In this document: positions 1 to 64,000 of the stretch, piece after piece
How positions within the stretch are numbered: position 1 is the stretch's first letter
Layout: every line of letters starts with the position of its first letter
DNA from: an uncultured Myxococcales bacterium
GTDB lineage: Bacteria; Myxococcota_A; UBA9042
Assembly (NCBI GenBank): GCA_903919145.1
Contig: CAIXGW010000033.1
Location: forward strand, 1 to 64,000
DNA: 64,000 nt
Direction: 5' to 3'
The notes under the pieces: generated by a model
What the model was told of the DNA's origin: nothing
Databases searched by the model: none
Seen by the model: the letters and a program-made list of their open reading frames with translations, nothing else
Position numbers and translations under genes: made by a program

Positions 1-98
1 CCGCGCTGGGGCGCGCGCTGGGGCCGGCGCAGGCCCTTGAGGCGCCGCAGCCCGCGCTGGGGCGCGCGCTGGGGCCGGCGCAGGCCCTTGAGGCGCCG
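1..98. repeat. 51-bp tandem repeat inside coding sequence
   Basis: A unit beginning CCGCGCTGGGGCGCGCGCTG at position 1 recurs at position 52, giving a 51-bp period, with more degenerate relatives continuing towards position 240. The period equals 17 codons, so the repeat preserves the reading frame of the minus-strand gene and encodes a Pro/Ala/Gln/Arg unit. Array length left of the window cannot be seen. Confidence 0.8.
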
Positions 99-537
99 GC
101 GCTTGCGCCTGAGCAGGCCTAGGCGCTGGAGACGCGGCAGGCACCGGCGCTGGAGGCGCCGGGGCTTGCGCCTGAACGGGTGCAGGCGCCGCCGCTGGAG
201 CCGCGGCGGGCACCGGCGCCTGGGCAGCTGGCAGGGCTTGGAGCGGCTTGGCCGAGCCCGTCGCCTCAAAGTCCAGCGTCGGAGCCGTGTCCGGCTTGCG
301 CTTGGGCTTGGCCCGGGCTGCGGGCTTGGCCGGCTGCGCCGCGACCGCTGCCTGTGGGGCCTCGGACGCCACCTCAGTTTTGGGCTTGCGCGGCTTGGCG
401 GCTGGCTTGGCGGCCGGCTCGGCAGCGGCAGCGGCAGAGCCAGAGCCAGAGGCGGGCGCAGGGGCGGGGGCAGCCGCCGGAGCCGGCAACAATTCAGCGC
501 CGCCGTCCACCGGTGGCTGTTTGCGGGGTCGTGCCAT
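1..537 (-). CDS. Ala/Pro-rich protein of unknown function (C-terminus outside window)
   Basis: Only the first 179 residues lie in the window; the frame starts at ATG 537 and stays open to the left edge. The visible part is low complexity: a basic start (MARPRKQPP), Ala/Pro/Lys-rich sequence, one short island that looks more ordered (TLDFEATGSAKPL, residues 89-101), then Pro-Ala-Gln blocks. Next to the edge a 17-residue unit is duplicated because a 51-bp DNA unit repeats in frame. Such sequence is usually a disordered extension in front of a folded domain, and that domain is not visible here. The gene starts 42 nt downstream of the AMIN-domain gene on the same strand, so co-transcription is likely. 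No function is assigned. Confidence 0.75.
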   Translation of the reverse strand, partial: MARPRKQPPVDGGAELLPAPAAAPAPAPASGSGSAAAAAEPAAKPAAKPRKPKTEVASEAPQAAVAAQPAKPAARAKPKRKPDTAPTLDFEATGSAKPLQALPAAQAPVPAAAPAAAPAPVQAQAPAPPAPVPAASPAPRPAQAQAPAPQGPAPAPARAPARAAAPQGPAPAPARAPAR

Positions 538-579
538 ATCAGCCTCAAATTGTGCGTGAACTGAGCGACTCTGTCTGGG

Positions 580-1365
580 CTACCGCGTCACATCGACAAA
601 CAGGTAGCGACCCAGGTGCGCAGAAAGATAGGGCCGGCGCTCGCGAAGCACAATCACCACCCGCGTGCCCTTGCCGCTCAGGTCCTCTGCCTTGATCATT
701 TCAACAGCCGTCGGAAAGGCCCCGGTCAGGATCTCGCGCTTTAGATTCTCATGCGAGATCGCCACTTGCGGAAGATCGATGACGATGTGCAGGTCGTCGG
801 GGCGGTAGACGTAGCCGCAGGCATTGCCCTCTACCTGCACATAGACGCGCGATCCATCGGCGTTGTTCTGAAAGCCGACCCAGCTCAGGTTCTGGACTTC
901 GACCTTGCAGCGGCCGCCCAGGGCCACCGAGGGCGCCTCGTTCCAGTCGGGCACATTGCCCTGGTAGGGCCGCTCTTTGTACAGGTTGCCGGCGCGATCG
1001 ACAAAAACCTCGCGCGCCCGATCGTCGCCCAGCAGCGGAAACGGAAAGGCCCGCGGCGGCGGCTGAAACGGCCCCAGCTTGACGGCGTCTTCGCCCACCG
1101 GGGTGGCCTCCACCTCTTGCGGAGCCCCGACGATGGGCGGCTTGTCAGCAGCCGACTTTTCGGCTGGCTTTTCAATGTCTTTGCCGGCAGTCTTGGCAGA
1201 TTTGTCGGCCTTGGCCGTCTTCTTCTCGGGCTTGGCTGCTGGGGCGGGCTTTTCGGCACCTACGGCTTCAGCGGCATGGCCTGAGGGGCCTGTCAGTGCA
1301 CTAAGGGCAAGCGCGATCGCCAAGATCGCCAGTGGTGTGGCCCGATTTTGCCCAAAAACCAGCAT
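580..1365 (-). CDS. secreted AMIN-domain protein
   Basis: A 261-residue protein with an N-terminal signal peptide (hydrophobic core LAILAIALALSAL), a Lys/Ala/Pro linker (about residues 35-75), and a C-terminal beta-rich region (about 151-259) that resembles an AMIN domain. The similarity lies in the pattern of a basic/hydrophobic strand, the ending ALHLGRYLFVDV-like motif (here SAHLGRYLFVDV) and the preceding VVIVLRERRPY strand. AMIN domains occur in PilQ secretins and in AmiC amidases, where they bind peptidoglycan or target envelope machinery. No secretin or amidase domain is attached, so this is a stand-alone AMIN protein. I chose ATG 1365 because GGAG lies 6 nt upstream; ATG 1386 is in frame but has no ribosome-binding site. 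Confidence 0.7.
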   Translation of the reverse strand: MLVFGQNRATPLAILAIALALSALTGPSGHAAEAVGAEKPAPAAKPEKKTAKADKSAKTAGKDIEKPAEKSAADKPPIVGAPQEVEATPVGEDAVKLGPFQPPPRAFPFPLLGDDRAREVFVDRAGNLYKERPYQGNVPDWNEAPSVALGGRCKVEVQNLSWVGFQNNADGSRVYVQVEGNACGYVYRPDDLHIVIDLPQVAISHENLKREILTGAFPTAVEMIKAEDLSGKGTRVVIVLRERRPYLSAHLGRYLFVDVTR

Positions 1366-1423
1366 CCTCTTCTCCAGTTCTGCCATGAGGGCTGTCGGCA
1401 GGGCAAGGGCCTCCGCCGCCTAC

Positions 1424-1451
1424 ACTCTATCACGGCACGGCAGGCCCGCAA
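1424..1451 (-). promoter_or_regulatory. candidate sigma-70 promoter for the AMIN gene
   Basis: On the minus strand TTGCGG (1451-1446) is followed after 16 nt by TAGAGT (1429-1424), between the lipoprotein terminator and the AMIN-domain gene. The -35 match is modest. Confidence 0.4.
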
Positions 1452-1481
1452 GAACAGCACCCAACTCGGCCAGCCACAGCC

Positions 1482-1523
1482 AAAAATGCCAAGGCCGCCC
1501 TCTGCACTAGGCAAAGGGCGGCC
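1482..1523 (-). terminator. rho-independent terminator after the 1588-2367 lipoprotein gene
   Basis: On the minus strand a perfect 9-bp GC-rich stem (GGCCGCCCT/AGGGCGGCC, plus-strand arms 1493-1501 and 1515-1523) is followed by TTGGCATTTTT. It lies 65 nt past the stop codon of the lipoprotein gene. Confidence 0.85.
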
Positions 1524-1587
1524 CCAGCAAAACTCACGACCGCAGGCTGTCCGGCCGATCAGGCCAGACTACTGGGCGCAAGCTGGA

Positions 1588-2367
1588 CTACTGGACCTTG
1601 ATCATGCCCTTGCTGCCGGTGAACTTGCCCAGGCTGATGAGGCCCTCGCCAGCCTTCTTGCTGACAAACACTTCGTACGCTTCGGCCGTGCAGATGCAGG
1701 ACTCCGGAGCGATGCCACCCGCCGGGCCGGTGCCGGCCTTCTTGTAGGTGGCGTCGACTTCGTAGACGTCCACTTCGTCGCCGGCCAGGATCTGGACCGC
1801 GCCGCCCTTGCCGTCGCAGGACTTGATGTCAGCCGTCGACACGCTGCAGGCGCCGATGGTGACTTCAACGGTACCACCGCTCAGGCCAAAGTAGCCGGTG
1901 TCGGGGGTGGCGTCGGCGTACATCTTGGTGTTCAGGCCGCCGGTGACGTCGTTCGGATCATTGTGGCACTCGGGCTTGATGGTGCCGTAGGTGCAGGTCT
2001 GCTTGGCAACGTCTTTCGAGCCCCACTTCGGGCACTTCGGGGTGGCGCCTTCCTTGTGAACCACGGTCTTGCCCACGCCCTTGAGCGCGCCCTTGGAGTC
2101 GTACACCGCGATGACGTCGATGTCGGCGCCGGCGCTGCTGGTGGTGCAGTCGGGGTTGGCTTCCGGGGCGCCGTCGATGGTGATGACGGTGTAGCCGGTC
2201 GGAGCCGTGGTGTCGCTGCCGCCGCCGCCGGTGTCGGTCGCGGTGTCGCCGGTGGTGCCGCCGTCGGTGCTGCCGCCGTCGGTGTCGGTGACGCTGGCGT
2301 CACAAGCGCTGAGCGCCATCATGCCACACAGGCCGAGGATTCCGAGGATCTTCTCAATCTTCTTCAT
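1588..2367 (-). CDS. lipoprotein of unknown function
   Basis: A 259-residue predicted lipoprotein. The signal peptide ends in lipobox LSAC (Cys22), followed by a Thr/Asp/Gly linker (about residues 25-55) of the kind common in myxobacterial surface lipoproteins. The remainder holds eight or so cysteines and beta-rich sequence with no family I recognise. The start is clear: AGAAGGAGAAG precedes ATG 2367. The gene appears monocistronic, with its own promoter (2491-2518) and terminator (1482-1523). It probably sits on the outer membrane; the function is unknown. Confidence 0.85.
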   Translation of the reverse strand: MKKIEKILGILGLCGMMALSACDASVTDTDGGSTDGGTTGDTATDTGGGGSDTTAPTGYTVITIDGAPEANPDCTTSSAGADIDVIAVYDSKGALKGVGKTVVHKEGATPKCPKWGSKDVAKQTCTYGTIKPECHNDPNDVTGGLNTKMYADATPDTGYFGLSGGTVEVTIGACSVSTADIKSCDGKGGAVQILAGDEVDVYEVDATYKKAGTGPAGGIAPESCICTAEAYEVFVSKKAGEGLISLGKFTGSKGMIKVQ

Positions 2368-2468
2368 ATCTTCTCCTTCGGCTCAGCGCCGACGACAGTA
2401 CGCCCAGTGGCTCTAAGCCAGGGGTCTGGTATTTGGCGCCCTGGCGTGGGCGGCAACAAAGTTCTGCA

Positions 2469-2482
2469 CTGGGGCTCCCCAG
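2469..2482 (-). promoter_or_regulatory. 5'-leader hairpin next to the predicted start site
   Basis: CTGGG/CCCAG stem with a 4-nt loop, beginning about 2 nt downstream of the start site predicted from the -10 box at 2491-2496. Confidence 0.45.
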
Positions 2483-2490
2483 GCAGCGCT

Positions 2491-2518
2491 AGGATAAAGG
2501 TCTCGCGCCATTAGTCAA
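2491..2518 (-). promoter_or_regulatory. sigma-70 promoter for the 1588-2367 lipoprotein gene
   Basis: Minus strand TTGACT (2518-2513), 16-nt spacer, TATCCT (2496-2491). Predicted start near 2484 gives a leader of about 117 nt before ATG 2367. Confidence 0.7.
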
Positions 2519-2692
2519 CAAGTCGGCGCTGCGGCCTGGACCCTCTGGGCCCCAGAAACGCAGCACAGCCCAGACTGATTCACCACAGCGGCTGGCAGGG
2601 CCCTCGACAAAATCGCTTGCGCAGAAACTTGCTCTGCCAGACACTATTGGCCCTTTGCGCCTACCCTAGCCGGTGCCCCCCAGGAGCGTTTG

Positions 2693-5440
2693 ATGCAGTG
2701 CGGACGATGCGGCCACGAGAACATCTCGTCTTTCCGCTTCTGCGAGGTCTGTCTGGCCGCCCTCAAGACTGAGGAAGCGACGGCGCGGTCAGAGAAACCA
2801 GAAGACGTGGTGGGTCGCTTTTTTGCCGATGCCGATATGATCGAGCAGGGGTCTGCCGAGGTCTCGCGCGGCCAGGTGGCGCCAGCCCGCTTTGAATTGC
2901 CCTGGCGCACCCAGGTCGACAACGCCCAGGACACCCTGTTTACCCGCAAGGAAGAACTGGGCCAGGTCGCGGGGCCCCTGATCGAGGGCCTGCGCACCCG
3001 CCGCTGCACCGCAGTGACGCTGCAAGGCGAGCACGGCTCGGGCCGCTCGACCCTGGTCGCCGCTGTCCGCGATCGCGTGGCCACGGAAGTCCCCCTGGCT
3101 CGCACACTGGTCGTCAGTGGCCAGGGCTGCGTACGCGCCTACTCGCTGATTGAGCGGCTGGTGCGCCTGCGCTTTGACATTGGCGAGTACCTGGCCGGCA
3201 CCATTGCCGGCGAGCGCTTTGAGCGCAGCGTAGAGGCCTTCTACGGCGACGCCGCCGGCGCCGAGGTCGCGCGCACCTGCGGCCCCATGCTGGGCTTTCA
3301 CTTCTGGAACGATCACGACATCGACTTCTTGGACCGCGGCGAGCAGGCCAGGCGCGCCCGCGAAGCCCTGTTCAACCTGCTTTACCGGGTGTTTCAAGAC
3401 CCGCCCACGCTCTTGGTGATAGACGATGCCGGCGAAGCGGACGCAGAGAGCTTGCAGGTCGCCGCCCAGGTGCTACAGGACGCTCCCGACACGCCGCTGG
3501 CCATGCTGTTTGTCACCGACCGGCGCGGCGCGGTGCGGCGACCGTGGCTGGCCGATCGGCCCATCCTGGAGCTGCAGCCGGTGCCGCTGCCGCGCCTCAT
3601 TGAGGTGGCCCAGCGCGCCCTGCGCGGCGTCAAGGGCACCGACGCCAACACTTTCAAGCCGCTGGCGGAGGCCGCCAACGGCCGTCCGGGCATGCTGCTG
3701 GCGGCGCTAGAGACCCTGGCCAAGCAGGGTGCGATCCGCCAAGTCAACGGCCAGTGGACCCTGGACCCGCAGCAGTGGGCCCAGGCCATCAGCCAGGGCG
3801 GCTTGTACGCGGAGCGCGGCGGCAAGCTAGACGGTCTGACGGACTTTCAGGTGCAAGTTGCCAGCTATGCTGCGGTTTTTGGCATCCGCTGCTGGGGAAG
3901 CGGCGTGGTGGCGCTGCTGCGCCTGGCCAACTCTGGGCAGGTGAGCCCCGGGCCGCGCACGGTGGGCGATCTGGGCCGAGACACGCTGCCAGAACAGGTT
4001 TTTGCCGCGCTGCAAGTGCTGACTGATCACGGCGTGCTGCTGGGCGAGGCGCAGAGCCAGGTCAGCGGCGAAGTGGCGGTGCGCTTCCTCGACGAGTCCG
4101 AGCGCCTGTCTCTGCTAGAACTCCACGACCAGGCCACGCTGCAGCGGCTGTCTCAGCAGGCCGCTGTCTGGCTGCAGATGGTCGCTGGCGATCGCGGCGC
4201 CGAGCTGGCCGAAGTGCTGGCGCCCCTGTGGTTGCTGGCGGGCGATCGGGTGCACGCGGCCCACGTCTACCTGCGCGCCGGCAAGAGCGCGCTGGACGAG
4301 TACCGCAACGACGCTGCCCTGCACTGCCTGGAGAAGGCCCGCGAGCTGGCGCCGACCGATCTGGCCCACGTTCACGTCGAGGCCGCCTTGGGCCTGGGCC
4401 GGCTGCACGAGTTTGACGGCAAATACGCCGACGCCGAGGGCCTGTACCGCGATGCCCTAGAGCTGGCGTGGCGGTTCCGGGCCCGATCGCTGGGCGCCAA
4501 GGCCCTGCAGCACCTGGGCCGGCTGTTTCGCACCCAGGGCAAGGTGGTGCAGGCCATTGATCACCTGGCGCCGGCGCTGCGGCTCTACGAAGCCTCGCAA
4601 GATATGCGGGGTTTGGCCTCGGCCTGCGACGACATCGGCCGAGCCTACTGGACAGCCGGGCGCCTGGACGCGGCCCAGCAATTCCTCAAGCGCGCAGCGC
4701 AGTACCGCGAGCGGCTGGGCGATCGGGCTGGCCAGGCGCACACCTTGACCAACCTGGGCATCGTCTTGCTGACCCGCGGCCGCATCGAGCAGGCCAAGAC
4801 CTACCTGGAGCGCGCCACTTCGCTGCAGCGCGAGCGCAAGAACCTGCTTGGCCTGGTAGAAGCGCTCAATGCCCTGGGCGCCGTGTGCGTGGCCAATGGC
4901 GAGCAAGACGCCGCCGTGGCAGCCATGGAAGAGGGGCTGGCGATGGCCAAGCGCGTCGGCAACCGCCGGATACTTGCGCTTTTGCAGAACAACCTGGGCG
5001 AAGTGCTGTGCATGTCAGGGCGCATCGACGAAGGCGAGACCCTGCTCTACAAGGCCGTAGAGAGCGCCGGGCGGCTGGGCGACCACGCGCTGCTGTCCGA
5101 TTCGGCGCGCAACTTGGCCTTGGCCGCCCACAAGCGCAATGACGGCGAGCGGGCCCTGAAGTGGGCGCGGCGCGCAGTGGCGGCCGCTGGCAGCTCTGAC
5201 GTGGTGCGGGCGCGGGCGTTTTCCCACAAGACCCTGGCAGAAATCCTGGCCGACACCGGCGACCCGACCGGCGCCGACGAAGCCTTTGCCCGCGCTGAAG
5301 AATGGTTTGGCAAAGCCGGAGAGATCCGCGAGTTGGGCAGCTGCCTGCAGGGCCATGCCGCGTTCTTGGTCCGACTGGGGCGCCAAGAGGAAGCCAAGGC
5401 TCTGCTTGACAGGGCCGACGAGCTGCAAGCCCAGCTCTGA
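2693..5440 (+). CDS. zinc-ribbon / AAA ATPase / TPR-repeat protein
   Basis: A 915-residue multidomain protein. It opens with a zinc ribbon (CxxC at residues 3-6 and 17-20), followed by a P-loop ATPase of the AAA_16/STAND type: Walker A GEHGSGRST near residue 112 and Walker B TLLVIDDAG near 240. The C-terminal half (about 520-900) is a run of tetratricopeptide repeats. This architecture matches the ATPase-TPR half of large bacterial signalling proteins that often carry a kinase or cyclase domain, but no kinase, cyclase or DNA-binding domain is present. ATG 2693 is chosen over TTG 2690 because CAGGAG ends 6 nt before it. The protein lacks a signal peptide and is cytoplasmic. It is probably a nucleotide-dependent signalling scaffold; its partner is not evident from neighbours. 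Confidence 0.85.
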   Translation: MQCGRCGHENISSFRFCEVCLAALKTEEATARSEKPEDVVGRFFADADMIEQGSAEVSRGQVAPARFELPWRTQVDNAQDTLFTRKEELGQVAGPLIEGLRTRRCTAVTLQGEHGSGRSTLVAAVRDRVATEVPLARTLVVSGQGCVRAYSLIERLVRLRFDIGEYLAGTIAGERFERSVEAFYGDAAGAEVARTCGPMLGFHFWNDHDIDFLDRGEQARRAREALFNLLYRVFQDPPTLLVIDDAGEADAESLQVAAQVLQDAPDTPLAMLFVTDRRGAVRRPWLADRPILELQPVPLPRLIEVAQRALRGVKGTDANTFKPLAEAANGRPGMLLAALETLAKQGAIRQVNGQWTLDPQQWAQAISQGGLYAERGGKLDGLTDFQVQVASYAAVFGIRCWGSGVVALLRLANSGQVSPGPRTVGDLGRDTLPEQVFAALQVLTDHGVLLGEAQSQVSGEVAVRFLDESERLSLLELHDQATLQRLSQQAAVWLQMVAGDRGAELAEVLAPLWLLAGDRVHAAHVYLRAGKSALDEYRNDAALHCLEKARELAPTDLAHVHVEAALGLGRLHEFDGKYADAEGLYRDALELAWRFRARSLGAKALQHLGRLFRTQGKVVQAIDHLAPALRLYEASQDMRGLASACDDIGRAYWTAGRLDAAQQFLKRAAQYRERLGDRAGQAHTLTNLGIVLLTRGRIEQAKTYLERATSLQRERKNLLGLVEALNALGAVCVANGEQDAAVAAMEEGLAMAKRVGNRRILALLQNNLGEVLCMSGRIDEGETLLYKAVESAGRLGDHALLSDSARNLALAAHKRNDGERALKWARRAVAAAGSSDVVRARAFSHKTLAEILADTGDPTGADEAFARAEEWFGKAGEIRELGSCLQGHAAFLVRLGRQEEAKALLDRADELQAQL

Positions 5441-5827
5441 CCCACGCGGCCCGACCCGGCCAATTCGACCCAAAATCCCCGGTAGATCTAGCCAGCTGGC
5501 TCTTCACCCCAGGGCCGGGCTCAGCCCCCTGGCTGCCAAGCTGCGTCGCGGCGAAATCGACAGAGCAGGATGGCAAATCCCGCGGGCTGGATCGAATTGT
5601 CACTCTACCCCCCCTATCGGCCTGACACGCATGTCAGGGTTGCGCACCGAAAGGGCCCGATGTCGCCGGGCGGCCACCAGCGAATCCTTTCGGCGCGCCA
5701 TGCATCTAACCCAACATCGGGCAGTTGGCCCAAACATTGCATGAGTAGAAAAGCAGAATCCGCAGGGCAAGGTCAGCCGACCAAGGCCCTGGGCACTTTC
5801 TCTCTTGTTGTTGCGACGAGGTCGACC
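5441..5827. other. intergenic region upstream of the sigma-factor gene, 387 nt
   Basis: The frame of the sigma factor is open back to about 5570, but that stretch has no sigma homology and lacks a ribosome-binding site, so I treat it as leader. The region contains a perfect 7-bp inverted repeat at 5621-5638. I found no strong promoter pair. Confidence 0.6.
5621..5638. promoter_or_regulatory. perfect inverted repeat upstream of the sigma-factor gene
   Basis: CCTGACA-CGCA-TGTCAGG: 7-bp arms, 4-nt spacer, about 190 nt before the sigma-factor start. It could be an operator or a leader hairpin. There is no T-tract, so it is not an obvious terminator. Confidence 0.5.
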
Positions 5828-7423
5828 ATGGAAAGCGCACAAATGACCGAACCGTTGTCGCTGGAAGACGTCGAGTTGCCACCGCTGCTCGAGGATCTTT
5901 CTTCTCACGAGGATCCGCTGGCTGAGCTGCGCTTTGTGCGCCGCCCTGCAGAGATGGAAGACTCGGTGCAGCAGCACCTGGATCCGACCATGCTGTACCT
6001 GCAGCACATCGGCCGGGTCAGCCTGCTGTCTCGCGATGGCGAGGCCGACGTTGCACGGCGCATAGAGGACAACTCTGCGGACATCCTGGTCATCCTAGAG
6101 AGGGTACCGTGTTGTCGGCCGCTGATGACCACGCTGCCGACCCAGATGGCGACCGACCACGACCTGCTGCGCGAGTGGACCGAGCCAGACGCCTGGCGCG
6201 ACCGCGACGCCCGCCTGACCACCCTGGCCCGCGCCGAGCGCTTTCGCGAGCGGGTGCAGGCCCTGGATGCCGAGGTCGATGCGATGCGCGTGCTGCAGGC
6301 GGAGGCCGAAGCGGCGGGCAATCCAGAGGTGGCCGGTCACAAGCGCCTGCCGCTGCTGACCCAGGCGATGCGCAGCAAGTACCGCACCTTCTGGGAGGAC
6401 CGCACCGGAGAGAAGCTCATCTGCAAGGCGCTGGAGCTGCAGCAGTCCACCGCCCGCCAGCTGGTGCGGGCCGAACAGGCCCTGCGGACCTTGATGGAAG
6501 AGCTCGGCCTGAGCCGCGAAGAGGCGGTGGCCCAAGCCGAAGGCGCCCCGCAGCGCGCCCGCAGCGACGCCGGCAAGAAGCGCCAGCTGCTGGGCGAAGC
6601 CGTGGCTGCCGTCCTGGAGGGCGAAGAAGCCTATGGCGCGCCGGCCGATCAGGCCAATCGCGACCTGCGGCGGGTCCGCGATGCCCAGCGGGCGATTGCC
6701 GACGCCCGCAGCGTGATGGTGCAGGCCAATCTGCGGCTGGTGGTCTCGATCGCCAAGCGCTACCTCAACCGCGGCATGGCGCTGCTCGATCTGGTGCAGG
6801 AAGGCAACATCGGCCTCATCAAGGCGGTCGAGAAGTTTGAGTGGCAGCGCGGCTACAAGTTCAGCACCTATGCGACCTGGTGGATTCGCCAGTCGATCAC
6901 CCGATCGATTGCCGACTCTGGCCGAACGATCCGCATCCCGGTGCACCTGATTGAGGCGCTCAACCGGATCTTGCGCGAGCGCGCCGCCTTAGAGCAGTCC
7001 CTGGGCCGCGAGCCAACGGTCGAAGAGCTGTCTACCCGCTGCGAGCAGCCGCTGGACCAGGTAGAGACGATCCTGCGGATGGTGCGCTCGCCGCTGTCTC
7101 TGGACGCTCCGGTGGGCGAGGACGATGCCCAGCTGGTCGACTTTGTCGAAGACCACAATGCGGTCAAAGGCATTGACGTGTGCCTGGGCCGCGACCTGCG
7201 CCAGCAGACCCAGCGCGCGCTGACCAAGCTGCACCCGCGCGAAGAGGCCGTGCTGCGGCTGCGCTTTGGCATCGGCGGCAATGACGAGTGCCTGACCCTG
7301 GAGCAGGTTGGCGAGATGTTCAACCTGACCCGCGAGCGCATTCGCCAGATCGAGACCGCCGCGCTGCGCAAGCTGCAGAGCCCGGCCAACCGCGATCAGC
7401 TCGCTGCCCTGCTCGAAGCCTGA
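5828..7423 (+). CDS. rpoD: RpoD-family RNA polymerase sigma factor
   Basis: A 531-residue sigma-70 protein. Region 1.2 ([16 protein letters not shown], near residue 52) is followed by a long non-conserved spacer (about 85-285) and regions 2.1-2.4 ([45 protein letters not shown]). Region 3 follows, and region 4.2 carries the helix-turn-helix [20 protein letters not shown] near the C-terminus. The IRIPVHLIE motif is typical of primary or group-2 factors. It is shorter than most delta-type RpoD proteins, apparently because region 1.1 is reduced. ATG 5828 has GAGG 6 nt upstream; ATG 5843 is an alternative. dnaG, the usual rpoD neighbour, is not here, so primary-sigma status is likely but unproven. 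A strong terminator follows at 7454-7496. Confidence 0.85.
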
Positions 7424-7453
7424 TCTCGCCAGCAGCGGATCGCCCAAACCGTG

Positions 7454-7496
7454 CGGCAGGCCCCAAACTAACCGGGGCTGCCGTATCGTGTTTTTT
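7454..7496 (+). terminator. rho-independent terminator after rpoD
   Basis: CGGCAG(G)CCCC pairs with GGGGCTGCCG around a short loop (one bulged G), followed by TATCGTG and six T residues at 7491-7496. It begins 30 nt past the rpoD stop codon. Confidence 0.9.
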
Positions 7497-7522
7497 GGCG
7501 CAGCGTTGGACAGATCAAAGGC

Positions 7523-7551
7523 TTGCCGCCGCGGCCCGCGCCCGCTAAACT
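7523..7551 (+). promoter_or_regulatory. candidate sigma-70 promoter for the CBM9-like lipoprotein and mazG
   Basis: TTGCCG (7523-7528), 17-nt spacer, TAAACT (7546-7551), directly after the rpoD terminator and 53 nt before ATG 7604. Confidence 0.55.
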
Positions 7552-7562
7552 GCGCCGGCCGC

Positions 7563-7585
7563 GTGCCCCACCGCTTTGGGGGCAC
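7563..7585 (+). promoter_or_regulatory. 5'-leader hairpin
   Basis: GTGCCCC (7563-7569) pairs with GGGGCAC (7579-7585). It begins about 5 nt after the predicted start site and leaves the AAGGAG ribosome-binding site (7593-7598) exposed. Confidence 0.45.
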
Positions 7586-7603
7586 CTTTGCCAAGGAGTT
7601 CTG

Positions 7604-8977
7604 ATGGTGACGTTTGCCCGCCGCGCGATGATTGTCGCTTTTGCCTTGACTGCCCTGACCGCTGCAGGGTGCCGCCGCCCGGCGGGCCAGCAGGTGGTGC
7701 TGACCAAGGACCAGGAGCAGCAGATCGCAGAGAACGTGCTGAGCGCCCCACCGGCCGATCTGCAAAACAAGAGCGACACCAAGTTTGAAGACAAGCTGAC
7801 CCTGCTGGGCTACGACATCAAAGGCGAGCCCAAGAAAGGCGGCACCTTTGATCTGGTGATGTACTACCGCGTGGACCAGCCGGTTCAGGGCGACTGGAAG
7901 ATCTTTGTGCACCTCGAGGCCCCCGGCAAGCGCCGCGCGCCCTTTGATCACTATGGCGTGGGCGGGCTGTACCCGGTCGGCAGCTGGAAGAAGGGCGAGA
8001 TCGTCCGCGATGTGGTCCAGATCCAGGTCCCCAGCGACTGGAACGAGGGCGACGCGCAGATCCTGATTGGCTTCTTTGACTGGGGCCTCTACAACACCAC
8101 CCAGGGCGATCGCCGCTTGAAGGTCGCCTCGCCGGGCGCCCTGAAGGTGCTGGACGATGGCCGGGTGCTGGTCACCACCGTCAAGCTGGACGGCGCTGCG
8201 GCGGCGCCAGGCGGGGCCGGCAATGAGCGGGCGCCCATGGACATGCGCGCGGTGGCGGCCCTGGCGGCAACCCTAAGCGAATACAACGTGCACCAGACCA
8301 GCGCTGCGCCAACGATTGACGGCAAAGACGACGACGCCATTTGGCAGTCCGCGCCGTCGATCCAGGTCAGCCGCCAGCCCGACGGCCAGCCGCTTGCCGG
8401 CAACATCCGCACCACCGCTCGCTTGGCGTGGGACAGCGAGGCCCTGTACCTGACCGCCCGCACCCGCGACTCGGACGTGCGCAACGCCCACACCGCCAAC
8501 GACTCGACCTTGTGGGAGGGCGACAACATCGAGCTGTTCCTGCGCCTGCCCGATCAGAACGGCAAGTACGTGGAGCTGCAGATCGCCCCCAACGGCGCGC
8601 GCTTTGACGCTCAGTTCACCGGGCCGCGCACCCCCAAGTGGGAAGAAGCCTCCAAGTTTGAGTCGGGGATCACCCACGCCGTTCAGGTCGATGGCCAGGT
8701 CAATGCCGACGGCGAAGACCGCGGCTTTACGGTCGAGGCCAAGATCCCGTGGAAGGGCCTGGGCCTGGCGGCAGCTCCGGCCATCGGCACCGTGCTAGAG
8801 GCCAACATCTACCGCATTGACGACAAGGGCACCCACGACATTGCCCACATGGGCGTGTGGGCTCCGGTCGGCAACGACTTTCACAAGCTGGACGGCGCGG
8901 GCAAGCTCAAGCTCATCGCCGCGCCAAGCGCTGCCGCAGCCCCGCAAGCAGCCCCTGCGGTTCGCCCAGCGCCGTGA
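7604..8977 (+). CDS. lipoprotein with C-terminal CBM9-like domain
   Basis: A 457-residue predicted lipoprotein: signal peptide ending in lipobox TAAGC (Cys23). Residues about 50-190 form a beta-sandwich-like region of the type found in glycosyltransferase-associated periplasmic proteins. Residues about 228-445 match the family-9 carbohydrate-binding/DOMON-like fold, with the signature order PTIDGKDDDAIW, ARLAWDSEALYL, LWEGDNIELFL and FTVEAKIPWKGLG. CBM9-type domains bind sugars or other small ligands. No catalytic module is present. AAGGAG sits 5 nt before ATG 7604. The stop codon overlaps the GTG start of mazG by 4 nt (GTGA), so the two are translationally coupled although no functional link is obvious. 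Confidence 0.8.
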   Translation: MVTFARRAMIVAFALTALTAAGCRRPAGQQVVLTKDQEQQIAENVLSAPPADLQNKSDTKFEDKLTLLGYDIKGEPKKGGTFDLVMYYRVDQPVQGDWKIFVHLEAPGKRRAPFDHYGVGGLYPVGSWKKGEIVRDVVQIQVPSDWNEGDAQILIGFFDWGLYNTTQGDRRLKVASPGALKVLDDGRVLVTTVKLDGAAAAPGGAGNERAPMDMRAVAALAATLSEYNVHQTSAAPTIDGKDDDAIWQSAPSIQVSRQPDGQPLAGNIRTTARLAWDSEALYLTARTRDSDVRNAHTANDSTLWEGDNIELFLRLPDQNGKYVELQIAPNGARFDAQFTGPRTPKWEEASKFESGITHAVQVDGQVNADGEDRGFTVEAKIPWKGLGLAAAPAIGTVLEANIYRIDDKGTHDIAHMGVWAPVGNDFHKLDGAGKLKLIAAPSAAAAPQAAPAVRPAP

Positions 8978-9909
8978 GCGCCAGCCCGACGGACGCGCTG
9001 ATCGACGCATCAGAACTGCCCTATTCTACTGGAGTAGCCCGGCTGGAGGAGGTCATGCGCCGGCTGCGCGGCCCGGGCGGCTGTGCCTGGGATCGCCAGC
9101 AAACTGTGGCCACCCTGCGCACCTACCTCATCGAAGAGAGCCACGAATTGCTCGACGCCATTGACGGGTTGGGCCAGGCGGCTCACCTCGACGCCGAAGG
9201 CTTGGAGCAAGCGCCGCCTCAGCCGGCCACCTCGGCAGAAGCGCTGAGTCAGTGGCGAGAAGAGCTGGGCGACGTGCTGCTGCAGGTGGCCTTTCAAGCG
9301 CAGATCGCCGACGAAGGTGGCTGGTTTGACCTGCAAGACGTCGGCCAGGCCATCGCCGACAAGATGATCCGCCGCCACCCTCATGTTTTTCGCCCGGGTG
9401 GCCAAGCAGAGACAGCCGGCGAGTCTTCGGCCAGCGGCGAACCGCCCAGCTCAAGCGAGGTCAAGGACCGCTGGGAGCAGCAAAAGCGCCGCGAAGGCAA
9501 GGGCGCGCTGGCCGGCGTGCCGCGCAACCTGCCTGGCCTGCTGCGGGCCCACCGCATTGGCGAGAAGGCCGCCCGGATTGGCTTTGACTGGCCAGACGCC
9601 GACGGTGTGTGGGGCAAGGTCGCCGAAGAAATGACCGAATTGCAGCAAGCTGCGCAAAGCGGTGACCGCGGGCGCATCCAAGAAGAGCTCGGCGACCTGT
9701 TGTTTGCCCTTAGCAATCTGGGCCGCCACCTGGGGGTCGACGCCGAGCTCGGCTTGCGCGGGACGCTGGACCGCTTCACGGCGCGCTTTGGCCACGTCGA
9801 GCGCAGCGTAGAAGAGCGCCACGGCCCGGAACACCGCGCCAGCCTGGACGAGCTCGAGGCCCTCTGGCAGGACGCCAAAGCCCTGGAACGCCAGGGCCGA
9901 CTACCCTAG
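8974..9909 (+). CDS. mazG: nucleoside triphosphate pyrophosphohydrolase MazG
   Basis: A 311-residue MazG protein that hydrolyses (d)NTPs to NMP and pyrophosphate, a house-cleaning and stringent-response role. Both tandem MazG helical domains are visible. The first has GGCAWDRQQT, EESHELLDAI and EELGDVLLQVAF; the second has KVAEEMTELQQA and EELGDLLFALSNLGRHL, with the metal-binding ExxE...EExD pattern intact in each. A Gln/Pro/Ala-rich insert of roughly 25 residues splits the first domain, and a Ser/Gly-rich stretch precedes the ..KDRWEQQKRREG linker. GTG 8974 overlaps the upstream stop. ATG 9054 follows a purine-rich sequence but would remove the conserved first helix. Confidence 0.92.
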   Translation: MSASPTDALIDASELPYSTGVARLEEVMRRLRGPGGCAWDRQQTVATLRTYLIEESHELLDAIDGLGQAAHLDAEGLEQAPPQPATSAEALSQWREELGDVLLQVAFQAQIADEGGWFDLQDVGQAIADKMIRRHPHVFRPGGQAETAGESSASGEPPSSSEVKDRWEQQKRREGKGALAGVPRNLPGLLRAHRIGEKAARIGFDWPDADGVWGKVAEEMTELQQAAQSGDRGRIQEELGDLLFALSNLGRHLGVDAELGLRGTLDRFTARFGHVERSVEERHGPEHRASLDELEALWQDAKALERQGRLP

Positions 9910-9910
9910 G

Positions 9911-9951
9911 GGCTCGTCAACCAACAACCCGATCGAGTTGGGTTGCGAGCC
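9911..9951 (+). terminator. candidate hairpin terminator after mazG
   Basis: Nested stems GGCTCG/CGAGCC (9911-9916, 9946-9951) and CAACCC/GGGTTG (9925-9930, 9940-9945) with an 8-nt asymmetric bulge. It starts 1 nt after the mazG stop codon. There is no T-tract, so it may be rho-assisted or an RNA-processing signal. Confidence 0.4.
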
Positions 9952-10104
9952 AGGCGGTGAGTTGGCTTACAAAGACGCAACCTTGCGACCCACCCAGCAG
10001 GCAATGGGCCCTTGCAGAAAATCAAGTTGATTCTTTGCAGGCCCTAAGCTACCGCGCAGCCCTGGCGACACCCCTCCCCTCCGCCGCGCGATAGGCAGAC
10101 CGCC

Positions 10105-13100
10105 ATGAGCTTTGTGCACTTGCACGTCCACACCCAGTTCTCTATTGCCGATGCGACCTTGAGCACGGCCGATCTGACGCGCTTTGCCGCTGAGACCAAG
10201 ATGCCGGCGGTGGCCATCACCGACCACGACAACCTGCACGGCGCCATCGAATTCACGGACGCCTGCAAAAAGAATGGCGTCAAGCCCATCTACGGCTGCT
10301 GCATGTCGATCGCCAGCCGCCCGGTCGGCGAGCATGCCCGGCGCATCCACCACTTGACCCTGCTGGCAGAGAACGACCGCGGCTACCAGAACCTGATCTA
10401 CCTGGTGTCGATGGCCAACCTCAAGGCCCCCGACGGCGGCAAGACGCGGATCGACTGGAACCTGCTCAAAAGCCACAGCGAAGGCCTGATTGGCCTGTCT
10501 GGCGACCTGGCCGGCGAAGTGTCCAACGCCCTGCTGCGCGGCGAAGACGACGAGGCGTGGCAAGCCGTAGAGCGCTACAAAAGCTGGTTTCCTCCTGGCA
10601 ATTTCTACCTCGAGGTGCAGCGATCGGGCCTGGCGGAGCACGACTTGGTCGCCCCGCAGCTGGTGGAGCTGGGCCGGCAGATCGGCGTGCCGTGCGTGGC
10701 CACCAATGACGTGCACTACCTGCGGCCCAGCGATGCTCGCGCCCACGAAGTGCTGATGTGCATTGGCCTTGGCATCCAGGCGCGGCCAGAGACCCAGCCC
10801 ATGCCCACCACCCAGCTGGACCTGGCTAGCCCTGACGAGATGAGGCGGCGCTTTGCCGACCTGCCCCACCTCTGTGACAACACTTTGGAAATCGCAGAGC
10901 GCTGCAACGTCAAGCTCAAGCTCGGCGAGTCGATGCTGCCGCGCTATACCCAAAAGCCCAGGGCCCACCTGGATCCCCATGCCGAGCCCGAGCTGAGCGA
11001 AGCCGACCTATTCGCCAAGCTGGCCAGAGCAGGCCTGGAAAGGCGCTATGAAGAGTTTGCCGCCAAGGGCAAGACCGTAGACAAGGAGGTCTACTACGCC
11101 CGGCTGGAGCGCGAGATCGGCGTCATCACCAAGATGGACTTCCCGGGCTACTTCTTGATCGTCCAGGACTTTATCAACTGGGCAAAGGAAAACGACATTC
11201 CGGTGGGACCGGGGCGCGGCTCTGGCGCCGGCTCGCTGGTCGCCTACTCCTTGCGCATCACCGACCTGGACCCGCTGCCCTACAACCTGCTGTTTGAGCG
11301 CTTCCTGAACCCAGAGCGCGTGTCGATGCCCGACTTCGACGTGGACTTTTGCGAACTGCGCCGCACCGAGGTGATCCGCTACGTGTCCGAGCGCTACGGC
11401 CAGGAGCGGGTGGGCCAGATCGCCACGTTTGGCACCCTCAAGGCCAAGGGGGCCGTGCGCGACGTGGGCCGGGTGCTGGGCGTGCCGCTGGCCGACGTCG
11501 ATCGCCTGGCCAAAGCCATTGATGTGGCCCTGGCCCCGCTGGACGAGAAAAAGAAGACCCTGCACTACGCCGTCGAGGCGGACGCGGGGCTGCGGGCAGA
11601 GATGGACGCCTCGCCGCAAATCAAGAAGCTCCTGGAGACGGCAGAGCTCATCGAAGGGTCGGTGCGGACGGTGGGCATGCACGCCGCCGGTGTGGTCATT
11701 GGCCGCCATGCGCTGTGGGAGCACGTGCCGACCGGCAAGGGCCAAGCCGGCGAAAATGTGACGCAGTTTGACAAGGACGACGTCGAGAAGGCCGGCCTGG
11801 TCAAGTTTGACTTCCTGGGCCTGTCTAACCTGACCATGATCCAGCACTGCGTCAAGCTCATCAATTCGCAGCGCAACCCGGGCCAAGAACTCCTCAACAT
11901 CGACCTGCTGCCTCTGGACGACACCAAGGCCTATGACATCGTCTCGCGCGGCGACACGGCGGGGATCTTCCAGTGTGAATCTCAGGGTTTTACCCGGATG
12001 ATGGTCAGCCTGCGCCCCACCGAGTTTGAGGATCTGGTGGCCGCGGGCGCGCTCTATCGGCCGGGCCCGCTGGGCATGGGCATGCATACCCGGTACATCG
12101 AGCGCAAGCACCAGCGCGAGCCGGTCGAATTTCCGCACGAGAAGCTGGCCGAGGTCCTCAAAGAGACCTACGGCGTCATTGTCTACCAAGAACAGGTGAT
12201 GCAGGTCGCGCAGATCCTGGCGCACTTCTCCTTGGGCGAAGCGGACAACCTGCGCCGGGCCATGGGCAAGAAGAAAGTCGAGGAGATGAACTACTGGGGC
12301 AAGCTGTTCCAGGAGGGGGCGGTCAAGAACGGCGTCGACGCGGACGTGGCTGCAGGCATTTTCGCCTTGATGGCCAAGTTTGCCGAGTACGGCTTTAACA
12401 AGTCGCACTCCGCTGCCTATGGCCTCATCACCTACCAGACCGCCTGGCTCAAGGCCAACTACCCGGTCGAGTTCTACGCGGCCTTGCTGACCCGCGACCA
12501 GGCCGACACCGACAGCGTGGTGGCCTACATCCAGCAGGCCCGCGGCAGCCACATCGCCGTGTTGCCGCCCGATGTCAACGAATCGCAGTACTCCTTTAGC
12601 GTGTCCAGCGGCCGGGTGCGCTTTGGCTTGGGCGCCATCAAGGGGTTGGGCGAAGGCGCCATTGAAGTGCTGCTGCAGGCGCGCAAGACCGGGCCGTTTA
12701 CTTCGCTTTTTGACCTGGTGCGGCGGATTGACACGCGCAAGGTCAATCGCAAAGCCATGGAAGTGCTGATCAAGTCCGGCGCGATGGACAGCTTTGGCCA
12801 GGCCCGCGACGTGCTGTGGACCAACGTCGGCCGCGCCATTGAGAGGGCCCAGGAGGACCAGCGCGAGCGCGACTCTGCCCAGGTGTCGCTGTTTGGCATG
12901 CTCGGCGACGCCAGTGCGGTGCAGCGCCCCGATGTGTACGCGCCGGCCGAAGAGCCGTGGACGGGCCGGCAGACCCTGGGCATGGAGAAAGAAGTCCTGG
13001 GCTTTTATGTGTCCGGCCATCCGCTGGACCGCTATGCCAAGGACCTGCACCGGCTGGATGTGCGCACGCTGGCGGTGCTCAAGGACCCAGCGTTTCTAGA

Positions 13101-13695
13101 GAGCCAGCCGTCGCGCGGCCGGCCCAGCGACAACGGCCCGCCGCCGCCCAAGCGCGCCTACGCCAACGCCGCGGTGGTGGTGGTCTCTCACCGCGAGATG
13201 GTCATCAAAGACGGCCGCAAGATGGGCATCACCGTCTTGGAGGACCGCAGCGGCCAGGCCGAGGTCCTGTGCTTTGAGAGCAAAGAGCCGCGAGAGGGCA
13301 AGGACCGCCAGCAAGGGCTTGACGAGATGCGCGAATTGCTCAGCAGCAACGAGCCTTTGCTGGTGCGCCTGCAAGTAGGCGAGGACCGCCGCGAGCTCGG
13401 CAAGGTCAGCCTGCGGCTGGAGGGCGCCAAGACGGTCGAGGCCGAGCTGGGAGACAAGGCGGAGCAGCTGGTCGTGCGCATCGGCGCCAGCCAGTGCAGC
13501 CAAGCCAATCTGGATGCCCTGCGCGCGCTTTTTGACGACCACCGCGGCAAGGCCCGGGTTCGGCTGCGCATTCACTGGCCCAACCGCGGCGAAGTCGTTG
13601 TCCACACCGCCGAGCGCTGGCGGGTGCGCATCGGCGAAGACCTGATTGGCGCCGCCGAAAAGCTGCTCGGCCGCGGCTGTGCAGTAGCTGGCTAA
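10105..13695 (+). CDS. dnaE: DNA polymerase III alpha subunit
   Basis: The catalytic subunit of the replicative polymerase, 1196 residues and full length. The N-terminal PHP domain starts VHLHVHTQFS and keeps DHDN and NDVHY, as in PHP domains thought to bind metal, unlike the E. coli version. The polymerase core carries GPGRGSGAGSLVAY and PDFDVDF (catalytic Asp410 and Asp412). It is followed by fingers, helix-hairpin-helix and a C-terminal OB fold near residues 1010-1090. ATG 10105 gives the standard N-terminus, although its ribosome-binding site is weak. The gene stands alone between mazG and a convergent lipoprotein gene. A 195-nt leader region separates it from mazG. Confidence 0.97.
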   Translation: MSFVHLHVHTQFSIADATLSTADLTRFAAETKMPAVAITDHDNLHGAIEFTDACKKNGVKPIYGCCMSIASRPVGEHARRIHHLTLLAENDRGYQNLIYLVSMANLKAPDGGKTRIDWNLLKSHSEGLIGLSGDLAGEVSNALLRGEDDEAWQAVERYKSWFPPGNFYLEVQRSGLAEHDLVAPQLVELGRQIGVPCVATNDVHYLRPSDARAHEVLMCIGLGIQARPETQPMPTTQLDLASPDEMRRRFADLPHLCDNTLEIAERCNVKLKLGESMLPRYTQKPRAHLDPHAEPELSEADLFAKLARAGLERRYEEFAAKGKTVDKEVYYARLEREIGVITKMDFPGYFLIVQDFINWAKENDIPVGPGRGSGAGSLVAYSLRITDLDPLPYNLLFERFLNPERVSMPDFDVDFCELRRTEVIRYVSERYGQERVGQIATFGTLKAKGAVRDVGRVLGVPLADVDRLAKAIDVALAPLDEKKKTLHYAVEADAGLRAEMDASPQIKKLLETAELIEGSVRTVGMHAAGVVIGRHALWEHVPTGKGQAGENVTQFDKDDVEKAGLVKFDFLGLSNLTMIQHCVKLINSQRNPGQELLNIDLLPLDDTKAYDIVSRGDTAGIFQCESQGFTRMMVSLRPTEFEDLVAAGALYRPGPLGMGMHTRYIERKHQREPVEFPHEKLAEVLKETYGVIVYQEQVMQVAQILAHFSLGEADNLRRAMGKKKVEEMNYWGKLFQEGAVKNGVDADVAAGIFALMAKFAEYGFNKSHSAAYGLITYQTAWLKANYPVEFYAALLTRDQADTDSVVAYIQQARGSHIAVLPPDVNESQYSFSVSSGRVRFGLGAIKGLGEGAIEVLLQARKTGPFTSLFDLVRRIDTRKVNRKAMEVLIKSGAMDSFGQARDVLWTNVGRAIERAQEDQRERDSAQVSLFGMLGDASAVQRPDVYAPAEEPWTGRQTLGMEKEVLGFYVSGHPLDRYAKDLHRLDVRTLAVLKDPAFLESQPSRGRPSDNGPPPPKRAYANAAVVVVSHREMVIKDGRKMGITVLEDRSGQAEVLCFESKEPREGKDRQQGLDEMRELLSSNEPLLVRLQVGEDRRELGKVSLRLEGAKTVEAELGDKAEQLVVRIGASQCSQANLDALRALFDDHRGKARVRLRIHWPNRGEVVVHTAERWRVRIGEDLIGAAEKLLGRGCAVAG

Positions 13696-13738
13696 CCGCC
13701 TAGGCAAGACGACCCGGCCAGGCAGCCAACGGCTTGGA

Positions 13739-14395
13739 CTACAGAGAATTGGTGTAGATCAGCCAGCGGCCGGCATCCCTGCGCAGGGTAATCGGTGCTG
13801 GAAAATCGCGGTCGCGCGAGTGCAAGAACAGCTTGTAGTGCTTGGCGTCGGCCGGCGCCGTCTCGGGGTCTCGGCGCATAACCTTGACTGTAAATGGCTT
13901 CTCAGACACCACGTAGCCCGGCGCCCGCTGGCGAAACACTTTCCACTGGTAGCTGCGCAGGTGCAGCAAAGAGATGTCGCTGTCGCGGTTGTCGGCGATG
14001 TTTAGCGCCGCGTAGCACTTAAAAGCCGTGTCTTCATTGGCGATGTCAATGGCGCAGCGAAAAGCGGCGCGCACCGCGGCATCCGGCGTGCCCTCGGCAA
14101 AGGTATCGACCAAGCCAAGGACCGTCGGGATGGCCACAGCGGCCGGCGGTGGCGCGGCTGGGCCGGCTGGCTGGGCTGGGCCAGTGGGCACAGGGGGCGG
14201 CGCCGGCTGGGAGGGCGGCGCAGGCTCGGCAGGTGGGTTGGGCGTTGCCGCGGCCGCCGCCGGCGCTTCAGCAGGTTGGATTGCGGGCGCCGGTTCTTTG
14301 CGCTGGCTGCTGGAGCAGCCGCTGGCCAGGGCCAGCCCGGCCAGGGCGACCGGCACAGCGGCGAGGCGAAAGGCAAGGGGAAGAACACGTGACAT
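13739..14395 (-). CDS. proline-rich lipoprotein of unknown function
   Basis: A 218-residue predicted lipoprotein: signal peptide with lipobox LASGC, then about 65 residues of Pro/Ala-rich linker, then a folded C-terminal domain (about residues 95-218). That domain begins VLGLVDTFAEGTPDAAVRAAF and ends RRDAGRWLIYTNSL, and has no family I recognise. The long linker suggests an anchor on the outer membrane with the domain reaching away from it. AGAGGAGG precedes ATG 14395. The gene is convergent with dnaE and divergent from the acetyltransferase gene. Confidence 0.8.
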   Translation of the reverse strand: MSRVLPLAFRLAAVPVALAGLALASGCSSSQRKEPAPAIQPAEAPAAAAATPNPPAEPAPPSQPAPPPVPTGPAQPAGPAAPPPAAVAIPTVLGLVDTFAEGTPDAAVRAAFRCAIDIANEDTAFKCYAALNIADNRDSDISLLHLRSYQWKVFRQRAPGYVVSEKPFTVKVMRRDPETAPADAKHYKLFLHSRDRDFPAPITLRRDAGRWLIYTNSL

Positions 14396-14437
14396 AGGGC
14401 CTCCTCTACGGGCCTTACTACCACGGACCGCGCCGGC

Positions 14438-14466
14438 TCGCCAGCTTGCGCCACCCGGTGTATCAT
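14438..14466 (+). promoter_or_regulatory. candidate promoter for the acetyltransferase gene
   Basis: TCGCCA (14438-14443), 17-nt spacer, TATCAT (14461-14466), 45 nt before ATG 14512. A GCCAG/CTGGC hairpin (14479-14492) begins about 6 nt past the predicted start site. Confidence 0.4.
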
Positions 14467-14511
14467 CTTGCCACCCTTGCCAGCGCTCTGGCCGCAGCCC
14501 CAAAGGAGCCC

Positions 14512-14994
14512 ATGTCGCAACCACCGCCCCTAGTGGAACGAGCTGAGCCCGGCGATCGCCAAGCCGTCGTTGAGCTTTTCTCTGAGGATTTGCGCGACCT
14601 CAACCTACCCGTCGATCCGGCGGCGCTTTGTGGCGTGTTTGACGAGCTGGTGGCCGATCCGCGCTCGGTGGTGCTGGTGGTGCGCATCGCCGCCGACCGG
14701 CCGGCGTGCGGCGTGATGGTGGCCAGCCGGGTGCCCTCGGTCAAATTCTCTGGCTGGTCGCTGTGGATCGAAGAGCTGTACGTGGGCAAGGCAGCGCGCC
14801 AGCGCGGCTTGGGCCGGCTGCTGATTGAACACCTGCTGGGGATTGCCCGCCGAGAGAACCTGCGCGGCATCGACCTGGAGGCCTACCACGGCAACGCCCC
14901 AGCCGCGCTGCTGTACCGATCGCTCGGCTTTCGCCGGCTGGGCCGCGAGCGCTTCCACTACCGCATGGACTGGGAACGCGAAGACGAGACCTGA
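14512..14994 (+). CDS. GNAT-family N-acetyltransferase
   Basis: A 160-residue single-domain GNAT acetyltransferase. The acetyl-CoA-binding motif A is visible as RQRGLGRLL (R/Q-x-x-G-x-G/A), preceded by the beta-4 strand WIEELYVG and followed by the C-terminal motif YHGNAPAALLYRSLGFRRLG. The substrate (amine on a protein, antibiotic or small molecule) cannot be read from the sequence. AAAGGAG lies 3 nt before ATG 14512. sspB follows after 69 nt on the same strand, so the two may share a transcript. Confidence 0.9.
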   Translation: MSQPPPLVERAEPGDRQAVVELFSEDLRDLNLPVDPAALCGVFDELVADPRSVVLVVRIAADRPACGVMVASRVPSVKFSGWSLWIEELYVGKAARQRGLGRLLIEHLLGIARRENLRGIDLEAYHGNAPAALLYRSLGFRRLGRERFHYRMDWEREDET

Positions 14995-15063
14995 GTTGCC
15001 CGCTTGCCGCCCCCTCTCAGCGCCGCCTCTCACCGGCGACCGCATCAGCCGCCCGGGAGCCCT

Positions 15064-15753
15064 ATGACCGAATTCGCCACCCGTCAGCGCGCTGTGCAAA
15101 AGCGCAAGCTTTTTGAAGAACTGCTTGGCCAGGGTATCGCCGCGCTGCACCTGGACCCGCGGGCCGCCGGCGTGCAGCTGCCAAGGTACCTCAAGGACCA
15201 GCCGGTGCTGGTGCTCAACTACTCCTACCGCTATGGCGTCGGCGATTTCCGCTTTGATGACAAGGTAGTCGAGGCCACCCTCAGCTTCTCTAAGCAGCCG
15301 TCCTTTTGCATTGTGCCGTGGAGCGCGGTCTTTGCCGTCACCACCGACGCCCGCACCCAGGGCAGCGTCTGGCAAGAGGATCTGCCGGAGGAACTGGGCC
15401 ACCGCGAGCTGGCGGGCGGCCCGCCGGGCGAGGATGCCCCGGCCCGGCCCAAGCCCAGCCTGGCCACCGCCCGCAAGGTGCGCTCGGCGTCGGCCAAGCC
15501 CAGCCGAGCCAAGCCAGTCGCCGCTGAGCCCGCTCGCGCCGAAGCCGCTGCCGCCGCACAGAGCGCAGATGATTCGCTCCCTTCCAAGCCCGCCCGCCCT
15601 GGCCTGCGCTTGGTGGCTGCGGCCCCGGCCGATTCGGCTGCCGCCACTGGCGTTCCTGCTGCGGCCCCCGCTGCCGTCGACCAAGCCGCCGACGCCGCCG
15701 ACGACCCGCCGCCGCGCCCGCCCGCCGGCGGCCACCTGCGCCGCATCAAGTAG
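15064..15753 (+). CDS. sspB: SspB-like ClpXP adaptor
   Basis: A 229-residue protein whose first 110 residues match the SspB fold: QLPRYLKDQPVLVLNYSY, then the strand FSKQPSFCIVPWSAVFAVT and the acidic end VWQEDLPEEL. SspB binds ssrA-tagged proteins and delivers them to ClpXP. The remainder is an Ala/Pro/Lys-rich flexible tail ending LRRIK. In E. coli the extreme C-terminus (LRVVK) is the ClpX-binding motif, so LRRIK is a plausible equivalent; GLRLV near residue 180 is a second candidate. The tail is longer than in E. coli SspB. ATG 15064 follows GGGAG. Confidence 0.85.
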   Translation: MTEFATRQRAVQKRKLFEELLGQGIAALHLDPRAAGVQLPRYLKDQPVLVLNYSYRYGVGDFRFDDKVVEATLSFSKQPSFCIVPWSAVFAVTTDARTQGSVWQEDLPEELGHRELAGGPPGEDAPARPKPSLATARKVRSASAKPSRAKPVAAEPARAEAAAAAQSADDSLPSKPARPGLRLVAAAPADSAAATGVPAAAPAAVDQAADAADDPPPRPPAGGHLRRIK

Positions 15754-15770
15754 GCCGGGCCTGGGCCCTT

Positions 15771-15790
15771 GCGGCCCCCAGCGGGGCCGC
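15771..15790 (+). terminator. candidate hairpin terminator after sspB
   Basis: Perfect 8-bp stem GCGGCCCC/GGGGCCGC with a CAGC loop, 17 nt after the sspB stop. There is no T-tract. Confidence 0.4.
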
Positions 15791-15921
15791 GGATGCCCGG
15801 CCGCTGACCTTGTGGCGCCGGGCTGTCATGCGCGGTATGATCCCCGGCACGGCGGCCGGCAACCAAACTGTACCGGCCCCCCAGGCGGCGGATCGCAGAG
15901 CGGCCCACGGGAGAAATTCTC

Positions 15922-16974
15922 ATCATCCGCAAGTCTTACATCGTAGCGTTTCTGGTAGCCCTGGGCGTAGTGGCTCTGGCAACGCCGATTGTGCTCGACT
16001 GGTCGCGGCGCCTGGGCCTGTACGACCAGCCAGATGCCGACCGCAAGGTCCACGACCGGCCGATTCCGCGAACCGGTGGCTTGGCGATTGCCGCCGGCCT
16101 GCTGGTGCCCTTTATTGGCCTAGCCTTCTGGGGCAACGACTTCTCTGCCGAGCTGCGCCAAGATGAAGAGCGCTTGGTGGCCTTTATCGGCGGGTTTGCG
16201 GCCATCCTAGGCCTGGGCGTCTATGACGACATCAAGGGCGTGGGCGCCTGGGGCAAGCTAAGCGTGCAGATGCTGGTCGGCATGCTGCTGTGGACCAGCG
16301 AGTTGCGGGTCAGCACCCTGACGGTTTTTGACCACTACATCGACCTGGGCCTGTGGTCGCTGCCGCTGACCATGCTGTGGGTGGCGGGCTTCGTCAACGC
16401 CATGAACCTGATCGATGGCCTGGACGGGCTGGCCGCTGGCGTGGCTTTCTTTGCGTCGGCCTCGCTGTTTGGCGTCGCCCTCATCGACAACTCGCCGTTC
16501 CTGGCCTTGATGGGAGCCGTCACCGCCGGCGCTGCGCTGGGCTTCTTGCTGTTCAACTTCTCGCCCGCCATGATCTTTATGGGCGACTCGGGCAGCATGA
16601 TCCTGGGCTACGTGTTTGCCGTGGCCGGCTTGTGGAGCGCCAGCAAGCGCGCCTCGGCCTTTGCGCTTGGCTTGCCGCTGGTAGCGATGGGCTTGCCCCT
16701 GGCCGACACGGCGGTTGCCTTTGTGCGGCGGGCGCTTTCTGGCCGGTCGCCCTTCCAGGCTGACCGCGGCCACATCCACCACCGCCTGCTGGACCTGGGG
16801 CTGAGCCACCGTCAAGCCGTGCTCATCATCTACGGCGTGTGCGTGGCCCTGACGGCGACGGCGATCCTGCTGCGCATCACCGAGGATCTGGCGGTCGGCG
16901 GCTCGATTTTGGCGCTGGCCCTGACGGTGACCGTGTCTACCCGCATCTGGATGCGCCGCCGCAATTCGCGCTGA
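15922..16974 (+). CDS. wecA: WecA-type undecaprenyl-phosphate sugar-1-phosphate transferase
   Basis: An integral membrane glycosylphosphotransferase of the WecA/MraY superfamily that starts lipid-linked glycan assembly by moving (usually) GlcNAc-1-P from UDP-GlcNAc to undecaprenyl phosphate. Family motifs are all present: DRKVHDRPIPRTGGLAI, GVYDDIKG, NAMNLIDGLDGLAAG, FMGDSGSM and HIHHRLLDLG. The last is the WecA-type loop rather than the MraY HHHFE form. About ten membrane segments are predicted. The first segment (IVAFLVALGVVALATPIVL) lies upstream of the only canonical start, GTG 15970, which lacks a ribosome-binding site. Homology therefore places the start near 15916-15925, where GGGAG precedes ATT/ATC codons. 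I give 15922 as the best estimate (350 residues). Confidence 0.85.
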   Translation: MIRKSYIVAFLVALGVVALATPIVLDWSRRLGLYDQPDADRKVHDRPIPRTGGLAIAAGLLVPFIGLAFWGNDFSAELRQDEERLVAFIGGFAAILGLGVYDDIKGVGAWGKLSVQMLVGMLLWTSELRVSTLTVFDHYIDLGLWSLPLTMLWVAGFVNAMNLIDGLDGLAAGVAFFASASLFGVALIDNSPFLALMGAVTAGAALGFLLFNFSPAMIFMGDSGSMILGYVFAVAGLWSASKRASAFALGLPLVAMGLPLADTAVAFVRRALSGRSPFQADRGHIHHRLLDLGLSHRQAVLIIYGVCVALTATAILLRITEDLAVGGSILALALTVTVSTRIWMRRRNSR

Positions 16975-17067
16975 CCTGGCCCGACTGCGCGCTGCCGGCA
17001 CTGGCACTGGCACTGGCGCCGACACCACGGAACCACTTGTAATCAAAGACAGATTGGCTTGTTGACC

Positions 17068-17859
17068 CTAGTCGTCGTCTAGAAAGAACCGCACCTTGAA
17101 GGTGCGCAGCCGCACTGCCACGGCCTCCTGGCCGCGCCGGCCGGGCTTGAACGCACAGCTGCGCAGGGCCTCTATAGCGGCTTCGTCCAGGCCGTGCCCC
17201 AGGCGCTGCACCACCTTGATCTCGCGGGTGCGGCCGTCGAGCCCGACGATCAGGTCCAGCACCACCACCCCTTCAACGCCGGCGCGCCGCGCATCCTCGG
17301 TGTACTCGCCGCGACATTGCCCTTTCATCACCGGCATCTCGGTGACCTCGTGAACGGGCGCTGGCGCAGCCAGGGGCTTGGGCTTGTCTGGGCTGGGCGC
17401 TTTCTCGCCGGGCTCCGTCTGCAGGGTGTTGCCCACCGGCACAGCGGGTCCGGCGCCCTGCTGGCTGGTCGACTCCAGGCTTGCGCCAAAAACTGGTGTG
17501 TCTGTAGCCTCTTGGCCTGGCTGCGCCGGTCGCTCGCTCTGCGGCACGTCCTTGCGATCCAGCTGGCGCTGCGGGGCTGGCACCAGCTGCTTGGGCCGCG
17601 GCCGCGGCTCGCGCGTCGGCGCTTCGTGCACCACATCCTTGAGGGGTGGCGGCGGCGCCTCTGGCAACGGCTTGGGTTCTGGCGGCTGCGGCGGCGGCTC
17701 TGGCGGTGGAGGCGGCGGCTCTGGCGGCGCTTGGACGACCTGAATCATGACCACCTGGGCCGGCGCTGCCAGGGCCGGCATCCGCGCGGCCCCGTGCGCC
17801 AAGGCCAGGTGCAGGGCCAGCGAAATCAGCAGAAACAGCCCCAGCCGCCGCACATACAT
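17068..17859 (-). CDS. tonB: TonB energy-transducing protein
   Basis: A 263-residue TonB: one N-terminal membrane anchor (LFLLISLALHLALAHG), a periplasm-spanning Pro-rich segment (about residues 40-160) and a C-terminal TonB domain (about 180-260) with VVVLDLIVGLDGRTREIKVV and AIEALRSCAFKPGR. It couples the ExbB/ExbD proton channel to outer-membrane receptors. Its ATG follows the exbD stop codon with no gap, and it is the last gene of the uptake operon. The receptor upstream in the operon is its natural partner. Confidence 0.93.
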   Translation of the reverse strand: MYVRRLGLFLLISLALHLALAHGAARMPALAAPAQVVMIQVVQAPPEPPPPPPEPPPQPPEPKPLPEAPPPPLKDVVHEAPTREPRPRPKQLVPAPQRQLDRKDVPQSERPAQPGQEATDTPVFGASLESTSQQGAGPAVPVGNTLQTEPGEKAPSPDKPKPLAAPAPVHEVTEMPVMKGQCRGEYTEDARRAGVEGVVVLDLIVGLDGRTREIKVVQRLGHGLDEAAIEALRSCAFKPGRRGQEAVAVRLRTFKVRFFLDDD

Positions 17860-18303
17860 CTAGGGCGCTCCTGCTGGTTTGGCGGTGGGGGGAGCGATCG
17901 CCGCGGTCGGGTCAATCTGGATGGCAAAGGCCGAGACGCCCAGGGCCTTGATCGTATCGAGCAGCCACACCACCCGGCCGTGCGAGACGTTCTTGTCTCC
18001 AGAAATCAGCACCAGCGTCTTGGCGTCTTTGGCTACCGCAGCGCGAACCTCTTGGCGCAGGCCCGACGGGTCGATGTCCTTGCCGTTGAGGTAGATCGCT
18101 CCGTCGCGGGTCAGCGTGACGGCCAGGGTCTTGGGCTGCACGGCGCCGGCCTGGGCGGCCTTGGGCAGGTCGACCTCGATCGCCTGCTTGGCAATGAGGT
18201 TGGCGGTGAGCATAAAAATGATCAGCAACACCAGCATGATATCCACCAGCGGCGTGACGTTGATGTCGGTGATCATGCCGCGCTTGCGCGTTCCTCCTGC
18301 CAT
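17860..18303 (-). CDS. exbD: ExbD biopolymer transport protein
   Basis: A 147-residue ExbD/TolR protein. The single membrane helix carries the proton-binding Asp in the motif INVTPLVDIMLVLLIIFM, and a periplasmic domain follows. The start codon overlaps the exbB stop by 1 nt (TGATG), indicating tight translational coupling. It forms the inner-membrane motor with ExbB and TonB. Confidence 0.95.
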   Translation of the reverse strand: MAGGTRKRGMITDINVTPLVDIMLVLLIIFMLTANLIAKQAIEVDLPKAAQAGAVQPKTLAVTLTRDGAIYLNGKDIDPSGLRQEVRAAVAKDAKTLVLISGDKNVSHGRVVWLLDTIKALGVSAFAIQIDPTAAIAPPTAKPAGAP

Positions 18304-19004
18304 CAGCCCACCTCGCTGTCGGGCTTGGGCGGGGCGATCTTGGCAAAGGCCAAAATGGCGTGGCCGGTCGCCTGGGCCGCCGCCACAGCTGTTTCGACAT
18401 GGCGCGCAAAGGTGTTGTAGGACGCCACCGCTGGCAGCGCCACCAGCAGGCCCACGCCTGTTGCCACCAGCGCCTCGGCAATGCCGGCCATCACCGCCTG
18501 GGCGCCCTGGCCGCTGTTCAGGGCCAGGTCGTGAAACGCCCGGATGATGCCCAACACCGTGCCAAACAGGCCAATAAACGGTGCGTTGCTGCCCAGCGTG
18601 CCCAGAAACGCCAGGCCCTTTTCATAGCGCAGCCGCTCGCGCTCTACCACTCCGGCGATGTGCTCTTCTACAGAAGCCGCGCCGTCGCCCAGGTGCTGGA
18701 TCGCCGCCTGGGCCACCGCCACTTGCATCGAAGGCAGGCCGGCCAGGTCGGCCAGCACCGCCGAGGGGCCGGTCTTGCGCAGCTTGTCTAGCGCTGCGGC
18801 CAGCTTGCGCTTGGGCTCTCTTTCCCGGGCAAAGAACCACAGACGCTCCAGGATCACCGCCACGGCCAGCAGCGACAGGCCCAGCAGCAGCCACAGCACC
18901 CACTGCGATCCGGCGCGCAGCATCAGGTCCAGCAGCTGGGCATCCACGCTGGAGACACTGCTCTCGGCACCGACGGCTGTGGAAGGAAGGGTAGGTGTAC
19001 TCAT
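18303..19004 (-). CDS. exbB: ExbB/MotA/TolQ-family proton channel protein
   Basis: A 233-residue ExbB with three membrane segments: residues about 35-57 (VLWLLLGLSLLAVAVILERL) and two C-terminal helices in the MotA/TolQ/ExbB domain (LGTLGSNAPFIGLFGTVLGI; GIAEALVATGVGLLVALPAV). It starts 36 nt after the receptor gene and overlaps exbD by 1 nt. Together the three proteins would power the receptor encoded upstream. Confidence 0.95.
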   Translation of the reverse strand: MSTPTLPSTAVGAESSVSSVDAQLLDLMLRAGSQWVLWLLLGLSLLAVAVILERLWFFAREREPKRKLAAALDKLRKTGPSAVLADLAGLPSMQVAVAQAAIQHLGDGAASVEEHIAGVVERERLRYEKGLAFLGTLGSNAPFIGLFGTVLGIIRAFHDLALNSGQGAQAVMAGIAEALVATGVGLLVALPAVASYNTFARHVETAVAAAQATGHAILAFAKIAPPKPDSEVG

Positions 19005-19040
19005 GCAAATCCTTTGGACGGGCGGGCGGTGGGCGACGAT

Positions 19041-21695
19041 CTACAGGCGACCGCGCACGCCAACGGTTGGCAACACATAGCGAATGGTCGAGCCCGCCGT
19101 GACTTCTTCTGGGAATAGGAAGGCATTGGCCAGGTCAATGTAGAAGTCCAGCAGCCACTTGTTCCACACCGCGCGCTTGTCGATGCGCAGGTCGGCGCGG
19201 AAGTAGCCGTCGGTGCGGGCGGTGTTGTAGCCATAGGTGGTGGTGGCGGGCTTGCCGCTTTGGTACTGCAGACGCACGCCGAAGTCCCAGTTGCGCGGCA
19301 GCGGGATGCCGGCGACCACGTTGAGCAGGTGGGTGCGGTCAAAGTCATAGGGCACCCAGGCCTTGTCGCCGCTGATCGGGTCGGCGCGCAGCCGCTCAGA
19401 CAAGGAAAACGTGTAGGACACCCAGCCGTAGGGGCCATTGCGGGCCTGACGGCGCAACAGCATCTCCAGGCCGTAGGACCGGCCGCGCTGTGGGGCAAAC
19501 AGCCCGTCCAGCACCTGCTGGACGCGGTTGGCATTGTCGGTCGCTGTCTCGCTGACAAAGGAAGTCTGGGCAGCGGTCGCCACCGAGGCCTTGTTGACCG
19601 CCAGGTCAAACACAATGGGATCCATGTCGTTGTAGAAGGCTTCAGCGGTCAGCCCCAATTCGCGGGTCAGCGGCACTTCGACCCCCAGGCTGGACTGCAG
19701 CGACGCCAACAAGCCATAGGACAAGGGCAGGACATCCAAGCCCGGAAGAGGCAAAAAGAACCGCGGCGGCTGGTGAAAAATGCCAACCCCGCCCTTGAGC
19801 CAAATGCTGCGCGCCTCTTGGTCGCGGCCGGCCGCCTTGGCCGCTGCGCTGTCAGCAGACGCGGTGGCTGGCTCGCTCAAGTCCAGGCTGGTCAAGCGAT
19901 AACGCACGGTCAACCGCGGGTCGGCAGCCAGGATGTCCGCCGAGCCATCGCCGCGCCAGTCCAGCCGCACGCCGGGCCGCAGCAGCCAATCGCGGTTCGG
20001 CCGCCAGATGGCCTCGGTCAGCGCCGTGGCGGTCCACTGGTTCTTGATGTCTTCGGTAAAGGTCGAGGTGCTGACTCGCACGTTGGCGGTGGCCCCCTGG
20101 ATGCCCTGCTCGGTCAGGCGGTAGCCGCCCTCCAGGCCCAACAGCCACTCCAGGCCAGGCGAGACCGGATAGCGGAGCCGAGCACTGGGCTCCACCAGGC
20201 TGGTGGTCACGTCACTGGACGCCGCTGAGGTCTGGTCAATGCCCGTCACCACGCGATAAGTGGCCTCGCCTGCGCCGATGGGATGGTTGGCGCGCAGATC
20301 CAGGCGGTGAAAAGACAGCACCAGCGCCGGCACCAACGGCGGATTGACGGCCGTTGGGTCGGCGGCGGGGTCCACAGACTGCAGCTCATCGCGGGCGCCA
20401 AACGCAAACACCGTCCAGCCTTTGCGGGCGTTGCCGCCATCCAGGCGCAATTGGTAGTCCCAGTAAGACAGCGAGGCCTGGTCGGTCGCCAGGCTCATCA
20501 GGGTGCCGGGATAGCCCAGCCGCGCGGCCACCGTCGCCGTCGCGCCCAGCAGCGGCAGCGGATGGCGGACCAGCGCGCCAGCCTGCAGCAGGTTGACGTC
20601 GATGTCGTAGAGTTGCTCGTCCGCCCGGGCCCGCCGCGTCCTGCCGTCGATGATGCCGGCCGTGTAGCCGCCGTAGATCACCGGAGCGTTGCCTGGGTAG
20701 AACTGCACCTCATCGATGAATTCGGGGTTGAGCACGCTGGGCCCGGCCAGCAGGTGGTAGAGCAGCGGCACGCGGGTGCCGTCGACCAGAAAGCCGGTGG
20801 ACCCTGGGCTGGCGCCGCGCACCACCGGAAAGGGCAGCAGTGACATCAGCGAGGCGACGCCGGGCAGCGACTGAACCACCCGGAACGGATCGCCAAAGGT
20901 GCCGGGGATCTGCTTGATCTCGGCGCCGCGCAGGGTGATGCGGCTGACCTCTTCGCGGCGCTTCTCGCCAAAGACCAGGATCTCGTAGGGGTCGTAGCGG
21001 TCGCGCTCGATGTAGTAGGCCACGCCCAATTCCTGCTTGGCCTCCAGTCGCTCGCTCTGCAAGAACGGCTTGTGGCTGCCAGAGTGGACGGTCACCCGCG
21101 CCTGCCCAGCCGGCACCGCCAAGCGGAAGCGGCCGCGCGCATCGCTGTCCGCGCTGTAGACCCTACCGTCGATCTGAGCGCTGACGGTGGCACGGCTCAC
21201 CGGTGCCCGCGTGCCTTTCTCTACCAGCTTGCCGCGCAGCACGGCGTCCAGAGGCGGGCCGCCCCCCGGTGCAGTGGCTGGCGGCGGCGGCGGTGGCAAG
21301 AAGGTATGGGTGAACGTGACCTCGACCTGCACGGCCTTGCCCTTCCAGTAGCCTGGGCGAAAGCGAAACTGCAGGGCCGCCGCCACCACCGCCTGGTCAA
21401 AAACCTCAAGCGTCTGGCCAATCAGCGTGACCTTCTTGACCAAACCGTCGGTGCCCACCAGCAGCTTGACCCGCACCACCACCGGCTCGGCGTGGGCGGG
21501 CGCGTTGGCGGGGTAGTCGACGGTGGTCGCCGTCAGCGCCACCGGCGGGTCAAGCATGTCAGAGGCCGTCGCCGCTGGCGGGGCTGCCACAGCCGGCGCA
21601 GGGGGGGCCGACTGCGCGCGCGCCGGCGCTACAGCCAGCAGCCACGCCGAGCAGACCGCCAGTACCCACAGCAGTTTCCAGGGGTTCAGCGCCAT
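19041..21695 (-). CDS. TonB-dependent receptor with an N-terminal TonB-like domain
   Basis: An 884-residue outer-membrane receptor. A signal peptide (KLLWVLAVCSAWLLAVAPARAQ) leads into a TonB C-terminal-like domain (about residues 55-135: RVKLLVGTDGLVKKVTLIG, QFRFRPGYWKGK). A Pro run follows, then a carboxypeptidase-regulatory-like beta sandwich (about 155-215), a plug (PGTFGDPFRVVQSLPGV; VVRGASPGSTGFLVDG) and a 22-strand-type barrel ending FLFPEE...VGVRGRL. The N-terminal domain is unusual: TonB-like domains normally belong to the inner-membrane partner. ATG 21695 overlaps the preceding gene by 10 nt. The substrate is unknown. Confidence 0.88.
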   Translation of the reverse strand: MALNPWKLLWVLAVCSAWLLAVAPARAQSAPPAPAVAAPPAATASDMLDPPVALTATTVDYPANAPAHAEPVVVRVKLLVGTDGLVKKVTLIGQTLEVFDQAVVAAALQFRFRPGYWKGKAVQVEVTFTHTFLPPPPPPATAPGGGPPLDAVLRGKLVEKGTRAPVSRATVSAQIDGRVYSADSDARGRFRLAVPAGQARVTVHSGSHKPFLQSERLEAKQELGVAYYIERDRYDPYEILVFGEKRREEVSRITLRGAEIKQIPGTFGDPFRVVQSLPGVASLMSLLPFPVVRGASPGSTGFLVDGTRVPLLYHLLAGPSVLNPEFIDEVQFYPGNAPVIYGGYTAGIIDGRTRRARADEQLYDIDVNLLQAGALVRHPLPLLGATATVAARLGYPGTLMSLATDQASLSYWDYQLRLDGGNARKGWTVFAFGARDELQSVDPAADPTAVNPPLVPALVLSFHRLDLRANHPIGAGEATYRVVTGIDQTSAASSDVTTSLVEPSARLRYPVSPGLEWLLGLEGGYRLTEQGIQGATANVRVSTSTFTEDIKNQWTATALTEAIWRPNRDWLLRPGVRLDWRGDGSADILAADPRLTVRYRLTSLDLSEPATASADSAAAKAAGRDQEARSIWLKGGVGIFHQPPRFFLPLPGLDVLPLSYGLLASLQSSLGVEVPLTRELGLTAEAFYNDMDPIVFDLAVNKASVATAAQTSFVSETATDNANRVQQVLDGLFAPQRGRSYGLEMLLRRQARNGPYGWVSYTFSLSERLRADPISGDKAWVPYDFDRTHLLNVVAGIPLPRNWDFGVRLQYQSGKPATTTYGYNTARTDGYFRADLRIDKRAVWNKWLLDFYIDLANAFLFPEEVTAGSTIRYVLPTVGVRGRL

Positions 21696-22534
21696 GCGAA
21701 CACCCACGAGGCGGTGCCGCCACCATGAGCCCACCACTGACGCCTGACGATCGGCCGCGCAGTGTCGGCTTCGGCGCGCGCCAGGGTCTGCACGCAAGCG
21801 GTCCACTGACCGTCTAGTTCAAGCGACAATCCCGTGGAAGAAAGCGGCCCAAGGACCACCATGTAGCCAGCGCGGACGAGGCCGGCGAGCCCTGAGCCTT
21901 GGCAGTTGGCAAACGGCGGACGAGCGCTGTTCAGCGTCAGCGACGTCGCCAGGCTGGCCATCTGGTTCATGTCCGCCTCTGGGCGGCCGGTGCGACCTTC
22001 AACGATGCCGCCGACGCCCAGGCCCACCGCCAATTCCAGGTTGGGCGTGAGATGCCAAGTGGGGTCGATGGTTCCGGCGTAGCGCAGACCGGCCAGGCCC
22101 CCCGTGGCGCTGACGGCGCCGTAGTGAAAGGAAGCCAGCAGTGACCACCGCGGGTCAAGCCGCGCGCCAACGCGGACGGTGGCGCCAAAGCCGCTGCCGC
22201 TGGGCGCACCAAACAGCCCTTCCAGCTGCTGCCAGTTCGCGCCCAGCTGCAGCCGCAGCCCTGGCTTCTGCCAAGCCGCCTTGTCCGATTCTGTAGGCAG
22301 CGACAGGCGAATTTGCAGATCGTCGTCTTTGTCTGGCGAAGCCTCGGCTGCCAGCGCAGCGGTGTCCGTGGGGTCTTGGGGCCCTTGGACGGCTTGAGCC
22401 CACCCCAGCGCCGGCACGGCCATGGCGAGAGCCCAGGCGACACCCAGCAGGGCAAGGCGCAGCGCCGGCCGCCACGTCAGCGAGCGCCACTGGCACAAGT
22501 TCAGGCCCAAACTGAGCAATCCGGCGCGCCCCAT
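21686..22534 (-). CDS. predicted outer-membrane beta-barrel protein
   Basis: A 282-residue exported protein. A long signal peptide (cleavage near GWAQA, residue 47) precedes a short acidic linker and alternating amphipathic strands (LRLQLGANWQQL, GFGATVRVGARLDPRWSLLASFHYG, LELAVGLGVGG) ending in the aromatic C-terminal strand SWVFAWR, as expected of outer-membrane barrels. No family is recognised. It starts 3 nt after the lipoprotein stop and runs 10 nt into the receptor gene, so it belongs to the TonB operon and may be an accessory pore or scaffold. Confidence 0.7.
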   Translation of the reverse strand: MGRAGLLSLGLNLCQWRSLTWRPALRLALLGVAWALAMAVPALGWAQAVQGPQDPTDTAALAAEASPDKDDDLQIRLSLPTESDKAAWQKPGLRLQLGANWQQLEGLFGAPSGSGFGATVRVGARLDPRWSLLASFHYGAVSATGGLAGLRYAGTIDPTWHLTPNLELAVGLGVGGIVEGRTGRPEADMNQMASLATSLTLNSARPPFANCQGSGLAGLVRAGYMVVLGPLSSTGLSLELDGQWTACVQTLARAEADTARPIVRRQWWAHGGGTASWVFAWR

Positions 22535-22537
22535 CGT

Positions 22538-23797
22538 TCAGAGCCCCTTGGCCGACAGCGGGCACGGCCACCACGCCGGCGGCTTGGCCGGCTCCCACTG
22601 TGGCTCCTCGCAATAGGGATTGGTGCTGCAGCCCTTGGGGATGTAGTGGGAGACCGTGCGGCAGCCGCCGGGCACGCCGCTGACGACCAATTCGATGACC
22701 GCGGGCTTGGCCGGCGCCTGGTCGCCCTGGGTCGGGGCCGCCATGCCACCCGCCTTGCCGCTCTTGCCGCCCTGGGCCACGGGCTGGCAGGTCCAGGCAA
22801 TGGTGTCGAGGGGTAGCGCCTTTTCCGGCGGTTCGCGGTAGGTGACCGAGCCGTTGGTGCTGAATCCAGAGCTCATGCCGTTGCCGGCGCGGCTGGCGCA
22901 CACCACGTCGCGAAAGGTCTCCGTGGCCTGCAGCGGCAGCTCAAGCACGGCCTGGGTCAAGCCCTTGGCGCTGCACGTCTCTGTGGCCATGCCCGGCAGC
23001 CCAGCCGCCAAGGCCCCGGTGGAGTCAGCGAGCAAGGCAAACAGGCTCTGCAGGGTGAAGCCGCCAGCCGCCAGCAGCGAGAATCCCTTGGGAGGTTCAG
23101 GGCATCCCCAGCGCGGGTAGTAGAACGACAGCGGATCGTAGCCGCCTTCTCGGTAGCCCAGCCGCTGGTCGGGTTTCAGCATGCTGACAAAGCTCGCGGC
23201 ATACATGAGGTCGGCTTTCTTGGTAGGGACCGGCGCGGGAGCCGCCTGCATGCCGCCGCCTGAGCCGCCGCCCTTGCCCGGGCCCATGCTCTGCGCCGTA
23301 GGCCACTCCGTAGCCCGCCACAGCTCCAGGACTTTGTTGTCATCGCGGTCGTCAAAGACCACTACTGACGCGTAGGCCAGCCGCGCGGTGATGTCGCCGA
23401 TTAGCAGGTCGGCCAGCGGCAGGTCAAACAGCGGCAGCACCACTTCCTGGCCAGGCTCGACAGGAACACTGGGGCCAATCCGCGCGCCGACAAAGCCAAA
23501 GGGATCTCGGCACCCCTCGCTGCGGACCGCCGTGATCGACGGGTCGCCCGGCAAGGGCAGGCAGAACGGATCCGCTTGGACCTGGGCGCCCCACAGCAAC
23601 CCCACCCGCAGGCGCGGCTTTTCCTTTAGCGTCTCGGCCGGGCGCAGCGGTTCCAGGTCGCCGGTGACGCGCACCCGCAGCTCGGCCAGCGGCGTGGCAG
23701 CAGCATCCAGCCCGGCCAGATCATCGGTGCAGGCCGGCGCCACCGCTGCGGCCCCTGCGGCTGCCCACAGGGCCAATGTTCGCGCCCAGCCCGTCAT
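22538..23797 (-). CDS. Cys-containing exported protein, probable lipoprotein
   Basis: A 419-residue protein with a hydrophobic signal peptide and a possible, non-ideal lipobox APAC (Cys23). About ten further cysteines are scattered along it, and there are Gly-rich and Lys/Ala-rich linkers (GKGGGSGGGM near residue 175). No family is recognised. Its ATG overlaps the stop codon of the preceding barrel gene by 4 nt (ATGA), placing it firmly in the uptake operon. A surface lipoprotein that presents substrate to the receptor would fit the context, but this is inference. Confidence 0.7.
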   Translation of the reverse strand: MTGWARTLALWAAAGAAAVAPACTDDLAGLDAAATPLAELRVRVTGDLEPLRPAETLKEKPRLRVGLLWGAQVQADPFCLPLPGDPSITAVRSEGCRDPFGFVGARIGPSVPVEPGQEVVLPLFDLPLADLLIGDITARLAYASVVVFDDRDDNKVLELWRATEWPTAQSMGPGKGGGSGGGMQAAPAPVPTKKADLMYAASFVSMLKPDQRLGYREGGYDPLSFYYPRWGCPEPPKGFSLLAAGGFTLQSLFALLADSTGALAAGLPGMATETCSAKGLTQAVLELPLQATETFRDVVCASRAGNGMSSGFSTNGSVTYREPPEKALPLDTIAWTCQPVAQGGKSGKAGGMAAPTQGDQAPAKPAVIELVVSGVPGGCRTVSHYIPKGCSTNPYCEEPQWEPAKPPAWWPCPLSAKGL

Positions 23798-24474
23798 GGC
23801 AACCACCCCACGCCCAATTGGGCCGTCCAGCCTGCCCTAGCGCCGCCTTGGCCGACGTGCAGCGCTGGTCCGGCCGCCACCACCGCCGCCCAGGCGCCGA
23901 CCACAGGTACGCTGACCACTGCCAGCAGGTCCGCCGACGCCAGCGCGCCCCACGCCGCTTGCTCAAGCGCCTCGCCGCTCAGCCCCAGGCGCTCGCCCTG
24001 GTTGCGCAGCCGGCTCTCTTGCACCGCGGTGACCCCTAGGCCAAGCAGCAGCGCCATCCGCCCGCGGCCCATCGCCGCCTGCAGCCCCAGCAGCCCGCGG
24101 GCCCGCAGATCGCGCTGGGTCACCTCCCAAGACGCCCCGTACTCGGTGGCGCTAGAGGCCGAGACCTCGCCGCCCCAGGTCCAGCGCCCCGGCTGCAGCC
24201 AGCGAGCGGCAAGGCCCATCGAAAGGCCAGTGCCCAGCGCCGCCGGCAGGCCGTTGGTCAGCGCCACATGGGCTTGGCTGCCGGCCCAGGCGGAAGCTGC
24301 TTGCACCGGCTCGTCAGGGTCCGCACCGTCTTGCGCCGACTGGGCCTGCGCAGGGCCGGGCACCGCCAAGGCGCCAGCCAGCGCCACGGCAAGCAAGGCG
24401 CGCGCCGCTGACTGCAGCACAAGTCTGCGCCCGGTCAGGCCTTTGACGTTGGCTTTGCCGCTACCCATCCTCAT
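23794..24474 (-). CDS. predicted outer-membrane beta-barrel protein
   Basis: A 226-residue exported protein with a signal peptide (ARALLAVALAGALAVPGPAQA), followed by glycine- and tryptophan-containing amphipathic strands (WTWGGEVSASS, MALLLGLGVTAV, WTAQLGVGWL) typical of a small barrel. There are two adjacent candidate starts, ATG 24474 and ATG 24468; the second is preceded by GATGAGG. It is the first gene of the uptake operon whose product looks like an envelope component. Function is unknown. Confidence 0.65.
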   Translation of the reverse strand: MRMGSGKANVKGLTGRRLVLQSAARALLAVALAGALAVPGPAQAQSAQDGADPDEPVQAASAWAGSQAHVALTNGLPAALGTGLSMGLAARWLQPGRWTWGGEVSASSATEYGASWEVTQRDLRARGLLGLQAAMGRGRMALLLGLGVTAVQESRLRNQGERLGLSGEALEQAAWGALASADLLAVVSVPVVGAWAAVVAAGPALHVGQGGARAGWTAQLGVGWLP

Positions 24475-24552
24475 CCCGTTGGCGACCGCCTGCCGGCGCC
24501 ATGGCCCAGCCAATGTACTCTGCCCCCAGCGGCTTTGCACGTTGCCCCGCCG

Positions 24553-25200
24553 TTAAGAACTGTTGCGCGGGCTGACCCGCAGCGTCCAGCTGCTCTGGCC
24601 CACCTGCTGGGTCAGCTGCTGGAGCTGCCCGGTCAGCAGCTGCGCCGCCAGTCGCGTCTGGCAGGCCAGCAGCAGCCGGGCAATTGGTTGTTCTGTCAGA
24701 GGATGACCAGAAAGGACCAAGGTCAGCGCCGATCCGCTGAGCCCCACCTGCGGCACCGCCCCGGGGTACACCTGCGGCCAGACCTCTGGCAGCCGCTCGA
24801 CGCCTCGCTGCAGCCCATAGGCTCTAAGGGCCCACCGCGCCGGCCGGGCAAAGCGCTCCAGCACCCGTTCATGCCAATCGCTGGCAAAGGCCAGGGGATC
24901 GCCGCCCCAGCCCCTTTCGATCAACAGCCGGTGCAGCCCCAGCCAGGCCGAAGTGGCGATCCAGTCGCCGCGCTCCAGCCCCGCCAGCGAAGGCCAGTCG
25001 TCGCGGCCCGCCCCCAGCAAAGGCCAAGCATCTTCTACGGTTTTGACCAAACCCGGTCCGGCCAGCTCCTGCCAATCGCGCAGCAGGGCCGCACGCACCT
25101 GCCCTTGGGCCTGGAGATCCGCCGTCCAAGCCTTCAGGCACTGGTCGGCCAGCTCTGGCAGCCCTGCGCCGGCGCCGGGGCGGTCAGTAGTGGCGCTCAA
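24553..25200 (-). CDS. protein of unknown function next to prenyl-synthase fusion
   Basis: A roughly 215-residue, mostly helical soluble protein rich in Leu, Ala, Trp and Gln, without signal peptide, cysteines in pattern, or a motif I recognise. It overlaps the 3' end of the prenyl-synthase fusion gene and has no ATG there. TTG 25200 (overlap 17 nt) or TTG 25215 are the candidate starts, implying translational coupling. Its size and Trp-rich helical pattern vaguely recall myxobacteria-restricted heme-NO-binding-like families, but I cannot support that. It lies between the terpenoid-like gene and the TonB operon. Confidence 0.65.
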   Translation of the reverse strand: MSATTDRPGAGAGLPELADQCLKAWTADLQAQGQVRAALLRDWQELAGPGLVKTVEDAWPLLGAGRDDWPSLAGLERGDWIATSAWLGLHRLLIERGWGGDPLAFASDWHERVLERFARPARWALRAYGLQRGVERLPEVWPQVYPGAVPQVGLSGSALTLVLSGHPLTEQPIARLLLACQTRLAAQLLTGQLQQLTQQVGQSSWTLRVSPRNSS

Positions 25201-27430
25201 GCACGTACCAGCCAAAGGCCCGCAGCATCACCTTGGGCATGCTCGGCTCGACCAGCGGATCCAGGGCCGTCCACGCCGCTTCGACGAGCTCGCGGGCCTC
25301 GTCTTCGCAGGCCTGGATCGCCCCGCAGCCTTCCAGCAGCGCAATGGTTTGCTCAATTACTTGGCGGTCCTGGGGCATGCTGCGGACGGTGTCCCACAGC
25401 CACTGGCGCTGGTCGCGCTCAAGCCGCGCCATGCCTTTGACCACCGGCAGGGTGACTTTGCCGTGGGCGATGTCCTCTCCGCGGTCCTTGAGGTTGCCCT
25501 TGAAGCCGCGCAGGTTCAGCACGTCGTCGATGATCTGAAACGCCAAGCCCACCGACTCAAAAAAGCGGCCAACGCCATCGATCTGCGCCTCGCTGCCGCC
25601 GCCCACCAGGGCCCCCATCCGCGCCAGCGACGCCGCCGGGACCGCGGTCTTGAGGCGATGGACCGCCAGCACCCGCGGCTCCAGCCAGTCGCCGCCGCCG
25701 TCTTCCACAGCCCGCGGCATCTCAGCCGTCAGCCCGTCGAGGTCAAAAGCCTGCCCGGCGTGGCCAGCGCGCAGCGATTCAAAGTACAGGTCATAGAGCC
25801 GCAGCTTGTTGGCCGCCGACATGTCCTTGCCAATCAACAGTTTCTGACCCATGAAGTAGCAGGCAGTGCCGGCATTGATCGCCAGTGGCTCGCCGTAGAT
25901 GAGGTGGGCCGTAGGGCCGCCGCGGCGCACGGTCGAGCGGTCCTGCACGTCGTCGACAATCAGCGATCCCACGTGCATCAGCTCTGGCATCGCCAACCAC
26001 TGCACATACTCTCTGGAATCGCCGCCAACCACGTCGCAACAAGCCAGCGCCGCATAAGAGCGCCACGACTTGCCGCCGCGGTCGACGATCTCTCGCACCG
26101 GCTTGATGAGCGTGCGGGCAAACTGGTCGACATCGACCCCCTGCATGGCCTCAGGGCGATGCGGACCGCTGATCAGGTCGCGCACCTGCTCCCAGGTGGG
26201 GTGATGCGGAATCAGCGCATCGACCGAGCGCCGCACCTGGCGCCCCACGGCAGAGAAGAAGCCGTCCAAGTCGTTGATTCCGCCCTGGCCGCTGCGCTCC
26301 AGGTAGGCCAAGCCGGCCACCGGGGTGCCGTCTATCGTGCCGGTGACGCTACAGCGCCCTTCCCAGAACGCTGGCTTGGAGATAACGGTGATGAACTCCT
26401 GGTCGCTGACGTCGGCGGTGATGCGCAATTCGATGGCGGCGCCGGGCACCTGCAGCGTCCACTCAATGGGATAGTCGTGAAATGTCCTAGAGCTGCTCCA
26501 TACGGCACCGGGCGTCAGCGCAAATTCCTTCCAAGACTGCCGCTGGCTATCGGCGCCAATCAGCACAGCCAGGCTGCCAAGGTTGGCCCCAGTGTCTTCG
26601 TCCAGCATCGCATAGGCAGAGAGCTCGCGGCCGTCTTCCAGCTGAATTCCCAGCCAGTTCCAGCCGATGTTCTGCCCCGGCTTGCGGTCGTCGGTCTGGC
26701 CCTGGTGCAGGCCAAACTCGTGATCGTACCAGCCCTGGCCGCTGGCGATCGCCTCTGGCCCCCCCGGCAGCAGCACCGCGCCGGAGACAGCGCAGCGCGG
26801 CACAAAGTAGTAGAACATGTCCTCGCCAGAGGCACCGCGCACCACCCCGTCTTCGCCGTGGCGCACCGGCGTTTTCTGTGGGGCAAAGCGCAGATCCACA
26901 CCCACGGCCAGCCGGTCGTGGCGCAGATGCAGGGCGTAGGAGCCATCGGACTCGCGGTCAAAAGTCAGCCCGTCAAAGTCCAGGTGCAGGTGCTGCGGAT
27001 CGACAAACACCTCGCCCTTGAACATGACATCGGGGTGGGGCACCTGGCCGCGCTCCAGCAGCTCGCGGATCGCCCGGCGCAGGCGCTTGTCTTGGGTCCC
27101 CTCGCCGCGGTCGAGCTTTTGCAGGCCCAGGCGCGGCGCATCTTTGTCTACCCGCGACTCGGTGTAGTACTTGCCCGACGCGCGGTCCGTCAGGGCCCAG
27201 GTCACCGAGTGGGCGTGCTGCAGCTCTTGGGTCTGCGGGTCGCGGCCCTTGATGATGCGAAAGAACGACGCAAACAGGCTCAGCTCGCGGCCGGTCTCGG
27301 TGCGAAAATGGCTGTTGACGTACCACCACTCCGTCGAAGACGACGGGTGAGGAGCGTCGTGGCGGGCCAGGTCAATCGGCCCAGGCGCTGGCCAATCGGC
27401 GGGGTGCTGCGGTACGGGGTGCTGGCTCAT
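25184..27430 (-). CDS. fusion of CrtC/AttH-like domain and trans-polyprenyl diphosphate synthase
   Basis: A 748-residue two-domain protein. Residues about 20-400 match the CrtC (carotenoid 1,2-hydratase)/AttH lipocalin-like family: HPSSSTEWWYVNSHF, GQGWYDHEFGLHQ, IGWNWLGIQLEDGREL, DYPIEWTL and FWEGRCSVTG. Residues about 405-748 are a trans-isoprenyl diphosphate synthase. Its first Asp-rich motif is DDVQD (493-497) followed by RRGG, and the second is FQIIDDVLNL (Asp635, Asp636, with Asn639 where many family members have Asp), followed by EDIAHGKVTLPVV. The DDxxN form is known in some geranylgeranyl diphosphate synthases. The synthase condenses IPP with allylic diphosphates; the N-terminal half may act on a terpenoid. 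It lacks a signal peptide. GAGG precedes ATG 27430. Confidence 0.88.
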   Translation of the reverse strand: MSQHPVPQHPADWPAPGPIDLARHDAPHPSSSTEWWYVNSHFRTETGRELSLFASFFRIIKGRDPQTQELQHAHSVTWALTDRASGKYYTESRVDKDAPRLGLQKLDRGEGTQDKRLRRAIRELLERGQVPHPDVMFKGEVFVDPQHLHLDFDGLTFDRESDGSYALHLRHDRLAVGVDLRFAPQKTPVRHGEDGVVRGASGEDMFYYFVPRCAVSGAVLLPGGPEAIASGQGWYDHEFGLHQGQTDDRKPGQNIGWNWLGIQLEDGRELSAYAMLDEDTGANLGSLAVLIGADSQRQSWKEFALTPGAVWSSSRTFHDYPIEWTLQVPGAAIELRITADVSDQEFITVISKPAFWEGRCSVTGTIDGTPVAGLAYLERSGQGGINDLDGFFSAVGRQVRRSVDALIPHHPTWEQVRDLISGPHRPEAMQGVDVDQFARTLIKPVREIVDRGGKSWRSYAALACCDVVGGDSREYVQWLAMPELMHVGSLIVDDVQDRSTVRRGGPTAHLIYGEPLAINAGTACYFMGQKLLIGKDMSAANKLRLYDLYFESLRAGHAGQAFDLDGLTAEMPRAVEDGGGDWLEPRVLAVHRLKTAVPAASLARMGALVGGGSEAQIDGVGRFFESVGLAFQIIDDVLNLRGFKGNLKDRGEDIAHGKVTLPVVKGMARLERDQRQWLWDTVRSMPQDRQVIEQTIALLEGCGAIQACEDEARELVEAAWTALDPLVEPSMPKVMLRAFGWYVLERHY

Positions 27431-27503
27431 GGGATCCTCGGCAGATCGCGCCAGCCCCAGAGCGAGGCGGCGCGTTGCATCCGACAACGGCTGGGCGCGC
27501 GTG

Positions 27504-28610
27504 TCAAGGCGCCGCCCGCGCTGCTGCCCACACCTCTCTATCGCTGCGCGCAAACCCGCCCAGCCAAGCGAGCACCGCTGGGTCCAGGTGCGGCGCTGCC
27601 AAGACCCAGCCGTGGTGGGCGGCTCTTTGGCGATCGGCGTGCAACAGCTGCGGCAGCTCTTGGGCCCGCCACAAGCGCTCGGCGCGGTCCAACGGCTCGC
27701 AGCGCTCGGTGGGCTCAAACACCTCTGGTGGCCACGGCGAGGGATCCCCTGCCGCCAGCCCAGCTGCCGGCCCGCTGCCCAGCGGTGCCCCCAGCTGTTC
27801 GGCCGCCCCCTGCAGCGTCCACGCCGCAGCCCCCGCCGGTAGCGCTGGGGCGGGCGTCAACAAATCCTCACACTCGCCCGGCCACAGCCGTGCCAGCCCG
27901 GCAGGCTGATCCAGCAGGGCCAGAGCCCCTGCACCGCGCACGCACGCCGTGACGGCCGACCTCAGGCGCTCGCCCAGTCCGGCGGCCAGCAGGGCCTGGC
28001 GGTCGGCGGCGGAACCAGCCGACGTGGGCAAGGACGTAGGCAATTCGCGCAGATACGGCGCCGCCACCCCCTGCAACCGCAGCGCTTGCGCCGCCACCTT
28101 GCCGCCGGCCACCAGCAAGGCGATGCCCGGCGGAACGGCCCGCCAATGCTGTGCCAGCTCGAGGCGGTTGCTCCACAGCTGCAGCTCGCCCAGCCGCTGC
28201 CAGCCAAGCCAGCCCACACCCAGCGGGTCGCGCACCAGGATCGCCTGCCGCTGCCCCGGGTTCAGGCAGGCCAGGCTGCCCTGCCAGCGCCACGCCGCCA
28301 CCGCCGCCGGACCGTGCAGCGCCGCGTCGATCACCGTCAACCGGCAATGGTCGGCCACGGCCAGCGCCAGGCCGCGCAGAGCCAGGCGCTCTTGGACCGC
28401 ACTGTCGCTTAGCAAAACCCCAGAGAAGGCTCCCACGGCCCGGCCATCTGGCGCCCAAATCGCGGCCGGGGAGGCTGCCGTTGCCGCGGCGGCGCCTGGC
28501 CAAATCGCCAGCCCAAGCCCGTCGGCCTGCCAGATCTCCGCGGCGCCACACTCTGCCAGCCAGCGCTCGACCGCCGCCGCGGAGCCCAGAGCCAGGGCGA
28601 AATCAGCCAT
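27504..28610 (-). CDS. asparagine-synthetase-like protein lacking catalytic motifs
   Basis: A 368-residue protein whose central part follows the N-terminal (class II amidotransferase) half of AsnB-type asparagine synthetases: ILVRDPLGVGWLGW corresponds to the family's RDxxGxxPLYY strand, and ELQLWSNRLELAQHWRAVPPG to the FASExKALL...PPG stretch. The nucleophile Cys2 is absent (the start is MADFALAL). The region aligning with the ATP-pyrophosphatase loop reads ALALLDQPAGLARL instead of SGGxDS. It is therefore probably a pseudoenzyme with a binding or scaffold role. ATG 28610 is preceded by GGGAG 8 nt away; ATG 28661 has no such site. It lies 73 nt upstream of the prenyl-synthase fusion, probably in the same operon. 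Confidence 0.65.
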   Translation of the reverse strand: MADFALALGSAAAVERWLAECGAAEIWQADGLGLAIWPGAAAATAASPAAIWAPDGRAVGAFSGVLLSDSAVQERLALRGLALAVADHCRLTVIDAALHGPAAVAAWRWQGSLACLNPGQRQAILVRDPLGVGWLGWQRLGELQLWSNRLELAQHWRAVPPGIALLVAGGKVAAQALRLQGVAAPYLRELPTSLPTSAGSAADRQALLAAGLGERLRSAVTACVRGAGALALLDQPAGLARLWPGECEDLLTPAPALPAGAAAWTLQGAAEQLGAPLGSGPAAGLAAGDPSPWPPEVFEPTERCEPLDRAERLWRAQELPQLLHADRQRAAHHGWVLAAPHLDPAVLAWLGGFARSDREVWAAARAAP

Positions 28611-28741
28611 CTCACGCACTCCCACGGCCACAGCCGAGCTCTCGTCTGTGCGCAGGAGCATGGAACAACCAGTCAGCTGGCGCCAGAGCCCTGCCTGCCG
28701 CTCGCCCTGAGGTCTATTGCCGCCACCTGGGCGGGAATTGC

Positions 28742-28771
28742 TTGCTTCTTTGCTGGCAAATTGCCTATCTT
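28742..28771 (+). promoter_or_regulatory. candidate promoter for the Cys-rich lipoprotein
   Basis: TTGCTT (28742-28747), 18-nt spacer, TATCTT (28766-28771), 38 nt before ATG 28810. Confidence 0.4.
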
Positions 28772-28777
28772 ACGGGG

Positions 28778-28791
28778 GCGCCGTGCGGCGC
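28778..28791 (+). promoter_or_regulatory. 5'-leader hairpin
   Basis: GCGCC-GTGC-GGCGC, beginning at about the predicted transcription start, just upstream of the GGAGG site (28801-28805). Confidence 0.4.
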
Positions 28792-28809
28792 TTGCCCTGC
28801 GGAGGCTCT

Positions 28810-30723
28810 ATGTTGTCGGTGTCCCGTTTCATGTATCTGTTGGCTGCGGCTGCTGTTTTTGCCGTCCCCTTTCTGAGCGGCTGCAGCGAAGAGGCCACGC
28901 CTGCCCCGACCGCCACCTCTGTGCCCTGCGCCACCCAGGACGACTGCGTCCAGGAAAATACCTTCTGCGACATGACGTTGAAGAAGTGCGTCAAGAACAC
29001 CTTTGGCGCAGATGCCACGGCCAACGCCGACGGCAACGCGATCAAAGACACCCTGGACGGCAGCAGCTCCACCGACGACGCCGCCGTCAGCGACAGCGCC
29101 CCCGACCTGGACGCCAAAGCCGACGCCGCCCTTCAGGACACCGCGCCCGCCAGCAATGACAAGAGCTGCAAGAAGTGCTCGACCAACAGCGACTGCCCCG
29201 GCGACCACGCCTGCGTGCCCCTGCTGTCTGGCAACTTTTGCGCCAAGAAGTGCGGCTCTGTGCAGGAATGCACCCCCGGCTACATCTGCGACGACGTGAC
29301 CCAGAGCAAAGGCGCCAGCAAGCACTGCGTCCTGCCGTCCTACGACTGCAAGGGCTGCGCCACCGACGGCTGCCCCAGCGACCAGCAGTGCAACTACAAG
29401 ACCAACCCGCCCAGCTGCCTGGAGGTCAAGAAGCAGTGCGAAAGCTGCCTGCAAGACAAGGACTGCGGCAATGGCCTGCGCTGCGTCAAGTTTGGCGACA
29501 ACAGCAAGTCCTGCCTGCCTGACTGCAGCGCCGGTCAAGCCTGCGCCGACAATTCCGCTTGCGTCTCCTACGTGACCGAGCAGACCAAGGCCTGCGCCTT
29601 TGCGGCCGCCAAGTGCTGCTACGGCCCGGCCTGCACCAGCGGCTGCAGCGGCTGCAAGACCACCTGCATCGCCGGCAAGTGCGCAGAGTGCACCAAGAAC
29701 TCCGACTGTGGCGCCACCGGCAGCTGCAACCTGAACACCTACACCTGCGTCACCAGCGCCACCTGCCCACCGGCCGGCGAGCCGACCAAGAAGATCAAGC
29801 TGTCGGCCACGGGCGAGTGCGTCGAGTGCACCAATGACACCCACTGCGCCGGCGCCGCGGGCGGCCCCAAGTGCAACGCTCAGAAGCACGTCTGCGAGAA
29901 AGGCGGCGGCGTGGGCGAGTGCGCGGCTTGCGGCGGCGACTACCCAGGCTGCGTGGAAATCAACGGCGTGTGGTCCTGCGTGGAGTGCGCGACCGACGAC
30001 GACTGCGCCAAGAAGAGCAAGGGCACCTGCATCGCCAAGAGCTACACCTGCTCGGGCTCGGTCGGCGGCGGCAGCGGCGGCGTCATTGGCCCCAAGACCG
30101 GCACCTGCAAGAGCGACGCCGACTGCCCCAAGGATCCCAACGGCAACTTTGACCTGGTGTGCGACACCGGCAGCGGCCTGTGCTTTGACAAAGAAGGCAA
30201 GTGCGACAACGTGATTGCCTTTTGCAACGCCGCGGCCGGCTCTACCTGCGAGCTGAACAGCGACCTGCTGGGCGGCGCTGGCGGCGGCTTGCCGGGTGGC
30301 CTGCCAGGCGGCCTGCCCGGTGGCGGCGGCGGCGGCACCCCCGCGCCCAACGCCGGATCGTGCACCTGCGGCACCGGCGGCGGATCGGGCGGCACCGGCT
30401 CTGGCTACAAGTTCAGCCAGACCTGCGAACTGGTCAAAGCCTTGATCCCAAGTTTGGCCAAGTGCGACTGCAGCAAGGATCCCAACAGCACCGACTGCCA
30501 ACCCCTGGGCGCGATCCCCATCCCGGGCCTGCCCACAACCTGCTGCGAAGCGGTCAGCGGCGGCGGCGGCAGCTCGACCCCAAGCGATCCGCTAACTTGC
30601 ATGCTCGGTGGCTTGTCTGGCAAGCCCGACCCGATGTGCTTTGGCGGCATCAGCTGCAGCACCCTGCTGTCTTGCATCAGCGGCAAGCCGGGCGGCACCT
30701 GCGGCAGCGGCCTGGGCCTGTAG
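28810..30723 (+). CDS. large cysteine-rich lipoprotein
   Basis: A 637-residue predicted surface lipoprotein: signal peptide with lipobox LSGC (Cys25), an Asp/Ala/Thr-rich spacer, then many short disulfide-type modules of the form C-x4-DC-x3-xxC-x-xxxxxC, such as CSTNSDCPGDHAC and CTKNSDCGATGSC. Gly-rich linkers separate a final Cys-rich block (after about residue 480: LGGAGGGLPGGLPGG). There are dozens of cysteines overall. Such DxDC-type Cys-rich repeats are frequent in myxobacterial secreted proteins; their roles are mostly unknown (adhesion or cell-surface matrix are guesses). GGAGG lies 4 nt before ATG 28810. Codon use is the same as in neighbours. Confidence 0.85.
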   Translation: MLSVSRFMYLLAAAAVFAVPFLSGCSEEATPAPTATSVPCATQDDCVQENTFCDMTLKKCVKNTFGADATANADGNAIKDTLDGSSSTDDAAVSDSAPDLDAKADAALQDTAPASNDKSCKKCSTNSDCPGDHACVPLLSGNFCAKKCGSVQECTPGYICDDVTQSKGASKHCVLPSYDCKGCATDGCPSDQQCNYKTNPPSCLEVKKQCESCLQDKDCGNGLRCVKFGDNSKSCLPDCSAGQACADNSACVSYVTEQTKACAFAAAKCCYGPACTSGCSGCKTTCIAGKCAECTKNSDCGATGSCNLNTYTCVTSATCPPAGEPTKKIKLSATGECVECTNDTHCAGAAGGPKCNAQKHVCEKGGGVGECAACGGDYPGCVEINGVWSCVECATDDDCAKKSKGTCIAKSYTCSGSVGGGSGGVIGPKTGTCKSDADCPKDPNGNFDLVCDTGSGLCFDKEGKCDNVIAFCNAAAGSTCELNSDLLGGAGGGLPGGLPGGLPGGGGGGTPAPNAGSCTCGTGGGSGGTGSGYKFSQTCELVKALIPSLAKCDCSKDPNSTDCQPLGAIPIPGLPTTCCEAVSGGGGSSTPSDPLTCMLGGLSGKPDPMCFGGISCSTLLSCISGKPGGTCGSGLGL

Positions 30724-30871
30724 GGAACTGTCCTACAACGGCTCAAACCGTTCCGACTGCTGGAAGGGTGGCAAGTTCGCACCTCTACAGCCGACTCGCC
30801 ACTCCACCGCCAAAGTATTTGATTAGGTTATTTCAGGGAACGCTGTAGGCTCCGCGCCGACTCGGCCAGCC

Positions 30872-31345
30872 TCAGCGCACCCGCTTGCCCAGCTCCGGCA
30901 GGTCCGGCACGCCAGTCAGCCCGGGCTCGCTGGAGAGGCCCGGCAACTGCAGCGACGGCGACGGCCCCATCACCCCTTGCATCAGCAGCGGCACAGCCAG
31001 CGCCCCGGTGCCCTGCGCAAAGGGCCGCAACCCGTCCACATCCAGCAGCTGGCGCGTGCCGTGGCCGGTGCTGGCAAACTGCATCAGCGCCCGGCCGGCA
31101 CTTGGGTCGCCTGCGCCGCGCTTGCGCTGGGTCAGCCGCGCCAGCAGGGCACTCATCTCCTGGGACTCTTCCAGCGGGTGGGTCGAGGGCGCGCGACTGT
31201 CAGACGGCACCCAAAATCGCCCGATTGCGCTTGGCTTTTCGCGGAATTGGTGCAGAGGCTGTACCGCCAAGCTCGGTGACGCCACCGTCCACGTCGTCAG
31301 AGCCAGCGCTACGGCGCCCATGGTCTTGTTCAAGCTGAAAGGCAT
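30872..31345 (-). CDS. small exported protein of unknown function
   Basis: A 157-residue protein with a signal peptide (TMGAVALALTTWTVASPSLA), then a polar, proline-containing mature region with no recognisable domain. ATG 31345 is the only start giving a normal signal peptide. It follows the ABC permease gene by 88 nt on the same strand and may be the last gene of that operon. Confidence 0.55.
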   Translation of the reverse strand: MPFSLNKTMGAVALALTTWTVASPSLAVQPLHQFREKPSAIGRFWVPSDSRAPSTHPLEESQEMSALLARLTQRKRGAGDPSAGRALMQFASTGHGTRQLLDVDGLRPFAQGTGALAVPLLMQGVMGPSPSLQLPGLSSEPGLTGVPDLPELGKRVR

Positions 31346-31433
31346 CACAGATCTCGCACGGCGTTGCGCCGCCAAGGTCTGACGCACCAGCCACAGCGTC
31401 GATCTACGCCAACGCCGTGGAACGGCCGCGGGC

Positions 31434-33113
31434 TCAGCTCTGGGCCAGCACGGCCGCCGGATCGAGCGTTGTGGCGCGCAAAGCTGGCCCCAGCGCTCCA
31501 AGCACGGTGAACACCGACGCCACGGCGACGCTCAGCGGCAGCGCCCACCCCGGAAAGGCGAAGAATCCGCTTGGCAGCAGCGGCACATCGGCCAGAAAGC
31601 GCGCCGCCGCCGCATCCACGCCCGCCGCCGCCAGCAGCGCCAGGCCGCCGCCCAGCGCCCCGCCGACGGCGCCGATCACCATCGCCTCGCCCAGGACCAG
31701 GACGGCGATGTCGAGCCTTGCCGCCCCCAGGGCCCGCAGCACAGCGATCTCGCGGCGGCGCTCGTGGACCAGCATGGCAAAGGTCTGGGCAATTTGGATG
31801 GCTGCCACCACCAGCACCAGCGTGGCCAGCAGCACCAGCGCCAAGCTGGTGACCATCACCACCGTGCCAAAGGTGCGAGCGGCGCGCGACTTGCGACTCA
31901 GCTGCAAGCCCAGCTTCTCGGCGGCGACAATGACCTGGGGCACCTCTTCATTGCTGAGGGTGTCCAGCAGGATCGCGTCAAAACTCGCGGCCGCTTCTAC
32001 GCTTTTCAGGCGGGCATTGGTGTGGCGGATAAAGGACAGCGGAAACGCCACCCCAAGCTCTGGCGCCTTGCGAGAGAAGCCCACGACTTGCGCTTGTTTG
32101 ATCTGCTGCAGGCCGCGCTCAGAGTCCTTGCCAAAGTAGGAGTCGCCCAGGACCACGTGAAAGCGCACACCGTAGAGCACCGCCAGCGAGCCGATGGGGG
32201 CGGCGCCAAGAGACCGGGCCATGTCTGAGTTGAAGACCTCAAGCAGCAGCGGGTTGATGACGGCGGGCAGCGGCGTCTCGCACCAGCCCAGGCGGGTCTC
32301 TGGGTGGTCAGCGGCGCAGTAGGTGCCCACGGGGCAGCGGGTAGAGGGCTTGGGGCACCAGCCTTCGGCGCAGGGGCTGGCCAGCTCGCCGTATTCTGCG
32401 TCGTACTGCAGGTCGCGGCCGCTGCCGGTGGCGGCCAGCAGCATGCAGCGCTGGGCAGGGGCGGCAGTGGCACTCTGGCAGCGGCCGTCGCCGCAGGTCC
32501 AGCCAGCCGGGCAGCTGGCGGCAGTGCTACAAGCCATTGCCACGTCTGGGTATTCTACAAAGCGGTCGGCCCAAATGATGGCTTCGCACAGGCCGTCTCG
32601 GCAGGCCTGGCCAGAGCGGCAGTCCAGGTCTTCTTCGCAGCGGCGCGCCTTGACGGCGGGGCTTGGGCGGCGCTTGGCCCCGGCGTCTTCAAACGCCTCG
32701 ATCTCGCTGCGCAGCACCTGAGCGGGCACGCCATCAAAAAAGGCTTCGGTAAAGAGATTGTAGCCCAACAATTCCTTGCCGCCCCACAGGCGCGCCGGAA
32801 AGCTGGACTTCTGCTTGCCAAAGGCACGCACGACCCCTGGCAGCGCCGCCACCTGGCGGACCCGCGCCTCGTCAAGGGGTTCTTGCAGCGCGACCTGCTC
32901 AATGCCAAAAATCTGCACGGCGCGGGGCTCGAATTCCAGCTGGTTGACTGGAAAGATCCGCTCCAGCACCTTCTCTCTCAGCCCTTGGCCCAGGCCCAGA
33001 AAGAACGTCAGCAGGCCCGTGCCTACCACAATGCCGACCATGGCCAAGGCCGCACGCACCCAAGAAGATCGCAGGTTGTGGCCAATAAGGCTGAGCAGGC
33101 GCGCCAATCTCAT
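31434..33113 (-). CDS. FtsX/MacB-type ABC transporter permease with Cys-rich periplasmic insert
   Basis: A 559-residue permease. The first membrane helix (residues about 19-44) precedes a MacB_PCD-type periplasmic domain, and three C-terminal helices follow (about 405-440, 465-495, 525-550), with the FtsX motif VHERRREIAVLRALGA between helices 2 and 3. Within the periplasmic domain, residues 159-278 contain 14 cysteines, including two units of the type DLDCRSGQACRDGLC and SCPAGWTCGDGRC that resemble secreted Cys-rich repeats. LolE- and MacB-type permeases move lipoproteins or other substrates from the inner membrane using an ATPase partner. That ATPase gene overlaps the start by 4 nt. The insert has no counterpart in the family that I know of. 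Confidence 0.88.
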   Translation of the reverse strand: MRLARLLSLIGHNLRSSWVRAALAMVGIVVGTGLLTFFLGLGQGLREKVLERIFPVNQLEFEPRAVQIFGIEQVALQEPLDEARVRQVAALPGVVRAFGKQKSSFPARLWGGKELLGYNLFTEAFFDGVPAQVLRSEIEAFEDAGAKRRPSPAVKARRCEEDLDCRSGQACRDGLCEAIIWADRFVEYPDVAMACSTAASCPAGWTCGDGRCQSATAAPAQRCMLLAATGSGRDLQYDAEYGELASPCAEGWCPKPSTRCPVGTYCAADHPETRLGWCETPLPAVINPLLLEVFNSDMARSLGAAPIGSLAVLYGVRFHVVLGDSYFGKDSERGLQQIKQAQVVGFSRKAPELGVAFPLSFIRHTNARLKSVEAAASFDAILLDTLSNEEVPQVIVAAEKLGLQLSRKSRAARTFGTVVMVTSLALVLLATLVLVVAAIQIAQTFAMLVHERRREIAVLRALGAARLDIAVLVLGEAMVIGAVGGALGGGLALLAAAGVDAAAARFLADVPLLPSGFFAFPGWALPLSVAVASVFTVLGALGPALRATTLDPAAVLAQS

Positions 33114-33820
33114 GCCTGGACTCCTGCGACGCGACCGCGGTCCAGCACGATCGTTCGCTGGGCCAGGGCCGCCACCAGCGGATCGTGGGTCACCACCACC
33201 AGCGTCGCGCCGCTTTGTTGCTGGGTCTGGCGCAAAAGGTCAAGGATCTGATGGGCGGTCGCGGCGTCCAGGCTGCCGGTGGGCTCGTCACAGACCAGCA
33301 GCGGTGGCTGCAGCAGCAAAGCCCTGGCAATCGCCACCCTTTGCCGCTCGCCGCCCGACAGCTGCCCCGGTGGCTGGTCAAAGCGCTCGCCCAACCCCAC
33401 TTCCTGCAGCAGCTGGCGGGCCCGTCGCTCGATCTCGGCGGCGGCAATCGGCGTGCCAAAGGACGCCGGCAGCATGACGTTGTCGCCCACCGTCAAGTGA
33501 GGCAGCAAGTTGAAGGACTGAAAGACAAAGCCAATCTGGCGATTGCGAAAGCGCGCCAGCGCCCGATCCGGCAGCCGGCTCAGCTCCTGGCCAAAGACCT
33601 GCAGCGAGCCCTGGTAGCCGCGGTCCAAGGCGCCGATCAGATTGAGCAGGGTCGACTTGCCGGCGCCCGAGCGGCCGACGATCGCCACGTGCTCGCCGCG
33701 CTCGATGCACAGGTCCACGCCGTCCAAGGCCTGCACCAGTCTTCCATCGGCGGCAAATTGGCGCTTGAGGCCCTGGGCGGCGATGGCGGCGGTGGCATTC
33801 GGCAGGACCTGTTCTCTCAT
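33110..33820 (-). CDS. LolD/MacB-type ABC transporter ATP-binding protein
   Basis: A 236-residue ATPase with all motifs intact: Walker A GRSGAGKST (49-57), Q-loop FQSFNLLPHLTV, signature LSGGERQRVAIARAL (154-168) and Walker B LLVCDEPTGSLD. It pairs with the FtsX-type permease whose start codon overlaps its stop (ATGA). The family energises lipoprotein release or efflux from the inner membrane. Because lnt is upstream in the same gene string, a lipoprotein-sorting role is attractive but unproven. Confidence 0.92.
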   Translation of the reverse strand: MREQVLPNATAAIAAQGLKRQFAADGRLVQALDGVDLCIERGEHVAIVGRSGAGKSTLLNLIGALDRGYQGSLQVFGQELSRLPDRALARFRNRQIGFVFQSFNLLPHLTVGDNVMLPASFGTPIAAAEIERRARQLLQEVGLGERFDQPPGQLSGGERQRVAIARALLLQPPLLVCDEPTGSLDAATAHQILDLLRQTQQQSGATLVVVTHDPLVAALAQRTIVLDRGRVAGVQA

Positions 33821-35493
33821 AGCGCCCCCGAGGCGCCCTGCACGGGGGCATTGGCAGCGGCCTCTCCGTCTGGGGCAGACGGGCGCAGCCCCAGATGAAG
33901 GCTCAGGCGATCCGGGGTCAACTCGACCGACACCGCCACGCTGTCAATGGCGGCAAGCAGCTGGGTGGCGTAGTCGGGCACGCCGCGGCGGCGCAGCGAC
34001 CGGACCACCCGCGGGGTGTGCAAGAGGCTGCCAGCCCAGTACTTCTTGCCCGCCAGGATCGCTGTCTCTTGCGAGCCCTGGGCCGTCTTGGCCAAGCTGG
34101 CGTACTTGCCCTCGCCCACCCGGCGCAGGTCGTCGGCCGAGCCCAGCCCCGACACCATTGCCAAGGCCCGACCGCGGCGCAGCAGCAGCCACGGCGCCCC
34201 AGGTCCCGGTACCGCAAAGCCAGTCCAGTCGCCGTAGCTGGCCGATTCCGCGCGCTCGGCACTGGTGTCAATGGCTTGGCGCAGCCGATCCTGCAGCTCG
34301 CGGGCCTGGACGTCGCTGCGCAAACTGACCGCCACCACTGGCCGCAGCGCCGTGCGCCACCACAGCTTTTCCCAGGCGCGCGGGTCCAGGGGCACGCTGT
34401 CAGCCACAGCCAGCAAGGCCAACGCCACCTGGCCATCCCAGGCGCCCAAGGCCTGGCGGGCGTCCACGCCAGACAAGCTGGGATGCAGCACCTGCAAGGC
34501 GTGGCTGGGCAGCGCCGCATCCTGGACCAGCTGCGGCAGGCTTTGCCACAGCGCCGGATTGAGGCGAAGGGTCGCCAGCAGCGGCGTCTCATCGGGCAAC
34601 AGTTCGCTGACCGAAAGCGCTGCGGCGTCGCTGATAAAGCCGGAGTGGTAGGCGGCAACGTCGGCCAGCTTGCCCGGCGCACTGCGCAGGTCTACCTGAG
34701 CGCCCAAGCCTTGGGGCCCGAGTTCTACATCGGCGTCCAACCCCTCTATGCGATCCAGGATGCCGCCCACCAGCAGGTCCGCCGGGCCCAGGGCCCGGTG
34801 CAGCGCGGCTTGGACCTTGGCCGCCGAGGCACTGGTCGCCGCGGCCGCCGCCGGGCGCCAGTTCCAGCGCAGGTGCAGCACTCCCGGCCGCTCGTCTAGA
34901 CTGGCCCGACGCGGAGCGGCCAAAAAGGCTTGAAACTCCAGGGCGCTGTCGCCAGTCGGCGTGCCTTCTTGCGGCAGCCGCAGGACCACCGCCTCTTGGC
35001 CTTGCCATAGCTGCAGCCGGTCCGCCGCACCCTCGCGGGCGCCGATCCGCCACAGCTGCCCAGCGGCTACCGCCTCCGCGGCGCCCACGCCATAGCCGCG
35101 GCGGCGCAGCTGCTCCAGCACGTGGTCGGCGCCGCGCTGCCCGTCGATAGGCACGGTCACCCACGCGGCGTCGTGCCACCAGCACGCTGCCAAGCCCGCA
35201 TCGCTGCGCAGACCTGCTTTGGCGACGGCTGCGGCGGACCGCCAGTCAACCCCGGTGGCCAGCTGTACCGCATCCCACACACCGCGCAAGCCGGCCACGG
35301 ATTGCGACAAATGATCAAAGCGCGCAGCCACGTCGCCTGCGGGCTCGCTCCACGCCACCATTTCGGCCGACGCGGGCAGCCACGCCGCCGGCTGAAAGGG
35401 CGCCAGCGCGGGCGCTGGGCGCCACCACCACAGCGCCGCCACCGTCGCCAGCGCTGCGAGGCCAGCCATTGCAGCCCAGGAACGCCTGCTCAT
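33817..35493 (-). CDS. membrane-anchored protein of unknown function (DUF3352-like)
   Basis: A 558-residue protein with one N-terminal hydrophobic segment (AAMAGLAALATVAALWWW) acting as anchor or uncleaved signal, then a large periplasmic region of alternating strands and helices. The layout (LPASAEMVAW near the start, paired repeats around FISDAAALSVSELLPDETPL) resembles DUF3352-type proteins, a tentative match. It overlaps both neighbours by 4 nt (wecB upstream, ABC ATPase downstream), so it is translated with them. Periplasmic location fits a partner of the adjacent ABC transporter. Confidence 0.7.
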   Translation of the reverse strand: MSRRSWAAMAGLAALATVAALWWWRPAPALAPFQPAAWLPASAEMVAWSEPAGDVAARFDHLSQSVAGLRGVWDAVQLATGVDWRSAAAVAKAGLRSDAGLAACWWHDAAWVTVPIDGQRGADHVLEQLRRRGYGVGAAEAVAAGQLWRIGAREGAADRLQLWQGQEAVVLRLPQEGTPTGDSALEFQAFLAAPRRASLDERPGVLHLRWNWRPAAAAATSASAAKVQAALHRALGPADLLVGGILDRIEGLDADVELGPQGLGAQVDLRSAPGKLADVAAYHSGFISDAAALSVSELLPDETPLLATLRLNPALWQSLPQLVQDAALPSHALQVLHPSLSGVDARQALGAWDGQVALALLAVADSVPLDPRAWEKLWWRTALRPVVAVSLRSDVQARELQDRLRQAIDTSAERAESASYGDWTGFAVPGPGAPWLLLRRGRALAMVSGLGSADDLRRVGEGKYASLAKTAQGSQETAILAGKKYWAGSLLHTPRVVRSLRRRGVPDYATQLLAAIDSVAVSVELTPDRLSLHLGLRPSAPDGEAAANAPVQGASGAL

Positions 35494-36602
35494 GCGACCG
35501 ACGCCTCCAGCAGGGTGCGGAAGCCACCGGTCACCAGATCGGCAATCCGCTCAGAGGCCTTGCCGTCCCAGCGGTCAGGCACCAGGCCCCTCTTGCCGCG
35601 CCCAGCCAGCACTTCAGCCACCGCCGGCGCCAGCAACGCCGGATCGGTGCCCAGCAACACATTGCTGCCTTGGGCAATGGTCACCGGCCTCTCGGTGTTG
35701 GCGCGCAGGGTCAGGCAGGGCACGCCCAGCGCCGTGGTCTCTTCCTGGATGCCGCCAGAGTCCGTGGCCACCACTGCGGCTTCCGCCATCATGCCCAAGA
35801 ACTGCAGGTAACCCATCGGCTCTACCAGCCGCACGCTGCTGGGCACCTGCAGGCCGGCCTCGGCGATGCGCGCCGCCGTGCGCGGATGCACCGGAAACAG
35901 CACCGGCAGCTGAGCGCCAACCTGGCCCAGCGACTGCACCAACCGCGCCAGCTGAGCCGGCTCGTCGACGTTGGACGGCCGGTGCAAGGTCGCCACCGCG
36001 TACTGCTTGGGCTCCAGGCCGAATTCGCGCCACGGCTGCAGGCTGACCGCCCGCTGCTGGTGGGTCCGCAGGCTGTCGATCATGCAGTTGCCCACAAAGT
36101 GGATGCGCCACGGCTCAAAGCCCTCGGCCGCCAGGTTCTCATCGGCGTCGGGGCTCGGCGTCAGCAACAGGTCTGAAGCGTGATCGGTCAAGATGCGGTT
36201 GATCTCTTCTGGCATGGCCCAATCGCGCGAGCGCAGCCCGGCCTCAATGTGGCCCACGGCGATGCCCAGCTTGGAGGCCACCAGGGCGCAGGCGATGGTC
36301 GAGTTGACGTCGCCGGCCACGAGCACCAGGTCCGGCCGCCAGGTCAGGCACTCCTGCTCAAACAACACCATGATCTTGGCGGTCTGCTCGGCGTGGCTGC
36401 CCGAGCCCACGCCCAAGAATGCGTCTGGCCGCGGCATGCCCAAGTCGTCAAAGAAGATCGTCGACATCTTGGCGTCGTAGTGCTGGCCCGTGTGCACCAG
36501 CCGCACGTCCACGCCGCGCCGCTGCAGCGCCAGATAAACCGGCGCCACCTTCATGAAATTGGGCCGGGCGCCCACCACGCAGCTCACTCGCTTGGCAATC
36601 AT
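35490..36602 (-). CDS. wecB: non-hydrolysing UDP-N-acetylglucosamine 2-epimerase
   Basis: A 370-residue GT-B-fold epimerase that interconverts UDP-GlcNAc and UDP-ManNAc for envelope polysaccharides. The conserved motifs are present: GARPNFMKVAPV, HTGQHYDAKMS, HIEAGLRSRDWAMPEEINR, ATLHRPSNVD, FPVHPRT, TDSGGIQEE and RANTERPVTI. It has the family's usual length. The gene sits between rluB and a membrane protein gene (4-nt overlap), while a WecA-type transferase is encoded 20 kb away; both point to a lipid-linked glycan pathway. Confidence 0.95.
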   Translation of the reverse strand: MIAKRVSCVVGARPNFMKVAPVYLALQRRGVDVRLVHTGQHYDAKMSTIFFDDLGMPRPDAFLGVGSGSHAEQTAKIMVLFEQECLTWRPDLVLVAGDVNSTIACALVASKLGIAVGHIEAGLRSRDWAMPEEINRILTDHASDLLLTPSPDADENLAAEGFEPWRIHFVGNCMIDSLRTHQQRAVSLQPWREFGLEPKQYAVATLHRPSNVDEPAQLARLVQSLGQVGAQLPVLFPVHPRTAARIAEAGLQVPSSVRLVEPMGYLQFLGMMAEAAVVATDSGGIQEETTALGVPCLTLRANTERPVTIAQGSNVLLGTDPALLAPAVAEVLAGRGKRGLVPDRWDGKASERIADLVTGGFRTLLEASVA

Positions 36603-36633
36603 CAGTGGCGCTCCTCGCTATAGGGGAAATCGA

Positions 36634-37788
36634 TTATCGAGCTTTGGCTGGCCCAGCCCCGGGCCGCCCGCTTGGCCGGCCGCCTGACCTACCGCCGCGC
36701 GAACCTGCTGGCGCCGCTGGACGACCGCCGGCTGCTCCACCCGCGGGGGGCGCACTGGGGGCTCGCCGCGTTCGGCTCTTCTTGGCCGGCGGCAATTCAT
36801 CGGTCCGCACCTTGGGCGGCTGATAGCGCTTGCTGCGGTCGGCCTCAGGCGGAGGCGCGCCGGTCGCAATTTTTGGCTTGCCAGGTGCGGCTTTGCGCGG
36901 GCGCTCTACGACCACCGGCTCGCCTCGACCTTCGCCGCGGCGCGGGGTTGTTCTCTCGGGCGCCGGGCCGGTCGACAGCCCCACGGGCCGCTCGGGCTTG
37001 CGCCGCGGGTCCGGCGGAAGGTCAAAGGACCCCACGTGGCCGCGGGTCATCAGCTGGTCGACCGCCACTTCGTCGAGCACGCGGTACTCGCCCTGCTTGC
37101 AGTCCATCACCGTCACGCCGGCAAACGACACGCGGCGCAGGCGCACCACCGGATGGCCAACCCGCTCGAGCAAGCGCCGCACCTCGCGGTTGCGGCCCTC
37201 GATCAAGGTCAGGCGCAGCCAGGCGTTGTTGTCGGTCTGCTTGACGATCTCGACCTGCTCGGCCCGGGCCGGGCCGTCTTCGAGCCGCACGCCCATCCGC
37301 AGCTTGGCCAGCGTCTCTTCGCTGGGGATCCCGCGCACTCGCGCCTCATACACCCGCTGGATGTTGTAGCGCGCGTGCCCCAGCCGTTCAGCCAGGTCGC
37401 CGTCATTGGTAAACAGCAGCACGCCTTCGGTATTGAAGTCCAGACGCCCGATCGAGCGCAGCGCCAACCCCTTGGGCATGAGGTGGTAGACCAGCGGCCG
37501 GCCCTCAGGGTCACTGGCCGCGCTGAGAAAGCCCACCGGCTTGTTCAGCACCATGACCAGCCGCTGATCGGGCATCTTGAGGCGCTCGCCATCCATGCGG
37601 ATTTCGTCGACCAGCGGGTCCACTCGCACGCCCAATTCGGTCACGGTCTTGCCGTTGACGTCAATCCGCCCCTGGGTGATCAGCTCTTCGGCCGACCGGC
37701 GCGAACCGACTCCGCAGCGAGAGAGTACTTTCTGCAACCGTTCTCCACTCTTGGCGGCGGTCGGCTTGTTTGGCTTGTGCCGGGTCAT
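36634..37788 (-). CDS. rluB: RluB-family 23S rRNA pseudouridine synthase
   Basis: A 384-residue pseudouridine synthase: an N-terminal S4 RNA-binding domain (RLQKVLSRCGVGSRRSAEEL) and the RsuA/RluB catalytic domain with GRLDFNTEGVLLFTNDG (catalytic Asp near residue 117) and EGRNREVRRLLE. The last 110 residues are an Arg/Pro/Gly/Ala-rich disordered tail, a common feature of RluB homologues that probably helps RNA binding. AAAGGAG precedes ATG 37788, and the start overlaps the lnt stop by 4 nt. Confidence 0.93.
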   Translation of the reverse strand: MTRHKPNKPTAAKSGERLQKVLSRCGVGSRRSAEELITQGRIDVNGKTVTELGVRVDPLVDEIRMDGERLKMPDQRLVMVLNKPVGFLSAASDPEGRPLVYHLMPKGLALRSIGRLDFNTEGVLLFTNDGDLAERLGHARYNIQRVYEARVRGIPSEETLAKLRMGVRLEDGPARAEQVEIVKQTDNNAWLRLTLIEGRNREVRRLLERVGHPVVRLRRVSFAGVTVMDCKQGEYRVLDEVAVDQLMTRGHVGSFDLPPDPRRKPERPVGLSTGPAPERTTPRRGEGRGEPVVVERPRKAAPGKPKIATGAPPPEADRSKRYQPPKVRTDELPPAKKSRTRRAPSAPPAGGAAGGRPAAPAGSRGGRSGGRPSGRPGAGPAKAR

Positions 37789-39470
37789 GTCGCTCCTTTG
37801 CCCGAGGGCTGCGTATTGGGCCACGCTGCAGCCCGCTTGTCTACAAGCAAAGTTCTGATCAACCACCCCAGGACCCAAGCCGTCAACAACCACAGCGGCA
37901 GGTCACCCCAGCGGCGATAGGGGCTGTCCGCCTCCACCAGCGGCACATCGGCCCGCAACACCGCCGACTGGAACACCGGAGTCTCGCCGCGAATCACGCC
38001 GTCGGCGCCGACCCACGCTGAGATGCCCGTCACCGTCGCGCGCAGCATCGGCCGGCGCAGCTCGACCGCCCGCGCCGACTGCACCATGAGATGCAGCTCT
38101 GGAGCCCGCTCAGCGCCAAACCACAGGTCATTGGTCAGGTTGACCAGCACTTGCGCCCCCGGCACCGCCTCGCCGCGCAAAAACCCGGCGAACAGCGCCT
38201 CATAGCAGATGTTGACCAGCACGGTGGCCCCACCAATGCCGACTAGGCCAGAGGTGGTGCCGCCGTCAAAGTCAGAGATCCCCGCAATGGCGCCCTTGAT
38301 CTGCGGAAACATGTCTGAGCCGGGCAGGTACTCGCCAAAGGGCAGCAGGATTTGCTTGTCATAGGTCCATTTGGGCTGGCCGTCTTGCATGAGCACACTG
38401 CCGTTGCGGGCCGGCTGGCGCCACTGCAGGTCCACCCGCCGCAGCGTGCCCAGCAGCAGCGGCACCCCAAGGTCTTTGGACAGCTGCCACACCCGCGCCT
38501 TGGCCGCCAGCTGCGCCGCCCCTGCCCGAGTGGCCACTTTGGCGGCCTGCGGACCCACGTCATCTGGGCCCCACTGGAACGGAAACGCTCCCTCTGCCCA
38601 CACGACCGCATCCACGCCCTGCCCCACGGCCGAGGCTTTGGCCGCACGCGTCAGATCCTCCAGGCGCTGCAGCATGCCTAGCCGAACAGCCGTCTCGCTG
38701 GAGCGCTTTTCGACCAGCGTGGCGTTGTGCTGCACCGCCAAGGCCGTCCACAGCTGCCCAGACTTCGCCGCTTCTTCTTGCTGCGCGCCCAGTTGCCTCA
38801 GCCTCACCTCGCCATAGCCGGCCCACGATCCCAGCAGCACCACCAGCGCCACCGCCGCGCGCCGCCTCTGACCGCGGCCTACCAGCAGCACGGCCAGCAG
38901 CCAGCTGACCGCTACCGCAGCCGCGCTGACGCCGATCACCCCAAACACGTCGGCCAGCTGGATCCACTGCGGAGCGCGATAGAACGCATTGCCCAGATAC
39001 CAGCGAAACATCCACGGTAGCGCAAACTCGACCACCGCAAACAAAGCCGCCAATTGCAGCGCGCGCCGCCCCGGACCCACTGCCAAGCGCTGCGTAGCCG
39101 CCACCGCCGCAGCAAACAAGCCTTGGTGCAGCCCCATGGCCAGCGCGTGCACGGCCACAATCGACCAGCCGATCGGCGCCGGCAGCCCGCTCATCTCGCG
39201 CATGGTGTAGGCCAAGAAAGCAAACACCCCCGCGTGCAGCACCACGCCCGCCAGCCAGCCGGTCAGCAGTGCCGCCCGCCAGCCTGGCCGGGCCCACTGG
39301 ATCCACGCCAACAGCGGCACATACATCAGCCACGCCAGCGGCCACCAGCCCGGCTCCGGATAGACCAGCCAACCCATGGCGCCGCCCACCAGCCCCGCCA
39401 AAAGGCCGATGGCCAGCGACCGCCGCTGCGACTTGCGCGCCTCTGCCTGTTCGTGGTAGCCCTGACTCAT
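37785..39470 (-). CDS. lnt: apolipoprotein N-acyltransferase
   Basis: A 561-residue integral membrane enzyme that adds the third acyl chain to lipoproteins. The N-terminal half has about seven membrane helices; the C-terminal nitrilase-type domain carries the Glu-Lys-Cys triad, visible as WAEGAFPF (Glu near 291), YDKQILLPFGEYLPG (Lys near 371) and NICYEALF (Cys near 421). A final helix ends the protein. ATG 39470 has AGGAAG 9 nt upstream. The codon lies inside the CATG shared with the divergent regulator gene, so each promoter must lie within the other gene. The many lipoprotein genes in this window are its likely clients. Confidence 0.94.
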   Translation of the reverse strand: MSQGYHEQAEARKSQRRSLAIGLLAGLVGGAMGWLVYPEPGWWPLAWLMYVPLLAWIQWARPGWRAALLTGWLAGVVLHAGVFAFLAYTMREMSGLPAPIGWSIVAVHALAMGLHQGLFAAAVAATQRLAVGPGRRALQLAALFAVVEFALPWMFRWYLGNAFYRAPQWIQLADVFGVIGVSAAAVAVSWLLAVLLVGRGQRRRAAVALVVLLGSWAGYGEVRLRQLGAQQEEAAKSGQLWTALAVQHNATLVEKRSSETAVRLGMLQRLEDLTRAAKASAVGQGVDAVVWAEGAFPFQWGPDDVGPQAAKVATRAGAAQLAAKARVWQLSKDLGVPLLLGTLRRVDLQWRQPARNGSVLMQDGQPKWTYDKQILLPFGEYLPGSDMFPQIKGAIAGISDFDGGTTSGLVGIGGATVLVNICYEALFAGFLRGEAVPGAQVLVNLTNDLWFGAERAPELHLMVQSARAVELRRPMLRATVTGISAWVGADGVIRGETPVFQSAVLRADVPLVEADSPYRRWGDLPLWLLTAWVLGWLIRTLLVDKRAAAWPNTQPSGKGAT

Positions 39471-40122
39471 GCAGCGCATCTTCCTGTTCACTGAACTTGG
39501 CGAACGTTCTCCGGCCAAAGCCGCTCTACAGACGATGGACCTGCAGCTGTACCTGCGCCCCTTGCGCGGCACCTACCTAGACTGCCCGATCGCCCTGCCC
39601 CCCGACCTACTGGTCATTGAACCGGCGCCGCTCAAGCCCATCGAAGGCCTGGCCCCAGCCATCGCCAACCACCCGGTGGTGGCCCGATCGCCCTGGCTGC
39701 TGGTCCTGGACCCTCAACAGCTGCACCTCGCCGCGCAACTGCCCTGTGCGGATTTTGTGGTGCGCGGCTTTGAGTCCGCCGAATTGACCGCCAGAGCTCA
39801 GCGATTATTGCACACCAGGCCCAAGCGCGAAGCCTTGCTCCGCTCGGCTCAGGTCACCTTGGACCTCGCCGCCCGCCTCGCCCGCCTCAATGACCAGACT
39901 TTGCCGCTGACCCCTCAGGAATTCGCCTTGCTTCGCTACCTCTTGCAGCACCCCGGCCGGCCGCTCAGCCGCGACCAGCTACTGGACGCCGCCTGGGGCC
40001 CCGCCTACACCGGAACGGCCCGCACGGTTGACATCCACATCCGCCGCTTGCGCGTCCACTTGGGGCCGTCGGCCCACCACTTGCAGACCTTGCGCAACCT
40101 GGGCTACCGCTGGGTGCCGTGA
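39469..40122 (+). CDS. OmpR-type response regulator with degenerate receiver
   Basis: A 217-residue regulator. The first 115 residues fold-match a receiver domain (RIFLFTEL strand at the start; ADFVVRGFESAELTARAQRLL as beta-5/alpha-5). The phospho-acceptor Asp is replaced by Glu51 (PPDLLVIEP) and the conserved Lys by Arg99, and only one acidic residue (Glu9) remains in the acidic pocket. Residues about 125-217 are an OmpR/PhoB winged helix (LTPQEFALLRYLLQHPGRPLSRDQLL; RTVDIHIRRLRVHLG; LRNLGYRWVP). It probably binds DNA without phosphorylation. No histidine kinase lies nearby. The start codon overlaps the lnt start on the other strand. Confidence 0.85.
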   Translation: MQRIFLFTELGERSPAKAALQTMDLQLYLRPLRGTYLDCPIALPPDLLVIEPAPLKPIEGLAPAIANHPVVARSPWLLVLDPQQLHLAAQLPCADFVVRGFESAELTARAQRLLHTRPKREALLRSAQVTLDLAARLARLNDQTLPLTPQEFALLRYLLQHPGRPLSRDQLLDAAWGPAYTGTARTVDIHIRRLRVHLGPSAHHLQTLRNLGYRWVP

Positions 40123-40292
40123 TCGCGCCCGCCCCGCCGCGACCCAGCTGCTGGCCGGCCTCCAAAAGGCCGAGCCCGAGCTAGCGTTTGCCAGCCCGGG
40201 CCCCACCATACAATCAGCACGTTGCGAGACCCTCAGCGCGTTCGCGACAGCTCTCTGGGGCACCCTTCTCTGAAGAATGGCGCCTCTAGAAC

Positions 40293-40643
40293 CTACACAA
40301 ACTCGATGATCGCCATTTCCGCTGCGTCGCCCACCCGGTGACCGGTCTTGAGCGTGCGGGTATAGCCACCCGGGCGGGTCTTGAAGCGCGGACCCAGCTC
40401 GGTAAACACCTTGGCCACCAAGCCGTTGTCGCGCAGCTTGGCAAAGGCCAACCGGCGGTGCGGAATGGTGTCTTCCTTGCCCAAGGTCACAATCGGCTCG
40501 ATCCACATCCGCAGCTCTTTGGCCTTGGCAATGGTGGTAACGATCCGACCGTGCTCAATCAGCGACTTGCACAGGTTCAACAACATGGCGCGGCGGTGCG
40601 ACGTTTCGCGGCTCAGCTTGTTGCCGCTTTTGAGATGGCGCAT
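40293..40643 (-). CDS. rplQ: 50S ribosomal protein L17
   Basis: A 116-residue L17 with the family start [20 protein letters not shown] and the [17 protein letters not shown] helix. It ends IIEFV. It is the last gene of the translation cluster, 87 nt after rpoA. A 170-nt tail to the convergent regulator gene contains no T-tract terminator. Confidence 0.97.
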
Positions 40644-40730
40644 GACTTCCTCATCTGGGGACTGCCGCTGGCTCTGTGGGCTGTGCGTGCGTCCGGTATC
40701 TGCCTGGGGCGATTAAAGAATGCTACTCGG

Positions 40731-41825
40731 TTAGCTGGCCGGCGGCGGCGGCGGACGGTCGGGATCAAATCCCTCAACCCGCATGCCCAGGCCCAACCCC
40801 ATCTGGTCCAAGATGTCCTTGATCTCTTTGAGCGACTTGCGTCCAAAGTTCTTGGTCTTGAGCATCTCGGGCTCGCTGCGCTGCACTAACTCGCCCACAA
40901 AGCGAATGTTGGCGTTCTGCAGGCAGTTGGCCGAGCGCACCGATAGCTCAAGCGAATCGATGGTCTTCCACAGATTCTCATTGAGCGGCGCGGTGGCCTG
41001 GACGCCGGGCTCGCCATCCTCAAAGTCCATGTCGTCGTCGTCGTCAAAGCTGACGAACACGCGCATCTGATCGCGCACGATCTTGGCCGCCACCGACACG
41101 GCCGTCTCCGGATCCATGGCGCCGTTGGTCCAAATCTCAAGGGTCAGCTTGTCATAGTCGGTGCGGTTTTCCACACGGGCATTGGTCACGCGGAAGTTGA
41201 CGCGGCGCACCGGCGCAAAGATGGCGTCAATCGGCAGCAAGTCCACCGGGGCGTCTTCGGCGCTGTCGCGGCTGGCGGGGACGTAGCCCATGCCTTCCTT
41301 GACCGTCAGTTCCATTTCGACCCGGCCACCCGGCTCCAGCGTCATCAGGTGCAGCTCAGGATTGAGCACCGTGATGTGCGCGGGCAGCTGAAGGGCCGCG
41401 GCGGTGACCTTGAGGGGCACCGAACCCGCAGGAGCCTCGGCAATCAACTGCACAAGCTCCGGCCCTTCGCCGTCCATGCGCAAGTTGACTTCCTTGAGGT
41501 TCAGCACGATTTCCGCCACGTCTTCGACGACGTCGGGCAGCGCCTGAAACTCATGAAGGGCCGACTGCATCTGCTCGACCATCCGGCGCTGGGTCTTGCC
41601 CTTGCCGTTGTCGTCTTCGCGCACCACGCGACCCAAGGCCGCCATTCGCACGCCGGTGATCGCCGCACCGCGAATGCTCGCCAGCAGCACGCGCCGCAGG
41701 CTGTTGCCCAGGGTCTGGCCGTAGCCGCGCTCCAGGGGCTCCACCACGAACTTGCCGTAGGTGTCGCTGAGCTCTACCACTTCCAGGGGCCGGGGCCGGA
41801 TCAAGTTTTTCCAGTTCCGCTGCAT
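40731..41825 (-). CDS. rpoA: RNA polymerase alpha subunit
   Basis: A 364-residue alpha subunit, longer than the usual 325-345. The N-terminal assembly domain ([28 protein letters not shown]) contains an insertion of about 20-25 charged residues (near 65-88, around [18 protein letters not shown]) before [14 protein letters not shown], where most homologues run straight on. An acidic linker ([13 protein letters not shown]) leads to the C-terminal domain with [10 protein letters not shown] and [12 protein letters not shown], which contacts UP elements and activators. A Pro/Ala tail ends the protein. GAGGAGG precedes ATG 41825. Confidence 0.97.
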
Positions 41826-41946
41826 AGAACCTCCTCACACTGTGACGGCCCGCGCTGCGCGCAGCTTGCGAACCTTCGAGTGGGCGTGCGCCCGCATGGC
41901 TCGGATCGGCTGGCGTCTCGCAAGACGGCACAGCCCTCCAATCGGA

Positions 41947-42576
41947 CTACTTGGAGTAGAGCTCGACGATGAGGCGTTCCTCGATCGGCATGGTGACGTC
42001 TGCGCGGGTCGGCAGGGTCATGACCTTGCCGCTCAGGGCCTTGCGGTCCAAAGTCAGCCACGCGGGCACGCCACGCCGGTCTACGGCCTCCACGGACTCC
42101 ACAATCCGCGAAATCTCCTTGGAGGCGTCGCGAACCTTGATCTCGTCGCCAGCGCGGACCTGCAGAGAGGGGATGTCGCAGGACTTGCCGTTGACCAGCA
42201 AGTGGCCATGGCGAACCAGCAAACGGGCTTCGGCGCGGCTGGCAGCCAGGCCAAGGCGGTAAGCTGTGTTGTCCAGGCGGCGCTCGAGGAAGCTCAGCAG
42301 GTTCTCGCCGGTGACGCCTTCCTTGCGGGCGGCCATCTCATAGTAGCCCCGGAACTGCTTCTCGATGATCCCGTAAATGCGCTTGACCTTCTGCTTCTCG
42401 CGCAGCTGGCGGCCAAACTCGGAGACCTTGCCCTTGCGCGCCAAGCCGTGCTGACCAGGAATGGTGTTGCGGCGCTCAACGGCGCACTTCTCGGTGTAGC
42501 AGCGCTCGCCCTTGAGGAAGAGCTTCAGCCCTTCGCGGCGGCACAGACGGCATACGGGACCAATGTAGCGAGCCAT
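41947..42576 (-). CDS. rpsD: 30S ribosomal protein S4
   Basis: A 209-residue S4 of the zinc-binding type: Cys9, Cys12, Cys26 and Cys31 are all present. It carries the S4 RNA-binding domain [33 protein letters not shown]4 nucleates 16S rRNA assembly and often represses its own operon. It is separated from rpsK by a 365-nt gap and from rpoA by 121 nt. Confidence 0.97.
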
Positions 42577-42941
42577 GAAATCTCTCCGTTCTGGATCGGG
42601 CGCCCCTTGACCGCTAGCTCCAAGGCCCGTGAGGCCTCTCTCTAGCGATACCAGCGGTGGAACCTTGCCCTGCCCTTGTGCAGGACCAACGGCCCCTTTC
42701 AGCCCTAAACGCCTTGCGGCGGGTAGTTATCGCACCTCAAAGCCGCTACTTTGCGACCTTTAGTGCTCAGGCGATGTGGCCCTGTCCAAATGGTTGCGCG
42801 CTGCCACATCCCGGCGCGCATCCTGCTGTGCTCTAGCCGGCGCTGCTGAACCTACCCAGGCAGTCCTACCACCTGAATGTGCCCACAGCGCCTCTAGCCG
42901 TCTGACTCCAACCCGACCTGCGCAAAGCAGGACAAGAGGAT
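42577..42941. other. intergenic region between rpsK and rpsD, 365 nt
   Basis: There is no supported gene on either strand. Unusually long for this operon, where the genes are normally tens of nt apart. I found only poor promoter-like hexamers on the minus strand (for example GATAAC near 42732 without a -35 partner). It may be a long leader for rpsD-rpoA-rplQ. Confidence 0.6.
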
Positions 42942-43349
42942 CTAGACGCGGCGGCGCTTGGGCGGCCGGCAGCCATTGTGCGGAATCGCCGTGACGTCGC
43001 GGATGGTGGTCACGCGCAGGCCAGCGTTGGCCAAAGCGCGCAGCGCGGCTTCGCGGCCCGTGCCCGGGCCCTTGACCAGCACCGAGACCGTCTTGACGCC
43101 GTGCTCTTGGGCGCGCTTGACCGCATCTTCGGCCGACATCTGCGCCGCAAACGGCGTCGACTTGCGCGAACCCTTGAAGCCACGGCGACCACACGACGAC
43201 CAAGCCAGCGTGTTGCCGGCCACGTCGGTGACGGTGACGATGGTGTTGTTGAACGTCGACGCGATGTGAACCACACCGGTCTGAACGTTCTTCTTGACGC
43301 GCTTCTTGGCGCGCGCGGCCGCGGCGGCCTTAGAGGGCTGGGTAGCCAT
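42942..43349 (-). CDS. rpsK: 30S ribosomal protein S11
   Basis: A 135-residue S11 with an Ala/Lys-rich N-terminus and the conserved core [32 protein letters not shown] and [21 protein letters not shown] 43349 gives the normal start; the frame is open further upstream without homology. It lies 235 nt downstream of rpsM. Confidence 0.97.
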
Positions 43350-43584
43350 GCTGCTTTTCCTGTGGCTGGTGTGCCGTTGTCTACAAGGTCGGTCTGATGG
43401 CCAAGTCCTTCTGGCGGTGGGCATTGCGCCCTTGCCAGCTCGACCTCAGCCGCTTCATCCAGTTGCTGCTCTCCGGACCACGATGGCCAGGACCCTGGCA
43501 GCTGGAGCACCAAAACGTCTTACAAAGAGCTCGAAGCAGCCTTGCCAGGGAGGAGCGCGGAGCCCCTCCCCAACAAGCCTGAGA

Positions 43585-43950
43585 CTACTTCTTCTTGATC
43601 GCCGTGCGCCGCGGACCTTTACGAGTCCGGGCGTTGGTGTGGGTGCGCTGACCGCGGACCGGAAGGCCCTTGCGGTGGCGCAGCCCGCGATAGCAACCCA
43701 GGTCCATCAATCGCTTGATGTCCAGCGCTACCTGGCGACGCAGATCGCCTTCCACCTTGTACTGGGATTCCAGCACATCGCGGATGCGAACGACGTCCAC
43801 TTCGGTAAGTTCGTCACTCTTGCGATCCACCGGCACGCCAGATTTGGCGCACACCTCGGCTGCGACCTTGGGGCCTACGCCATAGATCGAACGAAGCGCA
43901 ATCTCCATGCGCTTGTTGCGGGGCAGGTCGACACCTGCGATTCGGGCCAT
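43585..43950 (-). CDS. rpsM: 30S ribosomal protein S13
   Basis: A 121-residue S13: [19 protein letters not shown] at the start, the helix-two-turn-helix [20 protein letters not shown] and the C-terminal [16 protein letters not shown] that contacts tRNA. It follows rpmJ after 64 nt. Confidence 0.98.
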
Positions 43951-44014
43951 GGGTCTCTCCTACAGGGACAGGGATCGTGCGCACAGCGGCCAACCTGGGC
44001 CAGCCGCAACGCCC

Positions 44015-44128
44015 TTAACCTTGACGCTGCTTGTGCTTGGGGGTGTTGCAAATGACGCGCACAATGCCGCGGCGCTTAACGACGCGGCACTGATCGCAAA
44101 TCGGCTTGACGGAAGCGCGAACTTTCAT
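44015..44128 (-). CDS. rpmJ: 50S ribosomal protein L36
   Basis: A 37-residue L36 of the zinc-binding type (Cys11, Cys14, Cys27, His32): [14 protein letters not shown] at the start and [11 protein letters not shown] at the end. It sits in its usual place between infA and rpsM. Confidence 0.98.
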
Positions 44129-44176
44129 CGGAAATCCTATCAGTGTGCTGAACATCCGCCGACTTGCGCCAAGCGG

Positions 44177-44189
44177 GCCCCAGCGGGGC
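44177..44189 (-). promoter_or_regulatory. 5'-leader hairpin upstream of rpmJ
   Basis: GCCCC-3 nt-GGGGC, beginning at about the start site predicted by the -10 box at 44195-44200. Confidence 0.4.
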
Positions 44190-44194
44190 GCATT

Positions 44195-44223
44195 AGTATA
44201 CACGTATCAGCAGCAGAAGGGAA
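44195..44223 (-). promoter_or_regulatory. candidate promoter between infA and rpmJ
   Basis: Minus strand: a strong -10 box TATACT (44200-44195), but a weak -35 (TTCCCT, 17-nt spacer). It would drive rpmJ-rpsM and genes beyond. Confidence 0.4.
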
Positions 44224-44244
44224 GGGTCGCCGCGTCTCTCCGGC

Positions 44245-44463
44245 CTACTTGGCGCGGTAGGTGATGCGGCCTCGGGTCAAATCGTAGGGACTCAGGGCCA
44301 CCTTGACCCGATCGCCCGGAAGAATGCGGATAAAGTGCATTCTCATCTTGCCGGAGACGTGCGCCAGTACTTTGTGGCCATTGTCCAACTGAACGCGAAA
44401 CATCGCATTCGGCAATGGCTCTAGCACCGTCCCCTCTACCTCAATACAGTCGTCTTTCGACAT
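44245..44463 (-). CDS. infA: translation initiation factor IF-1
   Basis: A 72-residue IF-1 with the OB fold: [36 protein letters not shown] and [16 protein letters not shown] 44463 gives the standard start. It lies 264 nt downstream of adk. The map gene often found between adk and infA is absent. Confidence 0.98.
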
Positions 44464-44727
44464 CCGAGCTCCTGCCCGCGGACTACCCGCACCCCGTATT
44501 GACACGCACCTGCGCGCCCCGCGGAGCTGTTGGAGCCAACGCCGCGTCCGCGAGCGAAGGCAATTTCCCCTGCCTTTCAGCAGGTTGTGCCAGCGAAGCC
44601 TCTATTGGTCGCTTGCGCGATCGGGCCCTGCTGGGCCAGCCTTCCAAGGGCCAGCGCGTTCCCCTCTCCCAGACATGCTCTGACCAGGCCAACCCATAGG
44701 CCGCCTGTCCATCCCATGCCTGCCGCC

Positions 44728-45432
44728 CTACGCCTGCCCCAACGGGCCCTTTTCGTCGAGCAAAGGCACGCCATAGGCGCGCAGCACCGCGACGGCCGCC
44801 TTGAGCACGGCTTGAGGCGACTGATTGGCGTCTACCCGCTCGGTCACCGCGCCATAGCGCGAGATCAGCGGCGAGGTCTGGGCCTCAAAGGTGGCCAAAC
44901 GATGGCGAATCGTGGCCTCGTGATCGTCCGTGCGGTGAATCAAGGCGCTGCCACAGCGGTCGCAGCACCCCTCTACCGTCGGTGGAGCGAATTCCACGTG
45001 GTGGCTGTTGCCGCACACCGGGCAGGTCCTGCGCCCCGACAGCCGCCGAACGATCGCTTCGCCCGGCACGTCTAGGAACACCACCAAGTCCGGAGCCAAG
45101 CCTTCAGACTGCAGCGCATCGGCCTGGACCAACGTGCGCGGAAATCCGTCCAGCAGGAACCGTGGGCTGCCGTCAGGACTGCGGCAGTCCGGCTCTTGCA
45201 CGCGCTCGGCTATCAGCTTGACCATTACCGCGTCGGGCACCAGCTGGCCCTGGTCCATAAAGACCTTGGCTGCCAAGCCCACCTCAGTTCCAGCCGTGGC
45301 GGCGGTGCGCAGCATGTCGCCAGTGGACAGGTGCGTCAGCCCAAAGCGATCTACCAGACCCTTGGCCACGGTGCCTTTGCCTGCACCAGGGGCGCCCACC
45401 AGAATCAGCTTTTGCGCAATGCGGCTACTCAC
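44728..45432 (-). CDS. adk: adenylate kinase
   Basis: A 234-residue long-form adenylate kinase (ATP + AMP = 2 ADP). P-loop GAPGAGKGT, NMP-binding LSTGDMLR and FLLDGFPRT are present. The LID domain has a four-Cys zinc site (Cys137, Cys140, Cys157, Cys160). The start is GTG 45432 with GAGG 6 nt upstream. It follows secY by 14 nt, as in many bacteria. Confidence 0.97.
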   Translation of the reverse strand: MSSRIAQKLILVGAPGAGKGTVAKGLVDRFGLTHLSTGDMLRTAATAGTEVGLAAKVFMDQGQLVPDAVMVKLIAERVQEPDCRSPDGSPRFLLDGFPRTLVQADALQSEGLAPDLVVFLDVPGEAIVRRLSGRRTCPVCGNSHHVEFAPPTVEGCCDRCGSALIHRTDDHEATIRHRLATFEAQTSPLISRYGAVTERVDANQSPQAVLKAAVAVLRAYGVPLLDEKGPLGQA

Positions 45433-45446
45433 AGCCTACCTCGACC

Positions 45447-46775
45447 CTAGACTTCATCGCGCCGACCGCGCATTCGGGGGCCACGGTCACCACCAAAGCC
45501 CTCATAGGAGCGCGTGATTAGGTGACTTTCAATCTGCCGCGCCGTGTCCATGGCTACGCCCACCACAATCAGCAGAGACGTGCCACCAAAGTAGAACGGC
45601 ACATTGAAGCTGGTCTGCAGCATGGCCGGCAGCACGCAGACAGCGCTCATGTAGACGGCGCCGCCAAACGTGATGCGAGACAACACCTTGTCGATGTAGT
45701 CGGCGGTCTTCTGCCCTGCGCGAATGCCAGGCACAAAGCCGCCACCCTTCTTGAGGTTGTCCGCCACGTCCACCGAGTTGAAAGTCACAGCGGTGTAGAA
45801 GTAGGCAAAGAACACAATGAGCAGGACGTAGACCGTGTTGTACAACAGATGTCCCGGCGACAGCTTGTTGACCGCGTCGGTCAGCCAAGTGTTGGTGGGA
45901 AAGAAGTTAGCCAGCGTCGCCGGAAACATCAGAATCGACGAGGCGAAGATCGGCGGAATGACGCCCGCGCTATTCACCTTGAGCGGCAAGTAGCTATTGG
46001 CGCCCTGAATCACCTGGCGGCCAATCACCCGCTTGGCGTACTGCACCAAGATACGCCGCTGGGCGCTCTCAAACAGCACGATGACGGCCGTGACCACCAC
46101 CACCAGCAGACCAATGAAGATCAGCACCGGAATGGCGATCTGCCCGCTCTTGACCAGCTCAAAGGTCTGGTTGAGCGCCGACGGCAAGCCCGCGACGATG
46201 CCGCCAAAGATGATGAGCGAGATCCCGTTGCCGATGCCGCGCTCGGTAATCTGCTCTCCCAGCCACATAATGAACACGGTGCCGGTCGTCAGCGACAGCA
46301 CGCACAGGATCCGAAAACCCCAGCCGCTGTGCATCACTGCACCGCCCAAGGCCTGAGAGTTGATGCTCTCTAGCCAGACGGCCAGCGCCGTTCCTTGGAT
46401 GAGCGACAGCATCACGGTGCCATAGCGGGTCCACTGGTTGATCTTGCGCCGACCCGCTTCCCCTTCTTTGTTGAGCCGCTCCACCGCCGGGACAACCACG
46501 GTGAGGAGCTGCAAAATAATCGAGGAGGAGATGTAGGGCATGATGCCCAGGGCAAAAATCGAGATGTTCTGCAGGGCTCCGCCTGAGAACAGATCGACCA
46601 GGCCCAGCAATCCGCCACCACCCTTGGTGTCCATGTAGTCGGCCATGACCTGGCGATCAACGCCCGGCACGGTGACAAAGACACCAATTCGATAGACGGC
46701 CAGCATCAGTGCGGAAAACAAAATCCGCGACTTCAGCTCTGGAACCCGTGCGATGTTGGCGATGACATTCGCCAC
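45447..46775 (-). CDS. secY: preprotein translocase subunit SecY
   Basis: A 442-residue SecY with ten membrane helices and the conserved [28 protein letters not shown] and [11 protein letters not shown] stretches. It forms the protein-conducting channel with SecE and SecG. The start is GTG 46775, with GGAGG 6 nt before it. Confidence 0.98.
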
Positions 46776-46926
46776 GTGCTACCTCCGAGCCAATCGGCAC
46801 CGGGGCCGCAGCCAAACTGGCTGGGTACCCCTCTGCCCGAGCACAGCTCAAACCCCGGGGCCGGAGCCCCAAGGTGCTGCCATCTGTCCAGCGCCACAAC
46901 AGCGCCGTTCCGAGACAGCGCGCGAA

Positions 46927-47376
46927 TTACGCCTTGGACGATTCGGTCGAACCGCCAGCGGCCGCGATCTTGTCTTGGGCCGACTGGCTGAACTTGTCAG
47001 CCACCACGGTCAGCGCGCGATCCAGATCGCCGTCACCCAGGATCTTGACGCCGTCCCAGCGACCCTTGACCAAGCCAAACGCGCGAAGCGCCTGCTCTGT
47101 CACGCGGGTACCGGGCTCGAACACCACCAGATCGCCCACGTTGACCGAGGCGTAGTGGGTGCGAAAGATATTGGTGAAGCCGATCTTGGGCATGCGGCGC
47201 TGCAGCGGCATCTGGCCGCCTTCAAAGCCGGTACCCAGGTCGGGGCTCTTGCGGGCCTTCTGGCCTTTGTGACCGCGACCGGAGGTCTTGCCCAGACCAG
47301 AACCCACGCCACGACCGACGCGCTTGGGCGACTTATTGGCACCGCGGGGCGCCTTGAGCTGGCTCAACTCGTTCAT
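46927..47376 (-). CDS. rplO: 50S ribosomal protein L15
   Basis: A 149-residue L15: Gly/Lys/Arg-rich N-terminus (RVGRGVGSGLGKTSGRGHKG) and C-terminal globular part (LVVFEPGTRVTEQALRAFG). It starts a new transcription segment: a promoter lies at 47705-47733 behind a 386-nt gap where rpmD (L30) would normally be. Confidence 0.97.
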   Translation of the reverse strand: MNELSQLKAPRGANKSPKRVGRGVGSGLGKTSGRGHKGQKARKSPDLGTGFEGGQMPLQRRMPKIGFTNIFRTHYASVNVGDLVVFEPGTRVTEQALRAFGLVKGRWDGVKILGDGDLDRALTVVADKFSQSAQDKIAAAGGSTESSKA

Positions 47377-47628
47377 CTTCGGCTCCTGCGTGTCGCGAAC
47401 CTAGGTCCCGACAGCACGTCTTGTATTGCTCTGGGTCGGCAGGCCAGGGGCCTCCGCCTTGTTCTTTGAGCACTTGCCCTAATTCTCCGCTGCCCCAACA
47501 CGACCCTGGCGCGGCTGCCCATGCAGCAGCTGCGCGCGTTGCCTGACCTACCTGCCTGCAAACCGGCCCGGCGACTGCGCCCCTTTGGGGGAGCGAAGCC
47601 GCACAGGCTAGTCGTGAGGCAGTGCCTG

Positions 47629-47677
47629 CACCGCCGAAGGCTCGCCTGGGTCCCACTGCGCGCTGAGGCGAGCGGTG
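47629..47677 (-). promoter_or_regulatory. leader stem-loop upstream of rplO
   Basis: CTCGCCT/AGGCGAG (47641-47647, 47666-47672) extended by CACCG/CGGTG (47629-47633, 47673-47677) with a bulge. It begins about 20 nt after the predicted start site. Confidence 0.45.
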
Positions 47678-47704
47678 GGGTCAGACGGTGCCGCCGGGGG
47701 CAGT

Positions 47705-47733
47705 AGTATAGGCGCAAGGCCGCAGCGTGGCAA
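47705..47733 (-). promoter_or_regulatory. sigma-70 promoter for rplO-secY-adk-infA
   Basis: Minus strand TTGCCA (47733-47728), exactly 17 nt, TATACT (47710-47705). Both boxes are good matches. Confidence 0.75.
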
Positions 47734-47762
47734 CCTGGCCGCGCTTCAAGTCAACCCGCGAT

Positions 47763-48317
47763 TCAACCGCGGATTTCCTCAACTGGCTTGCCGCGGCGCC
47801 CAGCATAGTCGCTGGCCGTGCGCAGTTGCTTGAGCGCGTCGACGACGGCCCGCACCACGTTGTGCGGGTTGTTGCTGCCGATGCACTTGGTCACTACGTC
47901 GCGCACACCCGCCTGCTCCAACACGGCGCGCACCGGGCCACCGGCGATAACGCCAGTACCCTTGCCAGCCGGCTTGAGCAGAACTTCGCCAGCGCCATAG
48001 TGGCCCAGGGCGTCGTGGGGGATGGTGCCCTTGACCAGCGGAACGTTGAACATGGCCTTCTTGGCCTGCTCGGTGCCCTTGCGGATCGCTTCCGGTACTT
48101 CGGAGGCCTTGCCCATGCCGACGCCCACGCCGCCCTTGCCGTCGCCGACCACAATCAGCGCCGAGAAGGAAAAGCGCCGGCCGCCCTTGACGACCTTGGC
48201 AGTGCGGTTGACGGCGATGGTGGCGCTGCCAAACTCGTCGCGATCGGCCTCTCTGGGCTCGCGGCGGGGTGGACGGGGCTCGCGCGAAGAGCGGTTCTGG
48301 TTGGTGTTTTCAGCCAT
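47763..48317 (-). CDS. rpsE: 30S ribosomal protein S5
   Basis: A 184-residue S5 with a charged Arg/Pro-rich N-terminal extension (about 28 residues). Both family domains follow: [23 protein letters not shown] and [23 protein letters not shown]. It starts 6 nt after rplR. A promoter and the rpmD-less gap follow. Confidence 0.97.
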
Positions 48318-48323
48318 GGTGGA

Positions 48324-48713
48324 TTATTCCTCGCTCGCGCCGGTGTGGCCTTCTTTGCTCAACAGACCCAACTCGTGGGCAGCCTCAGACACCGCAGCGA
48401 TCCGACCTGTGTAGCGGAAGCCGTTGCGGTCAAAGACCAGCTTGGTGATGCCTTTGGCCAGGGCGCGCTCAGCAGCGAGCTTGCCCACGGCGCGGGCCAG
48501 GTCGCTCTTGGTGCCTTCCACGGCCTTGACCGCACTGTCCAGGGTCGAAGCCGCGGCCAGGGTGGTCCCAGACTCGTCGTCGATGACCTGAACGTAGATG
48601 TGCTTGGCCGACCGGAACACCGACATGCGCGGACGCTCGGCGGTGCCCTTGAGGCGGTAGCGCTGGCGTACCTTGCGGTGCTCGCGCGGATCGTCGTACT
48701 TCTTGACCAACAT
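48324..48713 (-). CDS. rplR: 50S ribosomal protein L18
   Basis: A 129-residue L18 that binds 5S r[32 protein letters not shown] and the ending [19 protein letters not shown]. The C-terminal tail ([14 protein letters not shown]) is slightly longer than usual. Confidence 0.97.
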
Positions 48714-48818
48714 GATGTTTCCTCAGCAGGATCAGCCTTCGTTCGAAGCGGCGCGGGGGGCAGCTCCCACGCCGGACCTGTGTCGCTGATCCAAGCAGCT
48801 CCCAGGACAACCCGGGGA

Positions 48819-49409
48819 TTACTTCTTCTTGCCGCCCTTGCCACCAGACTTGCCGGCCTTCTGCCGAACTTTCTCGTTGGTGTAGCGAATGCCCTTGCCC
48901 TTGTACGGCTCGGGTGCCCGCAGGCCGCGCAGCGTCGCCGCCGCCTGGCCCAACACTTCCTTGTCGGTCGAGGTCAGCTCAATGTGCGTGCCTTTGTCGA
49001 CCTTGCAGCTCACGCCGGCCGGCAACGCGAAGTTGACCGGATGCGAGAAGCCAATGGCCAGCTTGATGGCCTGGCCGATCAGCTCGACCTTGAAGCCGAC
49101 GCCGATGACGTCCAGCTCGCGCTTGTAGCCCTGCGAAACGCCCACCACCATGTTGCGCAGCAGGTTGCGGCCGAGGCCGTGCAACGCTTTGCCGGAGCGG
49201 GTGTTGTCCATGGGGTGGACCACAATCTGGCCGCTTTGCTGCTCAAAAGTCACACCCTTGAAGGTGCGCTCGAGCTTGCCCAGCGGGCCCTGGACGACGA
49301 CCACATCGCCCTGAATGGTCACGGTGACCTTGGCCGGCAGCTCCACCGGGGCCTTGCCAACGCGCGAAAGAACGATCTTGTTGCCAACGGTGTTTTCGGT
49401 ATCCGACAT
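48819..49409 (-). CDS. rplF: 50S ribosomal protein L6
   Basis: A 196-residue L6 with both alpha/beta domains; SRVGKAPVELPAKV starts at residue 14 after a short extension, and EPYKGKGIRYTNEKVRQKAGK is near the end. It has a Lys/Gly-rich tail. A 7-bp hairpin lies 27 nt before its start. Confidence 0.97.
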   Translation of the reverse strand: MSDTENTVGNKIVLSRVGKAPVELPAKVTVTIQGDVVVVQGPLGKLERTFKGVTFEQQSGQIVVHPMDNTRSGKALHGLGRNLLRNMVVGVSQGYKRELDVIGVGFKVELIGQAIKLAIGFSHPVNFALPAGVSCKVDKGTHIELTSTDKEVLGQAAATLRGLRAPEPYKGKGIRYTNEKVRQKAGKSGGKGGKKK

Positions 49410-49435
49410 ATCAACTCCCTACCCCTATGGCACTA

Positions 49436-49454
49436 GCAGATCCTGGTGATCTGC
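49436..49454 (-). promoter_or_regulatory. hairpin between rpsH and rplF
   Basis: Perfect 7-bp stem GCAGATC/GATCTGC with a 5-nt loop, 27 nt upstream of the rplF start. It could be an RNA-binding or processing site. Confidence 0.45.
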
Positions 49455-49566
49455 CGTGGTCGGCTGGTGGATCTGCCCATGCCCGAAGGTCAGGGCGCTG
49501 TGTTGGCGCAGGTTGCCCTGCGGCAGGCCGACTCAAGCGAACCGACCCGCTGCAACAGGCTCGCTC

Positions 49567-49965
49567 TTACCAGATGGTGCAGAGCAGCTCGCCGCCGACG
49601 TTGGCCTTGCGGGCCTTGGCCCCGGTCATCACGCCACCGGACGTCGACAAAATGGCGATGCCCATGCCGTTCTTGACGCGCGGAATCTCATCCACGCCCA
49701 CATAGCGACGCTGGCCGGGACGCGACTCACGGCGCAAGCCGCCAATGGCGTTGGAGCGGTCGGCGCAGTAGCGCAGGGTCAGAACGAGGGTGCCCTGCAC
49801 CTCGCCCTCTTCTTCGGTCACTTCGGTCACATAGCCTTCCTCTTTGAGGATGCTGGCGATCGAGCGGATCGAGTTGGAGACCGGGACCTTGACCGCAGCG
49901 TGGCGGGCGAGGATGGCGTTGCGAATGCGGGCGAGGAAATCCGAGATCGGATCAGAAGTCGGCAT
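49567..49965 (-). CDS. rpsH: 30S ribosomal protein S8
   Basis: A 132-residue S8: SDPISDFLARIRNA at the start and the C-terminal rRNA-binding signature ILSTSGGVMTGAKARKANVGGELLC. In E. coli S8 is the repressor of this operon. Confidence 0.97.
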   Translation of the reverse strand: MPTSDPISDFLARIRNAILARHAAVKVPVSNSIRSIASILKEEGYVTEVTEEEGEVQGTLVLTLRYCADRSNAIGGLRRESRPGQRRYVGVDEIPRVKNGMGIAILSTSGGVMTGAKARKANVGGELLCTIW

Positions 49966-50043
49966 GGCGTACTCGTATGGGCGCTTTGGGCGCTCGCGAA
50001 ATCAAAGGTTCGATCAAATCAGCAGCAGGCAACCGCCGCTCGA

Positions 50044-50229
50044 CTACCAAGAAGCCTTGGTCACGCCCGGCAGCTCGCCCCGCACCGCCAACTGGCGGAA
50101 GCAGATGCGGCACAGCGCAAACTTGCGCATGAACGCCTTGGGGCGGCCGCAGCGCTCGCAGCGGCTGTGCGCGCGGGTCGAGAACTTGGGCGTGAGCTTG
50201 GAAGCGACGATCTTGGAAGTCTTGGCCAT
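50044..50229 (-). CDS. rpsN: 30S ribosomal protein S14, zinc-binding type
   Basis: A 61-residue short S14 with the zinc site CERC-x12-CRIC (Cys24, Cys27, Cys40, Cys43) and the ending LPGVTKASW. It is in the standard position between rplE and rpsH. Confidence 0.98.
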
Positions 50230-50298
50230 GGTAAACCTTGCTGTTGCTTTGGGAAGCGTGCCGCGGCGCGGCGTCGGAATCCTACATCCAGAGGGACG

Positions 50299-50841
50299 TT
50301 ACTTGCGGAACGGCATGCCCAGCGCGGCCAAAAGGGCGCGGCTCTCGTCGTCGTTCGCAGCGGTGGTCACCAGGGTGATATTCATCCCGCGGACCTTGTC
50401 GACCTGGTCGTAGTTGATTTCCGGGAAGATGATCTGCTCGCGCAGGCCCATCGTAAAGTTGCCCCGGCCATCAAACCCCTTGGGGCTGACGCCGCGGAAG
50501 TCGCGGACGCGCGGCAGGGCGGTCGACACCAAGCGATCCAGGAACTCCCACATGCGGTCGCGGCGCAGCGTGACTTTGGCGCCAATCGCCTGACCCTCGC
50601 GCAACTTGAAGTTGGCGATGGACTTGCGGGCGCGAGTCACTACCGGCTTCTGACCGCTGATGGCGGCCAGCTGCTCGACAGCCTTGTCGATGATCTTGGG
50701 GTTCTGAGTCGCTTCACCCAGACCAAAGTTGATCACAATCTTCTGCAGGCGCGGCACTTGCATCGCGTTGCTGAAGGCGAAATCTTTGGTCAGTTGGGCA
50801 ATGATGTCGTTCTTGTACTTGTCTGCCAGACGTGCGGCCAT
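50299..50841 (-). CDS. rplE: 50S ribosomal protein L5
   Basis: A 180-residue L5 that binds 5S r[25 protein letters not shown]-type loop ([16 protein letters not shown]) and the ending [12 protein letters not shown]. There is no clear ribosome-binding site before ATG 50841; a CCGCGC/GCGCGG hairpin (50851-50868) lies just upstream. Confidence 0.97.
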
Positions 50842-51079
50842 CTTATTGTCCCGCGCTGGTGGGCGCGGCTCCCTTGTCTGCCGAGTGCCGCGGGTTTAGC
50901 GCGGGCTCCTTGCGGCTGGTCGAGCGGCGAACTCAGGCCAGCTATTCCCGCTCCGGTAAGGAACGGGGTGACACCCTGGAGGCAGCGAGACCCTTGCAGG
51001 TCCCGGGGCATCGCTTGTTCCAGCCTGCGCCGACCCACCTGGCCGACGTCTGACGCACTGGGCAGGCGCCTCGCGATCC

Positions 51080-51409
51080 CTAGATGGGATCGAGTACTTC
51101 GCCGGTCTTGTGAACGACGCGAACCTTCTTGGGTCCATCGGCAGTCTCTACTGTCTTGAAGCCCACGCGCACAGGCTTGCCGGTGGTCGGGCTGACGATG
51201 CCGACGTTGCTGATGTGCAACGGCGCCTCGCGCTCCTTGATCCCCGACTCCTCGCCCTGGCGCTTGGCCTTGACGTGGCGCTTGACCAGGTTGGTCTTCT
51301 CGACGATTACCTTCTCGCCATCATCGACGACGCGCAGCACTTTGCCCGTCTTGCCCCGGTCCTTGCCGGCCAGCACCGCCACCGTGTCGCCTTTGCGAAT
51401 CTTGCGCAT
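51080..51409 (-). CDS. rplX: 50S ribosomal protein L24
   Basis: A 109-residue L24 with an N-terminal KOW motif (IRKGDTVAVLAGKDRGKTGKV) and NLVKRHVKAKR. It follows rplN by 111 nt and precedes rplE after a 238-nt gap in which I found no gene. Confidence 0.97.
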   Translation of the reverse strand: MRKIRKGDTVAVLAGKDRGKTGKVLRVVDDGEKVIVEKTNLVKRHVKAKRQGEESGIKEREAPLHISNVGIVSPTTGKPVRVGFKTVETADGPKKVRVVHKTGEVLDPI

Positions 51410-51520
51410 GGGTCACCCGTCCTGTCTTTCTACTTCGCTACCGCTGCGACCTGGGCCGCTGCGGAGGGTCTTCGTCCCGTACACGGCGCGATTTACACTT
51501 GCGCCATGAACACTTCTGCG

Positions 51521-51889
51521 TCACAGCACTTCTGGCGCCAGCGACACGATCTTGGTGAAGCGCTTGCCGCGCAGCTCGCGGGCCACGGGCCCGAAGATGC
51601 GCGTACCCACAGGCTCTTTCTGGTTGTTGATCACGACTGCGGCGTTGCCATCAAACTTGATGTACGAGCCGTCTTCGCGCCCAACTTCCTTGGCCGTGCG
51701 GACGATCACCGCCTTGACCACGTCGCCCTTCTTCACCTTGGACTTGGGCAGCGCCTCGCGCACCGAGCAGACGATAACGTCGCCCAAAGACGCGTACTTG
51801 CGCTTGCTGCCGCCGAGCACCTTGATGCAGCGCAGCTGCTTGGCGCCCGAGTTGTCCGCCACCGACAGGTAGGTTTCCTGCTGGATCAT
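51521..51889 (-). CDS. rplN: 50S ribosomal protein L14
   Basis: A 122-residue L14: [17 protein letters not shown] at the start, [13 protein letters not shown] and the end [18 protein letters not shown]. It is the first gene after the promoter at 52221-52249. Confidence 0.98.
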
Positions 51890-52183
51890 CGTGATTCTCC
51901 CCGGCTCTCATCAGAGCCTTGTGCTTGCCTGGCCCAGCTCGGTGGCGAGCCAACTGCCGTTGCGGCGCTGCCAAACAGGCGGCGCCACCTTGGTCTGGGG
52001 CGGTGCGGACCCGCTGCCCTGCTTTCCCAACGGGTCGTTCAACGCGCCTTAGCAGCATCTCGACCCACTAGAAGAGCTTTGCCTTTTGCAGGCTTATCCT
52101 GCTCCAGACCGCTCGTATGTCCCCATCGCGCAAAGCGCTGGGGTTGCCCGTCGGCGACAGCACAGGCTGCCCCCGGCGCGGCA

Positions 52184-52216
52184 CGCCCCGGAACCCGACC
52201 AGCGGGAACCGGGGCG
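52184..52216 (-). promoter_or_regulatory. strong 5'-terminal hairpin of the rplN leader
   Basis: CGCCCCGG/CCGGGGCG (8 bp), a 2-nt internal mismatch, then CCCG/CGGG (4 bp) with a 5-nt loop. It starts at about the predicted transcription start. Confidence 0.55.
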
Positions 52217-52220
52217 CAGC

Positions 52221-52249
52221 ATTGTACACGGACTCAGCCCGATTGGAAA
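52221..52249 (-). promoter_or_regulatory. sigma-70 promoter for rplN and downstream genes
   Basis: Minus strand TTTCCA (52249-52244), 17 nt, TACAAT (52226-52221). The predicted leader to ATG 51889 is about 325 nt. Confidence 0.65.
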
Positions 52250-52263
52250 GCCTGATCTGACGA

Positions 52264-52578
52264 TCAGTTCGCTTTCTTGCGGAGCGTCGACTTGTACACC
52301 CAGCGCTTGTGCTTGGACAGCGGCCGGCACTCTTCGATCACCACCTGGTCACCCAGGCCGCAGGCGCCGTGCTCGTCGTGGGCCATGTACTTGGCGCGGC
52401 GGCGGACGTACTTGCGGTACTTGGGGTGTAGGAACACGCGGGTCACCGAGATGACCGCGGTCTTGTCCATCTTGGTGGACACCACGATGCCGTTCATGCG
52501 CCGGCGGTGGCGCGCCAGCTGCGTGCTTCCGGCTTCGACGCCGCTCACTGCTGCCTGTGGGTTCAGCTCTTCGCTCAT
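52264..52578 (-). CDS. rpsQ: 30S ribosomal protein S17
   Basis: A 104-residue S17, about 20 longer than usual because of an N-terminal extension before RRRMNGIVVSTKMDKTAVI. The core ends VVIEECRPLSKHKRWVY. AGGAG precedes ATG 52578. It lies 159 nt after rpmC. Confidence 0.96.
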   Translation of the reverse strand: MSEELNPQAAVSGVEAGSTQLARHRRRMNGIVVSTKMDKTAVISVTRVFLHPKYRKYVRRRAKYMAHDEHGACGLGDQVVIEECRPLSKHKRWVYKSTLRKKAN

Positions 52579-52737
52579 GACTCGCTCCTGGGAGACTGGC
52601 GCCGCGGCGCCATCCAAACTGCTCGCTCGGCAGAAACCTTCAACGCGGAAGTTCGCCTGCCGTGTCTGCCGGGTACTCCGGCTAGGTTCTGCAATGTTGC
52701 GCCCAGCTGGTGCCGGACTTCTGTGCGCCGGACCGAG

Positions 52738-52946
52738 CTACTCGGCCGCTGCCACGTTGATGCCAAGTTCAAGCTCGCGCACGCGCGACAGGACCTTGGC
52801 CAATTCGCGACGCGTCGTGCGTAGCTTGATCGGACTCTGCAGCTGACCCGTGTGGTGCTGGAACCGCAAGCGGAACAACTCATCGCGCAACTCGGACTCG
52901 CGCTTCTTGAGCTCGACGTCCGTCAATTCCATGATTACGGTCTTCT

Positions 52947-52950
<4 letters not shown>
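52738..52950 (-). CDS. rpmC: 50S ribosomal protein L29
   Basis: A 70-residue two-helix L29: [25 protein letters not shown]-like helix, then [19 protein letters not shown]. Its ATG overlaps the rplP stop by 4 nt, the only overlapping pair in the ribosomal cluster. Confidence 0.97.
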
Positions 52951-53363
<413 letters not shown>

Positions 53364-53497
53364 GGCCGCCTCCTTTCGCTACGCCTGGTCGCGGCCGGCG
53401 TTGCACGTGCTGCTTCTCTTACTTACGGGTTCGCAATCTTGACTCGCGGGGCTGGTCCGATCGGCTGACCGACCGCCACCCCAGCGGGGTCTGCGAA

Positions 53498-54148
53498 CTA
53501 CCGCGCCTGGTTCGGAGCGCGCTCCGGCAGGATGTCGCCGTGGTAGATCCACGTCTTGACGCCAATGATCCCGTAAGTGGTCTTGGCCAGGGCCTCGCCG
53601 TACTGGATGTCGGCGCGCAGGGTGTGCAGAGGCACGCGGCCTTCGCGGTACCACTCGTAGCGGCCCATCTCAGCGCCGCCCAAGCGACCCGAGCAGGCCA
53701 CGCGGATGCCCTTGATGCCAAACTTCTGCGCCGACTGCATGGCTTTGCGCATCGCCCGGCGGAACGCCACGCGGCGCTCGAGCTGGGTGGCGATGTTCTC
53801 TGCCACCAGCTGCGCGTCGGTTTCAGCCCGGCGCACTTCATGGATGGTCAGCACGATCTCGCCCTTGGCGATCTTCTGCAAGGTAGCCTTGAGCTTTTCA
53901 TGCTCTTTGCCCTTGGGGCCGATCAGGATGCCCGGACGCGCGGTGTGCACGCCGATGCGAATCTGCCGCGCTCGGCGCTCGATGTCCACCTTGGCAATGC
54001 CAGCGTGGTTCATCTTCTCCTTGATCAGCTTGCGAATGGCGAGATCCTCGTGCAGCCAGGAGGCGTAGTTCTTTTCTTCGAACCACTTGGAGTTCCAGGT
54101 GCGGATGACGCCCAGGCGCAGTCCGTTCGGATGGCTTTTCTGTCCCAC
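53498..54148 (-). CDS. rpsC: 30S ribosomal protein S3
   Basis: A 216-residue S3 that starts at GTG 54148 ([18 protein letters not shown]) with GAGG upstream; the frame is open further back but without homology. The KH domain ([16 protein letters not shown]) and the C-terminal domain ([21 protein letters not shown]) are complete. Confidence 0.97.
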
Positions 54149-54239
54149 GTTGCCCTCGTCGTGCTTTCCGTCTATGCGACGGACCGTTTTCCTGATAGTG
54201 CGGCAGGTTAGACCTGGCGCCCCTTGTGCTGCCCTGGGT

Positions 54240-54584
54240 CTACTTGACGCCCAGCTCCAGCATGACATGGCTGTTCTTCTTAAGGATCTTGGTCGCTCGA
54301 CCTTGAGCCCGCGGAGTCCAGCGCTTCAGCATGTCGGCCTGATCCACGGTCGCCGTCTTGATGTAGAGGGCGTCCACGTCCATCCCGTGGTTGAAGCGGG
54401 CGTTGGCGATGGCGCTGTCAAGCAGCTTGCGCACCGGCCCAGCGCCGAGCTTGGTGATGAACTGCAGGGCGTCCAGCGCCTCTTGCACTGGCTTGCCGCG
54501 AATCTGATCAATCACCACCCGCACTTTACGTGGGGCGATTTGCAGACCGCGGAGGAAGACCTTGGTGGTGGTCGTGTCGCTCAT
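54240..54584 (-). CDS. rplV: 50S ribosomal protein L22
   Basis: A 114-residue L22: [22 protein letters not shown] at the start and the exit-tunnel hairpin [17 protein letters not shown] near the end. ATG 54584 has GGGAG 7 nt upstream. Confidence 0.97.
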
Positions 54585-54722
54585 GACATGCTCCCTGAGG
54601 GGGCCAAGGGCGCGGGCGCGAGCCGTTGCCGTCGTGTTCTCAGCGTTGCCCGCCAAAGCGGGTCGTTGCTGTTTCAGCCGGGCAACTGCCGTTAAGCAGT
54701 GCCCGGGACCTCTTAAAGAGGT

Positions 54723-55001
54723 CTACTTCTTCTTGGCCTTCTTGTCGGCCGAGTGACCGTGGAAGGTACGAGTGGGCGCAAACTCGCCCATCTTGTGACC
54801 AACCATGTTGTCGGTGACAAACACCGGGATGAACTTCTTGCCATTGTGGACCATGAAGTTCAGACCGACGAAGTCCGGGAAGATGGTGGAACGCCGCGAC
54901 CAGGTCTTGATCGGCCGCTTGTTGTTGACACGGTTGGCCTCTTCCACCTTGAACTTGAGGTGGCCGTCGATGAAGGGGCCCTTCTTAATGGAACGCGGCA
55001 T
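54723..55001 (-). CDS. rpsS: 30S ribosomal protein S19
   Basis: A 92-residue S19: [15 protein letters not shown], the core [12 protein letters not shown] and [16 protein letters not shown]. It has the usual length; the start is ATG 55001. Confidence 0.98.
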
Positions 55002-55109
55002 GGCGTCTTCCTCTCTACTGCTTGATGTCGACATCCCGATGCATGGGAGCGACTTCTAGTGCTAGGTGGCGACCTGATCCCGGCCGCAACTGGCTGCCCC
55101 GCTGACTGA

Positions 55110-55943
55110 CTAGCGCTTGCCCTTGGGCCGGCGCGAGACGATCAAGTGGTTGGTCCGCTTGTTCTTGCGGGTCTTGGGACCCTTGGTCTTCCAACCCCAT
55201 GGCGAGGTTGGGTGACGGCCACCGGAGGTGCGGCCTTCGCCACCACCGTGCGGGTGATCGACGGGGTTCATGACCACGCCGCGCACCGTCGGGCGGATGC
55301 CCAGCCAGCGCGAGCGGCCGGCCTTGCCCAAGCTGATCTTGTCGTGATCGAGGTTGCCGGTCTGACCAATGGTCGCGCGGCAGTCCTTGGTCACTTTGCG
55401 CAATTCGCCCGACGGCAGGCGGAGCAAGGTGTGCTTGCCCTCCTTGGCCATCAGCTGCGCCGAGGTGCCGGCGGCGCGGCAGAGCTGCCCACCCTTGCCC
55501 GGCTTGAGCTCGATGTTGTGCACCATCGTACCAATCGGAATCGCTTCCAACGGCAGGGTGTTGCCCGGCTGAATGTCGGCGTTCTTCGACGAGATCACCG
55601 TGTCGCCCACCTTGAGGTTGAGCGGCGCGAGGATGTAGCGCTTCTCACCGTCTGCATAGTGCAGCAGGGCGATGCGGGCGCTGCGGTTCGGATCGTACTC
55701 GATCGTCGCCACTTTGGCAGGCACCGCGACCTTGTCGCGCTTGAAGTCGATGATGCGGTAGTGGCGCTTGTGGCCGCCGCCGCGCTGCCAAGCCGTGATC
55801 CGGCCATAATTGTTGCGCCCGCGCGGACCGCAAAGCGGTGCCAACAACGCCTTGTGCGGCGTGCTGGTGGTCAGGTCGGCGAAGTCGTCTAGCGACAGCT
55901 GCCGGGTTCCGGCGGTAACTGGCCGGTAATGCTTGATGCCCAT
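55110..55943 (-). CDS. rplB: 50S ribosomal protein L2
   Basis: A 277-residue L2: [22 protein letters not shown] near the start and the peptidyl-transferase-proximal [22 protein letters not shown] near the end. It is full length with the ending RPKGKR. Confidence 0.98.
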
Positions 55944-56026
55944 CGTGTCACCCCTGAGAAGGTCGGGTGGTTCAGTCGATCGTATAGGACGCGTCGATTC
56001 CTAGGGAAAGTCGCCGTTGCCGGCTT

Positions 56027-56320
56027 CTACGCCCCTTGGAAGAAGTCGATGTTCTGGCCATCGACCAGTTTGACAAACGCCTTCTTGGTATCGGCGCGGT
56101 AGCCGGAGAAGCGCCCCACCCGCCGCAGCTGCCCGCGGTGGTTCTGGGTGCGCACGTCTTCAACCTTGACCGCAAAGAGCTGCTCTACAGCAGCCTTGAT
56201 CATCGGCTTGTTGGCGTCGCGGTGCACTTCGAAGACGATTTCATTGCGCGCTTCGCGGGCAAGGTTGTTCTTCTCAGTGATCAGCGGGCGCTGAAGGATT
56301 TGCGTCAGGTGCAGTGCCAT
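56027..56320 (-). CDS. rplW: 50S ribosomal protein L23
   Basis: A 97-residue L23: QILQRPLITEKNNLA, then the exposed loop RTQNHRGQLRRVGRFSGYR that contacts the exit-tunnel docking site for trigger factor and SRP, and KKAFVKLVDGQNIDFF. Confidence 0.97.
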   Translation of the reverse strand: MALHLTQILQRPLITEKNNLAREARNEIVFEVHRDANKPMIKAAVEQLFAVKVEDVRTQNHRGQLRRVGRFSGYRADTKKAFVKLVDGQNIDFFQGA

Positions 56321-56356
56321 GGCTCCCTCGTCTTTGTTTGCGTTGCCTGGCCGGGA

Positions 56357-56980
56357 TTAACCGGCGAGGCGCTCTTCCAGGGCCTTGGCCGCATCGACCG
56401 TCAGCACTAGCTTGTCGTACTTGAGGATGTCGTAGACATTGACACCCTCGGCGCGAATGTACTTGGCCGACGGCAGGTTGCGGATCGACAAGTGCAGCGC
56501 ACTGTGCTCGACCGACGTCACCACCAGGGCCTTGTTGGCGCCCAGCCGACCCAGGGTGGCCACAGCCTCCTTGGTCTTGGGCGTCGTCATCGCGAACTGA
56601 TCGACCACCACCAACTCGCCCTGCTTCAAGCGCAGCGAGAGGGCCGAGCACAGCGCGGCGCGCCGCACTTTCTTCGGCACGGTGTAGCTGTAGTCGCGCG
56701 GGTGCGGTCCGTGAGCCACGCCGCCGCCGACAAAGATCGGTGACTTGCGCGAGCCGTGACGGGCTCCGCCGCCGCCTTTCTGCCGGCCGACTTTGTGGGT
56801 CGTGCCGTGCACATTGGCGCGGGTCTTGGTCGAGTGGGTGCCGGCGCGCCGATTGGCGAGCTGGTTCTTGACCACTTCCCAGTGCAAGTGGGGCTTGATT
56901 TCGGCGCCGAAAACGACGTCCGACAGCTCGATTTCGCCCACGGTTTGGGCTTGGGTATTGACGATGCTCACTGACGGCAT
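56357..56980 (-). CDS. rplD: 50S ribosomal protein L4
   Basis: A 207-residue L4 with the tunnel loop [17 protein letters not shown] and [22 protein letters not shown]. In E. coli L4 is the repressor of the S10 operon. It directly follows rpsJ (111-nt gap): the L3 gene that normally lies between them is missing. Confidence 0.97.
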
Positions 56981-57091
56981 GGCTGCCTCCGCTGCTCTCT
57001 GGCGACGAGCTTTCACTCGCACACCTTGGTTCCGGCTCAGGTGGGCTTGACTGGGGCAGCTCTAGGCGAGCTGCAGACAGGCCCCCGCGAC

Positions 57092-57400
57092 TCAGGTCTT
57101 GATTTCGACGGCCACACCAGCAGCCAGGTCGAGCTTCATCAGCGCGTCCAAGGTCTCCTGGGTCGGGTCGAGGATGTCGAGCAGCCGCTTGTGGGTGCGG
57201 ATTTCAAACTGCTCGCGGCTCTTCTTGTCCACGTGGGGCGAGCGCAACACCGTGTAGGTGTTGATGCGCGTCGGCAGCGGAATGGGTCCCGCGATGCGAG
57301 CGCGCGTGCTGCGCACGGTGTTGATGATCTCGCTCACGGACTGGTCCAAGAGCTTGTGATCGTACGCCTTGAGGCGGATGCGGATGCGCTGACCTGCCAT
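57092..57400 (-). CDS. rpsJ: 30S ribosomal protein S10
   Basis: A 102-residue S10 (also NusE, an antitermination factor): [18 protein letters not shown], then [19 protein letters not shown] and [18 protein letters not shown] 57400 gives the family start. It lies 120 nt after fusA, with no tuf gene between. Confidence 0.98.
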
Positions 57401-57520
57401 GGCACTTTCTCCCGTGATTCCAGGCATCCGCCCGAATCCGTCATTCCAACTGCGTGGCCCTCTTGGGTGCCGCTTGCGCTCGGCCCTTTGGCCAACCTGC
57501 TGAGTCCTTGGCCGTGGGGC

Positions 57521-59608
57521 CTAGCTCTTGCTCTTGATGATCTCTTGCACGATCTGCGCTGGCGCCGGAGCGTAGTGCGAGAACTGCATGGTGTAGGTAC
57601 CGCGCCCCTGGGTGCGCGAGCGCAGATCCGTGGCGTAGCCAAAGGTCTCGCCCAGCGGCACTTCACCCTGGATGACGCGAACTCCGCCGCGCTCGTCCAG
57701 GTTGTTGATGCGGCCACGGCGGCTGTTCAGGTCGCCGATGATGTCGCCCAGGTAGTCTTCGGGCACCAGGATTTCGATGCCGAAGATGGGCTCGAGCAGC
57801 TGCGGCTTGGCTTTGGCCGCCGCCTCTTTGAACGCCATGGAGCCGCAGATGCGGAACGCCATTTCGTTCGAGTCGACGTCGTGGTACGAGCCGTAGAACA
57901 GCGCGGCCTTGAAGTCGACCATCGGGTAGCCAGCCAGAACACCGTTGGACATGGCGTCCTGGATGCCCTTGTCGACCGCCGGGATGTACTCCTTGGGAAC
58001 GACGCCGCCCTTGATCTCATCGGCGAAGCTGTAGCCCACGCCCGACTCGACCGGCTCGATGCGGATGCACACGTGCGCGTACTGGCCGCGGCCACCGGTC
58101 TGCTTGGCGTACTTGTGGTCGACTTCCACCTTCTGGGTGATCGTCTCGCGGTACGCGACCTGCGGGCGACCGACCTTGGCCAGCACCTTGAACTCGCGCT
58201 TGAGGCGGTCCACGATGATTTCCAAGTGCAGCTCGCCCATGCCGGCGATCAGCGTCTGCCCCGTCTCTTCGTTGGTGTAGAACTTGAAGGAAGGATCCTC
58301 GCGGGCCAGCTTGGACAGACCCAGGGACATCTTCTCTTCCTCGGCCTTGTTCTCTGGTTCGATAGAAACCGAGATCACTGGGTCGGGGAACTTCATGTTC
58401 TCAAGGGCGATCGGCTGCTTGGTGTCGCAGAGCGTGTGGCCCGTGATGGTGTCGCGCAGACCGGCGACGGCGACAATGTCACCGGCATAGGCCTCTTTGA
58501 TGTCTTCGCGCTTGTTGGCGTGCATCCGCATGATGCGGCCAATCCGCTCGTTCTTGCCGGTGTTGGCATTGAGCACGGCGTCGCCGACGACCATGGTGCC
58601 CGAGTAGATCCGGACGTAGGTCAAGTGGCCGATGAACGGGTCGGTCCACAGCTTGTAGGCCAAGCCCGAGAACGGCGCGTCGTCTTTGGCCGGGCGCTCA
58701 ATGGCGTCGCCTGCACCCTTTTCGCCGTCCGGAATGATGCCGGCAACCGGCTTGATGTCCAGCGGCGACGGCAGGTAGTCCGTCACGGCGTCCAGGAGCT
58801 GCTGAACGCCCTTGTTCTTGAACGCAGAGCCGCAGATCACCGGGATGAACGACATGGCAATGGTGCCCTTGCGGATCAGCGAGGTCATCTCTTCGCTTGA
58901 GATGTCCTCACCCGCCAGGTAGCGCTCCATCGCGTCGTTGTCCTGCTCCACGGCGGCTTCCAGAAGCTCTTCGCGAGCCTTGGCAGCGGCCTCAAGCAGG
59001 TCGGCCGGGATGTCGATCACGTCCCAGCGCACGCCCTGGCTGGAGTCGTCAAACAGGTGACCCTTCATGGTCAGCAGGTCGACGATGCCGCGAAAGTTCT
59101 CTTCCGCGCCGATCGGCAGGCACAGCGGGATGGCACGGGCGCCGAGGCGCTCGCGGATCTCGCCGACAACGCGGCTGAAGTCAGCGCCGGTGCGGTCCAT
59201 CTTGTTGATGAAGGCGATGCGCGGCACCTTGTAGCGATCGGCCTGACGCCACACGGTCTCGGACTGGGGCTGCACGCCGCCGACCGCACAGAACACCGCG
59301 ACCGCGCCATCGAGGACGCGCAGCGAGCGCTCCACTTCGATGGTGAAGTCGACGTGGCCGGGCGTGTCGATGATGTTGATGGTCCGACCCTTCCACTGGC
59401 ACTGGGTCGCCGCCGACGTGATCGTGATGCCGCGCTCCTGCTCCTGCTCCATGAAGTCCATGGTGGCAGCGCCGTCGTGAACCTCGCCGATCTTGTAGAG
59501 GCGGCCTGTGAAAAACAGGATGCGCTCCGTCGTCGTGGTCTTACCCGCATCAATGTGAGCCATGATGCCGATATTGCGGAATTTTTCTAGCGATACGGTA
59601 CGCGGCAC
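57521..59608 (-). CDS. fusA: elongation factor G
   Basis: A 695-residue translocase GTPase with all five domains. G motifs are visible: [21 protein letters not shown] and [11 protein letters not shown]. Domain IV carries [10 protein letters not shown] and the C-terminus QFSHYAPAP. It starts at GTG 59608, with GGAG 6 nt before it. It sits in the usual place after rpsG. Confidence 0.98.
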
Positions 59609-59746
59609 GGGGAACTCCAGGACTCAGATGGTGCTTGCACGGCTCCAGGGAGGCGGGCAGAGCTGGGTATCGGCGGAACTCGGTTTCGTCACTGCGCGGG
59701 GCCATCCCTGGGCCAGCTTCTCGCTAAGAGATGCCGGCCTGAGGAT

Positions 59747-60217
59747 TTACCAGCGGTAGTGGGCGAAGGCCTTGTTGGCTTCGGCCATGCGGTGCACGTC
59801 TTCGCGCTTCTTGACCGCGGTGCCACGGCCCTGGGCGGCATCGAGGATCTCGTTGGCGAGCTTCTCTACCATGCCCTTCTCGCCGCGGGCGCGGGCCGAG
59901 TTGATGAGCCAGCGCATCGACAGAGCGGTGCGGCGCTCGGGGCGAATCTCGACCGGGACCTGGTAGTTAGAACCACCAACGCGGCGGGACTTGACTTCCA
60001 CGGCCGGGCGCACGTTTTCCAGAGCAGCCTTGAACACCTTGACCGGATCGTCCTTGGCGCGCATCTCGACCTTGGTCATCGCGCCGTACATGACGCGCTC
60101 GGCGGTCGACTTCTTGCCTTCCAGCATGAGGCAGTTCACAAACTTGCCGACAAACTGGTCAGAATACTTGGGGTCGCGGGGGGCGATGCGCTTGGGTACT
60201 TCGCGGCGGCGGGGCAT
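59747..60217 (-). CDS. rpsG: 30S ribosomal protein S7
   Basis: A 156-residue S7: [43 protein letters not shown] and ending FAHYRW. It nucleates the 30S head. AAGGAG precedes ATG 60217. Confidence 0.98.
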
Positions 60218-60386
60218 GGGCTGCTCCTTGGGGTCGGTGCTCTGTTGGTCCGGGTTCAGGAACCCGGGTTCAGGAGGTGGCCAGCTAGGCTCGATCTCCG
60301 GTTCGGCTCCCCGGCGAGTTGCGTCGCGCGGAGGAGCTACTTGGTCTCAGCGGCCGCCTTTCTCGGCAGCTGCCTTTTCTTAGCTC

Positions 60387-60785
60387 TTACTTCTTCTTGG
60401 CGGCAACCGCGCCGGCCTTGGGGACCTTGGCGCCGTACTTGCTGCGGCTCTTCTTGCGGTTGGCAACACCGGTGGTGTCCAGCGTGCCGCGAACGATGTG
60501 GTAGCGAACGCCCGGCAGGTCTTTGACGCGGCCGCCGCGGATGAGCACGATCGAGTGCTCCTGCAGATTGTGGCCGACGCCCGGAATGTACGACGTCACT
60601 TCCATGCCGTTGGACAAGCGCACGCGGGCCACCTTGCGCAGAGCCGAGTTCGGCTTCTTGGGCGTGGTGGTGTAGACGCGGGTGCAGACGCCACGCTTCT
60701 GCGGGCAGGCATCCAGGGCCGGCGACTTGGTCTTGCGGTGCTTGGCCTCGCGGCGATCGCGGATGAGCTGATTGATCGTTGGCAT
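60387..60785 (-). CDS. rpsL: 30S ribosomal protein S12
   Basis: A 132-residue S12: [15 protein letters not shown], the decoding-centre [16 protein letters not shown] and [18 protein letters not shown]. The C-terminal tail is about nine residues longer than in E. coli. First gene of the str operon, with its promoter about 490 nt upstream. Confidence 0.98.
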
Positions 60786-60896
60786 GGGCTGGCGCGCTCC
60801 AGGTTAAACGACCCGACTTTGCGATTTCCGCGCCGCCAGGCTAGTTGACCATCCGCCCGGGCAAGAGCCGGACGAGAAGGCAAAAGTATCTCGCTA

Positions 60897-60918
60897 CCGT
60901 CGAAGCTGACTTCGACGG
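60897..60918 (-). promoter_or_regulatory. perfect leader hairpin upstream of rpsL
   Basis: CCGTCGAAG/CTTCGACGG, 9 bp without mismatch around a 4-nt loop, 111 nt before the rpsL start. On the minus strand TACTTTTG follows about 9 nt later, so weak attenuation is conceivable. Confidence 0.6.
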
Positions 60919-61239
60919 CGAACGGTGGTGGCTCCGCTGCGCGGGGGCCTCGCCAGACTTGTCCAGGCCGCGGCGACAATCCAAAGATCGTCACCCCAGG
61001 GCCGGCAGCAGCCGGTGGCGGTGTGCGCCCATCGTGCTTTCGCGGAGGGCAGAGGTCCTTGCAGCCGGAGCCACACAGCCTCTACCTCTTGCAGCTTCCA
61101 CCCTTGCCGAAGCGCGGGCCGCCCTAGGGCGATTTGGGAAACTGCGAAAGCTCCTTTCCCGATGGGGGGAGTTCCGAACCTTGCCCTTTGGTTTGTCCCA
61201 GTTCCAATTCTGGAGCTGGCCGTGGGGCGGGTCGGAACC

Positions 61240-61262
61240 GCGAAGGACCGGAGTCCATTCGC
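61240..61262 (-). promoter_or_regulatory. 5'-terminal hairpin of the str leader
   Basis: GCGAA/TTCGC and GGAC/GTCC stacked with one bulged base and a 4-nt loop, starting about 6 nt after the predicted transcription start. Confidence 0.5.
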
Positions 61263-61274
61263 GTTGGGGCCGTG

Positions 61275-61303
61275 ACTTTACAGGGGTGGGGCGAACCTGT
61301 CAA
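61275..61303 (-). promoter_or_regulatory. sigma-70 promoter of the str operon
   Basis: Minus strand TTGACA (61303-61298), a perfect -35, 17 nt, TAAAGT (61280-61275). Confidence 0.8.
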
Positions 61304-61519
61304 GAGGTGGCGGGCGGTGGCTTGGCGAAAACCGATCTCCTGGAGCGCTGGCGGCGGTGAAAGTTGCGGAGGTGTCACGGTGGCGTCTGGGTGGATCTGC
61401 GAATTTCAGGCACTTGCAGAGGTCCCGGCGCGGCTGCCGGTGATCAAGATCGGCGCGGCGCAGCGCAGGGGGCCCCACAGGAGTACTCTCTAATTTGATT
61501 GAGATTAATCGGAGGACCG

Positions 61520-62587
61520 CTACTCACGCCAGATGAACTTCCACGGATGGCGCTTGAGATCCTTGAGCAGCAGCTTGAGGTCCATGAACAGCTCGTTGTC
61601 CATGAGCAGGCCGCCGATCGTTCCGCGGCCTTTGCGGGCGTTGTCGGTGACGGCTTCGACGTCGCCCAGGGCCTTGTCGGCGCGGGCCACGGCGCCGTCC
61701 ATACGATCGAGTACCTGGTGGACCTTGCCGGTGCCCTTGTCTCCCAGTACCACATCGACGGTGGGCTGGTCGCGGAGTTTCTCTGTGAATGTCTTTAGGT
61801 TCTTTGCCACCTGCTTGGCATCGCGCAGCACGGGGTCCACGGCCTCGTCGGCTTTGGAGGCGATCCGCTCGGCGCTGGCCAGGGTGCGCTTGATTTGGCG
61901 GCCGTCGCCGATGGCGGTGTCCAGGGTGGCCACCAGCTTGTCGAGCTTGGCGCCGGTCTGGTCCAGGCGGTCGAGCACTCTCTTGACCGTTTCGCGATTG
62001 TCTACAATGAGTTGATCGGCATCCGTGATGGCCTTCTTGGCCTCCAGGACCGCCTGGTCGGTGTGGGTCAGCACATCGCCAACGACTTTTTCATTGTTTT
62101 CAAGGAGGCGCGTCAGCACCCCGGCGACCTTGGTGAGCTGCTGGCCCAGAATCTCCATGCGCAGCGGCGGCATGCCTACGACCGGGGCGCCGGGCTTGAG
62201 GTAGGCGCGCTCAAAGCTGCCGGGGTCGATCTCAATGTACTTCTCGCCAAGGATTCCCTGGGTCGAGATGTAGAACTGCGCGTCATCGTGAAGGGTCTTG
62301 CCCTTCTCCGGATCGACATCCAGCCAGACCCGCACGGTGACGCGGCGGCCGGTCACCTCGTCCTTCTTGCCGCCCCAATAGTCGATTTGCGAGATCTTGC
62401 CCGCCGACGTGCCGGCGATCTTGACCGGAGCTCCGGGCTTGATGTCGCTGGCGGTAGGAAAATCAACGGGAATTCGAAAGCCCGAAGATCCGCCCACGTC
62501 GCCCAGTACCAGCACAAAGCCGACCAACAGGGCTGTACAGACCAGCACCAGCGCGCCGACTTTGACTTCGATGGACTTTTCCTTCAC
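61520..62587 (-). CDS. MCE-domain (MlaD-like) phospholipid-transport protein
   Basis: A 355-residue inner-membrane-anchored protein: one N-terminal helix (VGALVLVCTALLVGFVLVLG), an MCE domain (about residues 38-130: IKPGAPVKIAGTSAGKI, GILGEKYIEIDPG), then a long helical tail (about 150-320) of heptad-like Leu/Val/Ala repeats. MCE proteins form hexameric rings or tubes that carry lipids across the periplasm. The start is GTG 62587 with AAAAGG 5 nt upstream; GTG 62593 is possible. It follows an MlaF-like ATPase gene; no MlaE permease gene is adjacent. Confidence 0.88.
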   Translation of the reverse strand: MKEKSIEVKVGALVLVCTALLVGFVLVLGDVGGSSGFRIPVDFPTASDIKPGAPVKIAGTSAGKISQIDYWGGKKDEVTGRRVTVRVWLDVDPEKGKTLHDDAQFYISTQGILGEKYIEIDPGSFERAYLKPGAPVVGMPPLRMEILGQQLTKVAGVLTRLLENNEKVVGDVLTHTDQAVLEAKKAITDADQLIVDNRETVKRVLDRLDQTGAKLDKLVATLDTAIGDGRQIKRTLASAERIASKADEAVDPVLRDAKQVAKNLKTFTEKLRDQPTVDVVLGDKGTGKVHQVLDRMDGAVARADKALGDVEAVTDNARKGRGTIGGLLMDNELFMDLKLLLKDLKRHPWKFIWRE

Positions 62588-62753
62588 GTGCACCTTTTGC
62601 TGGGTCGGCGCTGGCCGGCGCGGCGATGATAGGGCGTGGTTGCCCGGGCGTCGAATTCATCAGGGGTGGCGGGGTTCAGCGCCACCGTGCCGGCCCGGTA
62701 GCCCGGCCGCGGAGCCGGGTCAGGAGCCTGTGGGGATGCTACCCGACGGGCTC

Positions 62754-63497
62754 CTAGAGGACCATTGGCCCTTCGGCCAGACCGCGGATGAACTGGTAGA
62801 CGACTGGATCGCTGGTGGTCCTAAACTCTTGAGGGGTGCCATCCAGGCGGATTTCACCTTGGTAAATCATGGCGATGCGGTCGGCCACCGTAAAGATCGA
62901 GCGCAAGTCGTGGCTGACGACGATAGAGGTGACCCCCTGCTCTTCAGACAGTTCGCGAATCAGCTTGTCGACGTTGGCGGCTGCCATGGGGTCCAGGCCG
63001 GTGGTCGGCTCGTCAAAAATCACAAAGTCGGGGTCCAGGGTCAGGGCGCGGGCAATGGCTACCCGCTTGCGCAGGCCGTCGCCGATGTCCGACGGGAAGC
63101 GATCGGCCATGTGGTCCATCTGGACCCGCTGCAGAAAGCCGAGCGCCGCCGAGCGTGCGGGCGCCCCAGTCAGCCCTTTGTGCTTGCGCAGCGGCAGCTG
63201 CACGTTCTCTACAAGAGACATCGAGTCAAAGAGGGTAGAGTGCTGAAAGACCATCGCGCAGCGCTTGCGCACCGGGTAGAACGCCTTCTCTGACAAGTGG
63301 GTGATGTCGATGCCGTCTAGCAGCACCTGACCACCGTCTGGCTTCATCAGGCCAACCAAGTGCTTGACCAGCACCGACTTGCCGGCCCCTGACAGGCCAA
63401 CGATGAACAGAATCTGACCTTTCTCCACCGTCAAGGACACGTCGCGCAAGACGTGCTTGCTGCCAAATGACTTGAAGATGTTACGGAACTCGATCAT
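62754..63497 (-). CDS. MlaF-like ABC transporter ATP-binding protein
   Basis: A 247-residue ATPase of the MCE-transport family: Walker A GLSGAGKS (34-41), FQHSTLFDSMSLVENV as Q-loop, Walker B VIFDEPTTGLDP (Asp162, Glu163) and the family feature GLRKRVAIARAL. The ABC signature, normally LSGGM in MlaF, reads IGDGL (138-142), losing the Ser. It should energise lipid movement with an MlaE permease and the MCE protein encoded downstream. Its own promoter is at 63567-63594. A divergent gene follows upstream. Confidence 0.88.
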   Translation of the reverse strand: MIEFRNIFKSFGSKHVLRDVSLTVEKGQILFIVGLSGAGKSVLVKHLVGLMKPDGGQVLLDGIDITHLSEKAFYPVRKRCAMVFQHSTLFDSMSLVENVQLPLRKHKGLTGAPARSAALGFLQRVQMDHMADRFPSDIGDGLRKRVAIARALTLDPDFVIFDEPTTGLDPMAAANVDKLIRELSEEQGVTSIVVSHDLRSIFTVADRIAMIYQGEIRLDGTPQEFRTTSDPVVYQFIRGLAEGPMVL

Positions 63498-63566
63498 CAG
63501 CTCTCTGGCTTGAGGGCGTGGAGGGCGCAGGGCGGGCTAGCCGTGCTCGGATGCGGCGATCGTGGC

Positions 63567-63594
63567 ATGATACGGCTGCGGCCGACGTTGGCAA
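63567..63594 (-). promoter_or_regulatory. sigma-70 promoter for the mlaF-like gene
   Basis: Minus strand TTGCCA (63594-63589), 16 nt, TATCAT (63572-63567), about 70 nt before ATG 63497. Confidence 0.6.
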
Positions 63595-63710
63595 CCAGGC
63601 AGCCAAAAGCCTGGGTTCCTTCGCGGTTCTGGCCAGAGTCGGCAGTGGGACACCCGGGGAGTTCGCGCTGCAGGACCCAAGGCCAGCGGGTAGGCGGCGG
63701 GTGCGGCGCA

Positions 63711-63726
63711 GGCCGAGAGATCGGCC
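63711..63726. promoter_or_regulatory. small hairpin upstream of the epimerase-like gene
   Basis: GGCCGA-GAGA-TCGGCC: 6-bp stem with a GNRA-type loop when transcribed on the plus strand, 42 nt before ATG 63769. Confidence 0.35.
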
Positions 63727-63768
63727 TTGGCGGTCGGCTGGGAATTGGCGAAAAGGCGGAGGAGATTG

Positions 63769-64000
63769 ATGCTGAGATCAACAGAGTTGGCGGGCGGACA
63801 GCCCCGGGACGCCCAGGAAGGGGAGGCTGAGGCTGGTTCGGTCCAAGGGGCCAGCGCGACGCCCAGCCAGATCAACCACCTGGGGATCGCCGTGCGCGAT
63901 CTGGACGAGGCGCTGCTGGTGTGGCGCGACGGCCTTGGCCTGGCGGTACAGCAGGTGGTGGACCTGCCCGATCGCGGGCTGCGGGTGGCATTCTTGCCGT
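63769..64000 (+). CDS. methylmalonyl-CoA epimerase-like VOC protein (3' part outside window)
   Basis: The first 77 residues are visible; the frame is open to the right edge. After a polar N-terminal extension of about 33 residues comes INHLGIAVRDLDEALLVWRD, then GLAVQQVVDLPDRGLRVAFLP. This matches the start of methylmalonyl-CoA epimerases (IDHIGIAV...VKVAFLP), including the metal-binding His. That enzyme interconverts the two methylmalonyl-CoA epimers in propionate and branched-chain metabolism. GGAGGAG precedes ATG 63769. The extension is unusual and a later start cannot be excluded. Confidence 0.8.
   Translation, partial: MLRSTELAGGQPRDAQEGEAEAGSVQGASATPSQINHLGIAVRDLDEALLVWRDGLGLAVQQVVDLPDRGLRVAFLP

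Follow-up and report, generated by a model that had tools for sequence, protein, structure and literature searches.

The fusion gene and its setting

The window, by which we mean the whole stretch of 64,000 nucleotides that was analyzed, encodes on its minus strand a protein of 748 residues in which an AttH/CrtC-like calycin domain is followed by a trans-polyprenyl diphosphate synthase. The reading frame opens with an ATG at 27430, directly 5' of which lies a ribosome-binding-like GAGGA, and closes with a TGA at 25186-25184. The initial annotation had reported one continuous frame of 748 codons at 25184-27430 and left its strand unstated; the frame is present, on the minus strand, and all three of the motifs named there occur in it, at residues 33-42 (TEWWYVNSHF), 233-240 (GWYDHEFG) and 355-362 (FWEGRCSV). 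A domain search assigns the N-terminal half to CrtC and Lipocalin_9 and the C-terminal half to polyprenyl_synt, all three matches lying far over the curated Pfam cut-offs, and with both Asp-rich regions in place the CrtC-type half is joined to a complete prenyl synthase, as had been proposed. The features of the locus are as follows (all on the minus strand).

25184..27430, minus: fusion gene, AttH/CrtC-like calycin domain plus trans-polyprenyl diphosphate synthase (748 aa; from frame, Pfam and homologues)
26711..27334, minus: CrtC N-terminal lipocalin domain (PF07143), residues 33-240, Pfam E=1.6e-20
26723..26725, minus: D236 of GWYDHEFG, aligned with the proposed catalytic acid D268 of RgCrtC; Asp in 41 of 42 homologues, Glu in one
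26654..26662, minus: W257-N-W259, aligned with the cation-stabilizing W283/W285 of CrtC; both Trp invariant
26294..26668, minus: Lipocalin_9 domain (PF17186), residues 255-379, Pfam E=2.4e-24
26114..26290, minus: interdomain stretch, residues 381-439, predicted mostly helical and well predicted
25337..26113, minus: polyprenyl synthetase domain polyprenyl_synt (PF00348), residues 440-698, Pfam E=2.7e-46
25940..25954, minus: first Asp-rich motif, DDVQD, residues 493-497, Asp invariant
25514..25528, minus: second Asp-rich motif, DDVLN (DDxxN form), residues 635-639, Asp invariant
24553..25200, minus: overlapping downstream gene, about 215 aa, of a ~200-aa family found near the fusion in 21 loci
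27504..28661, minus: upstream co-directional gene, position conserved in 13 loci, without a Pfam match

The length of the frame is by itself weak proof of a gene, because an ORF of 999 aa lies antisense to it on the plus strand. The possibility that the fusion frame is an artefact of high GC content was rejected, as conservation follows the minus strand and it is the 999-aa antisense ORF that is the artefact. The frame is real on the evidence of homology: a single scan of GTDB genomes brought up relatives at 58 loci, and about 50 of these match over nearly the full length with 46-74% identity, so that the same order of domains, which the initial annotation had suggested looking for elsewhere, does recur in other genomes. 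An assembly join or frameshift between the halves is excluded by the homologues in several phyla and by near relatives with the same uninterrupted full-length frame, and the fusion stands as a true gene. Repeats flanking it gave only weak, chance-like matches. In the AF2 model of the whole chain (pLDDT 90), the full-length pTM of 0.89 argues for a defined, if predicted, arrangement of the domains.

The full-length homologues come mostly from Myxococcota, where the fusion occurs in most members of the host's own family and in scattered families elsewhere in the phylum, and also from Bacteroidota (Spirosoma, Telluribacter and others), the cyanobacteria Iningainema and Cyanosarcina and one Verrucomicrobiota MAG. 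For two MAGs, labelled Klebsiella (L009) and Thermoplasmata (L046), a wrong label or wrong binning is probable. In the tree, the proteins of Bacteroidota, cyanobacteria and Verrucomicrobiota group as a single clade (support 100/99), nested among those of Myxococcota, which suggests horizontal transfer; the position of two long plasmid branches is unsure. Divergent versions (32-34% identity) are carried on plasmids of Tolypothrix and Streptomyces canus, and the database names of the plasmid homologues are just "polyprenyl synthetase family protein". On the plasmid of Tolypothrix sp. PCC 7601 (L064:7655-12184) a single protein of 1509 aa comprises sulfotransferase, GT28/EryCIII-type glycosyltransferase, CrtC, Lipocalin_9 and polyprenyl synthetase domains, several terpenoid-pathway steps on one chain. 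A plasmid of Nitrosomonas stercoris encodes a divergent relative (L066:7359-9308) followed by a flavin monooxygenase-like gene; it was left uncounted as a full fusion, its N-terminal half being recognizable only from about residue 258.

Genes at the loci were called with a simple codon-usage script rather than a standard gene finder. The ~200-aa family of the downstream gene adjoins the fusion, or lies one gene away from it, in 21 Myxococcota loci (cluster 1 in 18 loci; clusters 1 and 22 of the family are related, hhalign 98.7%); it has no Pfam or useful NCBIfam match and is a possible functional partner of the fusion. For the neighbor genes of the window's clade that lack an assigned family, NCBIfam offered no useful name. 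A protein of ~590 aa, likely a membrane protein and without a Pfam match, is encoded near the fusion in 13 loci (L027:10352-12121, L025:6284-8053 and 11 others). Divergent from the fusion operon in the window, at 28831-30723 on the plus strand, lies a gene for a Cys-rich, probably secreted lipoprotein that is kept in 13 loci and has no Pfam match, and at 31434-33820 on the minus strand lie genes for an FtsX-type permease and a LolD-like ATPase.

Potential tailoring genes adjoin the fusion in other phyla. The Telluribacter locus holds a glycosyltransferase, the fusion, LMF1, an FkbM methyltransferase and two P450s, the same gene families being found in the Spirosoma loci; the Cyanosarcina locus has an FkbM methyltransferase and a UDPGT, and that of the Verrucomicrobiota MAG a glycosyltransferase and an HMG-CoA-synthase-like gene. 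There is a GT4 gene by the fusion in G076 and L022 and a UDPGT-like gene in L032, and within the family of the window neither a glycosyltransferase nor a P450 lies beside it. The 128 genes at most two positions from the fusion have 11 Pfam matches to glycosyltransferase domains, against 2 in the 126 that lie at a greater distance (p=0.02). The signal is modest, as these are matches rather than independent loci, the loci are partly related and the hits fall largely in one clade. In G076 a MbnB/TglH/ChrH-type RiPP modification gene (L079:6397-7236) lies three genes before the fusion.

Folds and conserved residues of the two halves

The synthase half has an all-alpha fold that matches GGPP synthases in Foldseek (1wy0, TM 0.85; 5jfq, TM 0.89), and D493, D494, D497, R502, R503, K594, Q632, D635 and D636 are invariant in 42 homologues. 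G488 is the small residue five positions before the first Asp motif and Y525-F526 lies in helix D; the small residue, the Tyr-Phe pair and a first motif of the DDxxD form are shared with the type III (eukaryotic) GGPP synthases, which differ in having no fused calycin domain. Between the first Asp motif and helix D the sequence finds human GGPPS as its best match (E=6.6e-11), followed by fungal copalyl diphosphate synthases (9q3i, 8v0f) and yeast GGPPS. These similarities suggest that the product of the synthase half is C20, geranylgeranyl diphosphate.

The calycin half, modeled alone (pLDDT 89), consists of two lipocalin-like barrels. Foldseek places it closest to AttH NE1406 (2ich, TM 0.84) and next to kievitone hydratase (7a0q/7a0t, TM 0.77-0.78), with weaker matches to 25-phosphosteroid lyase and to the pericyclases Fsa2 and Phm7, and a profile search of PDB sequences returns AttH NE1406 (E=1.1e-32) and kievitone hydratase. 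NE1406, the closest solved relative by sequence and by fold, has the same WxD and WxW motifs, although it is a single protein without a synthase domain. Kievitone hydratase, which hydrates a prenyl group (PMC5805349), shares the fold, and its WYD and WxW motifs align with those of the fusion; it differs in being a secreted fungal enzyme whose substrate is a prenylated isoflavonoid.

The relationship to carotenoid 1,2-hydratase, CrtC, is more distant. In this enzyme D268 is the proposed catalytic acid (PMC4717167, PMC12402844), with protonation of the terminal prenyl double bond as its proposed role, and activity depends on D268, W110, W283 and W285 (PMC12402844). Equivalents of all four are kept in the fusion, together with the PF07143 domain; the counterpart of W110, assigned through the shared WWYV motif, is W36 (or W35), and W36 is invariant across the 42 homologues. 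In contrast, H239, W241 and Y266, each of which is essential in CrtC (PMC4717167), are replaced, the aligned residues being D204, F206 and W234, so the chemistry of the domain may differ from that of CrtC. CrtC is also a separate protein, encoded in a crt cluster with crtD, and when the domain is aligned by profile with photosynthetic CrtC the match is collinear but weak (hhalign probability 2.4%, E=0.019). The alignment set consisted of four plasmid-borne CrtC proteins from the database, for which a partial CrtC sequence served as bait, and only the returned database sequences were aligned. AttH and kievitone hydratase are closer relatives of the N-terminal half than photosynthetic CrtC is, and with the acid/Trp core kept and H239, W241 and Y266 lost this half is best described as an AttH-branch domain with a CrtC-type core rather than as a CrtC.

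Proposed function and alternative readings

Synthesis and modification of a terpenoid are probably combined in this one protein. The reading that we favor, with a probability of about 0.55 and on the strength of sequence comparison and structural models, is that of a bifunctional terpenoid-forming enzyme that would make a C20 prenyl diphosphate and then protonate its far end. The C-terminal domain would condense IPP with an allylic diphosphate to give the C20 (geranylgeranyl) diphosphate, and the two-barrel calycin domain would bind the far (omega) end of the chain, where D236 could protonate the terminal double bond. The resulting tertiary cation would be held by W36, W257 and W259 and quenched either by water, as in a hydratase, to leave a tertiary alcohol, or by double bonds within the chain, as in a cyclase, two outcomes that we judge about equally likely. 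The product may then be decorated by glycosyltransferases and, in some lineages, by P450s, methyltransferases or sulfotransferases. Transfer of the chain between the domains by channelling, as the initial annotation had suggested, is plausible. Sequence and prediction show both folds, the conservation of both catalytic cores and of the fusion itself, and the tailoring neighbors in other phyla. Synthesis followed by an acid step at the far end of the chain is the simplest reading to draw on every conserved residue, and would lead to a hydroxylated or cyclized diterpenoid for other enzymes to glycosylate and oxidize. The mismatch that had been perceived between a late-acting CrtC-type domain and an early-acting prenyl synthase is not real, since CrtC hydrates C12-C20 terpenoids, among them farnesol, geranylgeraniol and geranyllinalool (PMC12402844), and a C20 chain from the fused synthase is therefore a plausible substrate.

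In fungal PaFS (fusicoccadiene synthase) and PvCPS (copalyl diphosphate synthase), as in the fusion, the chain-modifying domain is N-terminal and the GGPP synthase C-terminal; in the fusion the prenyltransferase is joined to a domain that retains catalytic residues and whose terpenoid-forming activity is predicted. PvCPS begins by protonating GGPP at its far end, as class II cyclases do, and the chain-length region of PvCPS-type proteins is close to that of the fusion. PvCPS and PaFS would be its functional analogue (PMC8190136). Unlike their modifying domains, that of the fusion is a beta calycin rather than class I alpha or class II beta-gamma, and it is bacterial; because the fold of this second domain differs, we do not claim membership in the PaFS/PvCPS-type class. 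The more specific proposal, a terpene cyclase in which the calycin (AttH/CrtC) domain uses protonation to fold the GGPP from its own synthase into rings, has a real chance of being right but is less likely than not.

Several other roles for the N-terminal domain have to be weighed against terpenoid formation. That it is a non-catalytic, lipocalin-like lipid binder, holding the prenyl diphosphate or offloading it to a partner, is in keeping with the frequency of binding proteins among calycin folds and with AttH NE1406, for which no activity has been proven and a lipid-binding role was proposed (PMC2954199). The idea of a domain merely holding the hydrophobic product, which the initial annotation had also offered, is nevertheless disfavored by the conserved acid/Trp core, which matches that of CrtC and kievitone hydratase, and since the characterized structural neighbors are enzymes rather than carriers we find it doubtful. 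NE1406 has LolD-like genes associated with it (PMC2954199), and the domain of the fusion might act as an AttH-like accessory of an ABC exporter, passing a prenyl lipid to a LolD/MacB-type transporter. LolD/FtsX-type genes lie 4-6.5 kb upstream of the start of the fusion, with the same pair in the region of several relatives; ABC transporter genes adjoin the fusion on the S. canus plasmid and a lone synthase in Streptomyces NBC_01431, and DevC/DevA adjoin the fusion in Tolypothrix. Most loci, however, have no adjacent transporter, and ABC domains are not commoner among near neighbors (2 of 128) than among far ones (5 of 126), which leaves this role unlikely. It is also improbable that the domain eliminates or hydrolyzes the diphosphate end to give a diene or an alcohol in the manner of 25-phosphosteroid lyase, whose step releases phosphate from a tertiary carbon (PMC11061730): the Foldseek match to 9fzn/9g4c (E about 1e-10) indicates a related fold, but the TM-score is only 0.45-0.52 and the identity 10-11%, and the CrtC-type residues point instead to protonation of a terminal double bond.

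An ordinary carotenoid 1,2-hydratase that happens to bring its own GGPP synthase would account for the PF07143 match, and elsewhere in the same genome (contig C2, L078 8281-12240, minus strand) adjacent genes for SQS_PSY, a CrtI-like amine-oxidase and a prenyl synthase likely form a carotenoid operon with crtE-, crtI- and crtB-like members. That operon gives carotenoid precursors a synthase of their own, which disfavors a carotenoid role for the fusion; moreover, no crt gene adjoins the fusion, as had been noted, and three of the four CrtC residues originally reported as essential are replaced. SQS_PSY (phytoene/squalene synthase) is absent from 7 of 19 good fusion-carrying genomes, including G012 (100% complete) and G013 (95%), and although single absences in draft genomes are soft, the seven make dependence on phytoene or squalene, and hence a carotenoid enzyme, unlikely. 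A convincing squalene-hopene cyclase is likewise absent from most of these genomes. We therefore regard an ordinary carotenoid hydratase as highly improbable.

No description of this domain layout was found in the open-access literature that was searched, in agreement with the statement of the initial annotation that it knew of no such enzyme. The analysis suggests that self-sufficient terpenoid-forming enzymes with a calycin fold, and not the classic cyclase fold, make up a widespread bacterial family that is apparently undescribed. If the cyclase reading is true, the calycin domain would add to the classic alpha and beta-gamma folds a different kind of terpene cyclase fold, on the same chain as the precursor synthase and present in several phyla. 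As precursor supply and modification lie on one chain, the product should be readable from a single gene in E. coli, and it becomes possible to test directly whether the common AttH/CrtC-like domains act on prenyl diphosphates. Candidate natural products would come from the clusters of Spirosoma and Telluribacter, which hold two P450s, a methyltransferase and a glycosyltransferase.
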